Of a stretch of 32,184 nt of DNA, positions 1 to 32,184 are shown piece after piece (position 1 is the stretch's first letter; every line of letters starts with the position of its first letter). The position numbers and the translations under genes were made by a program. Origin of the DNA: Candidatus Pacearchaeota archaeon CG_4_10_14_0_2_um_filter_35_33 (lineage in GTDB: Archaea; Nanobdellota; Nanobdellia; Pacearchaeales; GW2011-AR1); assembly GCA_002792635.1 (NCBI GenBank), contig PFOR01000017.1, positions 1 through 32,184 of the forward strand. Direction: 5' to 3'. The notes under the pieces are model-generated. The model searched no databases. It was not told where the DNA came from and saw only the letters and a list, made by a program, of their open reading frames with translations.

Positions 1-468
1 AGAGGATTGAGTGGGGTTATAACTACCGTTTTGTTGATTTTATTGGTTATTATTGCGATAGGAATAATATGGGCTTTTCTTGGCCCTTTTCTTTCTGAAG
101 GTGGTTCCGGATTAGAAGGAAGCACTGCTTGTTTGAATTTGAATGTTAATCCTGTCAATTGTGTCAAGGGCTATGATGATTCTGAAGCTTTAACAGAAAT
201 CAATGTGAGTGCAGAAAGAGGTCCTGATAATGAGGTTCTTTCAGAGCTTAAGATTATATTGCATAAATCTGATGGTGATACATTTGTCTATACCCAAACA
301 AACAATTTAACGGGCCCATTAGAAATTAGAAAATACACTTTAGACTCCAAAACTAGTGGATTTACCTTAGAAGACTATCAAGGAGTTTCTCTAGGCAAAA
401 TAGTACAAATTGGAGAAGGGGATGAATTTATTTGTGAACAAGTCAGTGATGTGTTAGATTGCCAATAG
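1..468 (+). CDS. Pilin/archaellin-like exported protein (5' partial)
   Basis: The open frame runs from the first base of the window, so the start codon lies outside. The first visible residues are RGLSGVITTV followed by about 20 hydrophobic residues. This is the class III signal peptide layout of archaeal type IV pilins and archaellins: a basic-Gly cleavage site, then a helix that forms the filament core, processed by a FlaK/PibD-type peptidase. The TTG at base 7 lies inside that motif and is unlikely to be the true start. The remaining ~120 residues are hydrophilic with three Cys pairs or singles (for example CLNLNVNPVNC), probably a folded extracellular domain with disulfides. It is followed by a promoter for the next gene. 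The exported pilin-like class is well supported; the specific role (adhesion, surface pilus or minor pseudopilin) is unknown. Confidence 0.75.
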   Translation, partial: RGLSGVITTVLLILLVIIAIGIIWAFLGPFLSEGGSGLEGSTACLNLNVNPVNCVKGYDDSEALTEINVSAERGPDNEVLSELKIILHKSDGDTFVYTQTNNLTGPLEIRKYTLDSKTSGFTLEDYQGVSLGKIVQIGEGDEFICEQVSDVLDCQ

Positions 469-469
469 A

Positions 470-479
470 CTTATAAATT
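470..479 (+). promoter_or_regulatory. TATA box of the CYTH gene
   Basis: The motif cttataaatt is centred about 25 nt before the ATG at 499. This fits a leaderless mRNA and favours ATG 499 over GTG 496. Confidence 0.55.
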
Positions 480-498
480 TATTTTTCTTAATGATGTG

Positions 499-1047
499 AT
501 GAGTTGGATTGAAGTTGAAGCTAAGATAAAAGTGCACAATGTTAACAAGGTTAGAGCCAGGATTAGAAAAATTGCAAAATACTCTGGTAAAGAAAAAAAG
601 ACTGATAGTTATTATGCATTAGATGCTAAGGAGAAGTATCCGAAGAAGAGTTTGAGGATAAGAGATAAAGGCAAGGAAGTGGAAGTTAATTTTAAACAAT
701 GGCTTTCTTACAAACATGGCGTACATGCAAAGAAAGAGATTGAATTTCATGTTTCGGATTTATCGGGGTTCTTTGATTTATTAGATGATTTTGGGTTTGA
801 AAAATGGATGTATAAGGAGAAAAAGACTGAACTCTACAAGACTAAAGACGGAGTTAATATTGAACTAAATCAAATTAAGGGATTAGGATGGTTTATTGAG
901 ATAGAAATTTTATGTAAAGAGAATGAGGTAAAAAGGGCGAGAAGAAAGATTTTAGAAATTTTTGAAAGGCTTGATTTGAAAAAGATGGATGTTGAGAAGA
1001 AAGGTTATACTAAGATGTTGTGGGGGCGGAGGAGGACTAGTAGATAA
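499..1047 (+). CDS. CYTH domain protein (class IV adenylate cyclase/ThTPase-like)
   Basis: This 182-residue protein is a single CYTH (CyaB-thiamine triphosphatase) domain, a beta-barrel tunnel that binds inorganic or organic triphosphates with divalent metal. The family signature E-x-E-x-K is at the N terminus (IEVEAKI). Further charged strands that usually line the tunnel follow: LRIRDKGKEVEVNFKQW, then KKEIEFHV, then INIELNQIKGLGWFIEIEI. Length matches the class IV (CyaB) subfamily. An alternative GTG start at 496 adds one residue; the TATA spacing favours ATG 499. Members may be adenylate cyclases, thiamine triphosphatases or tripolyphosphatases, and sequence alone does not decide. A degenerate class III cyclase-like protein is encoded at 6415. 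There is no operon partner. The C-terminal tail is rich in Arg/Lys. Confidence 0.8.
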   Translation: MSWIEVEAKIKVHNVNKVRARIRKIAKYSGKEKKTDSYYALDAKEKYPKKSLRIRDKGKEVEVNFKQWLSYKHGVHAKKEIEFHVSDLSGFFDLLDDFGFEKWMYKEKKTELYKTKDGVNIELNQIKGLGWFIEIEILCKENEVKRARRKILEIFERLDLKKMDVEKKGYTKMLWGRRRTSR

Positions 1048-1118
1048 TATGGAGGAAAAGCCTCACGCATAGTAAAAAATTATATTGATGAATTGGTAAA
1101 AAGAAGACCCGAATAAAA

Positions 1119-1745
1119 TTATTTCTTCTTAGGTTGTTTCTTATCTAACTTAATCTTTTCTTTTTGCAAGGCTTCTTTCATTTTATCCAATTGTTGAAGC
1201 TGTTTGTCAATATCTTCCTTTTTTGGTTTCTGAGCTTGTTGTTGCATTGGGATTTTCTTTATGTAATCCAAGACAGATGCTTTCTCCATTCTTAATACTG
1301 TTTTAGAAGAATCCTCAATATGTGCCTTGAGAATCTCCATTCCTGACAAGACACAATTAACATTCCATACCTTTTTACCTTCAACTGTCTGAACGATTGC
1401 TATTATCTTCTTAATTTCCTCACTCATGTTTCTGTTCTTCATTTCATCCTCTAAGATGCCTTTTAAGGCTTCCAGGTCTATGTTTGTTGCAATCTCTAAT
1501 TTTTCAGGAGTTTTCTTTGTGAGCATTTCCAAAATCTTGACATCTGTTTGTCCATCTGACATCATATTAAACGCTGCAACTTTATTCTGACTAGGGATGT
1601 AATAATCAATTTGGCTTATATTTTGTCCCGATTCTAAATCTAGAACAAAAAAGCCTGCTATTAGAAAGGCGTCAGAATGTTTTTGCTCGAAGTCTTTGTA
1701 TGCTTGGGACGAATTGAGTTTTTCTATATATGGCTGAATTTTCAT
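1119..1745 (-). CDS. Conserved hypothetical protein with C-terminal coiled coil
   Basis: This is a 208-residue soluble protein with no family I can name. Residues 1-160 look like a compact alpha/beta domain (for example FLIAGFFVLDLESGQ and a DYYIPSQNKVAAF strand-turn-strand). Residues 165-208 are a Lys/Gln/Glu-rich helix predicted to form a coiled coil and end in a poly-Lys tail. A TATA-like element lies about 25 nt upstream of the ATG, so it is probably a leaderless single gene. There is no signal peptide or membrane segment. The hydrophilic tail could bind nucleic acid or a partner protein; that is inference. Confidence 0.65.
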   Translation of the reverse strand: MKIQPYIEKLNSSQAYKDFEQKHSDAFLIAGFFVLDLESGQNISQIDYYIPSQNKVAAFNMMSDGQTDVKILEMLTKKTPEKLEIATNIDLEALKGILEDEMKNRNMSEEIKKIIAIVQTVEGKKVWNVNCVLSGMEILKAHIEDSSKTVLRMEKASVLDYIKKIPMQQQAQKPKKEDIDKQLQQLDKMKEALQKEKIKLDKKQPKKK

Positions 1746-1764
1746 TTTCTCTTTTGTATGTTTA

Positions 1765-1772
1765 TTTTTATA
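1765..1772 (-). promoter_or_regulatory. TATA box of the coiled-coil protein gene
   Basis: On the minus strand a tataaaaa element is centred about 25 nt before the ATG at 1745, within a longer AT-rich stretch. Confidence 0.45.
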
Positions 1773-1789
1773 ATATAAACTTTATAAGA

Positions 1790-2080
1790 TTATCTATACA
1801 CTGGAGTGTATCTTCCTGTTTCTTCTAATCTTGTTGCAACACCCACCCATCTGGTATCTGTTACCACAAAATCAATCTTCTCATCAATAGGCTTTTAGTC
1901 TACCATGTTCCCGATTAATTGGACAAGATTGCCTGGATTTGAACTAATTGTTCGCCAGAATAAACTATTGAGTTTATAGTGATAAGAAATATGGAGTTTC
2001 TCCCTGTTTGAACCAATTACTAGTTGTGGAGGGATATGCGAGAATTCTTCATCATCGCTTCTTTCCTCTTCTAGGGCCAT
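1790..2080 (-). pseudogene. Small gene interrupted by an in-frame TAA
   Basis: A 61-codon frame starts at ATG 2080 and stops at TAA 1897-1895. The same frame continues beyond the stop with protein-like sequence (KPIDEKIDFVVTDTRWVGVA and onwards to GRYTPVYR) and ends at a second TAA at 1792-1790. The combined product would be about 96 residues. The promoter is intact: a TATA box is centred 26 nt upstream of the ATG. I do not recognise the family. The likely explanations are a nonsense mutation (a CAA to TAA change fits), stop-codon readthrough, or an assembly error. The N-terminal 20 residues are acidic; the rest has an alternating hydrophobic pattern. Confidence 0.5.
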
Positions 2081-2102
2081 TGATTATTGTAATAAATTAG
2101 AC

Positions 2103-2109
2103 TTATAAG
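2103..2109 (-). promoter_or_regulatory. TATA box overlapping the thrS stop codon
   Basis: On the minus strand the last thrS codons, AAC TTA TAA, form the core of an aacttataag TATA box. It sits 26 nt before the ATG at 2080. One string therefore serves as coding end and promoter. Confidence 0.5.
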
Positions 2110-3812
2110 TTTTTATGTAGCTCTTTTTGTAAATCTTTGATAAATGAACCCGACTTGACTCCGAACTTTGGCTTTCCGCCACGTGGCCTAACTGCTAAAG
2201 TCTTAGCCTTTTCTTCTTTATCTCCGATTACTATAATGTAGTTAACTTTCATTAATTCTGCTTTTCTTATTTTTGATTGGACTGTATCTGAATCCAGGTC
2301 TAGGTCAACTCTTAACCCAGGAATGCTGGTTTGCAAATCTTCTGCTAGCTTTCTCGCGGCTTTTTCATTTCTTTCTGTGAAATTTATTATTCTAACTTGT
2401 CTTGGTGAAATCCATAATGGTAAGTTGCCGGAGAGATGTTCTAATAAAACTCCTATGAATCTTTCAACAGAACCTAATATAGCTCGGTGGATTACATAGG
2501 GCGTTTGTTGCTTACCTTTATCGTCTGTATAAGTTAATTCGAATCTTTTAGGCATTTGCATGTCTAGTTGAATTGTAGCACATTGCCATTCCCTTCCTAA
2601 TGAATCTGTGATATGCAAATCTATCTTAGGGCCGTAAAATGCTCCATCGCCCTTATTGATTTTATATTTCGCTTTTGATTTTTTTAGGACTCCAAGTAAT
2701 ATTTTTTCAGATTCAGTCCAGTTCTTTTTTTCTCCCATAAACTTTTCTGGGCGAGTTGATAGTTCAAACTTATATTCAAAACCAAATGTCTTTTTGTATA
2801 TGATGTCAATCATTTCCAACATGTGTGAAACTTCCTGGGCGATTTGTTCTTTAGTGCAGAAAATATGCGCGTCATCTTGGGTGAATGCATTTACTCTAAA
2901 AAGGCCTGCTAGGACGCCTGATAATTCTTGCCTATGGTCAAAGCCAAATTCTGCCAATCTTATTGGTAAATCCTTGTAACTTCTTGGAGATGTTTTATAG
3001 ATTAACATTCCTCCAGGACAATTCATTGGTTTTACTCCGAAAGGTCTGCCATCGTATTCTGTCATAAACATATGTTCCCTGTAATGCTGCCAGTGTCCTG
3101 AAACCTTAAATAACTTTGAATCTAGAATTTGAGGTGTTGAAACAATTTGGTAATTGTATTTGTTTAACAAATAAGACATAAACTCCTTTATTTTCATGTA
3201 TATGTAAAATCCTGAATCATGCCAGAAAGGCATTCCTGGGGCTACTTCATTGAAGGAGAATAAGTCTAATTTTTGTCCTAGTATTCTATGGTCGTTATCT
3301 TTCAATTTTGAGGTGTCGAGCTTGGATTTCGAAATTTCTCTTAACAATTGCTTAATATCATAGCTTTCTTCAACGAGTTTTCCCTTTTGAGTTTCTGATG
3401 GTGTAAATTCCTTGGATAACTCTGAAAGAGGGTGACCCTTACATTTTAGTTCGAAAGATTTGTAGTAGCCGAATGGTGCTCTTTCAACTTTATTTATTGA
3501 CTCTGATTTTTTTAGCAAGGATTCTGCTTTTTTCAGATAATCTTGGGCTATTGAGGGGCTGGCAAGATTAGAGGATAAATGGGCATAAGGATATATGACA
3601 ACTATATTTGTCTTTACATCCTTGGCTGTTTTTTCTATCGCTGAAACTAGTTCTCTTATTGTTTCCTCGGAATCTCCTTTTTCTATTGCCGTTAGAACAA
3701 CTAAAGGTTCTTTTACTTCCACTTCTTCTTTAGATGTTGGTTCTGCATCTTTTATTGCTTTTTTTAGTGCCTTAAAGCGAATGTAATCGCAGTGTAATGT
3801 GATTATTTTCAT
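2103..3812 (-). CDS. thrS: Threonyl-tRNA synthetase, archaeal type
   Basis: This class II synthetase charges tRNA-Thr. Residues 1-140 match the archaeal-type N-terminal editing domain (D-aminoacyl-tRNA deacylase fold, starting MKIITLHCDYIRF), not the bacterial TGS plus editing arrangement. The catalytic core follows. The three zinc ligands that select threonine are visible: C265 in PMNCPGG, H316 in DDAHIF and H442 in VIHRAILGS. The motif 2 arginine lies in FRVNAFTQDDAH and motif 3 in SVERFIG. The last ~100 residues are the anticodon-binding domain (RQVRIINFTERN and following). At 569 residues it is slightly shorter than typical archaeal enzymes but complete. The start is supported by a TATA box 25 nt upstream. 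It is a single gene with no operon partner. Confidence 0.95.
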   Translation of the reverse strand: MKIITLHCDYIRFKALKKAIKDAEPTSKEEVEVKEPLVVLTAIEKGDSEETIRELVSAIEKTAKDVKTNIVVIYPYAHLSSNLASPSIAQDYLKKAESLLKKSESINKVERAPFGYYKSFELKCKGHPLSELSKEFTPSETQKGKLVEESYDIKQLLREISKSKLDTSKLKDNDHRILGQKLDLFSFNEVAPGMPFWHDSGFYIYMKIKEFMSYLLNKYNYQIVSTPQILDSKLFKVSGHWQHYREHMFMTEYDGRPFGVKPMNCPGGMLIYKTSPRSYKDLPIRLAEFGFDHRQELSGVLAGLFRVNAFTQDDAHIFCTKEQIAQEVSHMLEMIDIIYKKTFGFEYKFELSTRPEKFMGEKKNWTESEKILLGVLKKSKAKYKINKGDGAFYGPKIDLHITDSLGREWQCATIQLDMQMPKRFELTYTDDKGKQQTPYVIHRAILGSVERFIGVLLEHLSGNLPLWISPRQVRIINFTERNEKAARKLAEDLQTSIPGLRVDLDLDSDTVQSKIRKAELMKVNYIIVIGDKEEKAKTLAVRPRGGKPKFGVKSGSFIKDLQKELHKNL

Positions 3813-3832
3813 GTATGATGTAGGAAAAAGGG

Positions 3833-3842
3833 TTATATAAAA
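3833..3842 (-). promoter_or_regulatory. TATA box of thrS
   Basis: On the minus strand a ttttatataa element is centred about 25 nt upstream of the thrS ATG, predicting a leaderless transcript. Confidence 0.6.
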
Positions 3843-3898
3843 TTTGAGTTACGATTTTTATTAAGATGTCACTATCCCTAAATAGGAACAATACAAAA

Positions 3899-3908
3899 GT
3901 TTAAAAAG
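3899..3908 (+). promoter_or_regulatory. TATA box of the 3929 operon
   Basis: The gtttaaaaag element is centred about 25 nt before ATG 3929. Together with the thrS promoter it forms a divergent promoter region. Confidence 0.5.
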
Positions 3909-3928
3909 GAAATTTTCTAAAAATTTGG

Positions 3929-4285
3929 ATGGCAGACTTTGATAAAGAATGGGAAAAACTGGAATCAAAAAGACATGGTTTCGAGTCTGATAGGAATGAG
4001 ATAGTGGGCGCTTTGATTAATCAGGCTCCTGGTGTTGCTGGATATAGAACATTTGACGCCCTTAATCAGGCAGATGGAAATCTATCCTTAGGAAATTTTC
4101 TTACGGGGTTAGAAGTAGAGCTAATAGTAACAGGAGTCCCTACACCTTACAATTTTTCAGGCATTCCTTTAATGTTTAAGGCTCCAATAGTTTCGACTTT
4201 CTATTTGGCAGGACATAAGTTTGCTGCAGATGAATTTAGTGGAGATTCAAGAAGACAGGAACAAAATCAAGAGAGAGAAGCCTAG
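3929..4285 (+). CDS. Hypothetical protein, first gene of a three-gene operon
   Basis: This is a 118-residue protein with no family I recognise. The N-terminal 25 residues are charged (FDKEWEKLESKRHGFESDRNE). Residues 40-100 are richer in hydrophobic and Gly/Pro residues (VELIVTGVPTPYNFSGIPLMF) and could associate with a membrane or form a beta domain. The last 15 residues are strongly hydrophilic. The stop codon lies 4 nt before a candidate ATG of the next gene. The set ends in a putative NlpC/P60-like hydrolase, so this protein may act with that enzyme; that is inference from context only. Confidence 0.55.
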   Translation: MADFDKEWEKLESKRHGFESDRNEIVGALINQAPGVAGYRTFDALNQADGNLSLGNFLTGLEVELIVTGVPTPYNFSGIPLMFKAPIVSTFYLAGHKFAADEFSGDSRRQEQNQEREA

Positions 4286-4289
4286 GAGG

Positions 4290-4745
4290 ATGCTATATCA
4301 AGATAAAATGAAAAGAGACTATGAAATAGAGGATTCAGGACTTCATGAGATGCCTGAAATTGTTCAGTATAGTGGAGACTCTAGGGCTGGAAAGATGGTT
4401 GCTGGATTGGTTAATGCCGTTAATAGTGTTAAGAGAGAGGCTATAATGACCATGGCTGGACTTAAGGGGTATGATGCTATTTTGCATAAAGATGGATTTA
4501 GTGAAGTAAGATGGGTTTTAAAACCTGGTGATAATGATACATATAGAGTTTTATCTGTGGGTGGCAATTTAAACGGTCTTAGTGCTTTAATAGGGGATGA
4601 TTTCGGAAATGTTGATGGGGCTAGTCATTTAGTTGAGCAGATAAAATTGAAAAAATGTGTTGATGAAGAGATTAGAAGAGCTAAGGAAGATAAAGTTGAT
4701 TATCATGCTCTAGCAGAAAGGCACAATTATAGGGGTGTAGCATGA
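4290..4745 (+). CDS. Hypothetical protein, middle gene of the operon
   Basis: This soluble protein is about 151 residues (145 if ATG 4308 is used). The open frame reaches back to 4221 inside the previous gene, but that would make an implausibly long overlap. An AGGAGG at 4284-4289 abuts ATG 4290 and is 18 nt from ATG 4308, so neither spacing is ideal. I recognise no family. It has an amphipathic helix rich in Ala/Val (MVAGLVNAVNSVKREAIMTM), a likely strand pair (GFSEVRWVLKPGDNDTYRVL) and a charged C-terminal helix. It overlaps the next gene by 4 nt (ATGA), so the two are probably translationally coupled. Confidence 0.55.
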   Translation: MLYQDKMKRDYEIEDSGLHEMPEIVQYSGDSRAGKMVAGLVNAVNSVKREAIMTMAGLKGYDAILHKDGFSEVRWVLKPGDNDTYRVLSVGGNLNGLSALIGDDFGNVDGASHLVEQIKLKKCVDEEIRRAKEDKVDYHALAERHNYRGVA

Positions 4746-5281
4746 GGATAGACAAAAAAACAGGTTTGGTTGAAAAAGCGCTTGGAAAACTTCCGGATAA
4801 GACTGCAAGAAGAATAGCATTTAAGACCCCTTTAGGGAGAGTTATTGATGATTCGAGGAAGGTTTATGTTGATGGCAGAAAATTAGATGTTCCCGTGTTT
4901 AGCAATATAAAAGTTCCTGCAGATTATTGTGCAAGATACGTGAGACTTGCGGCAGAACAAATGTTTGACAAGAATTACGAGGTTGCAAATGCATGGGGTC
5001 TGGGAGATGTGAACAGAGTTGTTAGCCAGTTTGAAGATTCGAGTATGTGGCAAATGGCAGATAAGGGGATTTTACAACCAGGAATGGTTGTAGGGCTTGA
5101 ATTTCCTGGAAGTGATTATGCAGATAGGGGAAGATATTCTCATGTCGGATTGATGATTGGTGTTGGTTCATATGGCCCATTGGTTGCACATAAATTTCAT
5201 GAGCAAACTAGAGTTGATAGCCCTGGGGAAATTGAGGGGCTTGGATTAAACCCTGTAGAAATAATTGATTCTAAGAATTAA
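4742..5281 (+). CDS. Putative NlpC/P60- or CHAP-like cysteine hydrolase
   Basis: This 179-residue protein has the layout of papain-like NlpC/P60 or CHAP amidases. C63 sits at the start of a helix (DYCARYVRLAAEQMF), followed by an Asn-Ala-Trp segment. Then comes the LQPGMVVGLEF strand typical of 'L.PGD.V.F', then H134 in YSHVGLMIG, and H150/H153 as candidate third polar residues. These families usually cut cell-wall peptides or amide bonds; some act on lipids or proteins. There is no signal peptide, so export, if any, would use another route or the target is intracellular. It overlaps the preceding gene by 4 nt and converges on trpS with an 11-nt overlap. The fold assignment rests on spacing and motif pattern, not on a search. 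Archaea of this kind lack peptidoglycan, so the substrate is unknown. Confidence 0.55.
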   Translation: MRIDKKTGLVEKALGKLPDKTARRIAFKTPLGRVIDDSRKVYVDGRKLDVPVFSNIKVPADYCARYVRLAAEQMFDKNYEVANAWGLGDVNRVVSQFEDSSMWQMADKGILQPGMVVGLEFPGSDYADRGRYSHVGLMIGVGSYGPLVAHKFHEQTRVDSPGEIEGLGLNPVEIIDSKN

Positions 5282-6332
5282 CTAAAATAGCCTTATCAAC
5301 ATCCTTTTGCTTGACTTTTTTAAGATTGTCTTGGAATTCTTTCATGAATTTTAGGACGTGCTTTGTGAAAAGAGCTTTTAATTCTCCGGTTAGTAATTTT
5401 CCGGATTTGTAATCTTTGTATATTTTTTTAGATTCATTTTCTGATAGGAAAAGATTCTTCAGATAGATGAATGAGACATCTACATCTGGGTTTCCGCCTT
5501 TCTCTTTATGTTCCTGGATAGTTTTTTGTCCACCTGAAAACGCTTTATTTATTTTTTTCTTGATTTCTTTTTCTGAATCGTTCAAAAAGATTGCGTTGTT
5601 TTTTGATTTCGACATCTTTTTTCCGTCGATTCCTGGAAGGAATTTTGAATGTAATATTGCAGATTTGTTATAGTTAAACCGGGGTGCTATGTCTCTGGCA
5701 ATTCTTGCATGCGCATCTTCATCGGGACCAATTGGAACTAAAACATTCTTGATACCTTTCTTTACCTGCGGAAATAGGATGTGGGCTGCCTGGACTGCAG
5801 GGTAAAAATACAAGCCAGGATTGTCATCGTTTTTGTATCCGTAAGTTGCTTTAACTTCCGATAGCGTGATTTTTTTTGATAATTTAATAGCTAGATTGTA
5901 GATGTTAGTATAAATTTGATCTATGATAAAGAAAGTCTTTTTAGGATTAAAACCATAAGCAATTAATTCTTTTGCTAGTTGTTTGGCATTTTCCAGGGCC
6001 TCCTCCTGGCTGGAAATCTTTCCAGAAAGATAGCTTTCATCATCTGAAATTGGAATGAAAACTGGAAGATTATATTTCTTCTGGAAGAATAGATTTGTGT
6101 CAAACACAGCCTTATGACCCAGATGTAGGCTTCCTGAAGCGTTTACTCCGGAAAGAATGGCACATTTTTCGCCTTTTTTTAAGGCTAAAAGGAATTTATC
6201 TAAATCGCGATGGGATGCTAAGACTCCTGTTTGAAATGTGTAGAAGTTAGGAGCCTGACTAAGATTCTCAATTCCGTGTGCTCCAAATTTTTTGATGAGC
6301 TTCTCATTGTCTATTTCGATTGGATTGTCCAT
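5271..6332 (-). CDS. trpS: Tryptophanyl-tRNA synthetase, archaeal/eukaryal type
   Basis: This class I synthetase joins tryptophan to tRNA-Trp. The HIGH-type motif is HLGH at 70-73 (SGSLHLGHK) and the KMSKS loop is at 239-243. Between them is GPDEDAHARIARDIAPRF, the TrpRS version of the tRNA-proximal segment, followed by HSKFLPGIDGKKMSKS, which is diagnostic for archaeal/eukaryal TrpRS as opposed to TyrRS. The N terminus (EKLIKKFGAHGI) also fits. At 353 residues it is near the lower end for archaeal members but intact. A TATA box 26 nt upstream supports the ATG. It is a single gene, and its 3' end overlaps the convergent hydrolase gene by 11 nt. Confidence 0.93.
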   Translation of the reverse strand: MDNPIEIDNEKLIKKFGAHGIENLSQAPNFYTFQTGVLASHRDLDKFLLALKKGEKCAILSGVNASGSLHLGHKAVFDTNLFFQKKYNLPVFIPISDDESYLSGKISSQEEALENAKQLAKELIAYGFNPKKTFFIIDQIYTNIYNLAIKLSKKITLSEVKATYGYKNDDNPGLYFYPAVQAAHILFPQVKKGIKNVLVPIGPDEDAHARIARDIAPRFNYNKSAILHSKFLPGIDGKKMSKSKNNAIFLNDSEKEIKKKINKAFSGGQKTIQEHKEKGGNPDVDVSFIYLKNLFLSENESKKIYKDYKSGKLLTGELKALFTKHVLKFMKEFQDNLKKVKQKDVDKAILVNS

Positions 6333-6353
6333 ATTCTTAATAAGCCTGGATGA

Positions 6354-6362
6354 TTTATAAAA
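6354..6362 (-). promoter_or_regulatory. TATA box of trpS
   Basis: On the minus strand a cttttataaat element is centred 26 nt before the trpS ATG. Its mirror-side neighbour at 6386 drives the divergent gene. Confidence 0.6.
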
Positions 6363-6385
6363 GATTGCACTCTAGCCGAGTAAGG

Positions 6386-6393
6386 TTTATATA
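6386..6393 (+). promoter_or_regulatory. TATA box of the cyclase-like membrane protein gene
   Basis: A tttatata element is centred 26 nt before ATG 6415. It predicts a leaderless mRNA. Confidence 0.6.
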
Positions 6394-6414
6394 GAAAGTC
6401 TGATTAGGATAAAC

Positions 6415-8298
6415 ATGAAAAGAGTGATTTTATTGTTGTTAGTGATGGTATTGATTCCTATGGTTTCGGCTGAAATTTCGTTGGAACAGCCAGACAGTTT
6501 GTATAATTTCGGAGATGAGCTGAATATGGATATTATTGTTCGTGCAAGTAGTCCTTCAGAAGGGTTTTTGATTACGAATATATTCTGTGGTAATTCAAGT
6601 TATGAGATTTTTAGGAGCTATTTGAGTTTGGACCCTGAAGAAGAGTTTAACGAGGAAGTCAATTTTGTTTTTGGAAATTCTCTTAACCTATTAGACCAAG
6701 ACGAGTGTTATGTTAAAGCAACTTTTGATTATGAGGAGGTAGAAAGCCAAAGATTTCAGGTTAGTAGAAGAATTGCGATGGGAGTTAGTAGTGCAAAGAG
6801 AATTTTTGAACCTGGCGAAAGAGTCAATCTTGATGGGACTGCCACAAAAATAAATGGAGAGCCTGTTAATGGTATTGTTGATGTTGAAATTTCTCCAACA
6901 AATTTGACACTTCCCTTCATTGTAAGAGATGGAAACTTTGCAGCTAACTTTACCATACCTGAAGATATTTCGGGGGCTTTGCGAATACATTTTTTCAGTT
7001 ATGAAGAAGACAGAAATGGTGTCTTAACAAATAAGGGCACATTTGACTTGGAAGTTTCTGTTAGACAAACTCTCAAATCGATTGAGCTAGAAGTTCAAGA
7101 AGGAGATATAATTCCTGGAAAAGATATTAGTATTAAAGCCAAAATGCTTGACCAAGCTGGATTAGAAATGGTTGGGGATTTATCTCTAAATATAATTGAC
7201 CCTGATAGGAATTCATATTCTCAGAATGTAATAAAGGCTGGGGAAGAATTCATTTTTGAAACAGAGACTGGGTTTCAGCCAGGATATTGGAAAATTGAAG
7301 TTTCTGTAGGGGAAACAGTTACAAATAAATTAATTTATTTAGAAGAGATTAATGATTTAGTTTTTAAACTGGCTAATGGAACATTGTTTGTGACTAATAT
7401 TGGGAATGTAGCCTATTCCGGTCCTATTGAGGTGACTGTTGGTAGTGAAAATATTGTAAAGCAGATTGAAGTTGGACCAGGAGAAACTGCAAGTTATCGG
7501 TTAAGTGCTCCTGATGGTAATTATCAAGTAGAAGTTAAGAAGTCTGGGGAGGAGTTTAGTTTAGGAACCACGCCCCTTACAGGAAGAGTAATAGGAGTTG
7601 GAGGAGGCGGGTTTGATTTTGTTTGGGGAAACAATCTTGCGATATGGATTTTTTTAGTTTTTATGCTGGCTTTAGCAATATTAATGGTCCATTATAGGAA
7701 AGGAATTGCTAAAGAAATGGCGTTGCTTAGAAGGGCAAAGAAAAAGTCTGTTCCTGGGAATAGCCTAGTTTCCTCAGGTCACAAAGTCGAGGCTGGATTC
7801 TTAGTTTTAGATATAGATAATAATAGCGAGATTTTGTCTAACATAATTCAAAGGGCTAAGTCTTACAAAGCAGGTGTTAGCTATGATGGAACGCACAGGA
7901 TTATGCTTTTTGCCCCCCATTTGACAAATGAAAAAGACAATTCTACCTTAACGGTTAAAGTTGCAAAAGAAATTGAAGATATAATTAATATTTATAACAT
8001 GAAACACTCTAATCAGATTAATTATAGCATAGGTGCGGGTCTTGGAGAAATTATTGCCGAGAAGAAAGAAGGGAAACTTAAGTTTGTTTCTGTTGGGAAT
8101 ATAATGAGTTCAACAAAAAGATTAGCAACTGAGGCAAAAAATGAAATTTTAATTTCAGGAAAACTTAAGGAAAAAATTACTGGAACTGAATTTAAGCTTG
8201 GAAAATCCAAAGTTGAAGGCGTATGGAAAGTTGAGGGTGTTAGAAGAGAAAGAGAAACCCATAAAAAGTTCATCAGAGACTTCTTAGATAAAAACTAA
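6415..8298 (+). CDS. Single-pass membrane protein: Ig-like ectodomain plus degenerate class III cyclase-like domain
   Basis: The 627-residue protein begins with a Sec signal peptide ending near A19 (MVSAE). Residues 20-395 are beta-rich and look like three or four Ig/CARDB-type repeats (GDELNMDIIV, GERVNLDGTA, GKDISIKAKM, NGTLFVTNIGNVAYSG). A transmembrane helix spans about 406-425 and is followed by a basic stop-transfer segment. Residues 460-607 resemble a class III nucleotidyl cyclase homology domain: LVLDID at 463-468 matches the first metal-binding strand, and SVGNIMSSTKRLATEAKNEI leads into LIS like the helix holding the transition-state Arg (R569). The usual Asn is Ser565, and the second metal Asp is not evident (DGTHRIMLF instead of GD), so catalysis is doubtful. 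It may be a receptor with a pseudo-cyclase output domain. It converges on the next gene with a 4-nt overlap. Topology is confident; the cyclase relationship is inference. Confidence 0.7.
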   Translation: MKRVILLLLVMVLIPMVSAEISLEQPDSLYNFGDELNMDIIVRASSPSEGFLITNIFCGNSSYEIFRSYLSLDPEEEFNEEVNFVFGNSLNLLDQDECYVKATFDYEEVESQRFQVSRRIAMGVSSAKRIFEPGERVNLDGTATKINGEPVNGIVDVEISPTNLTLPFIVRDGNFAANFTIPEDISGALRIHFFSYEEDRNGVLTNKGTFDLEVSVRQTLKSIELEVQEGDIIPGKDISIKAKMLDQAGLEMVGDLSLNIIDPDRNSYSQNVIKAGEEFIFETETGFQPGYWKIEVSVGETVTNKLIYLEEINDLVFKLANGTLFVTNIGNVAYSGPIEVTVGSENIVKQIEVGPGETASYRLSAPDGNYQVEVKKSGEEFSLGTTPLTGRVIGVGGGGFDFVWGNNLAIWIFLVFMLALAILMVHYRKGIAKEMALLRRAKKKSVPGNSLVSSGHKVEAGFLVLDIDNNSEILSNIIQRAKSYKAGVSYDGTHRIMLFAPHLTNEKDNSTLTVKVAKEIEDIINIYNMKHSNQINYSIGAGLGEIIAEKKEGKLKFVSVGNIMSSTKRLATEAKNEILISGKLKEKITGTEFKLGKSKVEGVWKVEGVRRERETHKKFIRDFLDKN

Positions 8299-8603
8299 CT
8301 TGTCCTTTTTAGCTTTCCTGAATCCAAGTAATAACCATCGTATCCTATTTTGGATTTAAATAAGGATTTTAATTCTTCTATTTTTCTTTTTGGTAACTTT
8401 AGAGATTTTGCTTCATTTAAAAGATGCGCTTTTAGGCAATTTGGTGCAACTCTCTGGCAATCAGGAATCAAATTTCTTTTTATGAAAGAAATCATTCTTT
8501 TTCTTAGCGCCGGATTCCTTAGATTTAAAACGGATTTTATACAGGCTTGCTGGGCTGCACCTGGGGGAATTGATTCTAAATTGGAGGATTGTTTGTTGGC
8601 CAT
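8295..8603 (-). CDS. Hypothetical small basic protein
   Basis: This 102-residue protein has three Cys (QACIKS, PDCQRV, PNCLKAH) and many Lys/Arg. Predicted mostly helical, it has no signal peptide and no family I recognise. It could be a small nucleic-acid-binding or helix-bundle protein. The nearest TATA box on this strand (8701-8708) is too far for a leaderless start at 8603 but correctly spaced for a 15-codon mini-ORF at 8679, so this gene is probably second on a short transcript. It overlaps the convergent membrane-protein gene by 4 nt. The competing plus-strand frame at 8350-8616 has no promoter and less protein-like composition. Confidence 0.55.
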   Translation of the reverse strand: MANKQSSNLESIPPGAAQQACIKSVLNLRNPALRKRMISFIKRNLIPDCQRVAPNCLKAHLLNEAKSLKLPKRKIEELKSLFKSKIGYDGYYLDSGKLKRTS

Positions 8604-8624
8604 CTTGAAAGGGTAGAAAGAAAG

Positions 8625-8657
8625 CCAAGGCTCACTTGATGATAATAAGTGCCTTGG
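8625..8657. other. Inverted repeat between htpX and the 102-residue gene
   Basis: CCAAGGC plus ACTT (with a 2-nt bulge) pairs with AAGTGCCTTGG across a 9-nt loop, giving 11 base pairs. On the minus strand the hairpin covers the end of a mini-ORF and is followed by a pyrimidine-rich stretch (ctttctttct). It could be a transcript-end, processing or attenuation structure. There are no C/D or H/ACA boxes in proper position. Confidence 0.45.
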
Positions 8658-8679
8658 TGAATCTAATGACCATATTCAT
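8632..8679 (-). CDS. Possible 15-codon leader peptide (…KALIIIK)
   Basis: ATG 8679 lies 25 nt downstream of a TATA box (8701-8708), the spacing used by established genes in this window. The frame encodes 15 residues ending in KALIIIK, with the codons for Ala-Leu-Ile-Ile-Ile-Lys and the TGA stop falling in the 8625-8657 hairpin. It precedes the 102-residue gene. It may be a leader peptide, a chance short frame, or a relic. Confidence is low because the length gives no statistical support. Confidence 0.25.
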   Translation of the reverse strand: MNMVIRFTKALIIIK

Positions 8680-8700
8680 GTCTTTCATAGGGCAGTGATG

Positions 8701-8708
8701 TTTATAAG
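8701..8708 (-). promoter_or_regulatory. TATA box after the htpX stop codon
   Basis: A cttataaa element lies on the minus strand immediately after the htpX stop. It is 25 nt from the ATG of the 15-codon mini-ORF. Confidence 0.4.
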
Positions 8709-8711
8709 TTT

Positions 8712-9611
8712 TTACATCCTCCCTAGTCTGCTTATTCTAGAATCTATCGGGGGATGTGTGGCAAATAAGCCGGATATTTTACGTTTAAATGGATCTGATA
8801 TGAACAATGGAGCAACGGCTTTTGGTGTTTTATGCATTTCTTCTTTTGTTGTGTGTTCATCCTTAATCTTTTGTAGGGCTTTTTTTAATCCGGGGGGATA
8901 GCGGGTGAATTTAACTGCGGTTGAATCTGCTAAGTACTCTCTTTTTCTTGAAATAGAAAGCGATACCAGTTGCGTAACAATTGGGGCTAAAATGGCAAAG
9001 AGAATTCCTATTAATAAAAGAATTGCTCCTGCTTTGTTATCTTTATCTCTCGTGCTTGAGAACCATAAACTTCTTAGGAAAATTTGGGCTATTATAGAAA
9101 TCATCCCAATCATCACTGCTGTTAATGTCATATATCTTATATCGAAGTTTGCTATATGGGACATCTCATGGGCAATCACCCCTTCTAGCTCTTGTTTATC
9201 TAATTTTTCTAGACAACCAGAAGTTACACAAATGACTGCATGTTCTGGGCTCCTGCCAGACGCAAATGCATTTATCTGTTTTGATTCCATCACATATAGT
9301 TTGGGCATTGGCAAACCTGATGCGAGAGACATTCCTTCTGCTGCGTGATAAAATTTTCTGTGTTGTGTTCTTGAAGCAGGCTTTGCCTTTACAGATGCCA
9401 AGGCAATCTTATCTGAATTGTAATAGCTTATTAAGATATATGAAATTGAAAAAACAATTGAAATTATCATTATTATGAAAAAGAATCCAGGGTCTAAGAT
9501 GATTGAGATTATGTATCCAAGAATTAGGAAGAATATGAAAATGACTATGATTAAGGCAAGTGACTTTATTTTGTTGTTTCTGATTTGGTCGTGGAATGAT
9601 AGCCTGTCCAT
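8712..9611 (-). CDS. htpX: HtpX-type membrane zinc metalloprotease (M48)
   Basis: The 299-residue integral membrane protease is of the M48B HtpX family, which degrades misfolded membrane proteins. Two transmembrane helices are at about 17-38 and 43-62. The zinc-binding HEMSH is at 148-152 and the third ligand is E225 in SRKREYLADSTAV. Two further helices (about 161-180 and 195-220) lie between them, as in the family. The N-terminal cytoplasmic stretch and the C-terminal ATHPPIDSRISRL motif are typical. Length is standard. A TATA box 26 nt upstream supports the start. The usual partner gene lemA lies 1 kb away on the same strand, separated by a small methyltransferase operon and a plus-strand gene. 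Confidence 0.93.
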   Translation of the reverse strand: MDRLSFHDQIRNNKIKSLALIIVIFIFFLILGYIISIILDPGFFFIIMIISIVFSISYILISYYNSDKIALASVKAKPASRTQHRKFYHAAEGMSLASGLPMPKLYVMESKQINAFASGRSPEHAVICVTSGCLEKLDKQELEGVIAHEMSHIANFDIRYMTLTAVMIGMISIIAQIFLRSLWFSSTRDKDNKAGAILLLIGILFAILAPIVTQLVSLSISRKREYLADSTAVKFTRYPPGLKKALQKIKDEHTTKEEMHKTPKAVAPLFISDPFKRKISGLFATHPPIDSRISRLGRM

Positions 9612-9633
9612 GTTTAATAGAAGTCTGAGGCAT

Positions 9634-9641
9634 ATTTAAAA
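9634..9641 (-). promoter_or_regulatory. TATA box of htpX
   Basis: An atttaaaa stretch (minus-strand TTTTAAAT) is centred 26 nt before the htpX ATG. It is back to back with the 9657 promoter. Confidence 0.5.
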
Positions 9642-9656
9642 CTTGTCTGGGAAAGT

Positions 9657-9664
9657 TTTATAAA
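9657..9664 (+). promoter_or_regulatory. TATA box upstream of the 9686 mini-ORF
   Basis: A tttataaa element is centred 25 nt before ATG 9686. No TATA box is seen at the equivalent place for ATG 9787, so this promoter probably serves both frames. Confidence 0.55.
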
Positions 9665-9685
9665 AGATTCCTTCCTTTTGTTCCT

Positions 9686-9778
9686 ATGAATCAGAGGGGG
9701 TTGTCGAGAAAGGCGATCATTGTTACAATCAAAAAGTTCTTGTATTTTACCCCGCACTTTAGTGTGAGGTTTGTTTGA
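9686..9778 (+). CDS. Short 30-residue ORF starting MNQRGLS
   Basis: The ATG has the exact TATA spacing of the leaderless genes in this window. The first seven residues, MNQRGLS, resemble the start of a class III signal peptide (compare RGLSG at base 1), but a normal hydrophobic helix does not follow: the sequence continues RKAIIVTIKKFLYF and stops at TGA 9776-9778. It ends 8 nt before the next start. It may be a leader peptide, a real mini-protein with an amphipathic helix, or the relic of a pilin-like gene. Confidence 0.35.
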   Translation: MNQRGLSRKAIIVTIKKFLYFTPHFSVRFV

Positions 9779-9786
9779 ACTTTTGA

Positions 9787-9978
9787 ATGCTCAAGGTTGC
9801 ATTAATATTGATAGGCTTGTATTTTATTTCTCAGGGTGGTACTGGTGGAACTGGTACTGGTGGAAATGAGCAAGAGTCAGGAAATTTGGATACTGATTTA
9901 AATGATGCATTGGATGAAACAGGGAATCTAGATAGTGAATTAGGCCTGGATGAAGATTTTGATTTTAGTGTTGAGTAA
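9787..9978 (+). CDS. Small acidic protein with N-terminal membrane segment
   Basis: The 63-residue frame has a hydrophobic N-terminal helix (residues 2-16), a Gly/Thr-rich linker (QGGTGGTGTGGN) and a strongly acidic tail. The tail contains two imperfect repeats beginning GNLDTDLNDALDET and GNLDSELGLDEDFD. It is probably anchored in or exported across the membrane. The ATG directly follows an in-frame TGA, so it is the first possible start. It has no TATA box of its own and is likely co-transcribed with the 30-residue frame at 9686. Its stop codon TAA abuts the stop of the opposite-strand gene at 9979. No family is recognised. Acidic repeats of this kind could bind calcium, which is speculative. 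Confidence 0.5.
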   Translation: MLKVALILIGLYFISQGGTGGTGTGGNEQESGNLDTDLNDALDETGNLDSELGLDEDFDFSVE

Positions 9979-10113
9979 TTATTCCTTCAACAATTTCCAA
10001 TTGTAGAACATTATTGCTACTGCTGGAATAATAAAGAGCCAATCTATTGTAAATGTCAATATTATGCAGATTAAAGCGATTATGGATAGGAGAACGACTT
10101 TTGAATTTTTCAT
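9979..10113 (-). CDS. Small two-helix membrane protein (44 residues)
   Basis: A 44-residue frame beginning MKNSKVVLLS carries two hydrophobic segments (about 6-23 and 25-37) separated by the short TIDWLF turn, and ends WKLLKE. The start ATG lies one nucleotide after the TAA of the upstream methyltransferase gene, a spacing typical of translational coupling. It is the third gene of a lemA-methyltransferase-membrane protein operon. The coding pattern (conservative hydrophobic runs, charged ends) makes it more than a chance frame. No family is assigned. It may accompany LemA in the membrane. Confidence 0.6.
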   Translation of the reverse strand: MKNSKVVLLSIIALICIILTFTIDWLFIIPAVAIMFYNWKLLKE

Positions 10114-10114
10114 C

Positions 10115-10681
10115 TTAGTTTTTTGGGTTTTTTTGACATACGTAAATGCGCAAGGGAGGGATGTTTAATAGTGTTTTTGATTCTTGTATAGAAGAAAATT
10201 TAGTTGATAATAAAGATTTCAGTTTTGGAGAGAATTGGTAAGCGATGAACTTCCCCTCTCTTGTTAATGACTTTTCCGTTTGTTCTAAAATTTTTTCAGC
10301 CTTTGCCTCAGGTAAAAAAGAAAAAGGGATTCCCGAAAGAATTATGTTAAATTCTTCTCTTAAATTTAAGCCCCTTAATATTTGGGGTAGATTCAACACA
10401 TCCCCCTTAATTAATTTTAACCTTCCATCTTCTACATTTGAAAGATGGTTATACAGTCTTTGATTTCTCTCTATTGCTAAGATTTTAGATTCTGGGGATA
10501 TTTTTTTCAGTAATGGAATAGTTAGTGCTCCAGTTCCCGGTCCATATTCAAGAATATTGAGGTCTTTTGTGGGATCAATTGTGTTAATTATCTTCTTGGT
10601 TGCTGTCTTTGAAGTCGGAGAAATTGTTGCTACCTTGCTGTCCTGAATGCTTGATTTAATAAGTAAAGGAGAAATCCTCAT
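10115..10681 (-). CDS. SAM-dependent methyltransferase, phospholipid N-methyltransferase-like
   Basis: The 188-residue Rossmann-fold methyltransferase has the SAM-binding motif I LEYGPGTGALT (about 44-54), the acidic motif II in ILAIERN (about 66-72) and GDVLNLP (about 93-99). The segment NIILSGIPFSFLP followed by a helix and GKFIAYQFSP is the pattern of the PmtA/COG3963 phospholipid N-methyltransferase and KsgA-related group. The N-terminal ISPTSKTATKKI also fits, being the helix before motif I. The substrate could be a lipid head group or an RNA base; sequence alone does not settle it. The gene starts one nucleotide after lemA ends and ends one nucleotide before the 44-residue membrane gene, so the three form an operon. 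A lipid substrate would suit membrane-protein neighbours. Confidence 0.7.
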   Translation of the reverse strand: MRISPLLIKSSIQDSKVATISPTSKTATKKIINTIDPTKDLNILEYGPGTGALTIPLLKKISPESKILAIERNQRLYNHLSNVEDGRLKLIKGDVLNLPQILRGLNLREEFNIILSGIPFSFLPEAKAEKILEQTEKSLTREGKFIAYQFSPKLKSLLSTKFSSIQESKTLLNIPPLRIYVCQKNPKN

Positions 10682-10682
10682 T

Positions 10683-11243
10683 TTAGAACTCTACCTTGGG
10701 AACTGCTTTTGTTTCTTGAGGAATTTCCAGGTACGGCTTAGGTTTCTTTCCATAAAGAGAAGCAAATACCACTCCAGGAAATACCTTTGTGGCATTGTTG
10801 TAAGATAGTATAGAATCGTTATAAAACTGTCTTGAATATGCTATTTTGTCTTCTATTGCTGCTAATTCTTGTTGTAAATGCAGGAAGTTCTGGTTAGCCT
10901 TCAAGTCCGGATATCCTTCGGCAACTGCAAATATAGACTTCAATGCGCTTTGGAGCTCTGCTCCCGCCTTTGCTCTTTTTTCAAATGTTTTTGCAGACAA
11001 TAGGGCTTTTCTAGCTTCTGTTACTTCTTTCATTATGCCCTTTTCGTGCTTGGCATATCCCTTTACGGTATTGATTAGGTTTGGAACTAGGTCTGCTCTT
11101 TTTCTTAGCTGGACATCTATCTGAGATAAAGAATTATCAATCCTATTTCCAAGGACTATGAACCTATTGAAGTAATAAATTAGTAGTATTACTAAAAGTG
11201 ATATAACAATGATGATTATCCAGATTAATGCTGATAGGGCCAT
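10683..11243 (-). CDS. lemA: LemA family membrane protein
   Basis: The 186-residue protein has one N-terminal transmembrane helix (about 6-26, ALIWIIIIVISLLVILLIYY) and the LemA helical bundle. Signature segments are visible: DVQLRKRADLVPNLINTVKGY, EVTEARKALLSA and YPDLKANQNFLHLQQELAAIEDKIAYSRQFYN, with FPGVVFASLYG near the end. The role of LemA is not well defined; it commonly sits next to htpX, found here 1 kb away, suggesting membrane proteostasis. I start at ATG 11243, not GTG 11246, because the TATA box is centred 26 nt upstream of that ATG. It is the first gene of a three-gene operon. Confidence 0.92.
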   Translation of the reverse strand: MALSALIWIIIIVISLLVILLIYYFNRFIVLGNRIDNSLSQIDVQLRKRADLVPNLINTVKGYAKHEKGIMKEVTEARKALLSAKTFEKRAKAGAELQSALKSIFAVAEGYPDLKANQNFLHLQQELAAIEDKIAYSRQFYNDSILSYNNATKVFPGVVFASLYGKKPKPYLEIPQETKAVPKVEF

Positions 11244-11264
11244 CACTAGATTAAATATTTATGA

Positions 11265-11272
11265 TATTTAAA
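11265..11272 (-). promoter_or_regulatory. TATA box of the lemA operon
   Basis: A tatttaaa stretch (minus-strand TTTAAATA) is centred 26 nt before ATG 11243. It is divergent with the 11285 promoter. Confidence 0.5.
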
Positions 11273-11284
11273 GTTATGGAAAGG

Positions 11285-11293
11285 GTTAAAAAT
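11285..11293 (+). promoter_or_regulatory. TATA box of the membrane thioredoxin-like gene
   Basis: A gttaaaaat element is centred about 25 nt before ATG 11314. Confidence 0.45.
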
Positions 11294-11313
11294 TTGTTTT
11301 TCCTGGGAATATA

Positions 11314-11703
11314 ATGAAAGCGAGGACTAGAACAATTATGACGTTTGCGATTCTAGTTGTTTTGCTATTCGGGTTGTATTTTTTTAGTGACTGGTTCTCT
11401 AAAACCGTCGGTTATGTTGCCGGGGAAGAGCAAAAAATAAGGTTAATGCAGTGTTTAAATGAGAAGCAGGTTGTGCTTTATGTAGTAGATGATTGTTATT
11501 ATTGTGACCGACAAAGAGGGTTAATTGGTGAAACAGCAATGGGTTATTTTGACGCACTTCTAAATTGTGATTCTGGAGAGTCCGTTGCTTGTGAAAATTT
11601 AGCAAGTTTCCCTGCGTGGAAGATTAACGGAGAAATCCGTTATGGAGTTCTTGAAATAAGTGAATTGTCTGAAATTTCTAGATGCAATTTAGAAGTTAAA
11701 TAA
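11314..11703 (+). CDS. Membrane-anchored thioredoxin-like protein (CYYC)
   Basis: The 129-residue protein has an N-terminal transmembrane anchor (about 8-24) with the rest outside. The redox motif C61-Y-Y-C64 sits after a beta strand (QVVLYVVDDCYYCDRQ), and further cysteines at C47, in NCDSGESVAC and near the C terminus could form structural disulfides. FPAWKINGEIRYGVLEISEL is the cis-Pro strand and following hairpin of a thioredoxin fold. The arrangement resembles the thioredoxin-like domains linked to VKOR, whose CxxC oxidises or isomerises disulfides in exported proteins. No VKOR/DsbB partner is in the window. It may serve the Cys-containing exported proteins encoded nearby, which is inference. 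Confidence 0.7.
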   Translation: MKARTRTIMTFAILVVLLFGLYFFSDWFSKTVGYVAGEEQKIRLMQCLNEKQVVLYVVDDCYYCDRQRGLIGETAMGYFDALLNCDSGESVACENLASFPAWKINGEIRYGVLEISELSEISRCNLEVK

Positions 11704-11705
11704 AG

Positions 11706-11713
11706 ATTTATTA
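11706..11713 (+). promoter_or_regulatory. TATA-like box of the broken wHTH gene
   Basis: atttatta is centred about 27 nt before ATG 11736, in the short gap after the thioredoxin-like gene. Confidence 0.35.
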
Positions 11714-11735
11714 ATGCTTTTTTCTAGGTAGTTTA

Positions 11736-12373
11736 ATGAGGTTTCCGAGATTTTTTGTTATTATTCTGATACTGATTTTTGCAGCTAGGACGGTTGATGC
11801 CGCAACAATAGCCGAGGGAATTTATGGGGCTGATTTGCAACTCGTCGAAGATTCATTGGTAAAACTCCTGAATGATGATGGGAGTGTTATAGAATCTAAG
11901 TTATCTGAAGATGGCCTATATTATTTTGAAACAGAACCTGGCACTTATTTCATCAGGGCAGAGATTTGGAGGTAAAATAGAATTTGTGGGGATGAAGAAG
12001 TTGAGCTGATAAATGGAGCTAATGTTGATTTGGTGGTCTTTCCTTATTCAGATAAAATAATTGATGACTTTAATCCGGGATTCGAATTTGGGAATGATGA
12101 AAGTTATTGGTTTTTATGGATTGTTTTGATTATTGTCATTTTGATTGTCTCATATTATCTTTACAAAAAGGGCGTATTAAAGAAACCGGGGGAAGAAGAC
12201 TTGGGTGACGATTTGAAAAAGATGATTGAAATTATTGAAAAAAGGGTGGGAGAATTAATCAGTTAGAGTTGAGAAAAGAATTACCTTATTCGGAAGCAAA
12301 GGTTAGTTTAATGATAACTGATTTGGAGAATAGAAATTTAATAAGAAGAATAAAGGAAGAGGTAATGTTCTGA
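11736..12373 (+). pseudogene. Broken membrane-anchored winged-helix regulator
   Basis: Three segments of one protein are visible. Codons from 11736 give a signal peptide (MRFPRFFVIILILIFAARTVDA) and a beta domain ending in a TAA at 11973-11975. The same frame reopens (CGDEEVELINGANVDLVVFP) through a transmembrane helix (WFLWIVLIIVILIVSYYLY) to TAG 12264-12266. A -1 shift at the A6 run at 12238-12243 restores KKGGRINQLELRKELPYSEA and the rest of a winged-helix domain (KVSLMITDLENRNLIRRIKE) ending at TGA 12371-12373. The region around the first stop also reads GGKIEFVG in another frame, so two compensating indels are likely there. The intact form would be an exported sensor domain, a helix and a cytoplasmic DNA-binding domain. 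At least two lesions argue for a pseudogene; homopolymer assembly errors are the main alternative. Confidence 0.7.
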
Positions 12374-12384
12374 TTCTGCAATAG

Positions 12385-12392
12385 TTTTAAAA
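12385..12392 (+). promoter_or_regulatory. TATA box of the 25-residue basic ORF
   Basis: ttttaaaa is centred about 42 nt before ATG 12430. That predicts a ~16-nt leader carrying the AAGGAGG at 12419-12425. Confidence 0.45.
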
Positions 12393-12429
12393 GACTGTTT
12401 TTTCTGGACTGAATAAAGAAGGAGGAAAA

Positions 12430-12507
12430 ATGAGAAAGATAGTAAGAAAGATGCGAAGAGAAAGAAAGTTGCGGTTAAAGAACAATAAAAAGAGAAAGAA
12501 GAAGTAA
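12430..12507 (+). CDS. 25-residue very basic protein, possible ribosomal protein eL41
   Basis: The frame encodes exactly 25 residues, 16 of them Lys or Arg (starting MRKIVRKMRRERKL and ending KRKKK). It has a strong Shine-Dalgarno sequence (AAGGAGG, 5 nt spacing) and its own TATA box. Eukaryotic eL41 is also 25 residues, nearly all Arg/Lys, begins MR and forms a single helix at the subunit interface. Archaeal versions exist but are often missed because they are so short. Similarity in such a biased composition is weak evidence, so eL41 is a candidate call. Alternatives are another tiny RNA-binding peptide or a chance frame, though the ribosome binding site argues against chance. Its TAA abuts the stop of the convergent gene. 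Confidence 0.5.
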   Translation: MRKIVRKMRRERKLRLKNNKKRKKK

Positions 12508-12789
12508 CTATTTTGTATTTTCAGCCCAGTCTTCCGGGGGTTCCTGATGCGTGTCTGGTGTTGATGCGTCAACTAACTCCAACTGGTCTTCATCAACCAT
12601 AACATATGCAATCGTTTTTCCCAATTCAATTATTTCAACATGATATTGGCCGTTCGGTAATATGACATTTATTTTTCCAGTCATTCCTTTTTTAATTTGT
12701 TTTGGAGGTTCGAGATAAGGTTCAACGAATTCCTGGTCTGGATCAATTAGAAGTTTAACTGTTTGGTGTCTTTTGAATTTAGTTTGCAT
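12508..12789 (-). CDS. Small DUF4926-like protein
   Basis: The 93-residue soluble protein has an SH3-like beta pattern: HQTVKLLIDPDQEFVEPYL, then KKGMTGKINVILPNGQYHVE, then GKTIAYVMVDEDQLELVD. The order resembles DUF4926, where a 'Gx.G.VV...G.yxVEF' strand set is followed by 'L.V'. The C-terminal 18 residues are hydrophilic and probably disordered (STPDTHQEPPEDWAENTK). No catalytic residues are evident. DUF4926-type proteins often sit near toxin-antitoxin or nuclease genes, but no such neighbour is adjacent here. A TATA box is centred 26 nt before the ATG. The match is by pattern only. Confidence 0.6.
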   Translation of the reverse strand: MQTKFKRHQTVKLLIDPDQEFVEPYLEPPKQIKKGMTGKINVILPNGQYHVEIIELGKTIAYVMVDEDQLELVDASTPDTHQEPPEDWAENTK

Positions 12790-12810
12790 GTTTATTTGAG
12801 AAAAGAGAAG

Positions 12811-12818
12811 TATATAAT
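12811..12818 (-). promoter_or_regulatory. TATA box of the DUF4926-like gene
   Basis: tatataat (minus-strand ATTATATA) is centred 26 nt before the ATG at 12789. Confidence 0.5.
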
Positions 12819-12886
12819 TATTTTGATATGATGCAGGTATAGATGTTTAAATATGAGAATGACAAATAGGAAGTATGACAGACACG

Positions 12887-12896
12887 TATATAATAT
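12887..12896 (+). promoter_or_regulatory. TATA box of the 86-residue gene
   Basis: tatataatat lies 23-32 nt before TTG 12919. It supports transcription, but the exact start (TTG 12919 or ATG 12925) stays open. Confidence 0.4.
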
Positions 12897-12918
12897 ATGA
12901 TATGCAGGGAGATGATGT

Positions 12919-13179
12919 TTGTATATGGGGTGTGATATCAAGAAGGTTGAGGAATTATTGAAGGGAAATAATGTATTATACCATATTCGTGAGTTGTATA
13001 AGTTTAGGGAGTGTGAATTAGATAATTTCGACCCTCCTAATCACCCTCATGTAAAAATAACTTTTGTAACGCCTACTGATGATGACAATCTTGCAAGAGA
13101 TAGTATGGTAATTCCTAGAAAGCTAGCGAAAGGATTAGAGAAAGGATTGGCAGAATTACTATCTTCTGGTTCTTCTTGA
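12919..13179 (+). CDS. Hypothetical protein
   Basis: This soluble protein has 86 residues from TTG 12919, or 84 from ATG 12925. TTG fits the TATA distance and the purine stretch at 12907-12911 better; ATG gives the more common initiator. The fold seems alpha-beta: a helix (IKKVEELLKG), a strand with LYHIRELYKFREC, a strand HVKITFVTP, an acidic turn (TDDDNLA) and a C-terminal helix (RKLAKGLEKGLAELL). I do not recognise the family. Its 3' end overlaps the convergent DUF5652 gene by 21 nt. Confidence 0.5.
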   Translation: MYMGCDIKKVEELLKGNNVLYHIRELYKFRECELDNFDPPNHPHVKITFVTPTDDDNLARDSMVIPRKLAKGLEKGLAELLSSGSS

Positions 13180-13464
13180 CTTCTTTCTAGGTATTCTTTT
13201 GGGAGTGGTTCTTTTACGTTTCCTTTTAGGTTCATCTAACTTTATTTCTGAGAATAGGAGATAGTATAATATTTCTAAAATACCAAGTGTGTTGACTATT
13301 AAGATAATTACAAACCATATTTTTGAATTCTTTTTGGCAGACTTCCATAGGGCAAGACCTTTCCAGATTAAGGACCAGATTAATGCCACAGCAACTAGCC
13401 AAAGAGGAATACCGAGTGGAATACCAAGTTGCGAATAATAACTGGACATAAATTCGCCTGCCAT
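13159..13464 (-). CDS. DUF5652-type two-helix membrane protein
   Basis: This 101-residue protein has two transmembrane helices (about 18-40 and 48-71) joined by a short basic loop (KSAKKNSKIW) and followed by a 23-residue Lys/Arg-rich tail. The pattern LWLVAVALIWSLIWKGLALW, then KIWFVIILIVNTLGILEILY, is that of DUF5652, a family common in CPR bacteria and DPANN archaea with no known function. The frame is open to 13521, but a TATA box centred 26 nt upstream of ATG 13464 shows that the shorter form is the likely product. The basic tail could contact nucleic acid or acidic lipids; that is inference. Confidence 0.72.
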   Translation of the reverse strand: MAGEFMSSYYSQLGIPLGIPLWLVAVALIWSLIWKGLALWKSAKKNSKIWFVIILIVNTLGILEILYYLLFSEIKLDEPKRKRKRTTPKRIPRKKSRRTRR

Positions 13465-13485
13465 GTTTGGATAAACGAACTTTAG

Positions 13486-13493
13486 TTTATAAA
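13486..13493 (-). promoter_or_regulatory. TATA box of the DUF5652 gene
   Basis: tttataaa is centred 26 nt before ATG 13464, which decides the start of this gene. It is divergent with the nrdR promoter at 13526. Confidence 0.55.
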
Positions 13494-13525
13494 TTCTTCT
13501 AAATTGTATTCTCGAGGACAAGAAA

Positions 13526-13533
13526 GTTTAAAT
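13526..13533 (+). promoter_or_regulatory. TATA box of the nrdR-nrdJ operon
   Basis: gtttaaat is the only good TATA candidate ahead of nrdR. It predicts transcription from about 13555, immediately before the first NrdR-box-like site. Confidence 0.5.
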
Positions 13534-13560
13534 ACTAGAAAATTTTCTGTGTGTTGTTAC

Positions 13561-13576
13561 ATACAATTTGTTGTGG
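13561..13576 (+). promoter_or_regulatory. NrdR box 1 (operator candidate)
   Basis: The 16-mer at 13561-13576 reads atacaatttgttgtgg. It matches the published NrdR-box consensus (acaCwAtATaTwGtgt) at about 12 of 16 positions, including the outer C and G of the core. It lies just downstream of the predicted transcription start. Confidence 0.6.
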
Positions 13577-13590
13577 TTTTTTATTTTTTT
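13577..13590 (+). terminator. T-tract between the NrdR boxes (possible attenuator)
   Basis: Six T, one A, then seven T lie on the coding strand of the nrdR leader. Archaeal RNA polymerase terminates at such oligo-T stretches. Its place between the two operators could allow premature termination, or it may only be a flexible spacer. Confidence 0.3.
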
Positions 13591-13591
13591 A

Positions 13592-13607
13592 GCACAATAT
13601 GTTGTAG
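13592..13607 (+). promoter_or_regulatory. NrdR box 2 (operator candidate)
   Basis: The 16-mer gcacaatatgttgtag matches the NrdR-box consensus at about 12 of 16 positions, with the CAATATGTTG core. It begins exactly 31 bp after box 1, close to three helical turns, the arrangement typical of bacterial NrdR operator pairs. Confidence 0.65.
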
Positions 13608-13635
13608 TAACTCAGAAATTACAAAAAGAGGAAAA

Positions 13636-14079
13636 ATGATATGTCCGTATTGCTCAAACGATGAAACTAAGGTCACGGACAAGCGGGATACTGGTGAGTT
13701 TACACGAAGAAGGCGTGAATGTCTAAAGTGTAGGAATAGATTTACCACACATGAAAAGATAGAATCGAACCCCATAAAAGTTATAAAAAAAGGAGGTCGG
13801 AGAGAAGAGTTTAATAGGGTTAAGGTGAGAACAAGCATAGAAAAGGCATGTGAAAAAAGGCCTGTTAGCGCCGAAAAAGTAGAAAAGATGTTAACAAAAA
13901 TTGAAGAGGGGATTAGAAGAAGAGGTGGAGAAGTTAAGTCCGCCCATATTGGAGAGCATGTTATGAGGGAGTTGAAAAAGACTGATAAAGTAGCTTACAT
14001 AAGATTTGCATCAGTCTATAGAGACTTTGCCGACTTAAGTGATTTTAAAAAGGAAATAAGGGAGCTTGTTAAAAAATGA
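13636..14079 (+). CDS. nrdR: Transcriptional repressor NrdR
   Basis: The 147-residue NrdR has an N-terminal zinc ribbon (C3-P-Y-C6 and C29-L-K-C32, with the Arg-rich RRRREC stretch between) and an ATP-cone domain (about 47-137, starting PIKVIKKGGRREEFNRVKV). The ATP cone senses ATP/dATP and sets the oligomeric form that binds NrdR boxes. The open frame reaches back to 13504, but MICPYC is the universal NrdR start, and a purine-rich ribosome site (aaaagagga) precedes it. Two NrdR-box-like sites 29-75 nt upstream suggest autoregulation of the operon. It overlaps nrdJ by 4 nt (ATGA). NrdR is mainly bacterial and patchy in archaea, so past lateral transfer is plausible. Confidence 0.93.
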   Translation: MICPYCSNDETKVTDKRDTGEFTRRRRECLKCRNRFTTHEKIESNPIKVIKKGGRREEFNRVKVRTSIEKACEKRPVSAEKVEKMLTKIEEGIRRRGGEVKSAHIGEHVMRELKKTDKVAYIRFASVYRDFADLSDFKKEIRELVKK

Positions 14080-17000
14080 GTGAAGAAAGGAATTTAGTTG
14101 ATGATGGATTGATAAGCACAGATATTGAGATGAAGGGTGGGGGTGGCTTAGATGCTAGATTTGAACTTAATAGGTATTTTTCTCATGAAGGCAAGAGTCC
14201 TTTTGAATTTGGGATTAATGGAGAACCGATTAATTGGGTAAGAGAAAATGTAGAAGTTACAGATGATAGGGGAAAGGTTGTTTTCACACAACCAAATGTG
14301 AAGAGACCTGATTTTTGGAGCCAATTAGCTATGAAAGTTGTTGCAAGCAAATATTTCTGGGGCAATATGGAAAAGGGCGAGAGAGAAGATTCTATAGAAA
14401 AATTGATAAACAGGGTTAGTAGCTGGATGGGGCAACAAGCATATAAGCAAGGATATTTTGATGAAAAGCAGAGTTTAATTCTAAAAGATGAGATTGCTGC
14501 GATTTGTTTGAATCAGATGTGTGTGTTTAATTCTCCAGTCTGGTTTAATGTTGGAATACAGGATTATGACCCTGCTGCTGGTGGTGTTTCAGCTTATGTT
14601 TGGGATTTTGAAAATAAGACAGTTATTCCAGCTAAAAAAACAATGAATAGGCCTCAATGTTCTGCCTGTTTCATTCAAGGTGTTGAAGATAATATGGAAT
14701 CTATAATGGCAATACAAGTTGCTGAAGCTAATTTGTTTAAGGCAGGAAGCGGGACTGGAAGCAATAGATCCAATCTGAGAAGTTCTAAAGAAAGATTGAC
14801 TGGAGGAGGAAAACCTTCAGGACCTGTTAGCTTTATCAAGGCATATGATGCTTACGCAGGTGTCATTAAGTCTGGGGGGAAGACAAGAAGGGCGGCAAAA
14901 ATGGAAATCTTGAATATAGATCATCCTGATGTTCTTGAATTTATAAATTCCAAACAGACAGAAGAGAAGAAAGCGTGGGCATTAATCGAGCAGGGGTATG
15001 ACGGGGGTTTGAACGGGTCTGCATATGGAAGCGTTGCCTTCCAAAACTGTAACATGTCTGTTAGGGTAAGCGATGAATTCATGGAGACAGTTAAAAAAGA
15101 TGGGGTGTGGTGGACCAAGGAAGTTACGTCGGGAAAGAAATGTGAGAGCCATAATGCAAGGGATTTGATGCATGCGATTGCAGAAGGAACTCATATATGT
15201 GGGGATCCTGGGATACAGTGTGATACGATTATCAATAAATACCATACATGTAAAAATTCTGGAAAGATAAACGCTAGTAATCCTTGTGTGACTGGAGATA
15301 CAAAGGTTCTTCTAGAAGACGGAAGATGGGCAAGAATTGATTCAATTTTAGATAAAGAAAGCACCATACTGGCCAATACTGGGCTGATTAATAAATCAAG
15401 GATAAATGGCTCATTTGTTACAGGGGTGAAACCGGTATATTTGTTGAAGACTAAGAACGGCTATGAGTTGAAACTTACTGCAGACCATAAAGTGTTTACT
15501 GCCAATAGGGGCTTTGTTCCCGCATATGAATTGACAAAAAATGATTTTGTTCTTCTACCTGGAGTGCAGGTTGCTGAAGTGGCAAATGTGAAAGATAAAA
15601 TATTTTATCAGCTTCTTGGACTTTATCTCGGAGATGGTTGCGGAGGAAATATAAGCAATACAAGAGGTGTTCAAATTACCATGGACAAAGAAAGGGAAAT
15701 GCCTGTCTTAGAGAAAATTGCAGATTATGTTTCTTCAAACTACGAAAGAATTACACATAAGAATTCTTCGGCTGTTGTCCAGATTACAAATACCTCGGGA
15801 AAATTCACAATTACAAATAACAGTTTATTAAATAAAATAGGGGAATTTGTTGATTTGGCTCTTCCAGGACATAAGAAATGTGTTTCTGAAAAAATTTTCG
15901 GACTAACTCTTGGGGAACAAAAGCATATCTTACAAGGACTGTTTACTGCCGATGGAACTGTTGCAAATTATGGAGAAAAGTCTCAATATATTTCTCTTGA
16001 TTCAACAAGTCTGCAAATGCTTAAGGATGTACAAATGCTTCTGCTTGGATTTGGAATAAAAAGCAAATTGTATGAAAATAGGCGGGCGGGTAAAAACAAA
16101 GCGTTGCTTCCTGATGGAAAGGGAGGAATAAAAGAATACGATGTCAAAGAAATGCATTCTCTGAGAGTGTCACGAGAAGGGAGAATCAAATTTGAGAAGT
16201 TGATAGGATTTATGCCTGAGTCGTATAAAGCTGAAAAGCTGAAAAAAATGAATGAGAGTGTTGGAACTTACAAAGACAAACCAGTAGATTCTGTTAAGTC
16301 ACTGAACTATTTGGGTATAGAAAAAGTTTATGATCTTACGGAGCCTCTGACCCATACCTTTGTTGCAAATGGTATAACAATTCACAACTGTTCAGAGTAT
16401 ATGTTTTTGGATGATACTGCCTGTAATCTTGCTTCCATAAATTTAATGAAGTTCAGGACTAAAGATGGATTTGATGTTGAGAAGTTTAGAGAAGTTGTTA
16501 GAACTTATATCATTGTAATGGATTTAATTGTTGATGGTGCAAGTTACCCTGCTGCTAAGATTGCTGAGATGTCTCATAGATTCAGAACCTTGGGATTGGG
16601 TTATGCAAATTTGGGTGCTTTGTTGATGAGTTACGGATTGCCTTATGATTCTGATGAGGGAAGGGCAGTAGCTGCAGCAATCACTGCTATAATGGGCGGA
16701 GAGGCATATAAGACTAGTGCAAAGTTGGCTGGATTAGTTGGACCCTTTGCAGGGTACGAAGATAATAAAGAGTCTATGTTGAAGGTTATTGAAATGCAGA
16801 GAGAACATGTTAAAGATATAGATGTGGAGAAGATTCCTGGTAATTTAAGAGAATTAGTTAATGTAGCATGGGATTGTTGGAGTGACGCGTACAATATAGG
16901 AGAGAAAGAGGGGTTTAGGAATGCACAAGTAACTGTTCTTGCACCTACTGGGACAATTGCATTTATGATGGATTGTGACACTACTGGAATCGAACCAGAT

Positions 17001-18026
17001 ATCGCGCTTGTTAAATACAAAGTTCTTTCTGGAGGGGGGATGTTGAAAATAGTTAATAGGGGTGTTAAGTTGGCTTTGGAGAATTTAGGATATTCTGAAA
17101 ATGAGATTAATAGTGTTATAGATTATATTGATAAGAATGATACTATTGAGGGTTCTATTGTAAAAGCAGAGCATTTACCAATTTTTGATTGCGCTTTCAA
17201 ACCGGCTAATGGGACTAGGAATATTAATTACAAGGGCCATATAAGAATGATGGCTGCTGTTCAGCCGTTTATATCTGGAGCGATAAGCAAGACTGTTAAC
17301 ATGCCGGAAAGTTCGAGTGTTGATGAAATAATGGATGCATATATTTATGCGTGGGAGCAGGGGTTGAAGGCTGTTGCAATTTATAGGGAAAATAGCAAGA
17401 GAAGTCAGCCGTTGAATACTAAGAAGACTGAAGGGGAGAGAGTTAAAGTTGATAATCTTATTGGAAAAAGGCAGAAGGATTTGCCTCAAACCAGAAAGAG
17501 TATAACTCATAGATTTGATTTAGCAGGGCATAAAGGTTATTTGACTGTTGGGCTTTACGATGATGGAAGCCCTGGAGAAATATTTGTAACAATGGCTAAG
17601 GAAGGTTCTACTATCAGGGGATTGATGGATGCGTGGGCAAGGTCTGTTTCATTTAATTTACAGTATGGTGTTAGTGTTGATACATTGTTTAAGAGATTTA
17701 GACATCAAAAATTTGAGCCATCTGGTTTTGCAAAAAATGTTGAAGGTGGTGAATTAGACGCACGAGGAATTATAATAAGGTCTGCATCCTCTATTGTGGA
17801 TTATGTTGCCCAGTTTATGTTGAATAACTTTGGAACTAGTAAGGGAAAGGTTGAGTTTGAAATTAAGCAAATGGAAAAACCTTCGGAGGAGCAAAAAGCG
17901 TTGGATGATTATGGTAATGAAGGTTTGACATGTCCGTTGTGTGGCGGGCCTGCTAAAAGAACTGGTAATTGTGAAATGGTTTGCACTTTTTGTAAGCAAA
18001 CTACTAGGGGTGGGTGTGGGGAGTAA
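14076..18026 (+). CDS. nrdJ: B12-dependent (class II) ribonucleotide reductase with intein
   Basis: The 1316-codon frame encodes a 948-residue NrdJ plus a 368-residue intein (residues 404-771). NrdJ reduces ribonucleotides using adenosylcobalamin to make the active-site thiyl radical. Visible are PQCSACFIQGVEDN (cysteine of the reducible pair), the DDTACNLASINL strand, and the radical-site motif N-P-C-S-E, in which the Cys is residue 772 and the first residue after the intein. The C terminus carries a Cys-rich tail (CPLCGGPAKRTGNCEMVCTFC and onward to GGCGE) that likely relays electrons from thioredoxin, encoded 0.5 kb downstream. Spliced length matches the large NrdJ subfamily. It is second in an operon after nrdR and overlaps the next small gene by 1 nt (TAATG). 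Confidence 0.95.
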   Translation: MSEERNLVDDGLISTDIEMKGGGGLDARFELNRYFSHEGKSPFEFGINGEPINWVRENVEVTDDRGKVVFTQPNVKRPDFWSQLAMKVVASKYFWGNMEKGEREDSIEKLINRVSSWMGQQAYKQGYFDEKQSLILKDEIAAICLNQMCVFNSPVWFNVGIQDYDPAAGGVSAYVWDFENKTVIPAKKTMNRPQCSACFIQGVEDNMESIMAIQVAEANLFKAGSGTGSNRSNLRSSKERLTGGGKPSGPVSFIKAYDAYAGVIKSGGKTRRAAKMEILNIDHPDVLEFINSKQTEEKKAWALIEQGYDGGLNGSAYGSVAFQNCNMSVRVSDEFMETVKKDGVWWTKEVTSGKKCESHNARDLMHAIAEGTHICGDPGIQCDTIINKYHTCKNSGKINASNPCVTGDTKVLLEDGRWARIDSILDKESTILANTGLINKSRINGSFVTGVKPVYLLKTKNGYELKLTADHKVFTANRGFVPAYELTKNDFVLLPGVQVAEVANVKDKIFYQLLGLYLGDGCGGNISNTRGVQITMDKEREMPVLEKIADYVSSNYERITHKNSSAVVQITNTSGKFTITNNSLLNKIGEFVDLALPGHKKCVSEKIFGLTLGEQKHILQGLFTADGTVANYGEKSQYISLDSTSLQMLKDVQMLLLGFGIKSKLYENRRAGKNKALLPDGKGGIKEYDVKEMHSLRVSREGRIKFEKLIGFMPESYKAEKLKKMNESVGTYKDKPVDSVKSLNYLGIEKVYDLTEPLTHTFVANGITIHNCSEYMFLDDTACNLASINLMKFRTKDGFDVEKFREVVRTYIIVMDLIVDGASYPAAKIAEMSHRFRTLGLGYANLGALLMSYGLPYDSDEGRAVAAAITAIMGGEAYKTSAKLAGLVGPFAGYEDNKESMLKVIEMQREHVKDIDVEKIPGNLRELVNVAWDCWSDAYNIGEKEGFRNAQVTVLAPTGTIAFMMDCDTTGIEPDIALVKYKVLSGGGMLKIVNRGVKLALENLGYSENEINSVIDYIDKNDTIEGSIVKAEHLPIFDCAFKPANGTRNINYKGHIRMMAAVQPFISGAISKTVNMPESSSVDEIMDAYIYAWEQGLKAVAIYRENSKRSQPLNTKKTEGERVKVDNLIGKRQKDLPQTRKSITHRFDLAGHKGYLTVGLYDDGSPGEIFVTMAKEGSTIRGLMDAWARSVSFNLQYGVSVDTLFKRFRHQKFEPSGFAKNVEGGELDARGIIIRSASSIVDYVAQFMLNNFGTSKGKVEFEIKQMEKPSEEQKALDDYGNEGLTCPLCGGPAKRTGNCEMVCTFCKQTTRGGCGE
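15285..16388 (+). mobile_element. Intein with LAGLIDADG homing endonuclease in NrdJ
   Basis: The 368-residue intein starts with Cys (CVTGDTKVLLEDGRW, splicing block A), has a block B TxxH (LKLTADHKVF) and ends with VANGITIHN (blocks F and G, penultimate His, terminal Asn) followed by extein Cys. Two dodecapeptide-like endonuclease motifs are visible, LLGLYLGDG and LQGLFTADG, each with the acidic residue, so the homing endonuclease may be active. The insertion splits NP and CSE, the most conserved site of the reductase and its thiyl-radical cysteine. The enzyme is inactive until splicing occurs. Confidence 0.93.
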
Positions 18027-18139
18027 TGAATTGCGAACATTCTTTTAAACATCAGGTAGGAATTGAAGTTGAAGGATTGATGTATGATATTTTTTATTGT
18101 GAGAAATGCCTTAAACATGTTAAAAAGAAAGTGTCCTAA
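18026..18139 (+). CDS. 37-residue zinc-finger-like protein coupled to nrdJ
   Basis: The frame starts at the ATG that overlaps the nrdJ stop by one base (TAATG), a classic coupling arrangement, and encodes 37 residues. Potential metal ligands are C3, H5 and H9 near the N terminus and C25-x-x-C28 with H31 near the C terminus (MNCEHSFKH and YCEKCLKHV). The ligand number and spacing suggest a single zinc ribbon or a C2H2-like finger. The C-terminal part is basic. It could be a partner or maturation factor of the reductase or an independent regulator; I know of no described family. Too short for standard gene callers. Confidence 0.55.
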   Translation: MNCEHSFKHQVGIEVEGLMYDIFYCEKCLKHVKKKVS

Positions 18140-18161
18140 GGACATAGAGCACATATAATTA

Positions 18162-18168
18162 TTTATAC
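18162..18168 (+). promoter_or_regulatory. TATA box of the 81-residue membrane protein gene
   Basis: tttatac is centred about 24 nt before ATG 18189. Confidence 0.4.
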
Positions 18169-18188
18169 TTTTTATTCCAATTATTCTG

Positions 18189-18434
18189 ATGAGGGAAGTT
18201 ATAAGGTATGCATCAGCAGCTGTTACTCTTGCAGGAATAATTTATTTTGCGTCTGAATCACTCAGAAGAAACATTAATATTGACAGCTCACAGCAAAGAA
18301 TATTTCGAGGCGGTGCTGATATAAGAGATGTTGCAGATTATTCTGTATTTATTGCAGGGGTTTTAGGGGTTGTTGGAACCGGTCTGACATTTTTATCTTA
18401 TAGAGAAAAGAAGAATATAAACAATTCACGATGA
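18189..18434 (+). CDS. Small two-helix membrane protein
   Basis: The 81-residue protein has two hydrophobic segments, about 6-24 (RYASAAVTLAGIIYFASES) and 51-71 (SVFIAGVLGVVGTGLTFLSY), separated by a polar 26-residue loop with NINIDSSQQRIFRGG. The C terminus is basic (REKKNINNSR), placing it on the inside by the positive-inside rule, with the loop then outside and the N terminus inside. No family is recognised. A TATA box lies about 24 nt upstream. It is not obviously in the nrd operon. Confidence 0.55.
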   Translation: MREVIRYASAAVTLAGIIYFASESLRRNINIDSSQQRIFRGGADIRDVADYSVFIAGVLGVVGTGLTFLSYREKKNINNSR

Positions 18435-18464
18435 GAAACTTTTAGATAATGGGGTGACAAAAAG

Positions 18465-18472
18465 TTTAAAAA
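18465..18472 (+). promoter_or_regulatory. TATA box of trx
   Basis: tttaaaaa is centred 26 nt before ATG 18494. Confidence 0.5.
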
Positions 18473-18493
18473 CACTTTTTCTTAATACCTTTT

Positions 18494-18805
18494 ATGGCTG
18501 TTAAAGATTTAAATAAAGAGAGTTTTGATGGGTTCGTTAAGAAGGGTGCTGTTGTTGACTTCTACGCTGATTGGTGTGGACCTTGCAAGATAATGAAGCC
18601 TCATTTTGAGAAAGCTTCTGAAAGCATTAAGGACGTTAAATTTGGTAAGGTAAATGTTGATGGCAATCAGGAATTAGCTCAGAGATTCCAGGTAATGAGC
18701 ATACCTACGACAATCCTGTTCAAAGACGGAAAGCAAGTGGATAGACATTCTGGAGCTTTGAATGAAGATATGATTAAAGAGATGGTTGATAAGGCGTTTA
18801 AGTAA
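18494..18805 (+). CDS. trxA: Thioredoxin
   Basis: The 103-residue cytosolic thioredoxin has the active site W27-C28-G-P-C31 (DFYADWCGPCKIM), the cis-Pro loop in MSIPTTILFKDGKQ and the classic FGKVNVDGNQELAQRF strand-helix. There is no signal peptide. It reduces disulfides, and here the probable client is NrdJ encoded just upstream, since class II reductases need thioredoxin or glutaredoxin to regenerate the C-terminal cysteines. No thioredoxin reductase is in the window. It has its own promoter (TATA 26 nt upstream). Confidence 0.95.
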   Translation: MAVKDLNKESFDGFVKKGAVVDFYADWCGPCKIMKPHFEKASESIKDVKFGKVNVDGNQELAQRFQVMSIPTTILFKDGKQVDRHSGALNEDMIKEMVDKAFK

Positions 18806-18867
18806 TCTTATTAAAAACCGGCTTTGTTTAATAAGTAGTTCCTGTTTAAAAAGTCCTTTGAGTTAAG

Positions 18868-18875
18868 TTTTTATA
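18868..18875 (+). promoter_or_regulatory. TATA box of the restriction-modification gene
   Basis: tttttata is centred about 25 nt before ATG 18897. Confidence 0.5.
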
Positions 18876-18896
18876 GATTCTTTTATTGCCCTTTAA

Positions 18897-21568
18897 ATGG
18901 ATAAGGAAATAGCAAAATCAGAAGTAGAAAAAATAGTTAAAAAATTCCAATCTTATCCTAAAGAAAAACTTGATAGTATGCCTGAAGAAGATATTAAGTT
19001 TCAGTTTATAGAGCCATTGTTAGAAGCATTGGGTTGGAAAAGAGAGGAAATTTCAAAAGAATATAGGGTTTTGAAAGGTAGAGCAGATTATCTTATCAAA
19101 ATAGGAAATCAAAATAAATTAGTTGTTGAAGCAAAGAAAACTAATGTTAGACTTGAAGAAAAAGAAGGAAAACAAGCTGTTTCTTATGCACACCATAAGA
19201 ATATTAAATTTTCAGTTTTAACTAACTTTAAACAGATAAGAGTTTATCACGCACTATCTAATATAAAAAATATAGATAAAAATTTATTGAAGGATGATAA
19301 AGGTTATTGCGGTTAGATTGTGAAAATTTCATTAAAGATTTTGATAGATTATGGTTATTATCAAGAGAAAGTTTTGAAAAAGAAGAAATAAATAAACTTC
19401 TTGATAATGTAGATAAGAAATTAATAAAACCTATTGATAAATCTATTTTAACTGATTTGCTTCAATATAGGGAATGGTTATCTAAAGATTTGAAGAGTAA
19501 AAGAAATTATTTAGAGGATTCTCAAATTGATGAGCTTGTTCAGATTCTAATAGATAGATTAATTTTTATGCGTTCCGTTGAAGATAGAGGGTTAGAGGAA
19601 AAAGAGTTTTTATTAAAAAAGGTTGATGATGTCCAGAACGGAAGAACGGATAAAAATCTCTGGGCTTTATTGCTAATTCAATTTAAAATTTTTGATAAAG
19701 AATATAACTCTAAATTATTTGCAGAAGGATTATTAGAAAAAGAAGGATTTTTTGATGAGAAAAGTTTGATTAAAGTCATCAAAGGATTATACTATGGAAC
19801 TCAAGACCATCAAGAGAGGTATATGTTTGATGAGATTCCCGTTGATTTATTGGGGAGTATTTATGAGCAGTATTTAGGAGTTGTTTTAAGAGGAACAGAA
19901 AAAAGAGTTAAGTTAGATTTAGTGAGTGGGAAAAGAAAAAAGATGGGTATCTATTACACCCCTAAATATGTTGTTGATTATATTTTAGATAATACTCTCG
20001 TAGAATACACAAAAAACAAAACTTTAGATGAGATTTTAGATATAAAAGTTATTGACCCTGCTTGTGGCTCTGGCTCTTTTCTTTTAGACGCCTTTGAAGA
20101 ATTAAAGAAAATAATTGAAGAGAGGTTAAGAAATGGAGAAAGCTCAAAGAAATGGGATTCATTCAAAGACTTCAAAGGAAGATTAAGTTTAGGACAAAAG
20201 GCGACTATTTTGCTTAATTGCATTTATGGCGTTGATTTAGATGAAAAAGCAGTAGAATTAACACAGCTCAATCTTTTATTAAAAATATTAGAAGAAGAAA
20301 CAAGAGAAACGAGAAGACGAATATTGCCGAATATGAAGGGCAATATTAGAAATGGAAACAGCTTAATTTCAGATTCTCGTTTTGATAAGGCGTTTAATTG
20401 GAATGCCCAATTTCCAGATGTTTTTAGAGAAGGTGGCTTTGATATTGTTATTGGGAATCCTCCATGGGTATCCGTTAAGGGAAAATAAAAAAGTGCAGAA
20501 CTATCTATCGGCGAGTTAGAGTATCTTCTAAAAAAATATCCTTGTGACAAATATAGACCGAATTTATTTGAGATGTTTGTCTGGAGAGGTTTAGAACTAA
20601 TCAAAAAAGAAGGATACTTTGGGTTTATTGTTCCAGACAGATTAGCAAACAACCTACAATTTAAGAATTTAAGAAAAGAAATATTAACCAATAGAACAAT
20701 CAAATCCCTTTGGTTCAGACCAGAGTTTGAGGGAGTTATTAGTGATAATATGATATTTGCTATACAAAACAAAGTTCCTAACAAAAAATCAAAAATAAAA
20801 ATTGCAGTATATCCCAGCACAGAATTTAAGGAAATCTCAAAAGAGGAATATCTTAAATCTGAAAATCTATCTTGGACTATAGTTGACACAGAACTTAAAA
20901 ATATATTTGATAGAATAAAAGAAGAAACAGATGTTTTTGAGTTATCTGAAAAGTTTAAAACAAAAGTAGGTTTTATAGCTAAGCAAGGAAAAGTAACAGA
21001 AAATAAATCTGGCGAACAAATTAAAGTTTTTAAGGGGAGAAATATCCTCAGATATAGAATGCTGGGAAATTATTATTTTGATTTTAAAAAATCAAACCTT
21101 GCAGGAGGCACTCAGGACAAAGAAAAATTAAGCAAAAAGAATAAAGTATTTTTGCGTAAAACTGGAAATAAAATAATCTCCTCTTTTGACGGAAGTTCAA
21201 CTTATCCAGAACAATCAGTATACTTTGTTTATACTAACGAAAAGAACGACAAAGGAAAATTGAAAATTCTTTGTGCAATATTAAATTCAAAATTAATGCA
21301 GAGTTATTATTGGAACTTCGCAGTAACCAATAAGGATTCTACACCACAATTAAAGAGAGTTGATTTAAACAGATTCCCAATAAAACTCCCTTCTTCAATC
21401 CAAGCCAAAAAAATCAAAGAACTCGTTGAAAGAATAATGCAATTTCACAAAGAAGGGAAATCAGAGCAGGACATTAAAAATGTTGATTATGAAATTGACC
21501 AAGAAATCTATAAACTTTATGGATTGACGAAAGAAGAGATTAAAATTATTGAGGAGAGTTTGAGATGA
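18897..21568 (+). pseudogene. Type IIG-like restriction-modification gene, broken
   Basis: Three open segments of one ~890-residue protein are read in order. Segment 1 (18897-19316) has a PD-(D/E)xK nuclease core: D64 in GRADYLIKIG and E78-A-K80 in LVVEAKK. A -1 shift near 19304-19309 links it to segment 2 (19307-20488), which has a helical linker and the N6-adenine methyltransferase motifs: YTPKYVVDYIL, motif I DPACGSGSF and motif IV NPPW. A TAA at 20486-20488 interrupts the same frame, which continues (SIGELEYLLKKYPCDKYRPN) into segment 3 with a target-recognition region and the C-terminal ELVERIMQFHKEGKS and YEIDQEIYKLYGLTKEE. Methylation and cutting in one chain is the type IIG (Eco57I-like) arrangement. 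Two lesions make an active enzyme unlikely. A 19-codon frame starts at 21565, overlapping the stop, and may be another remnant. Confidence 0.8.
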
Positions 21569-21626
21569 ATATAAAATTAAAGAAGATAATTTCAGTAATT
21601 TCAGATAAGGGGAGTCTGAAATAAAC

Positions 21627-22016
21627 TTAAATCGTCCTCACAACCTGTGGCTTCAAACTTTCAGACTTGTTTTCTTGTATAATTATGGGATTTTTTTCAA
21701 ATATTCTGTTTCTTACTTTTAATTGATAATCAAGGCGAATTTCAATTGTATTATTGTCAAGTTTTGCATTAAACTTCCATCTTGGAATTTCTCTTAAATT
21801 AACTTTAGACATTCTTAAAAACTTGGACGCCTCAAAAATTTGTATTCCTACTATAAAATTCTCCTCATCAATGTCTATAACCATGTTCTGAAACTCAACA
21901 GAAAAAGCATATTCCCTTTCACTAACTTTAAAAAACAGAATATCATTTACATAATCGTAATCCATTTCTCCTTTTCCTTCCAGATGTCTTGGTTTTATAG
22001 CTTGGGTATTTGCCAT
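21627..22016 (-). CDS. DUF2283-type antitoxin
   Basis: The 129-residue protein carries the DUF2283 signature: a beta-meander YDYVNDILFFKVSEREYAFS, then VIDIDEENFIVGIQIFEAS, in which the D-E-x-x-x-x-VGI-E/Q-I-x-x-AS pattern is diagnostic. The additional C-terminal strands (WKFNAKLDNNTIEIRLDYQL) and tail are longer than minimal DUF2283 proteins. The N-terminal 15 residues are basic. DUF2283 genes commonly follow a DUF4258-type toxin, and here the start codon lies inside the end of such a frame (22-nt overlap), so it is probably the antitoxin of that pair. The antitoxin frame is intact although its toxin has an in-frame stop. Confidence 0.72.
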   Translation of the reverse strand: MANTQAIKPRHLEGKGEMDYDYVNDILFFKVSEREYAFSVEFQNMVIDIDEENFIVGIQIFEASKFLRMSKVNLREIPRWKFNAKLDNNTIEIRLDYQLKVRNRIFEKNPIIIQENKSESLKPQVVRTI

Positions 22017-22324
22017 TCTTCTATAAAATAAAAAGTAACTATTTTAATCTTTCTATCATTAAAAGCAACTATCATTTTAAAATTTTTACCTCTATATTTG
22101 TAAAATACAGCATAATTTTCATTATATTGAAAACCTACTAAAAATGGCTTTTCTTGAAGCAATATATTTCTTAATTCATCACAAGTATAGATTTTCCTTT
22201 GTTTTTTACTTAATCTAAAAAAGGTGTGATGAGTACATTCAATCTATTCTCTTTTGTACTTTTTGATGAGATTTATGAACCCTTCAATTTCCACTCTCTT
22301 TTTAATTCTGGTTTCTTCAAACAT
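21995..22324 (-). pseudogene. DUF4258-like toxin with in-frame TAG
   Basis: The frame from ATG 22324 runs MFEETRIKKRVEIEGF, reaches TAG at 22246-22244 (codon 27), then continues with the whole toxin-like domain: HHTFFRLSKKQRKIYTCDEL, FLVGFQYNENYAVFYKYRGK and FKMIVAFNDRKIKIVTFYF. It ends at TAA 21997-21995 inside the antitoxin gene. The conserved H-H and the strand pattern match DUF4258-like (RelE/MqsR-like) ribonucleases. The TATA box fits ATG 22324 (26 nt) better than ATG 22330. A single CAG to TAG change would explain the stop. No start codon follows within reach, so the toxin is probably inactive. Confidence 0.6.
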
Positions 22325-22345
22325 ACTCATCTTAAGAATAGAATG

Positions 22346-22353
22346 TATAAAAA
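22346..22353 (-). promoter_or_regulatory. TATA box of the toxin-antitoxin pair
   Basis: tataaaaa (minus-strand TTTTTATA) is centred 26 nt before ATG 22324. Confidence 0.4.
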
Positions 22354-22388
22354 CATTGTTTTTCTTATTAAATAATAAAGATAACACT

Positions 22389-22542
22389 TAAAATCAAAGA
22401 ACTCGTTGAAAGAATAGTGCAATTCTATAAAAAAGGAAAATCAGAACAACAGATTAAAAATGTTGATTATGAAATTGATGAAGAAATCTATAAATTATAT
22501 GGAATAACAAAAGCAGAACAAGAGATTATAGAGAACTCTTAA
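22389..22542 (+). pseudogene. 3' remnant of a second restriction-modification gene
   Basis: About 154 bases repeat the 3' end of the gene at 18897-21568 with roughly 80% identity by eye. The translated remnant (KIKELVERIVQFYKKGKSEQ, then YEIDEEIYKLYGITKAEQ) aligns with the intact C terminus and ends at TAA 22540-22542. There is no start, promoter or upstream homology, and similarity begins abruptly at the aaatcaaagaactcg string. It is a leftover of a duplicated or neighbouring paralogue after deletion or replacement by the toxin-antitoxin genes. Confidence 0.8.
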
Positions 22543-22547
22543 TTTTA

Positions 22548-22781
22548 TTAATCTTGTTCCATTTCAGAGGGATTTATTTCTACTACTGCTTCTAAATCTT
22601 TTAATTTCTTAAAAATAGAAATTAAATTATCTTCAGTTATCTGTTTTGACCTACTACTTAATTCTCCAGTTGCAGAAATTATTAAATCAATAACTTCATC
22701 TCCACTAATTGATAAAGAATCTATTTTTAAATTAACAATCGAATTAAAGTTATTATCATTAAATTTTGTGTTATAATTCAA
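22548..22781 (-). CDS. Hypothetical protein, possibly a fragment
   Basis: This 77-codon frame starts at TTG 22781 and has no ATG near its 5' end. The product (IDSLSISGDEVIDLIISATG, then a helix ending KKLKDLEAVVEIN) is plausible but AT-biased; the first 13 residues are mostly Asn. No clear TATA box or ribosome site is seen. Given its position in a decaying island it could be the 3' part of a lost gene. No family is recognised. Confidence 0.35.
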   Translation of the reverse strand: MNYNTKFNDNNFNSIVNLKIDSLSISGDEVIDLIISATGELSSRSKQITEDNLISIFKKLKDLEAVVEINPSEMEQD

Positions 22782-22897
22782 GAAATAAACGAATTGGGGT
22801 AAAGACAGAATTTAATCTTGAACAGACAAGAGAAATTTCTGTTTAAAAAGTATGGGCTAAAAAGGACTTATTAAACAATGCTTTAAAAACCTTAAGC

Positions 22898-22905
22898 TTT
22901 AAAAA
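22898..22905 (+). promoter_or_regulatory. TATA box of tRNA-Lys
   Basis: tttaaaaa is centred about 27 nt before the first tRNA base. Confidence 0.5.
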
Positions 22906-22928
22906 TCAATTAATTCTATTTATTGTGT

Positions 22929-23003
22929 GGCTCCGTAGCTCAGTTTGGTCAGAGCACTGGCCTTTTAAGCCAGGTGTCGAGGGTTCAAATCCCTTCGGGG
23001 CCA
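22929..23003 (+). tRNA. tRNA-Lys (anticodon UUU)
   Basis: A full cloverleaf folds. The acceptor GGCTCCG pairs with CGGGGCC (one G-U). The D stem is GCTC/GAGC, the anticodon stem CTGGC/GCCAG with loop CTTTTAA gives anticodon TTT, and the T stem GAGGG/CCCTT encloses TTCAAAT. Discriminator base A follows; CCA is not encoded. There is no intron. The 3' end is duplicated at 23070-23095. Confidence 0.93.
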
Positions 23004-23013
23004 TTTGGGATTT
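22988..23013 (+). repeat. tRNA-Lys 3'-end repeat, copy 1
   Basis: This 26-bp string runs from the T arm through the tRNA end and 10 bases beyond. It is identical to 23070-23095, 82 bp downstream. Such duplications mark sites used by tRNA-targeting integrases. Confidence 0.85.
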
Positions 23014-23033
23014 GAACATCCTGTGGAGCAAAG

Positions 23034-23069
23034 CTCCCCAGTCCCTGAAGCTCAGGAGTTCACTTCAGG
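23034..23069. other. Structured spacer between the tRNA-end repeats
   Basis: The spacer holds an inverted repeat CCTGAAG…CTTCAGG (12-base loop, stem arms at about 23044 and 23063). Just before it is a GGAGC-aaa-GCTCC hairpin. No function is assigned. Confidence 0.35.
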
Positions 23070-23095
23070 AATCCCTTCGGGGCCATTTGGGATTT
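23070..23095 (+). repeat. tRNA-Lys 3'-end repeat, copy 2
   Basis: Second exact copy of the 26-bp tRNA-end string, without the rest of the tRNA. It is an att-like relic. Confidence 0.85.
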
Positions 23096-23107
23096 TTTGT
23101 AGAAAGC

Positions 23108-23115
23108 TTTATAAA
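23108..23115 (+). promoter_or_regulatory. TATA box of the RNA polymerase operon
   Basis: tttataaa is centred about 59 nt before the rpoH ATG. It implies a ~33-nt leader, unlike the leaderless genes around it. Confidence 0.5.
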
Positions 23116-23169
23116 GGCATATTTACAACATCATTTGTTATCGCTTAGTCATTAAAGCAAATTTGCCCA

Positions 23170-23376
23170 ATGCATATCTTACAGCCAAAACACATAAAAT
23201 TGAAGCCAGAAGAGGTAAGGAAGTTAACTAAAAATCTCAACATTTCAGTTTCTCAATTACCAAAGATAAAAATCGATGACAAAGGTCTTCCTGAGAATTG
23301 TGAAAGGGGCGATGTTGTTAAGATTGAAAGAAAATTTGGCGATAAAATAAGGGGGTATTTTAGGGTTGTTGTATGA
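23170..23376 (+). CDS. rpoH: RNA polymerase subunit H (Rpo5)
   Basis: The 68-residue protein is archaeal Rpo5/RpoH, equivalent to the C-terminal domain of eukaryotic RPB5. The signature HxxLxPKHxxL is seen as MHILQPKHIKLKPEEV. The middle helix and LPKIKIDDKGLPENCERGDVVKIER with the final GYFRVVV complete the domain. Length is normal. It opens the rpo operon and overlaps rpoB by 4 nt (ATGA). It contacts the large subunit and downstream DNA in the polymerase. Confidence 0.93.
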   Translation: MHILQPKHIKLKPEEVRKLTKNLNISVSQLPKIKIDDKGLPENCERGDVVKIERKFGDKIRGYFRVVV

Positions 23377-26300
23377 TGGCAAATAAAAAACATCTATTAG
23401 TTGAAAAATATCTTGAAGAACATTCCTTAGTTGAGTCTAATATTAGGTCTTTCAACGATTTCATTGGGAATAGGATGCAACAGATTGTTAAGGAAATTAA
23501 TGATAATATTAATAACGAAGATGTGGAAATTAAGCTTGGAAAAATAAGATTAGAAAAACCGAATGTTATTGAAGCTGATGGAAGTGTCACTAAAATAACT
23601 CCTACCGAAGCTCGATTGAGAACTATAACCTATTCTGCTCCAGTTTATGTTGAATTAAATGTTAATTATGGTGAACAGTCAGATAGTGCAGAAGTTGAGA
23701 TAGGCAGAATCCCTATTATTGTTAGAAGCGCTGCATGTAATACTAGTGGAATGAGTAAAGATGAATTAAGGGACAACTATATGGATCCGTTAGATCCTGG
23801 TGGATATTTCATAATAAATGGGAATGAGAGAATTATGATAATGACTGAGGATTTAGCCCCAAACCAGCCATTTATCGAATATGGAAGGCTTGGTTTAACA
23901 TCCAGATTATTTTCACAAAGAGGGCCTTATAGGATTCCAACAACTATTTCTGAGACAAACGAAGGTATTTTAGAAGTAACATTTAGCAGATTGAGAAATA
24001 TTCCTGCGATTGTTTTAATTAAGGCTCTTGGGATGACTAATGAATCAGAAATCGCTAAGAATATTGATGTTGAGGATAATTGTGTTATTGTAAACTTTTA
24101 TGAGTATGCCAGTATTCAGAGCACGGAAGATGCCTTAATGTTTATAGCTGAAAAGTCTGGAATTCAAGGTACAAAGAAAGAGATTCTGGATAGGGTAAAG
24201 CAGAGAATTGACTCATTTTTCCTTCCTCACATCGGATTGGAAAAGAACAATAGAACTGAGAAGGCGTTAACATTATGTAAATTGTTGAAACAATATTTGA
24301 AGGCAAAGGATGATGATAATATAAGAACAGACAAGGACCATTATGCAAACAAAAGGGTTAAGCTTTCAGGAGATTTGCTTGCTGACTTATTTAGAGTTAA
24401 CTTGAACATTCTTATTAAAGATATACAATACTCATTGCAGAAAGTTGTCAAAAGAAAGAAATTCTATTCGATAAAAACAATAGCTAAGAGTACTTTATTC
24501 AGTCATAGAATTGAGAGTGCGATTGCAACAGGTAGTTGGATTGGTGAAAGAACCGGAGTTACGCAAAATATGCAGAAAAGTAACTATCTTGATATGTTGA
24601 GTCATTTGCAAAGAGTTTCTTCTACACTGCCAGGTGAGCAAGGAAATCTGAAGGCAAGAACATTACATCCGACACATTATGGAAGATTCTGCCCTACTGA
24701 AACCCCAGAGGGTACTGAAATTGGTTTAAGAAAAAATCTTTCTATACTGGCTAGAATATCCATTGCAATCGAGTTTGATGAGAATAGCTCCTTAAAGAAG
24801 TTTAAGGATGCTGGATTGAACGAGGATGGCGAGTTTGATGTGTTCTTTAATGGTAGATATATTGGTGCTGTTAAAAACAATAAGGATTTTGTTGCCGAAG
24901 TTAGAAAATTAAGGAGAAAGGGTGGATTACCCGGTGATTTGAGTGTTAGAAGTTTTGGAACTGCGGGAGAAGTAGTTATATCGACTGAAATTGGAAGGGT
25001 TCTCAGGCCATTGATTGTGGTTGAAGATGGAAAAAGTAAATTGACTGAGGAAGTTGAAAAAGAACTAGAAGAAGGAGAATCAACTTGGCAGGATTTGATT
25101 GACAGAGGGATTATTGAATATGTTGATGCATCAGAAGAGGAAGATGCCTTGGTCGCTCTTGAAAAAGATGACATTACTGAAAAAAGTACACATCTTGAAG
25201 TTGACATAATCGATATTTTTGGGTTAATCACTGGATTGGTTCCGTTCTGTAACCACGACCAATCATCCAGATTGAACAAGGGAAGCAAGACGTTGAAGCA
25301 AAGTCTTGGTATCTATGCAGCTAATTATTTGACTAGATTAGATACAGATGTTTCCATTCTTCATTATCCTCAAAAGCCTATTGTTAGGAGTTTTATTTAT
25401 GATACTCTTGATATTTATCCAGCGGGCCAGAATCTTGTTGTTGCTGTAATGCCTTATGAGGGTTATAATGTTGAGGACGCCATTGTTCTGAATAAGGCGA
25501 GTGTTGATAGAGGTATGGGGAGGAGTACTTACTTTAGACCTTACAAGTCTACTGAACGGCATTATGCTGGTGGGTTGAAGGATGAAATAGTAGTGCCAGA
25601 CAAAGATGTTTCGGGATATAGAACGGAGGAGTCCTATAAATATTTGGAAGATGACGGTATTGCGTTTGTTGAAGCAGCCGTTAACTCAGGAGATGTTATT
25701 ATTGGTAAAACTACACCTCCAAAATTCTTGTCTGAGGCTAAGGATATCAGTTTGCAGTCTAAGAAGGAAGGAAGCACACCAGTTAGACAAGAGGAAAGTG
25801 GAACGGTTGATGCTGTTTTCGTTACCGTTGATGGTGAAGGTAATAAGATTGCCCAGGTTAGACTTAGGGACTTGAGAATTCCGGAACCCGGAGACAAGTA
25901 TTCTGCTCCGCACGGACAAAAGGGAGTTATAGGAATGATTGCTAAATCTGAAGATATTCCATTTACTGCATCGGGTATAAGGCCTGATTTGATATTTAAT
26001 CCCCACAACATTCCAGGTAGAAAGAGTATAGGTTATTTGATTGAACTTCTTGCCGGAAAGACAGGCGCATTGACAGGAAAAATAATTGATGGTACTGCTT
26101 TCTGTGGGGATAAAGTTGATTATTTTGAGGAACAACTTAGGAGATTAGGATTCAGTTACGATGGAAAAGAAGTTATGTACAATGGTATCACTGGAAGGAG
26201 AATGGATGTCAGAATTTACATCGGAAATATGTATTATTTGAAACTTAAGTATATGGTGAATAATAGAATTCATGCCAGGGCTTCAGGAAAAGTTGCATTG

Positions 26301-26624
26301 CTTACAAGACAGCCTATAGAGGGAAGAGCAAGAGGAGGAGCATTAAGGTTGGGAGAAATGGAGCAACAAGCCTTAGTAGGGCATGGAGCATCCTTGCTAT
26401 TGAAAGAAAGATATGACTCTGATAAGACTACAATGTATCTTTGTACTAAGTGTGGTGGCGTAGGTTATGAAGATGTAATAAGGAATAAGATTGTATGTTC
26501 AAACTGTGGCGGAATAGAAGCATTTCCTGTTGAAGTCTCATATGCATTCAAATTGTTAGTAGACGAGTTGCTTGGATTGCACATATCAACTTCATTCGAA
26601 TTAAAAAATAAATTTGACAAATGA
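23373..26624 (+). CDS. rpoB: RNA polymerase subunit B (Rpo2), unsplit
   Basis: This 1083-residue single-chain subunit corresponds to the joined B''-B' halves found split in some archaea. Visible are the lobe and protrusion regions, GRFCPTETPEGTEIGL (fork region), AVMPYEGYNVEDAIVLNK (a hybrid-binding segment), GDKYSAPHGQKGVIGM (the switch near the active site) and the C-terminal zinc motif CTKCGGVGYEDVIRNKIVC followed by SNCGG (C1024 first). It binds the nucleic-acid scaffold opposite RpoA. The start overlaps rpoH by 4 nt; ATG 23376 is an alternative. The stop overlaps rpoA by 4 nt. Confidence 0.96.
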   Translation: MMANKKHLLVEKYLEEHSLVESNIRSFNDFIGNRMQQIVKEINDNINNEDVEIKLGKIRLEKPNVIEADGSVTKITPTEARLRTITYSAPVYVELNVNYGEQSDSAEVEIGRIPIIVRSAACNTSGMSKDELRDNYMDPLDPGGYFIINGNERIMIMTEDLAPNQPFIEYGRLGLTSRLFSQRGPYRIPTTISETNEGILEVTFSRLRNIPAIVLIKALGMTNESEIAKNIDVEDNCVIVNFYEYASIQSTEDALMFIAEKSGIQGTKKEILDRVKQRIDSFFLPHIGLEKNNRTEKALTLCKLLKQYLKAKDDDNIRTDKDHYANKRVKLSGDLLADLFRVNLNILIKDIQYSLQKVVKRKKFYSIKTIAKSTLFSHRIESAIATGSWIGERTGVTQNMQKSNYLDMLSHLQRVSSTLPGEQGNLKARTLHPTHYGRFCPTETPEGTEIGLRKNLSILARISIAIEFDENSSLKKFKDAGLNEDGEFDVFFNGRYIGAVKNNKDFVAEVRKLRRKGGLPGDLSVRSFGTAGEVVISTEIGRVLRPLIVVEDGKSKLTEEVEKELEEGESTWQDLIDRGIIEYVDASEEEDALVALEKDDITEKSTHLEVDIIDIFGLITGLVPFCNHDQSSRLNKGSKTLKQSLGIYAANYLTRLDTDVSILHYPQKPIVRSFIYDTLDIYPAGQNLVVAVMPYEGYNVEDAIVLNKASVDRGMGRSTYFRPYKSTERHYAGGLKDEIVVPDKDVSGYRTEESYKYLEDDGIAFVEAAVNSGDVIIGKTTPPKFLSEAKDISLQSKKEGSTPVRQEESGTVDAVFVTVDGEGNKIAQVRLRDLRIPEPGDKYSAPHGQKGVIGMIAKSEDIPFTASGIRPDLIFNPHNIPGRKSIGYLIELLAGKTGALTGKIIDGTAFCGDKVDYFEEQLRRLGFSYDGKEVMYNGITGRRMDVRIYIGNMYYLKLKYMVNNRIHARASGKVALLTRQPIEGRARGGALRLGEMEQQALVGHGASLLLKERYDSDKTTMYLCTKCGGVGYEDVIRNKIVCSNCGGIEAFPVEVSYAFKLLVDELLGLHISTSFELKNKFDK

Positions 26625-29600
26625 AAGAAGAATATATAAGAAAACAAGTTAGGGCGTTGGCATTCAGTTTAGTCAGTCCTGAGAGAGTTAAGAGAATAAG
26701 CTCTGCAAAAATAGTTACGCCTGAACTTTATGATATTGATGGATTTCCTGTTGATGGTGGTTTAATGGATTTGAGGCTTGGAGCAATAGATCCTGGCGTT
26801 AAGTGCAGAACGTGTGGAAAAAGAGTTAAGGAATGTCCTGGACACCCCGGACATATAGAATTGGCCAGACCTGTACTTCATATTAAATATGTCCCATTAG
26901 TTGAATTGTTCTTAAGGAGCTTCTGTCATAATTGTGGGAAGTTGTTGCTTTCTGACGAAAAAATTAAGGGAATGAATCTAGTTGACAGATCTAAGAAGGC
27001 CAGAGACAAGAAACAATGCCCTCATTGTAGTTATACTCAGGAAAAAGTCAGACTTGAGAAGCCTAGCTCATTTATGATGGGTAAAAGAAGGATATTCCCG
27101 ACGGAAATCAGAGATCACCTTGTTAAGATAACTGATGAAGAAATGAAGAAGATTGGAGTTAATCCGAGAACATGTAGGCCTGAATGGGCCATATTAAGCC
27201 AGCTTCTTGTTCCTAGTGTTACTGTTCGAACATCCATTACCTTGGAGTCTGGAGAAAGAAGCGAAGATGATTTAACGCATAAGTTATCTGATATAATTAG
27301 AAGTAACCAAAGGCTTTGGGAAAACCTAAACGCTGGTGCTCCGGAAGTTATTATAGAAGATTTGTGGGATTTGCTTCAGTATCATATAACAACATTCTTT
27401 GATAATAATATAACAAGAATTCCTCCTGCAAGACATAGGAGTGGACAGCCTTTAAAAACAATTACTGAAAGAATTAAAGGAAAAGAAGGAAGAATCAGAA
27501 AGAACCTTGCAGGAAAAAGAGTTAATTTCTCCTCGAGAACTGTTATATCTCCTGATCCGTATTTAGCAATTAATGAGGTCGGGATTCCTTATGAAATAGC
27601 CAGGATATTAACCGTTCCTGAACCTGTTACCTCAGAAAATTTTGAACAATTAAAGAAATTAATAAGGAAGGGACAGGAACATCCTGGTGCAAATTATGTT
27701 ATCAGACCTGATGGAAGAAAGAAAAGAGTAAGTGAAGAATTGAAAGAAGAGTTATGTAATGAAATTCAGCCAGGATACTTGGTTGAAAGACATATTCAAG
27801 ACGGAGATATTGTGTTATTCAATAGGCATCCTAGTTTGCACAAGCAAAGCTTGATGGCTCATTATGTTAAAGTTTTGCCTGACAGAACATTTAAGTTGCA
27901 TCCTGCGGCGGCTGCACCTTATAATGCAGACTTTGACGGAGACGAAATGAACATTCATTCACCTCAGACCGAAGAGGCAAGAGCAGAATCTAAAATATTG
28001 CTTGATATTAATAATAATATTATATCGTCTAAAAATAATACAAATCTTGTTGGATGCATTGCAGATGCAGTTACTGGAAATTATCTGATTGGACAAGAGA
28101 TGTTTGATAAAGCTGAAGCAGATCAATTGTTGTTTTCTGTTGGAATAATCAATAATTCTAAGACAAAGAGTGTTGCAGGAGCTGATTTATTTTCCCAAAT
28201 TCTTCCTAAAGAAGCAAATCTTAAAGTTCCTCGGGAGATTTTAGGAGACAATTCATTTGGTGTTGAAGGTGGAGAAATGGTCAAGGCCATTGACAAAGCC
28301 ATGGGGAAAAAAGAAGCTGTTGAAGCAATAGCCAGAGCATTTAAGCTTGGAACAACATATTTGACAAGCAGAGGCTATACATTATCATTGCATGATGTTA
28401 ATGTTTCTGATAAAGTTAAAGAAGAAACTCTAAAACTTATTGATGACGCAAAAGCAAAAACCCAAAAAGCAATAAGAGATAAGAAAGATGGAACATTGCC
28501 TTTGATCCCAGGAAAGAATGCTGAAGAGTCTATGGAAGTTAAGATTTCTCAGATTTTGAATGAAGTTAGTTCAAAGGCAGGAGATGTTGTTAAAGCAACG
28601 TTGCCTACAGATAGCAATGTTTACAAGATGATTAAACCGGGTGCTGCAGGTAATATGATGGCAGTTACACAAATTGGGTGTAGTGTGGGTCAGCAATCGT
28701 TGTGGAATAAGAGAATTGACATAGGTTATACAGGGAGAACACTTTCATTCTTTGAGAAGAATGATTTGGGAAGCGAAGCTAGAGGATTCATCAAGTCATC
28801 ATACTTCGGGGGATTAAAGCCTACAGAATTTTTCTTTGGGGCAATGACTGGAAGAGATGGTCTGATGGATACTGCATTAAGAACACCTAAATCCGGTTAT
28901 TTGTATAGGAGATTGGTTTCTGCATTACAGGACTTAAAGGTTGAATACGATGGAACTGTAAGGGATGCTTCTGAAAATATCATTCAGTTTGAGGCTGGTG
29001 GAGATGGTATTGATGTTGCTGGAATACACCTTAATTCTAAAGTTCCTCCTGGTGAGGCAATTGGGGTTATTACAGCACAAAGTTTTGGTGAAGCATCTAC
29101 GCAAATGGTTCTAAACGTTTTCCATTCCGCAGGTGTTGCGGAAATGCAAGTTACACAAGGTCTTCCAAGGTTGATTGAAATATTTGATGCAAGAAAGAAC
29201 CCTTCTACTCCACTAATGGAAATATATCTTGATAGAGAAAATAATAATGAGAAGGATGCTAAAGTAATTGCTGAAAAAATTAAAGAAGTTACACTTGAAG
29301 AGATAGCCAGAAAAATTAAGATTGACTTTACAGGAAACAAGATTGAAATTGATTTGGACAACCAATCATTAAGAAGTGTTCATGTTGGGATACAGAAGAT
29401 TGTTGACAGGCTTGTGGAAAAAGGTTATGAAGCAAAAGCAAGAGATATGAAAATTGTTTTGAAAGTTGCAGATTTGGATTTCAAGGGGTTGTATAAATTT
29501 AAGGAAAAGTTGAAGAAAACAATTATTTCAGGCGTTAAGGGAATTTCACAAGTTATTGTTGCTAAAAGAGGAAGCGATTATGTTGTTCTGACTGCTGGTT

Positions 29601-30052
29601 CTAATCTTAAAGATGTTATGGAGATAAAAGGCATTAATCCTGATAAGATTACCACCAACGACATCCATGAAACTGCAGAAGTCTTTGGTATAGAGTCTGC
29701 TAGGGAGGCTATTATTGTGGAAATAGATAAGGTTCTGGAAGGACAAGGTCTTGACATTAATGAAAGGCATTTGGATTTAATTGCAGATGCTATGACATCT
29801 AATGGCGTGGTTAGGGGTGTTACAAGGATGGGAATTATTTCTCATAAATCTAGCATTTTTGCGAGAGCGGCATTTGAGACTCCAGACAAACAATTTATCA
29901 ACGCAACGATACAGGGTGCAAGAGATGAGTTATCGTCTGTAATTGAAAACATAATGTTGAATCAGCCTGTGCCTGTTGGAACTGGATTGCCTGGTTTGTT
30001 AGTAAAAGTTACAGGCCCCTTAGTTAACAAGAAGTTGGAAAAAAAGAAATGA
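26621..30052 (+). CDS. rpoA: RNA polymerase subunit A, fused A'-A'' (Rpo1)
   Basis: This one 1143-residue chain encodes both the A' and A'' halves, which are separate genes in most archaea. The catalytic magnesium site NADFDGDEMNIH begins at N435 (D437, D439, D441). The N-terminal zinc ligands are in CRTCGKRVKECPGHPGH. The A' part ends at GGDGID (793-798) and only about 12 residues later the A'' trigger-loop segment GEAIGVITAQSFGEASTQM begins at 811, so the usual junction extensions are missing. The C terminus carries the A'' helices and GTGLPGLLVKVTG. The total is shorter than typical A' plus A''. It overlaps rpoB by 4 nt. Confidence 0.94.
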   Translation: MKEEYIRKQVRALAFSLVSPERVKRISSAKIVTPELYDIDGFPVDGGLMDLRLGAIDPGVKCRTCGKRVKECPGHPGHIELARPVLHIKYVPLVELFLRSFCHNCGKLLLSDEKIKGMNLVDRSKKARDKKQCPHCSYTQEKVRLEKPSSFMMGKRRIFPTEIRDHLVKITDEEMKKIGVNPRTCRPEWAILSQLLVPSVTVRTSITLESGERSEDDLTHKLSDIIRSNQRLWENLNAGAPEVIIEDLWDLLQYHITTFFDNNITRIPPARHRSGQPLKTITERIKGKEGRIRKNLAGKRVNFSSRTVISPDPYLAINEVGIPYEIARILTVPEPVTSENFEQLKKLIRKGQEHPGANYVIRPDGRKKRVSEELKEELCNEIQPGYLVERHIQDGDIVLFNRHPSLHKQSLMAHYVKVLPDRTFKLHPAAAAPYNADFDGDEMNIHSPQTEEARAESKILLDINNNIISSKNNTNLVGCIADAVTGNYLIGQEMFDKAEADQLLFSVGIINNSKTKSVAGADLFSQILPKEANLKVPREILGDNSFGVEGGEMVKAIDKAMGKKEAVEAIARAFKLGTTYLTSRGYTLSLHDVNVSDKVKEETLKLIDDAKAKTQKAIRDKKDGTLPLIPGKNAEESMEVKISQILNEVSSKAGDVVKATLPTDSNVYKMIKPGAAGNMMAVTQIGCSVGQQSLWNKRIDIGYTGRTLSFFEKNDLGSEARGFIKSSYFGGLKPTEFFFGAMTGRDGLMDTALRTPKSGYLYRRLVSALQDLKVEYDGTVRDASENIIQFEAGGDGIDVAGIHLNSKVPPGEAIGVITAQSFGEASTQMVLNVFHSAGVAEMQVTQGLPRLIEIFDARKNPSTPLMEIYLDRENNNEKDAKVIAEKIKEVTLEEIARKIKIDFTGNKIEIDLDNQSLRSVHVGIQKIVDRLVEKGYEAKARDMKIVLKVADLDFKGLYKFKEKLKKTIISGVKGISQVIVAKRGSDYVVLTAGSNLKDVMEIKGINPDKITTNDIHETAEVFGIESAREAIIVEIDKVLEGQGLDINERHLDLIADAMTSNGVVRGVTRMGIISHKSSIFARAAFETPDKQFINATIQGARDELSSVIENIMLNQPVPVGTGLPGLLVKVTGPLVNKKLEKKK

Positions 30053-30090
30053 TAGATTCTCTTTAACGTTGGAAAATTATTAAACATAAG

Positions 30091-30098
30091 TTTATAAA
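30091..30098 (+). promoter_or_regulatory. TATA box of rpl30e-nusA
   Basis: tttataaa is centred about 28 nt before ATG 30123, so rpl30e may also be transcribed independently of rpoA. Confidence 0.45.
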
Positions 30099-30122
30099 CT
30101 TGATAAATAAAGAAATTTTAAG

Positions 30123-30362
30123 ATGGTGATAGAACTGAAGAAGTCTATTAACAATGGGAAGGTTTATTTTGGTGTCAAGCAAATGGTGAAGAATTCTAAA
30201 AAGATAGATTTGGTTTTTGTTCCCAGTGATGTCAGACAAGAAACTCTTGAAGTTTTGAGAAAAAATAAGATGGATTTTGATGTTCTAGATGTTTCAAAAG
30301 AGGAAGCTGCACAGAAGCTGGAGTTGGATTTCCTTTGTGAGGTTTTTAGTTTGGGAAAATAA
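30123..30362 (+). CDS. rpl30e: Ribosomal protein eL30
   Basis: The 79-residue protein matches archaeal L30e, a 50S protein of the L7Ae superfamily fold. Seen are the start (LKKSINNGKVYFGVKQMVKNSKK, the glycine-lysine strand-helix) and DLVFVPSDVRQETLEVLRKNK. It is shorter than the typical ~100 residues, lacking part of the C-terminal strand-helix; the stop is 1 nt before the nusA ATG. Its place between rpoA and nusA is the conserved archaeal order. Confidence 0.85.
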   Translation: MVIELKKSINNGKVYFGVKQMVKNSKKIDLVFVPSDVRQETLEVLRKNKMDFDVLDVSKEEAAQKLELDFLCEVFSLGK

Positions 30363-30363
30363 G

Positions 30364-30771
30364 ATGGGCGGAACAATAACAATGCAGAAGATGAGGTATA
30401 TTAATTCTCTTAATAGGATTTCTAATGTTAGAACAAGTGATTGCTTTGTATATAATAACATAATCTTTTTTGCTGTGCCTAAAGCCTTTGTCTCAAAGGC
30501 AATTGGTCTCGGTGCTAAAAATATCAAAGAGCTTCAGATGAGATTTGGGAAGAGAGTTAAGATAATTCCTTTGACTGAAGATGTTGAAAAATTTATCAAA
30601 AGTATTGTGAACCCTGTTGAGTTTAAAAGTTTGGAAGCTAAAGAGGATTGCTATATTCTTACTGCGGGTGGGAGGAATAAGGCAGCATTGTTAGGACGAA
30701 ATAAGAGAAGATTAATTGAATTGAATAAAATCGTTGAGGATTTCTTTGGAAAACCGTTAAAGATTGTTTAG
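30364..30771 (+). CDS. nusA: Transcription factor NusA-like KH protein
   Basis: The 135-residue protein has two KH-type domains as in archaeal NusA. VFAVPKAFVSKAIGLGAKNI-type sequence appears (residues about 33-55, with GLGAKNIKEL as the KH loop), followed by GKRVKIIPLTEDVEKFI, and the second domain holds ILTAGGRNKAALLGRNKRRL. It lacks the bacterial N-terminal domain. The frame is open to 30289, but ATG 30364, one base after the rpl30e stop, is the natural start. It binds RNA and aids transcription elongation. In most archaea rps12, rps7 and EF-1A follow; here unrelated genes do. Confidence 0.88.
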   Translation: MGGTITMQKMRYINSLNRISNVRTSDCFVYNNIIFFAVPKAFVSKAIGLGAKNIKELQMRFGKRVKIIPLTEDVEKFIKSIVNPVEFKSLEAKEDCYILTAGGRNKAALLGRNKRRLIELNKIVEDFFGKPLKIV

Positions 30772-30905
30772 ATAGTTTTAAATTTAGTCTGGTTTATGAA
30801 ATGCTATTCAGAAAATGAGCAAAATAAGAGGGGATATAAATTAGAAAGGTAAATTTACTATGTTGTTATGATATTTAGATTGGGCAAGATAAGCTAGAGA
30901 TATTA

Positions 30906-31046
30906 ATGGATAGTTGTGTTGGTTGTAATATTCCAATTGAACCATCTCAAGAAGAGGAACATGAGCAGGAAAGAAATGAAAGTGATAGGAATATTCTTGA
31001 CAATATTGGGTATTGGTCTGCTGGAAGTATGGATGTGTATGCTTAG
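30906..31046 (+). CDS. Possible small 46-residue protein
   Basis: A 46-codon frame encodes an acidic peptide starting MDSCVGCNIPIEPSQEEEHE with one CxxC. It ends with GYWSAGSMDVYA. A TATA box about 70 nt upstream (30832-30840) instead matches ATG 30860, whose frame is only three codons. Two Cys are not enough for a zinc finger, so it may be a chance frame or a remnant. It overlaps the convergent gene by 4 nt. The rest of the 271-nt gap after nusA holds no other feature I can support. Confidence 0.3.
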   Translation: MDSCVGCNIPIEPSQEEEHEQERNESDRNILDNIGYWSAGSMDVYA

Positions 31047-31363
31047 AAGACTATAGCAATGTCACAATTTTCTGATATCCAAATTAAATATTGCCCTGAA
31101 CAATAGTTTTGATTTTCTATGGCTATTGGAGGCATGCAATCCAATATTTCTTGTTCTGGGCAAGTAAATTCCTCAGAAGGATTTTGTAAATCCACTATTT
31201 GGTTTTCAAGAGTTGAGATTCTAGCATCTTTTTGTTGCAAATCTAATTCTAATTCTTCAATTTTCTCTTTATCGCTTCCAAAGGAAAGACCAAATGAGAA
31301 TCCGATGATAAGCGCAATAATTATTATTGCAGCAGATATTATTAAACCTCCACGTTTGTTCAT
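31043..31363 (-). CDS. Membrane-anchored coiled-coil protein with Cys-rich domain
   Basis: The 106-residue protein has a basic start (MNKRGG) and one transmembrane helix (about 6-28). A heptad coiled coil (about 33-60, KEKIEELELDLQQKDARIST) is followed by an exported 45-residue domain with four Cys (TCPEQEILDCMPPIAIENQN, then YCSGQYLIWISENC). The Cys spacing suggests two disulfides. The function is unknown; it may be a surface oligomer. A TATA box is centred 26 nt upstream. It is divergent with the lipoprotein-like gene. Confidence 0.6.
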   Translation of the reverse strand: MNKRGGLIISAAIIIIALIIGFSFGLSFGSDKEKIEELELDLQQKDARISTLENQIVDLQNPSEEFTCPEQEILDCMPPIAIENQNYCSGQYLIWISENCDIAIVF

Positions 31364-31385
31364 ATAATTAGTTATTAGGTGTTAT

Positions 31386-31393
31386 TATAAATT
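31386..31393 (-). promoter_or_regulatory. TATA box of the Cys-rich membrane protein gene
   Basis: tataaatt is centred 26 nt before the ATG at 31363. Confidence 0.45.
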
Positions 31394-31412
31394 TATGCTG
31401 TTATTAGTGCTC

Positions 31413-31420
31413 TTTTATAA
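31413..31420 (+). promoter_or_regulatory. TATA box of the lipoprotein-like gene
   Basis: tttataa is centred 26 nt before TTG 31442, supporting that unusual start. Confidence 0.45.
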
Positions 31421-31441
31421 TGACAGCAAGATTTAAATATA

Positions 31442-32110
31442 TTGAAAACCTGTATAGTTATACTCAGAAGTGCAGTAAGCGGTCTGACTGAGAGGGTTTT
31501 TTCTAGAGTTCGTGCTGGTTCACTTGGTTTAAGTATTGGATTAGCTGGATTGACCGCTGGATGTGAGATGACTGATGGGGAACTCTTGGGGCTTGCTGCA
31601 CGTACGGTTGCTCCAGAGATTGATGATTCTAGAGTTGGAAGAGCTGTCGATATTGGCGGACAAACATTGATAAATAGTGAACAAGCTAAAAAAGGCAGAA
31701 CTCGGGTTGATGTGTATAATAATGGAAATGGCAATTATGCCCAAAAAAAAGAAGTGAAACCTAATTGGACTGGCAAATCGATTCGGGATTATTCTAATAC
31801 TGGTGCCGCTGATCCATCCAATGGATATGAGTATGGGTGGGGTACATTCCAGATTTATGATGGGGGTATCCAATTTATCTCTGAGAAGAACAGTTTCTTT
31901 TCTTATCCATATGGTAACATCTCTGAAATACATGTTAAAGAGGGTGGGTGGTTGGACTCTAGTGATATGATTAGGTTTGTTGCAAAGGGGGGCGATGGTG
32001 GTTGGAAGACATATAAGGCAAATGTTTTCTTCGAGAAAAGTTTTGATGCTACTGCACTTGGTAAGTGGATTCATAGCAGAGCGACAAACTCTAAATTGAA
32101 CTTTGAATAA
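31442..32110 (+). CDS. Lipoprotein-like protein with possible PH-like domain
   Basis: The 222-residue product starts at TTG; the TATA spacing supports this and no ATG is available before the signal region. The N terminus is basic, followed by a hydrophobic stretch GSLGLSIGLAGLTAGC that resembles a lipobox (TAGC at residues 37-40), so C40 may be lipidated or exported. Residues 43-120 are a low-complexity linker. Residues 130-215 form a beta-rich unit (GWGTFQIYDGGIQFISEK, then FFSYPYGNISEIHVKEGGWL, then MIRFVAKGGDGGWKTYKANV) and a final helix TALGKWIHSRAT. This order of strands and helix resembles bacterial PH-like domains. Lipobox and fold are inference. Export without a clear bacterial Lgt/LspA context is odd. 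Confidence 0.5.
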   Translation: MKTCIVILRSAVSGLTERVFSRVRAGSLGLSIGLAGLTAGCEMTDGELLGLAARTVAPEIDDSRVGRAVDIGGQTLINSEQAKKGRTRVDVYNNGNGNYAQKKEVKPNWTGKSIRDYSNTGAADPSNGYEYGWGTFQIYDGGIQFISEKNSFFSYPYGNISEIHVKEGGWLDSSDMIRFVAKGGDGGWKTYKANVFFEKSFDATALGKWIHSRATNSKLNFE

Positions 32111-32123
32111 GACACCAAGAATA

Positions 32124-32131
32124 TTTATAAA
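32124..32131 (+). promoter_or_regulatory. TATA box of the 3'-edge gene
   Basis: tttataaa is centred 25 nt before ATG 32153. Confidence 0.45.
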
Positions 32132-32152
32132 TAAGCATTCTCTTGTTAGTAC

Positions 32153-32184
32153 ATGTCGGAAAAGAGGAATTTAGCTATTAGAAG
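32153..32184 (+). CDS. Start of a gene cut by the window edge
   Basis: The first ten codons (MSEKRNLAIR) follow a well-spaced TATA box. The rest is outside the window, so no function can be given. Confidence 0.45.
   Translation, partial: MSEKRNLAIR

Follow-up and report, generated by a model that had tools for sequence, protein, structure and literature searches.

The window, a stretch of 32,184 nucleotides, is one contig of the 0.78 Mb genome of Candidatus Pacearchaeota archaeon CG_4_10_14_0_2_um_filter_35_33, and it contains an nrdR-nrdJ operon on the forward strand. The first gene, nrdR (13636..14079), encodes an NrdR-type repressor of 147 aa with a Zn-ribbon and an ATP-cone (Pfam PF22811, PF03477; TIGR00244). 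The second, nrdJ (14076..18026), encodes a class II (B12-dependent) ribonucleotide reductase (RNR; Pfam PF02867, PF08471, PF12637), and its start overlaps the nrdR stop by 4 bp. Upstream of nrdR and on the same strand lie a core promoter (13522..13534), formed by the BRE-like element GAAAG (13522-13526) and the TATA box TTTAAATA (13527-13534), and two 16-mers that resemble the NrdR box, namely box 1, ATACAATTTGTTGTGG (13561..13576), and box 2, GCACAATATGTTGTAG (13592..13607). The promoter was assigned from its sequence and from its fixed distance in relatives. A putative Shine-Dalgarno-like motif, AAAGAGG (13625..13631, +), stands just ahead of nrdR.

Other elements surround or interrupt these genes. 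The nrdJ frame carries an in-frame intein (15285-16388, +) with a LAGLIDADG-type homing endonuclease domain (Pfam Intein_splicing, LAGLIDADG_3). In each of two congeners the nrdJ frame is shorter by about 350 codons, and the intein is therefore probably absent there. A thioredoxin gene (18494-18805, +) is located shortly 3' of nrdJ. The region that follows it, up to 21568 on the same strand, is restriction-modification-like, with an HSDR_N-like segment, an Eco57I-type N6 methylase and a TaqI_C specificity domain in split frames.

The product of nrdR scores 169 bits against TIGR00244 (cut-off 124.65) and comprises a Zn-ribbon at the N-terminus, which has two CxxC pairs, and then the ATP-cone. 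Among solved chains, phmmer matched it to E. coli NrdR (9fzf, E=1.2e-35, with further chains at about the same level) and to 7p37 (8e-29), while its nearest named relatives are the NrdRs of Candidatus Pacearchaeota UBA92 and CG1_02_39_14, with 71-73% identity. NrdR of S. coelicolor contacts DNA through D15, R17 and an RRRR motif (PMC9110341). The protein encoded in the window has D15, R17, RRRR (24-27) and R35, that is, all the DNA-contact residues tested. Across 76 archaeal NrdRs there is no variation at C3, C6, C29, C32, R17, R25-R27 or R35, and 68 of the sequences also have D15.

The two 16-mers were compared with ACACWATATATWGTGT, the bacterial NrdR box consensus. Each box matches it at 12/16 positions, giving a pair total of 24/32, and the boxes start 31 bp apart with a spacer of 15 bp; the coordinates, scores and distance reported in the initial annotation were all recovered. 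Both boxes contain the C4 and G13 core. In S. coelicolor, C4/G13 are the most important base pairs for NrdR binding, and inverting the conserved G-C pairs reduces binding at least 50-fold (PMC9110341). The published core expression of the NrdR box, C.W.AW.W.G (PMC12051234), is satisfied by box 2, and box 1 departs from it at one central base. NrdR pairs also require helical phase, with permitted spacers of 14-17 bp (PMC12051234), and the spacer seen here falls inside that range.

Two such 16-mers could be a chance likeness in AT-rich intergenic DNA, since each box taken singly resembles the consensus only modestly, and isolated 12-mers that differ at one position are not commoner elsewhere in the genome than a reversed control pattern. 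The pair behaves differently. A pair score of 24 at 31 or 32 bp was reached by 0/2000 dinucleotide shuffles of the 250-bp nrdR upstream region, and the short pattern has two exact matches in the whole genome, which are box 1 and box 2 themselves. We also used a sequence-only profile of the operator pair, built from 30 relatives with the window's genus excluded. This leave-genus-out profile gave 26.2 bits to 13561-13606 (E = 4.9e-7 in the window, 1.2e-5 genome-wide), far above background, and ranked the nrdR operator site first in its own genome. The runner-up had E = 0.034, and the scan detected no other operator in this genome.

The spacing tells against chance as well. We collected an order-level set of 47 distinct nrdR upstream loci, the window's own among them, anchored each locus on its best box and sought the next-best box freely 17-60 bp to either side. 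The partner was found 30-33 bp from the anchor in 40/47 loci (21 at 32 bp, 17 at 31 bp), so the phasing that had been likened to that of bacterial paired boxes holds well beyond the window. In a wider class-level sample the partner stood at 31-33 bp in 21/30 loci, and in about nine of the 30 no pair could be clearly recognised at the canonical distance. Conservation of the two sites and of their spacing thus extends throughout the order and is less complete in the class. Neither of the outcomes that the initial annotation named as refuting, a lack of conservation in relatives or a matrix score at background level, was observed. The best conserved letters in relatives are C4 and G13, the flanks and spacer having diverged, and box 2 of relatives has both letters in 40/40 cases. 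With the shuffles, the leave-genus-out profile and this conservation taken together, a chance match is ruled out, and we give it practically no weight.

The two boxes are not equal. Among relatives the core expression was matched by box 1 in 10/40 and by box 2 in 34/40. The mean number of dyad pairs, of eight, was 4.6 in the promoter-proximal box 1 and 6.5 in box 2, making box 1 systematically weaker. That box 1 departs from the centre of the bacterial box might suggest that the palindromes serve another dyad-symmetric regulator and lie before nrdR by coincidence. However, both the sequence and the 31/32-bp spacing are known NrdR values, the NrdR contact residues are intact, and the sites track the presence of NrdR and RNR operons of two classes: the gene 3' of nrdR in relatives is either a class II RNR or a class III NrdD bearing its own ATP-cone, and the operator is the same. 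We therefore consider a different regulator very improbable and retain NrdR as the predicted ligand of the two boxes.

Scans of other genomes point the same way. In most NrdR-bearing relatives the top profile match is the nrdR promoter. In six relatives without a detected NrdR, seven RNR-gene regions gave no profile match at E<=1, and the same scan recovered known sites. Strong matches away from nrdR were considered as new regulon members (G034 C79, G045 C1:534802, G043 C22 and G006 C10) and rejected because they fall inside or beside unrelated coding frames. One further locus, L120 3450-3698 (G038 C46), has extra box-like matches 100-200 bp further upstream of nrdR, which perhaps form another operator, serving a divergently oriented gene.

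We then consider the position of the boxes relative to the promoter. In the window, the TATA box TTTAAATA starts 34 bp upstream of box 1. When relatives were aligned on box 1 alone, a TATA box emerged at -34 to -27, together with an A-rich, BRE-like step at -38/-37. In 27/38 cases a TATA box with no more than one mismatch begins 32-35 bp 5' of box 1, compared with a mean of 1.8 and a maximum of 6 in shuffles (n=1000); across the class as a whole this distance seems, by eye, shorter and more variable. The placement of the boxes downstream of the promoter is thus a constrained feature. Archaeal TATA boxes have their centre near -26/-27, which would put the start of box 1 at about +3 to +5 and the end of box 2 near +50. 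Taking the TATA box as the sole guide to the start site, we infer that box 1 lies just downstream of it, in agreement with the position predicted in the initial annotation.

Boxes downstream of this start site would be transcribed, and the repeats might then work in RNA, as leader hairpins acting on translation or termination, instead of as DNA operators. Around 12 relatives have a Shine-Dalgarno-like AAAGAGG or GAGGT between the boxes (including L002, L013, L015, L026, L030, L039, L041, L049 and L050), so that box 2 sits between this motif and the nrdR ATG, an arrangement that would also suit a role in RNA. Nevertheless, a spacing fixed at about three turns of the DNA helix is unexpected of RNA hairpins, and both the conservation of the C4/G13 core and the co-occurrence with NrdR fit DNA binding. 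We see only a slim likelihood that the repeats act in RNA, and favour DNA operators.

In archaeal promoters, +3 to +50 is a classic location for repressor operators. This placement argues against the idea that NrdR binds here yet activates the operon, or acts weakly, rather than repressing it. Characterised NrdRs repress (PMC9110341, PMC12051234), and we hold activation or weak action to be quite unlikely.

No ATP-cone was detected by Pfam in the nrdJ product, and the one ATP-cone match in the whole genome is within nrdR. Given a class II RNR without a cone, NrdR therefore carries the sole detected ATP-cone. A class III RNR (NrdD) was sought in the same genome and not found.

We conclude that 13561-13607 is, with high confidence, a paired NrdR operator predicted to control the nrdR-nrdJ operon through dATP-dependent repression and autoregulation. 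The interpretation given in the initial annotation is supported, and this archaeon probably turns off its ribonucleotide reductase as bacteria do. For DNA binding, effector dependence and the block of RNA polymerase, our model draws on the characterised bacterial NrdRs (PMC9110341, PMC12051234, PMC12176259), and the archaeal repression step is modelled by analogy with bacterial NrdR and with other archaeal repressors. At high dATP, a tetramer of NrdR carrying dATP together with ATP (or ADP) would hold both boxes, with one Zn-ribbon pair per box and the boxes on the same helix face, about three turns apart. NrdR would kink the stretch between about +3 and +50, and we propose that archaeal RNA polymerase could, as a consequence, not load on or leave the upstream TATA/TFB promoter. 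This block would lower the production of both the reductase and NrdR. A drop in dATP would then release NrdR, allowing the operon to be expressed.

How widespread is this arrangement? According to the bacterial studies (PMC9110341, PMC12051234, PMC12176259), NrdR is rare among archaea or controls only a few archaeal RNRs. In an evenly drawn sample of 279 genomes of the phylum, NrdR scored above cut-off in 197, and the module is common there rather than a peculiarity of one archaeon. The literature searched, with most subscription papers beyond its reach, yielded no description of archaeal NrdR boxes.

In the NrdR tree, the order-level sequences cluster in a single supported group. Contamination of a metagenome-assembled genome (MAG) is an unlikely source of nrdR, because these sequences come from separate MAGs and form a supported clade, and because congeners share the locus. 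With the bacterial sample at hand, the deep forks toward bacterial NrdR are without support. Of the proposal that a DPANN archaeon has kept a bacterial regulatory module, the presence of NrdR and of a conserved operator stands, and the module may have been kept or acquired from bacteria. We lean, by a little, towards one ancestral dNTP switch in most genomes of the phylum, in which a bacterial-type NrdR would control an archaeal TBP/TFB promoter from a site at a set distance downstream of it. This switch would have been kept despite swaps between class II and class III enzymes, and NrdR would be the sole dATP sensor where the class II enzyme is without an ATP-cone.

The papers cited here (PMC9110341, PMC12051234, PMC12176259) deal with NrdR operators of bacteria only, and the present locus represents a complete, conserved, predicted regulon in an uncultured archaeal phylum. 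Here the action of a bacterial-type repressor on the archaeal transcription machinery could be tested directly, and the locus leads to a specific prediction about the control of DNA precursor supply in genome-reduced DPANN archaea.

Annotated NrdRs also occur in haloarchaea, in plasmid nrdR-nrdBA operons, where NrdR is likewise next to RNR genes with two conserved box-like palindromes upstream. In haloarchaeal loci L102, L103, L104, L128, L129 and L130, the 150 bp 5' of nrdR contain palindromes of about CACCAgATATTGCGG and CCACATaTgGGG, positioned downstream of a TTTATGT element. The leave-genus-out profile did not detect these haloarchaeal palindromes; they probably represent NrdR boxes of a second lineage of archaea. 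In contrast to the locus described here, the haloarchaeal NrdRs form a separate, long-branched clade and are associated with a class I RNR, and their boxes are about 29 bp apart and GC-richer.

The same dATP-sensing domain serves feedback on deoxynucleotide supply in ATP-cone-controlled RNRs. There the cone is part of the enzyme, whereas here it resides in the repressor and the class II enzyme is without one. Another close parallel is the bacterial NrdR regulon (S. coelicolor nrdRJ and nrdAB; E. coli nrdHIEF and nrdDG), which shares the paired 16-bp boxes, C4/G13 and a spacer of 15-16 bp. Bacterial NrdR is also a repressor with a Zn-ribbon, an ATP-cone and the same contact residues, and in S. 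coelicolor nrdRJ, as here, nrdR is the first gene of the RNR operon. Unlike the bacterial regulon, the archaeal locus has a TATA/BRE promoter with the boxes at a constant distance downstream, its box 1 is consistently the weaker of the two, and the genome has one RNR operon, with no second operator detected. The kind of system is thus known, and it is the archaeal phylum and the archaeal promoter setting that appear to be new.
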